Shown piece by piece: positions 1-5,527 of a DNA stretch of 5,527 nucleotides (positions within the stretch are counted from its first letter, which is position 1; each line of letters starts with the position of its first letter). The notes beneath the pieces are model-generated. The model was given only the letters and a program-made list of their open reading frames with translations, was not told the origin of the DNA and did no database searches. Both the position numbers and the translations under genes were made by a program. Origin of the DNA: Candidatus Eiseniibacteriota bacterium (lineage in GTDB: Bacteria > JAFGKV01); the NCBI GenBank assembly GCA_025453925.1, contig JALOPK010000241.1, forward strand, positions 1-5,527. Reading direction: 5' to 3'.

Positions 1-2
1 TC

Positions 3-1754
3 ATCATGGTCGCGCCCGGACAGATCCTCCAGCTGGCGGCGGGCACGGAGGGAGTGTTCACTTCCGGCGCGCGCGAGTTCCGCCTCCAGGGCGGCGCCGC
101 GACTCTCCACGCCGCAACCGTAAATGACTCGCTGCGGGTGTGGCTGGCCACGACCACCGGGGAGATCCGCTGTGCGGCTTCCGGCCTTCGGGTGATGGTC
201 AACGGTGTCCAGCGGCATCTGCAGCACGGCGAGGTGATACGGGGAGAGAGCACTGTTGCGTCCGGGGGGAGGTGGCTGCGGCGCGACGGGGAGGACGGCC
301 GCTATCTCCTGGATCTGCTCCAGCAGGGTGAGATACCCTCTCCTGACTATTCATATCGGTTCCCCAGCACACGCCCGGGATTCATTCGCCAAAGCGTCCA
401 GGGCTATGGCGGCGTGGCGACATACCGGGGGAACCGGTACTACCTGGCTGAGTTCACCTATCGCCTGCGCGCCTGGCATCTCCAACTGGCATACGACCTA
501 TGGTTCGCAGTGGATCGCCGAGGGAGGCTTTACTCCAAGGCATGGGACGAGTGGAAGGATCTGGTGGATCATGTGGACCACCTGCAGCTGTTCGTCCCCG
601 GGGATCCCGTGTTTCTCCGCCTGGGTCACATCGACCGGTTGAGCTACGGGCGCGGTCTGCTTCTGGAGAGCTACACGAACGCGGTATTCATTCCCTTCGA
701 ACGAAGGACGGGCCTTCAGGCTCACGTGCGAATGGCTGACCTGACGGTGCGCGGCATGGTCAACGATGTCGCGAGACCTCGCATCATCGGCGGCTCCGCC
801 ACATGGATCATCAACCCGCGATTCGACGCCACACTCACCTATGTCGGCGATGTGGATCAGTACTCAAACATCGCCGATGGGGACGGCGATTCCTACCCCG
901 ATGCCGTTGACCCGCTCCCCGACGTGGCCAACACGCCTCAGGACAGTATCATCCAGGCACTGAGGCCGGTGCGGCTCGACAGCATCCCTCCACAGACTCT
1001 GCACGGCATCGCAGCGTCATTCGACCATGTCGCCGCCAGGGTCACCGATGCCGAACTGCGGCTGGCCGGAGAAGTGGCGTTCCTCAGCAGCATCGGTTCG
1101 GGCATCAGCTTCCCGGAGTTGGTGCTGCGTTACCGCGGCGTCACGGTCGGAGCCGGGCTGGACTTCCAGACTCCGCGCTTTTCGACCTCCATCTTTGATC
1201 GGACCTACGAACTGGACAAGGCACGATTCATTATCCAGCCGGACAGCTCGCTCCTTCTGGTCTCGCGCGGGCACGATCTGCCAGAAACCGATGCGTGGCT
1301 CTACGGGTGGAACAACAGCGTCTCGCTTCAGATCAGCGAAGATCTGATGCTGCGCACTCGTTTTCGCGACGTGACCCGGGGATCCTTCCGCAACAAGCTC
1401 TTCTCCCTGTCGGTCGAAGCGTCGCTGCGCTTTCTGTCGCCGATCACTCGGGCTGGGGCCTTCATCGAGCAGAAGAATGTCTCTCGCCTGCTGCAGGAAC
1501 GGACCGATGGCGAGATCTGGGGCGGCGAGATACGAATGCTTCCCCACGAGTCGACACAGATCAGGGTTCGGTATCGGGAGCGATACGGCGACAGCGATAG
1601 GAGCGCGTCTATCGAGGAAGACGAAGTGGATCGTTCGTTCTCGGCCAGCATGACCATTGATGGAAGCTACTGGTGGGCGCGGTTCCAGGCCTGGCGCGAG
1701 AATCGTAGCAAGCCGTGTGGGAAGCCGACCCATGTGGACGTCGAAGCGAGATAA
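3..1754 (+). CDS. FecR-like / outer-membrane beta-barrel-like protein, 5' partial
   Basis: I do not recognise a named family. The frame is open to the left edge, and the first Met (position 6) is not followed by a signal peptide, so the N-terminus probably lies outside the window. Numbering from that Met (582 residues), residues 1-80 resemble a FecR-type domain: short alternating strands ending in VMVNGVQRHLQHGEVIRGE. From about residue 135 the protein is a run of amphipathic strands rich in Tyr, Arg and Gly (for example FLRLGHIDRLSYGRGLLLES, 203-222), as in outer-membrane barrels. Residues 291-306 form an acidic Asp/Gly/Pro insertion like a thrombospondin type 3 calcium loop. Residues about 135-410 align by eye with the minus-strand gene at 2000-3259, including FxRLG followed by a GRG/GHG-type turn. 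The C-terminus (after residue 569) is basic and lacks the usual terminal aromatic residue, so the end may be altered. Surface or envelope role is inferred. Confidence 0.8.
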   Translation: MMVAPGQILQLAAGTEGVFTSGAREFRLQGGAATLHAATVNDSLRVWLATTTGEIRCAASGLRVMVNGVQRHLQHGEVIRGESTVASGGRWLRRDGEDGRYLLDLLQQGEIPSPDYSYRFPSTRPGFIRQSVQGYGGVATYRGNRYYLAEFTYRLRAWHLQLAYDLWFAVDRRGRLYSKAWDEWKDLVDHVDHLQLFVPGDPVFLRLGHIDRLSYGRGLLLESYTNAVFIPFERRTGLQAHVRMADLTVRGMVNDVARPRIIGGSATWIINPRFDATLTYVGDVDQYSNIADGDGDSYPDAVDPLPDVANTPQDSIIQALRPVRLDSIPPQTLHGIAASFDHVAARVTDAELRLAGEVAFLSSIGSGISFPELVLRYRGVTVGAGLDFQTPRFSTSIFDRTYELDKARFIIQPDSSLLLVSRGHDLPETDAWLYGWNNSVSLQISEDLMLRTRFRDVTRGSFRNKLFSLSVEASLRFLSPITRAGAFIEQKNVSRLLQERTDGEIWGGEIRMLPHESTQIRVRYRERYGDSDRSASIEEDEVDRSFSASMTIDGSYWWARFQAWRENRSKPCGKPTHVDVEAR

Positions 1755-1999
1755 TCATCCTTCGCCCCGTCTCACGGTTTCGGAGGCAGATGGATGGGGG
1801 ACCGGGCGTCTCGAGGGCGGGAGTAGGCAGGCAATGGCGCCGTCGTGAAGGCCGCCTTTGGTTCGCGCCTTCGGCTCATGGAAGGCAGACAGCCAGTACC
1901 CGGCACCCGGTCACGAAACCCGAAGGTCGTCACGTCAGGGATGGGTGGCGCGCACACCGGGGCCGGCACCACCTCGGCCGTCATCCATGCACGAGTGTA
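1755..1999. other. Convergent intergenic region between the two barrel genes
   Basis: This 245-bp stretch separates the 3' ends of two convergent genes and holds no convincing reading frame. A 6-bp inverted repeat (GAAGGC at 1847-1852 with GCCTTC at 1867-1872) and a GGCCG/CGGCC pair around 1963-1982 could fold on either strand, as a shared terminator might, but neither is followed by a T-run. I would not call a terminator here. Confidence 0.4.
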
Positions 2000-3259
2000 T
2001 CAGAACGTGACGCTCAGGGAGATCCGGGGCACGACAACGCTCACGGGACTGTACCCGGCTCCCTGCTTCTCGAAGGTCTGCCGGGATCTGACACAGAGCC
2101 ATGCCCACGGGCGGATCCTGTAGCCGGCGGTGGTCTCCAGGAGGGGCCTGTCCCGGCGGGTGATGTCCCGCAGTTGCCGAATGCGCGCCTTGTTCAGACT
2201 GAGGCGCACCTCCCAGCGCTCACGAATCGGACGGGGGCTCATGTTGACGTGAGGAACGCCGGTCCGGGAGCGACCCTGGACGCGAGAACATCCGGCGGCG
2301 AACGCAACCATGCCCAGCAGAACTCCCTGAACCTCCCCGTACCAGCCTCCGCCACCGGACTCCCCGCCAAGGGCGTCGGCTTTGCCGCTGTCTCCGGCCG
2401 GCACAAACCTGTCGACTCCGTAGAAAGCATCAACGTATTCGGTCATGAAGTCCGGCCCGATGAACCGGCGCTCCAGGCGACACTTCAATCCGGAAACCCC
2501 GGCCAACCTGCCGAAATCACCGCTGAGGCCCATGGCGCCTCCCCAGCCGTGCCCCATGATGGTCGCCAGATCGACGGCGGCGGCGACGCTGACCGCCGAA
2601 TCGAGGGCGAGGGGGATGTCGGCATCGGCGGCGAGAACGGCGATCCCGTCTTCTTTCGCCGTCCGGGAATCGGGATCGAAGTCGGTGACCATGGTCAGGC
2701 CCATTCGGCATGGTGGCAGCGGCCGGCGCAGGCCGGTGAACGGCTCGGCCCAAAGCCTCACGCCGGCAACCTCCCACCTCCCGACGCTGCTCGAGAACGT
2801 CCGGCCTCCGAACCTCGATGTCCGACCGCTGAAGTGGAGCCCGAGACGGCGGAAGTCCTCGTCGTACCAGTTGGTGAAGTGGCGGACGACGAACCCATGC
2901 CCGATCGTCACGTCGTCCGGTGCGCCAAGGCGGGCGAAGACGTTCTCGTCCTCCTCTCCCCACCGCATGTAGCGGATGAAGCGAACCCACTTGTGGGGGT
3001 GGGCCCAATCCTGTTCTCGAAACCCATGTCGTTGCCAGAGAAGTTCCGCATCAAGCCCGACACCCAGCCTGCCCGTTGCCAGCTCACGGCGAAATCTGGC
3101 CGCCCAGAACGGGTCATCATCGATGATGGTTGCTCGAACGTCGCCACCCAGGGTCTACCCCCACACGCACGGCGCAAGGGGCTGGGGGAGAAACACGACT
3201 TGCCAACGAGACAGCCTCGCCATTCCTTTTATCCTGCGGCAGGTTCCGTTCCGCGGCAT
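2000..3259 (-). pseudogene. Outer-membrane beta-barrel-like protein gene interrupted by in-frame TAG at codon 35
   Basis: The gene reads from ATG at 3259 (preceded by GGAGG, spacer 5) to TGA at 2002-2000, 419 codons plus stop, with one internal stop: TAG at 3157-3155, codon 35. An ATG at 2968 would give 322 residues, but the 62 codons between the TAG and that Met are clearly coding: they read GGDVRATIIDDDPFWAARF onward and line up with residues about 135-205 of the protein encoded at 3-1754. Codons 1-34 are basic then moderately hydrophobic (RLSRWQVVFLPQPLAPCVWG), a poor but possible signal peptide, with its cleavage point just where the TAG falls. The product ends ISLSVTF, the terminal Phe expected of an outer-membrane barrel. 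The shared core includes FARLG (108-112) and a GHG turn. A single C-to-T change (CAG to TAG) would explain the stop. Inactivation, readthrough or sequencing error are all possible. Confidence 0.7.
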
Positions 3260-3285
3260 GTGTTCCTCCGGATAGGACGGCGGCA
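3260..3285. promoter_or_regulatory. 26-bp divergent gap with back-to-back ribosome binding sites
   Basis: The start codons of the minus-strand barrel gene (3259) and the plus-strand glycosyltransferase (3286) are only 26 bp apart. The gap holds a strong Shine-Dalgarno for the minus gene (GGAGG, the complement of 3266-3270) and a weaker AGGA for the plus gene (3274-3277, spacer 8). There is no room for two promoters, so each would have to lie within the 5' coding part of the opposite gene. I see no good -35/-10 pair for either. Confidence 0.6.
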
Positions 3286-4461
3286 ATGAAGCCTCGTATT
3301 CCTCACCCCCTCGTCGTCGCGTATGTGTCCGGTCATGGCTTCGGCCATGCGGTGCGCACGTCGGTGATCCTCGGGGAGCTCATGGACCTGATACCCTCCA
3401 CCAGGGTGGTCATCAAGACCACCGCGCCACCATGGATCTTCCGGGCGCTGGGTCGCAGGGCCAGCGTCCTCGCGCAGGAGGTCGACTGCCCGCCGGTCCA
3501 GGCTGATGCGTTCTCCCTGGAGATCGAGGAAACGCTCAGTCGAATGCGGGCGTGGCTTGACCACAAGGAGTGCTGGCTGGAAGTCGAGGCGGCGTGGCTC
3601 CGCGAAAACCGGCCGTCTCTCGTGCTCGCGGATATCAGCCCTCTCGCTCTGGTCGCCGCAAACCGCAGAGGCATCCCCGCAGCGCTGATCGCGAATTTCA
3701 CGTGGGAGTGGATTCTCCGGCGTGCCGAACTCCGCGATCCGCGAACGGTCCCGCTCGCAAACGAATTCGCCGAATGCACGTCGCAGGCAACATGGTGCTT
3801 TCTTACATCGCCCGCCGTCGCGAACGTCGACCATCCCCGCCCAATCACGGTGGGTCTCGTCGGACGCCGCTGCGGCATCGACCGGCAGGAAGTGCGGCGG
3901 CAACTCGGTATCGGCAAAGACACGGTGGCGGTGCTCCTCAGTTTCGGCGGCTTGGATGTCGGATGTGTGGATTTTGCCCCCCTGGCCGACCTGCGCGGGA
4001 TCACCTGGCTGAGCACATCGCCGAGGCCCCAACTGCCGGAGTGCCGGTGCATTCCCCGCGGGTTTGAACACCCGTGTTTGGTGAGCGCGGCGGACGTGGT
4101 GGTCGGGAAGCTAGGGTACTCCACGGTGGCGGAGACGCTCATTCACGGGACCCCCTTCCTTTCTGCCCCACGCATGCACTGGCCGGAGGATGACCTTCTG
4201 CGTGGGGCCCTGGAGTCACGGCTGCCCACTGCCCGGGTACCGTGGGACAGGTTCGTGTCGGGGAGATGGCGAGAGGACCTCCTGGCACTCTGCGGGCGAG
4301 GCCGAGCGGAGGAGCAGCGGCCCTATGGCGGGAGGCAGGTCGCCGTGCTGCTCTCGGCCGCTCTCCTTGACGAGGCATCCGCTGCCGAGGGTCTCTCTGC
4401 CCTCCTCGCCTCGCCGAAGGGCGAACGCCCGACTGATCGTCGTCATCCAGGGCCCGTTTGA
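3286..4461 (+). CDS. Glycosyltransferase-like protein related to the N-terminal domain of L-arabinokinase
   Basis: The 391-residue product looks like a two-domain GT-B protein. Near the N-terminus is VVAYVSGHGFGHAVR (10-24), the glycine-rich loop typical of the glycosyltransferase-like N-terminal domain of L-arabinokinase and of related MurG/UGT-like proteins. Then come LVLADISPLA (112-121) and ANFTWEWIL (136-144), both characteristic of the same group. The second domain starts around VAVLLSFGGLD (214-224) and contains SAADVVVGKLGYSTVAETL (267-285), the usual sugar-nucleotide-binding region. The GHMP kinase domain of full arabinokinases is absent, so this is a stand-alone transferase or sugar-binding protein; donor and acceptor are unknown. 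No signal peptide or membrane segment is seen, so it is probably cytoplasmic. I chose ATG 3286 over an upstream in-frame ATG at 3130, because homology begins at residue 10 from here, AGGA lies 8 bases upstream, and the longer form would overlap the divergent gene. The last 20 or so residues are a charged tail. Confidence 0.85.
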   Translation: MKPRIPHPLVVAYVSGHGFGHAVRTSVILGELMDLIPSTRVVIKTTAPPWIFRALGRRASVLAQEVDCPPVQADAFSLEIEETLSRMRAWLDHKECWLEVEAAWLRENRPSLVLADISPLALVAANRRGIPAALIANFTWEWILRRAELRDPRTVPLANEFAECTSQATWCFLTSPAVANVDHPRPITVGLVGRRCGIDRQEVRRQLGIGKDTVAVLLSFGGLDVGCVDFAPLADLRGITWLSTSPRPQLPECRCIPRGFEHPCLVSAADVVVGKLGYSTVAETLIHGTPFLSAPRMHWPEDDLLRGALESRLPTARVPWDRFVSGRWREDLLALCGRGRAEEQRPYGGRQVAVLLSAALLDEASAAEGLSALLASPKGERPTDRRHPGPV

Positions 4462-4726
4462 ATCGAGAACTGTATCATGATCGTCTCCCGGACTGTGACA
4501 CCATGCACCACGATGTCTCACCCGCTTCAACTGCTGGATCTATTCCGGCGGTACCGGCGAGATGTCTCCCTGCCCCGAGATGGGGTTATGCAGCAACGAC
4601 TTCGCATTGCAAAACCCCGACCTCCTGGGGCTCGTGCTCTCTTCGCGGCGAGTCCTGCCTACTGGCACGCTTCATGCGTATCGACCGAGACAGTATAGAC
4701 GGCAGACTCCCGAGGGAGTGACGCAG
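4462..4726. other. Intergenic region upstream of the coiled-coil gene
   Basis: This 265-bp gap has short open frames (for example 4477-4698) without a ribosome binding site or recognisable product. It holds the sigma-54-type promoter match listed separately and, upstream of it, two small dyads of CCCC and GGGG (4573-4585 with a 5-base centre; 4615-4630 with an 8-base centre), about 43 bp centre to centre. These could be activator sites or chance in GC-rich DNA. No clear terminator follows the glycosyltransferase gene. Confidence 0.4.
4663..4678 (+). promoter_or_regulatory. Candidate sigma-54 (RpoN) promoter
   Basis: The bases TGGCACGCTTCATGCG match the -24/-12 consensus TGGCACG-N4-TTGC(A/T) in the whole -24 block and in three of four -12 bases. 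The invariant GG (4664-4665) and GC (4676-4677) have the right spacing. Transcription would begin near 4689, giving a leader of about 38 bases before the ATG at 4727. No enhancer-binding activator gene is in the window, and the match was found by eye. Confidence 0.45.
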
Positions 4727-4963
4727 ATGAACACAGAAGACCGGCGCGCAACGAACGCGCCGGCCAGCAACAACGTGCGGGCGATGAACCCGCTCTTCAT
4801 GGCACGTCGCCTTCAGGAGCTGCGGGCAAAGAAGGAGAAGCTCGCACTGCGTCGGCAGGAACTTGAAGTAGAGATCGAGGACTTGACACTGCAGCGAGAG
4901 TCGCTTAGAATAGCCAACGAGCGTCAAAAAAGACGCATGGCACTCGCGAAGTCGCGGCCCTGA
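4727..4963 (+). CDS. Small charged coiled-coil protein (78 residues)
   Basis: I do not recognise a family. The start ATG is preceded by GAGGGAG (4712-4718, spacer 8); the same frame extends upstream to 4562, but that part has a different, Cys- and Pro-containing composition and no ribosome binding site. The first 20 or so residues are polar and probably disordered. Residues about 24-72 form one long helix rich in Glu, Lys, Arg, Leu and Gln, with leucines and isoleucines at heptad-like spacing (ARRLQELRAKKEKLALRRQE, 26-45, and on through VEIEDLTLQRESLRI, 48-62), as expected for a dimeric or trimeric coiled coil. There is no signal peptide, membrane segment or Cys. The helix resembles those of small scaffold, cell-division or DNA-associated proteins, but nothing identifies the partner. 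The gene stands alone between two gaps and has its own sigma-54-like promoter match. A 5-bp stem with an A6 loop (4921-4936) lies within its last codons. Confidence 0.75.
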   Translation: MNTEDRRATNAPASNNVRAMNPLFMARRLQELRAKKEKLALRRQELEVEIEDLTLQRESLRIANERQKRRMALAKSRP

Positions 4964-4965
4964 GC

Positions 4966-4988
4966 CGCCAGATCCTTGAAAACTGGCG
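4966..4988 (+). terminator. Stem-loop directly after the coiled-coil gene
   Basis: CGCCAG (4966-4971) and CTGGCG (4983-4988) form a perfect 6-bp stem with an 11-base loop, starting three bases after the TGA. Its position suits a terminator or 3'-end stabilising hairpin, but the bases after it are TTCGACAG, not a T-run, so intrinsic termination is doubtful. Confidence 0.3.
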
Positions 4989-5006
4989 TTCGACAGCACA
5001 CTGAAT

Positions 5007-5109
5007 CCGGAAGGAGGAGGGTGCCGGTTCGTCTTTATTCGTAAAGCCTCCTGGGTTGTGGAAACCTTCCGGCATCACTGACCCCATGCCGCCCCCCTGC
5101 AGATGCCGG
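5007..5109 (+). other. Candidate structured RNA with mutually exclusive stems
   Basis: On the plus strand CCGGAAGG (5007-5014) pairs with CCTTCCGG (5065-5072). AGGAGG (5015-5020) pairs with CCTCCT (5047-5052). CTTTA (5033-5037) pairs with TAAAG (5042-5046) around a TTCG tetraloop (5038-5041), stacked directly on the second stem. That gives 19 pairs with one 12-base bulge on each side. A second fold competes: CCGGCATC (5069-5076) is fully complementary to GATGCCGG (5102-5109), and part of it can also pair with GTGCCGG (5021-5027) or ATGCCG (5086-5091). Exclusive folds of this kind are typical of riboswitches, attenuators and regulatory RNAs, but I recognise no known class and see no T-run. It could also be the transcribed 3' region of the coiled-coil gene. 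Confidence 0.4.
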
Positions 5110-5207
5110 GCTGACTCCCCTACCCTGAACTCTCCCCTCCTCCTTCCCTCTCTTCATCGCCCGTGGCCGTGCCTCGCCATTGAACTTCAACCATGAATCC
5201 ACCTTGC
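5110..5207. other. Pyrimidine-rich non-coding stretch
   Basis: The region between the structured element and the promoter candidate holds no supportable gene. About 5115-5156 is almost all C and T on the plus strand (runs such as CTCCCCTCCTCCTTCCCTC). On the other strand this is a purine tract. I assign no function. Confidence 0.35.
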
Positions 5208-5235
5208 TTGACAGTTCGTTCTCATTCACTACTTT
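5208..5235 (+). promoter_or_regulatory. Candidate sigma-70-type promoter for the COG2403 gene
   Basis: TTGACA (5208-5213) is a perfect -35 hexamer. TACTTT (5230-5235), 16 bases further on, keeps the three most important -10 bases (T1, A2, T6). Transcription would start near 5242 and leave a leader of about 225 bases before the ATG at 5468, which would contain the two hairpins listed next. The local base content is lower in GC than the flanks. Confidence 0.4.
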
Positions 5236-5371
5236 CATCAGTTGTGATACACAGGCTTCTGTCCGGCGTCAGCCGACACCGAAGTCAGCGTCGTATTCGT
5301 CGGATGGAGTGCTCATCCCGGTCGCACGCCCCTCCCCCCCTTGAGATTCCGAAACCTCCCTGACCGGGTTC

Positions 5372-5452
5372 GGGAGCTGCGTGGCAGCTCTCTTCTCCGT
5401 GGCAATCCCTTGGTGCGACCCGATAGACAGCCGAGGTCCGTATGGGATTGCC
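5372..5452 (+). promoter_or_regulatory. Two-hairpin leader just upstream of the COG2403 gene
   Basis: The first hairpin is GGGAGCTGC (5372-5380), loop GTG, then GCAGCTCTC (5384-5392): nine pairs including one G-T. The second is GGCAATCCC (5401-5409) with GGGATTGCC (5444-5452): nine perfect pairs around a 34-base loop, ending four bases before the ribosome binding site. The heptamer CGTGGCA occurs twice (5380-5386 and 5398-5404). The position suggests control of translation or transcript elongation, such as a riboswitch or protein-bound leader. I recognise no known class; the bases after the first hairpin (TTCTCC) are a poor terminator tail. Confidence 0.4.
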
Positions 5453-5467
5453 TTTGGAAGGAGCAAC

Positions 5468-5527
5468 ATGGCCGTTGCGCGTAATACCGTGATCGTGGGA
5501 GCCGCTGGTCGCGATTTCCACAACTTC
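5468..5527 (+). CDS. COG2403-type protein (predicted GTPase / cyclic 2,3-diphosphoglycerate synthetase-like), 3' partial
   Basis: Only 20 codons are in the window: MAVARNTVIVGAAGRDFHNF. The segment VIVGAAGRDFHNF is the distinctive N-terminal start of COG2403 proteins, a first beta-strand followed by a Gly-rich nucleotide-binding-like turn and the RDFHNF signature. Members are usually about 440-460 residues long and are annotated as predicted GTPases or cyclic 2,3-diphosphoglycerate synthetase-like enzymes; the true bacterial reaction is unsettled. The protein should be cytoplasmic. The start is well supported by GGAAGGAG (5456-5463), four bases before the ATG. The reading frame runs off the right edge. 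The gene seems to be first in its transcript, behind a promoter candidate at 5208-5235 and a structured leader. Confidence 0.8.
   Translation, partial: MAVARNTVIVGAAGRDFHNF

Follow-up and report, generated by a model that had tools for sequence, protein, structure and literature searches.

The window analyzed here is a complete contig of 5.5 kb (5,527 nucleotides), which belongs to a 3.9 Mb MAG composed of 502 contigs and 82% complete. We compared it with one genome of the same genus (G001) and one of the same family (G002), and refer to the present genome as G000 where the three have to be told apart. A common gene order is found in all of them: a FecR-like/barrel-like gene on the plus strand, an interrupted gene on the minus strand, and a glycosyltransferase-like gene on the plus strand. 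The convergent pair formed by the first two is kept in both G001 and G002. Coordinates of all features are collected in Table 1.

Table 1. Features of the locus, with strand and the evidence on which each assignment is based.
Feature	Position	Strand	Evidence or remark
Distant homologue of the interrupted gene, with FecR-like N-terminus and barrel-like part; truncated at the contig start	3..1754	+	Profile match
Interrupted gene, predicted secreted and beta-strand-rich, probable outer-membrane barrel	2000..3259	-	Full-length orthologues
ORF expected from a gene finder, 322 aa from ATG 2968	2000..2968	-	Without signal peptide and first strands
In-frame TAG	3155..3157	-	Translation; G001 and G002 have either a sense codon or no codon here
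Start supported by the orthologues, and weakly hydrophobic signal-peptide region MARLSRWQVVFLPQPLAPCVWG	3158..3223	-	Alignment of AAGGAATG and WQ...LP.LA...W
Shine-Dalgarno-like GGAGG, with ATG 3259 following after five bases	3265..3269	-	Read from the sequence
Glycosyltransferase-like gene, divergent and intact, conserved neighbour	3286..4461	+	TIGR00661

The truncated gene at the contig start has an orthologue in G001 (58.6%). By eye, its N-terminal region appears FecR-like, with no family match. Its similarity to the interrupted gene, which the initial annotation had pointed out, was confirmed: the profile built from the three orthologous sequences, the interrupted gene included, matches window positions 393-809 (+), within the truncated gene, with E = 4.1e-9. 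The glycosyltransferase-like gene matches TIGR00661 (MJ1255/VC2487-like) with E = 4.4e-6, below the cut-off, and occupies the same position in G001 and G002. Further downstream, a small ORF (4727-4963, +) encodes 78 charged, coiled-coil-like residues with only a sub-threshold match to DUF3450. No Rfam match was obtained in the window.

The minus-strand frame from 3259 to 2000 comprises 420 codons including the terminator, and translation confirmed the earlier description of its 419 codons as open but for a single amber codon (3157-3155), which is codon 35 when counted from ATG 3259 and codon 23 from ATG 3223. The only other stop is the terminal TGA (2002-2000), which directly follows a Phe codon. 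Base-shuffled sequences of the same composition averaged 10.6 stops, and none of 300 shuffles had fewer than four; a frame with one internal stop is therefore a gene. The absence of ATG, GTG, and TTG from the 62 codons between the TAG and ATG 2968 was likewise borne out, the only start-like codons there being CTG and ATC. No second copy of the gene was found in this assembly.

Full-length orthologues are present in G001 (45% identity) and G002 (41%), and weaker, more distant homologues from eight further genomes could be aligned as well. In neither orthologue is there a stop at the site of the TAG, which is flanked by coding sequence and a signal peptide; a TAA within the G001 match lies just upstream of the G001 start. 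All homologues that were read extend upstream of Met 2968 by about 60 residues, and where their start is clear, their N-termini are mostly signal-peptide-like. The view that coding selection acted on the codons following the TAG is hence supported by the two related genomes and by the weaker homologues in the eight others. A native start at ATG 2968, the case that would have spoken against this view, was checked and rejected on the same alignments, and a protein starting there does lose the signal peptide and the first strands, as had been proposed.

It had also been suggested that the TAG arose from CAG by a single C-to-T change. The residue aligned with the TAG is Gly in G001, while in G002 the site lies beside a length difference, and the column is not conserved. 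Therefore the codon that preceded the TAG cannot be deduced from the orthologues, and CAG is one possible origin among several.

With respect to the translation start, the choice of ATG 3259 in the initial annotation holds only in part. This codon has the better Shine-Dalgarno sequence, GGAGG, but the orthologues point to ATG 3223 (codon 13), from which they align through a conserved AAGGAATG around the start. Judging from this alignment, ATG 3223 is probably the ancestral start, which would make the TAG codon 23 of the original frame and place it where the signal peptide ends; reading from either start reaches the TAG. About 36 bases separate the strong Shine-Dalgarno sequence from ATG 3223 (region 3223-3270, minus strand). 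A similar GGAGGAGG stands directly before the G001 start, and the extra 36 or so bases before ATG 3223 may have been inserted in this genome.

The interrupted protein matches neither a Pfam family nor a PDB sequence. Read from ATG 3223, it matches the three-sequence profile with E = 1.5e-225, a value to which its own inclusion in the profile contributes. Over part of the profile, the orthologues resemble NF047543 (CytMemPImpL63, Leptospira ImpL63), with E = 1.4e-15 in G002 and 1.4e-7 in G001, whereas the protein of this genome (P0001) reaches only E = 0.038. Membership in the ImpL63 family was rejected, as the score is at most 56.9 bits against a curated cut-off of 1000. In PMC2698987, ImpL63 served as an inner-membrane-associated reference, and thus the NF047543 match by itself gives no support for an outer-membrane location. 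An AlphaFold model computed from three sequences, of very low confidence (pLDDT 31), indicates no more than a strand-rich protein. From the signal peptide, the strand content, and the C-terminal Phe conserved in all three orthologues, we infer a probable outer-membrane barrel.

Beyond the TAG, signs of decay are sparse. Codon usage from codon 98 to the end is typical (0.157, compared with a mean of 0.141 for genes of this genome). When G002 serves as the outgroup, the changes found in G000 alone and in G001 alone stand at 58:41 in the interrupted gene versus 66:56 in the two neighbours pooled, so that no rate acceleration specific to G000 is seen relative to the neighbouring genes (p = 0.59). 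Near-invariant sites are changed in 9 of 38 cases in G000 and in 4 of 36 in G001, a weak excess in the direction of decay that is not significant (p = 0.22). Thus, the TAG itself is the only clear mark of a pseudogene, and either the loss is recent or the consensus is in error. The signal peptide adds a hint: its core has a hydropathy of 1.23, compared with 2.0-3.3 in the homologues, and this poor hydrophobicity would lean towards real decay. A hidden pair of frameshifts around the C and G runs was considered by inspecting the alternative frames by eye, and rejected, as none gave a better signal peptide. The identity of the interrupted gene within the genus (45%) is close to its values between genera (46% and 42%), whereas the neighbouring genes reach 57-58% within the genus. 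This pattern suggests either fast evolution in the genus or a different history of the gene.

Taken together, we consider it probable that the TAG is a nonsense codon in a real gene, i.e., a null allele that arose recently or is limited to the strain sampled. Accepting the TAG base as real in the organism, a gene that once worked and encoded an exported protein, probably an outer-membrane beta-barrel, would have acquired an amber codon where its signal-peptide region ends. Translation would then stop 22-34 residues into the protein. A product made by restarting at 2968 would be devoid of the signal peptide and the first strands, and the protein, and with it the function of the gene, would be lost. 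Nonsense pseudogenes and strain-level null alleles of bacterial genomes likewise have a single premature in-frame stop in an otherwise intact gene, with sense codons in the orthologues, and we found no feature that distinguishes the present case from them.

This reading ranks as the most likely one, and an error in the MAG consensus comes second. Such an error, for which we see a real though clearly minor chance, would mean a sense codon in the organism itself and a wrong base called owing to low coverage or mixed strains. One wrong base would look identical to what is observed; moreover, the 5.5 kb window is a whole contig of a fragmented and incomplete assembly, and the rest of the gene shows normal codon usage and no specific relaxation. 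On the other hand, none of 185 domain matches in this genome (52 ABC-transporter, 73 radical-SAM, 40 response-regulator, and 20 Por-secretion-tail) contains an internal stop, so errors of this kind are infrequent, as far as a rate of interrupted genes resting on four families indicates. The unusually poor signal peptide, too, speaks against a mere base-calling error. A search by codon usage for further interrupted genes lacked the power to inform, since even the gene studied here scores near zero around the TAG.

If the amber codon were read through, in a programmed or leaky way, to yield a little full-length protein, the intact frame that follows it would be accounted for. We regard such readthrough as very improbable, since the TAG is conserved neither in the same-genus nor in the same-family orthologue, no suppressor tRNA was found, and RF1 is present. 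Slightly less credence still is due to a real TAG allele held at balanced frequency, by which the population would switch a surface protein off, perhaps with low-level readthrough.

Amber-recoded bacterial and phage genomes are known, and an in-frame TAG is what the present case has in common with them. They differ in that TAG regularly terminates genes here: across 247 kb of the genome, the 157 long ORFs end in TGA (103), TAG (41), or TAA (13). RF1 is intact, and a CUA anticodon is absent from the 38 typed tRNAs (39 matches, one of them at a contig edge and untyped; genome 82% complete). The search for in-frame TAG codons elsewhere in conserved genes, recommended by the initial annotation, is covered by the domain matches described above, all free of internal stops. 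Given this terminator use, RF1, the tRNAs, and the domain scans, a change of the genetic code, which would rely on one in-frame TAG in one gene, was rejected as next to impossible, and the suppressor tRNA that had been envisaged finds no support. TAG is an ordinary stop in this genome, the sole reservation being the missing 18%. On amber recoding, the genome thus adds a clear negative case from a lineage related to Candidatus Fermentibacteria.

Phase variation, also proposed earlier, has no basis and can practically be dismissed: the runs of G and C near the TAG are short, the frame does not change across the TAG, so that tract slippage would neither make nor remove it, and no invertible or repeated element is seen there.

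The interruption is thus best read as an ordinary nonsense codon that involves no new biological mechanism. It nevertheless calls for caution in annotation, as the genome would list a 322-residue protein without a signal peptide, whose start is shown to be wrong by the orthologues.
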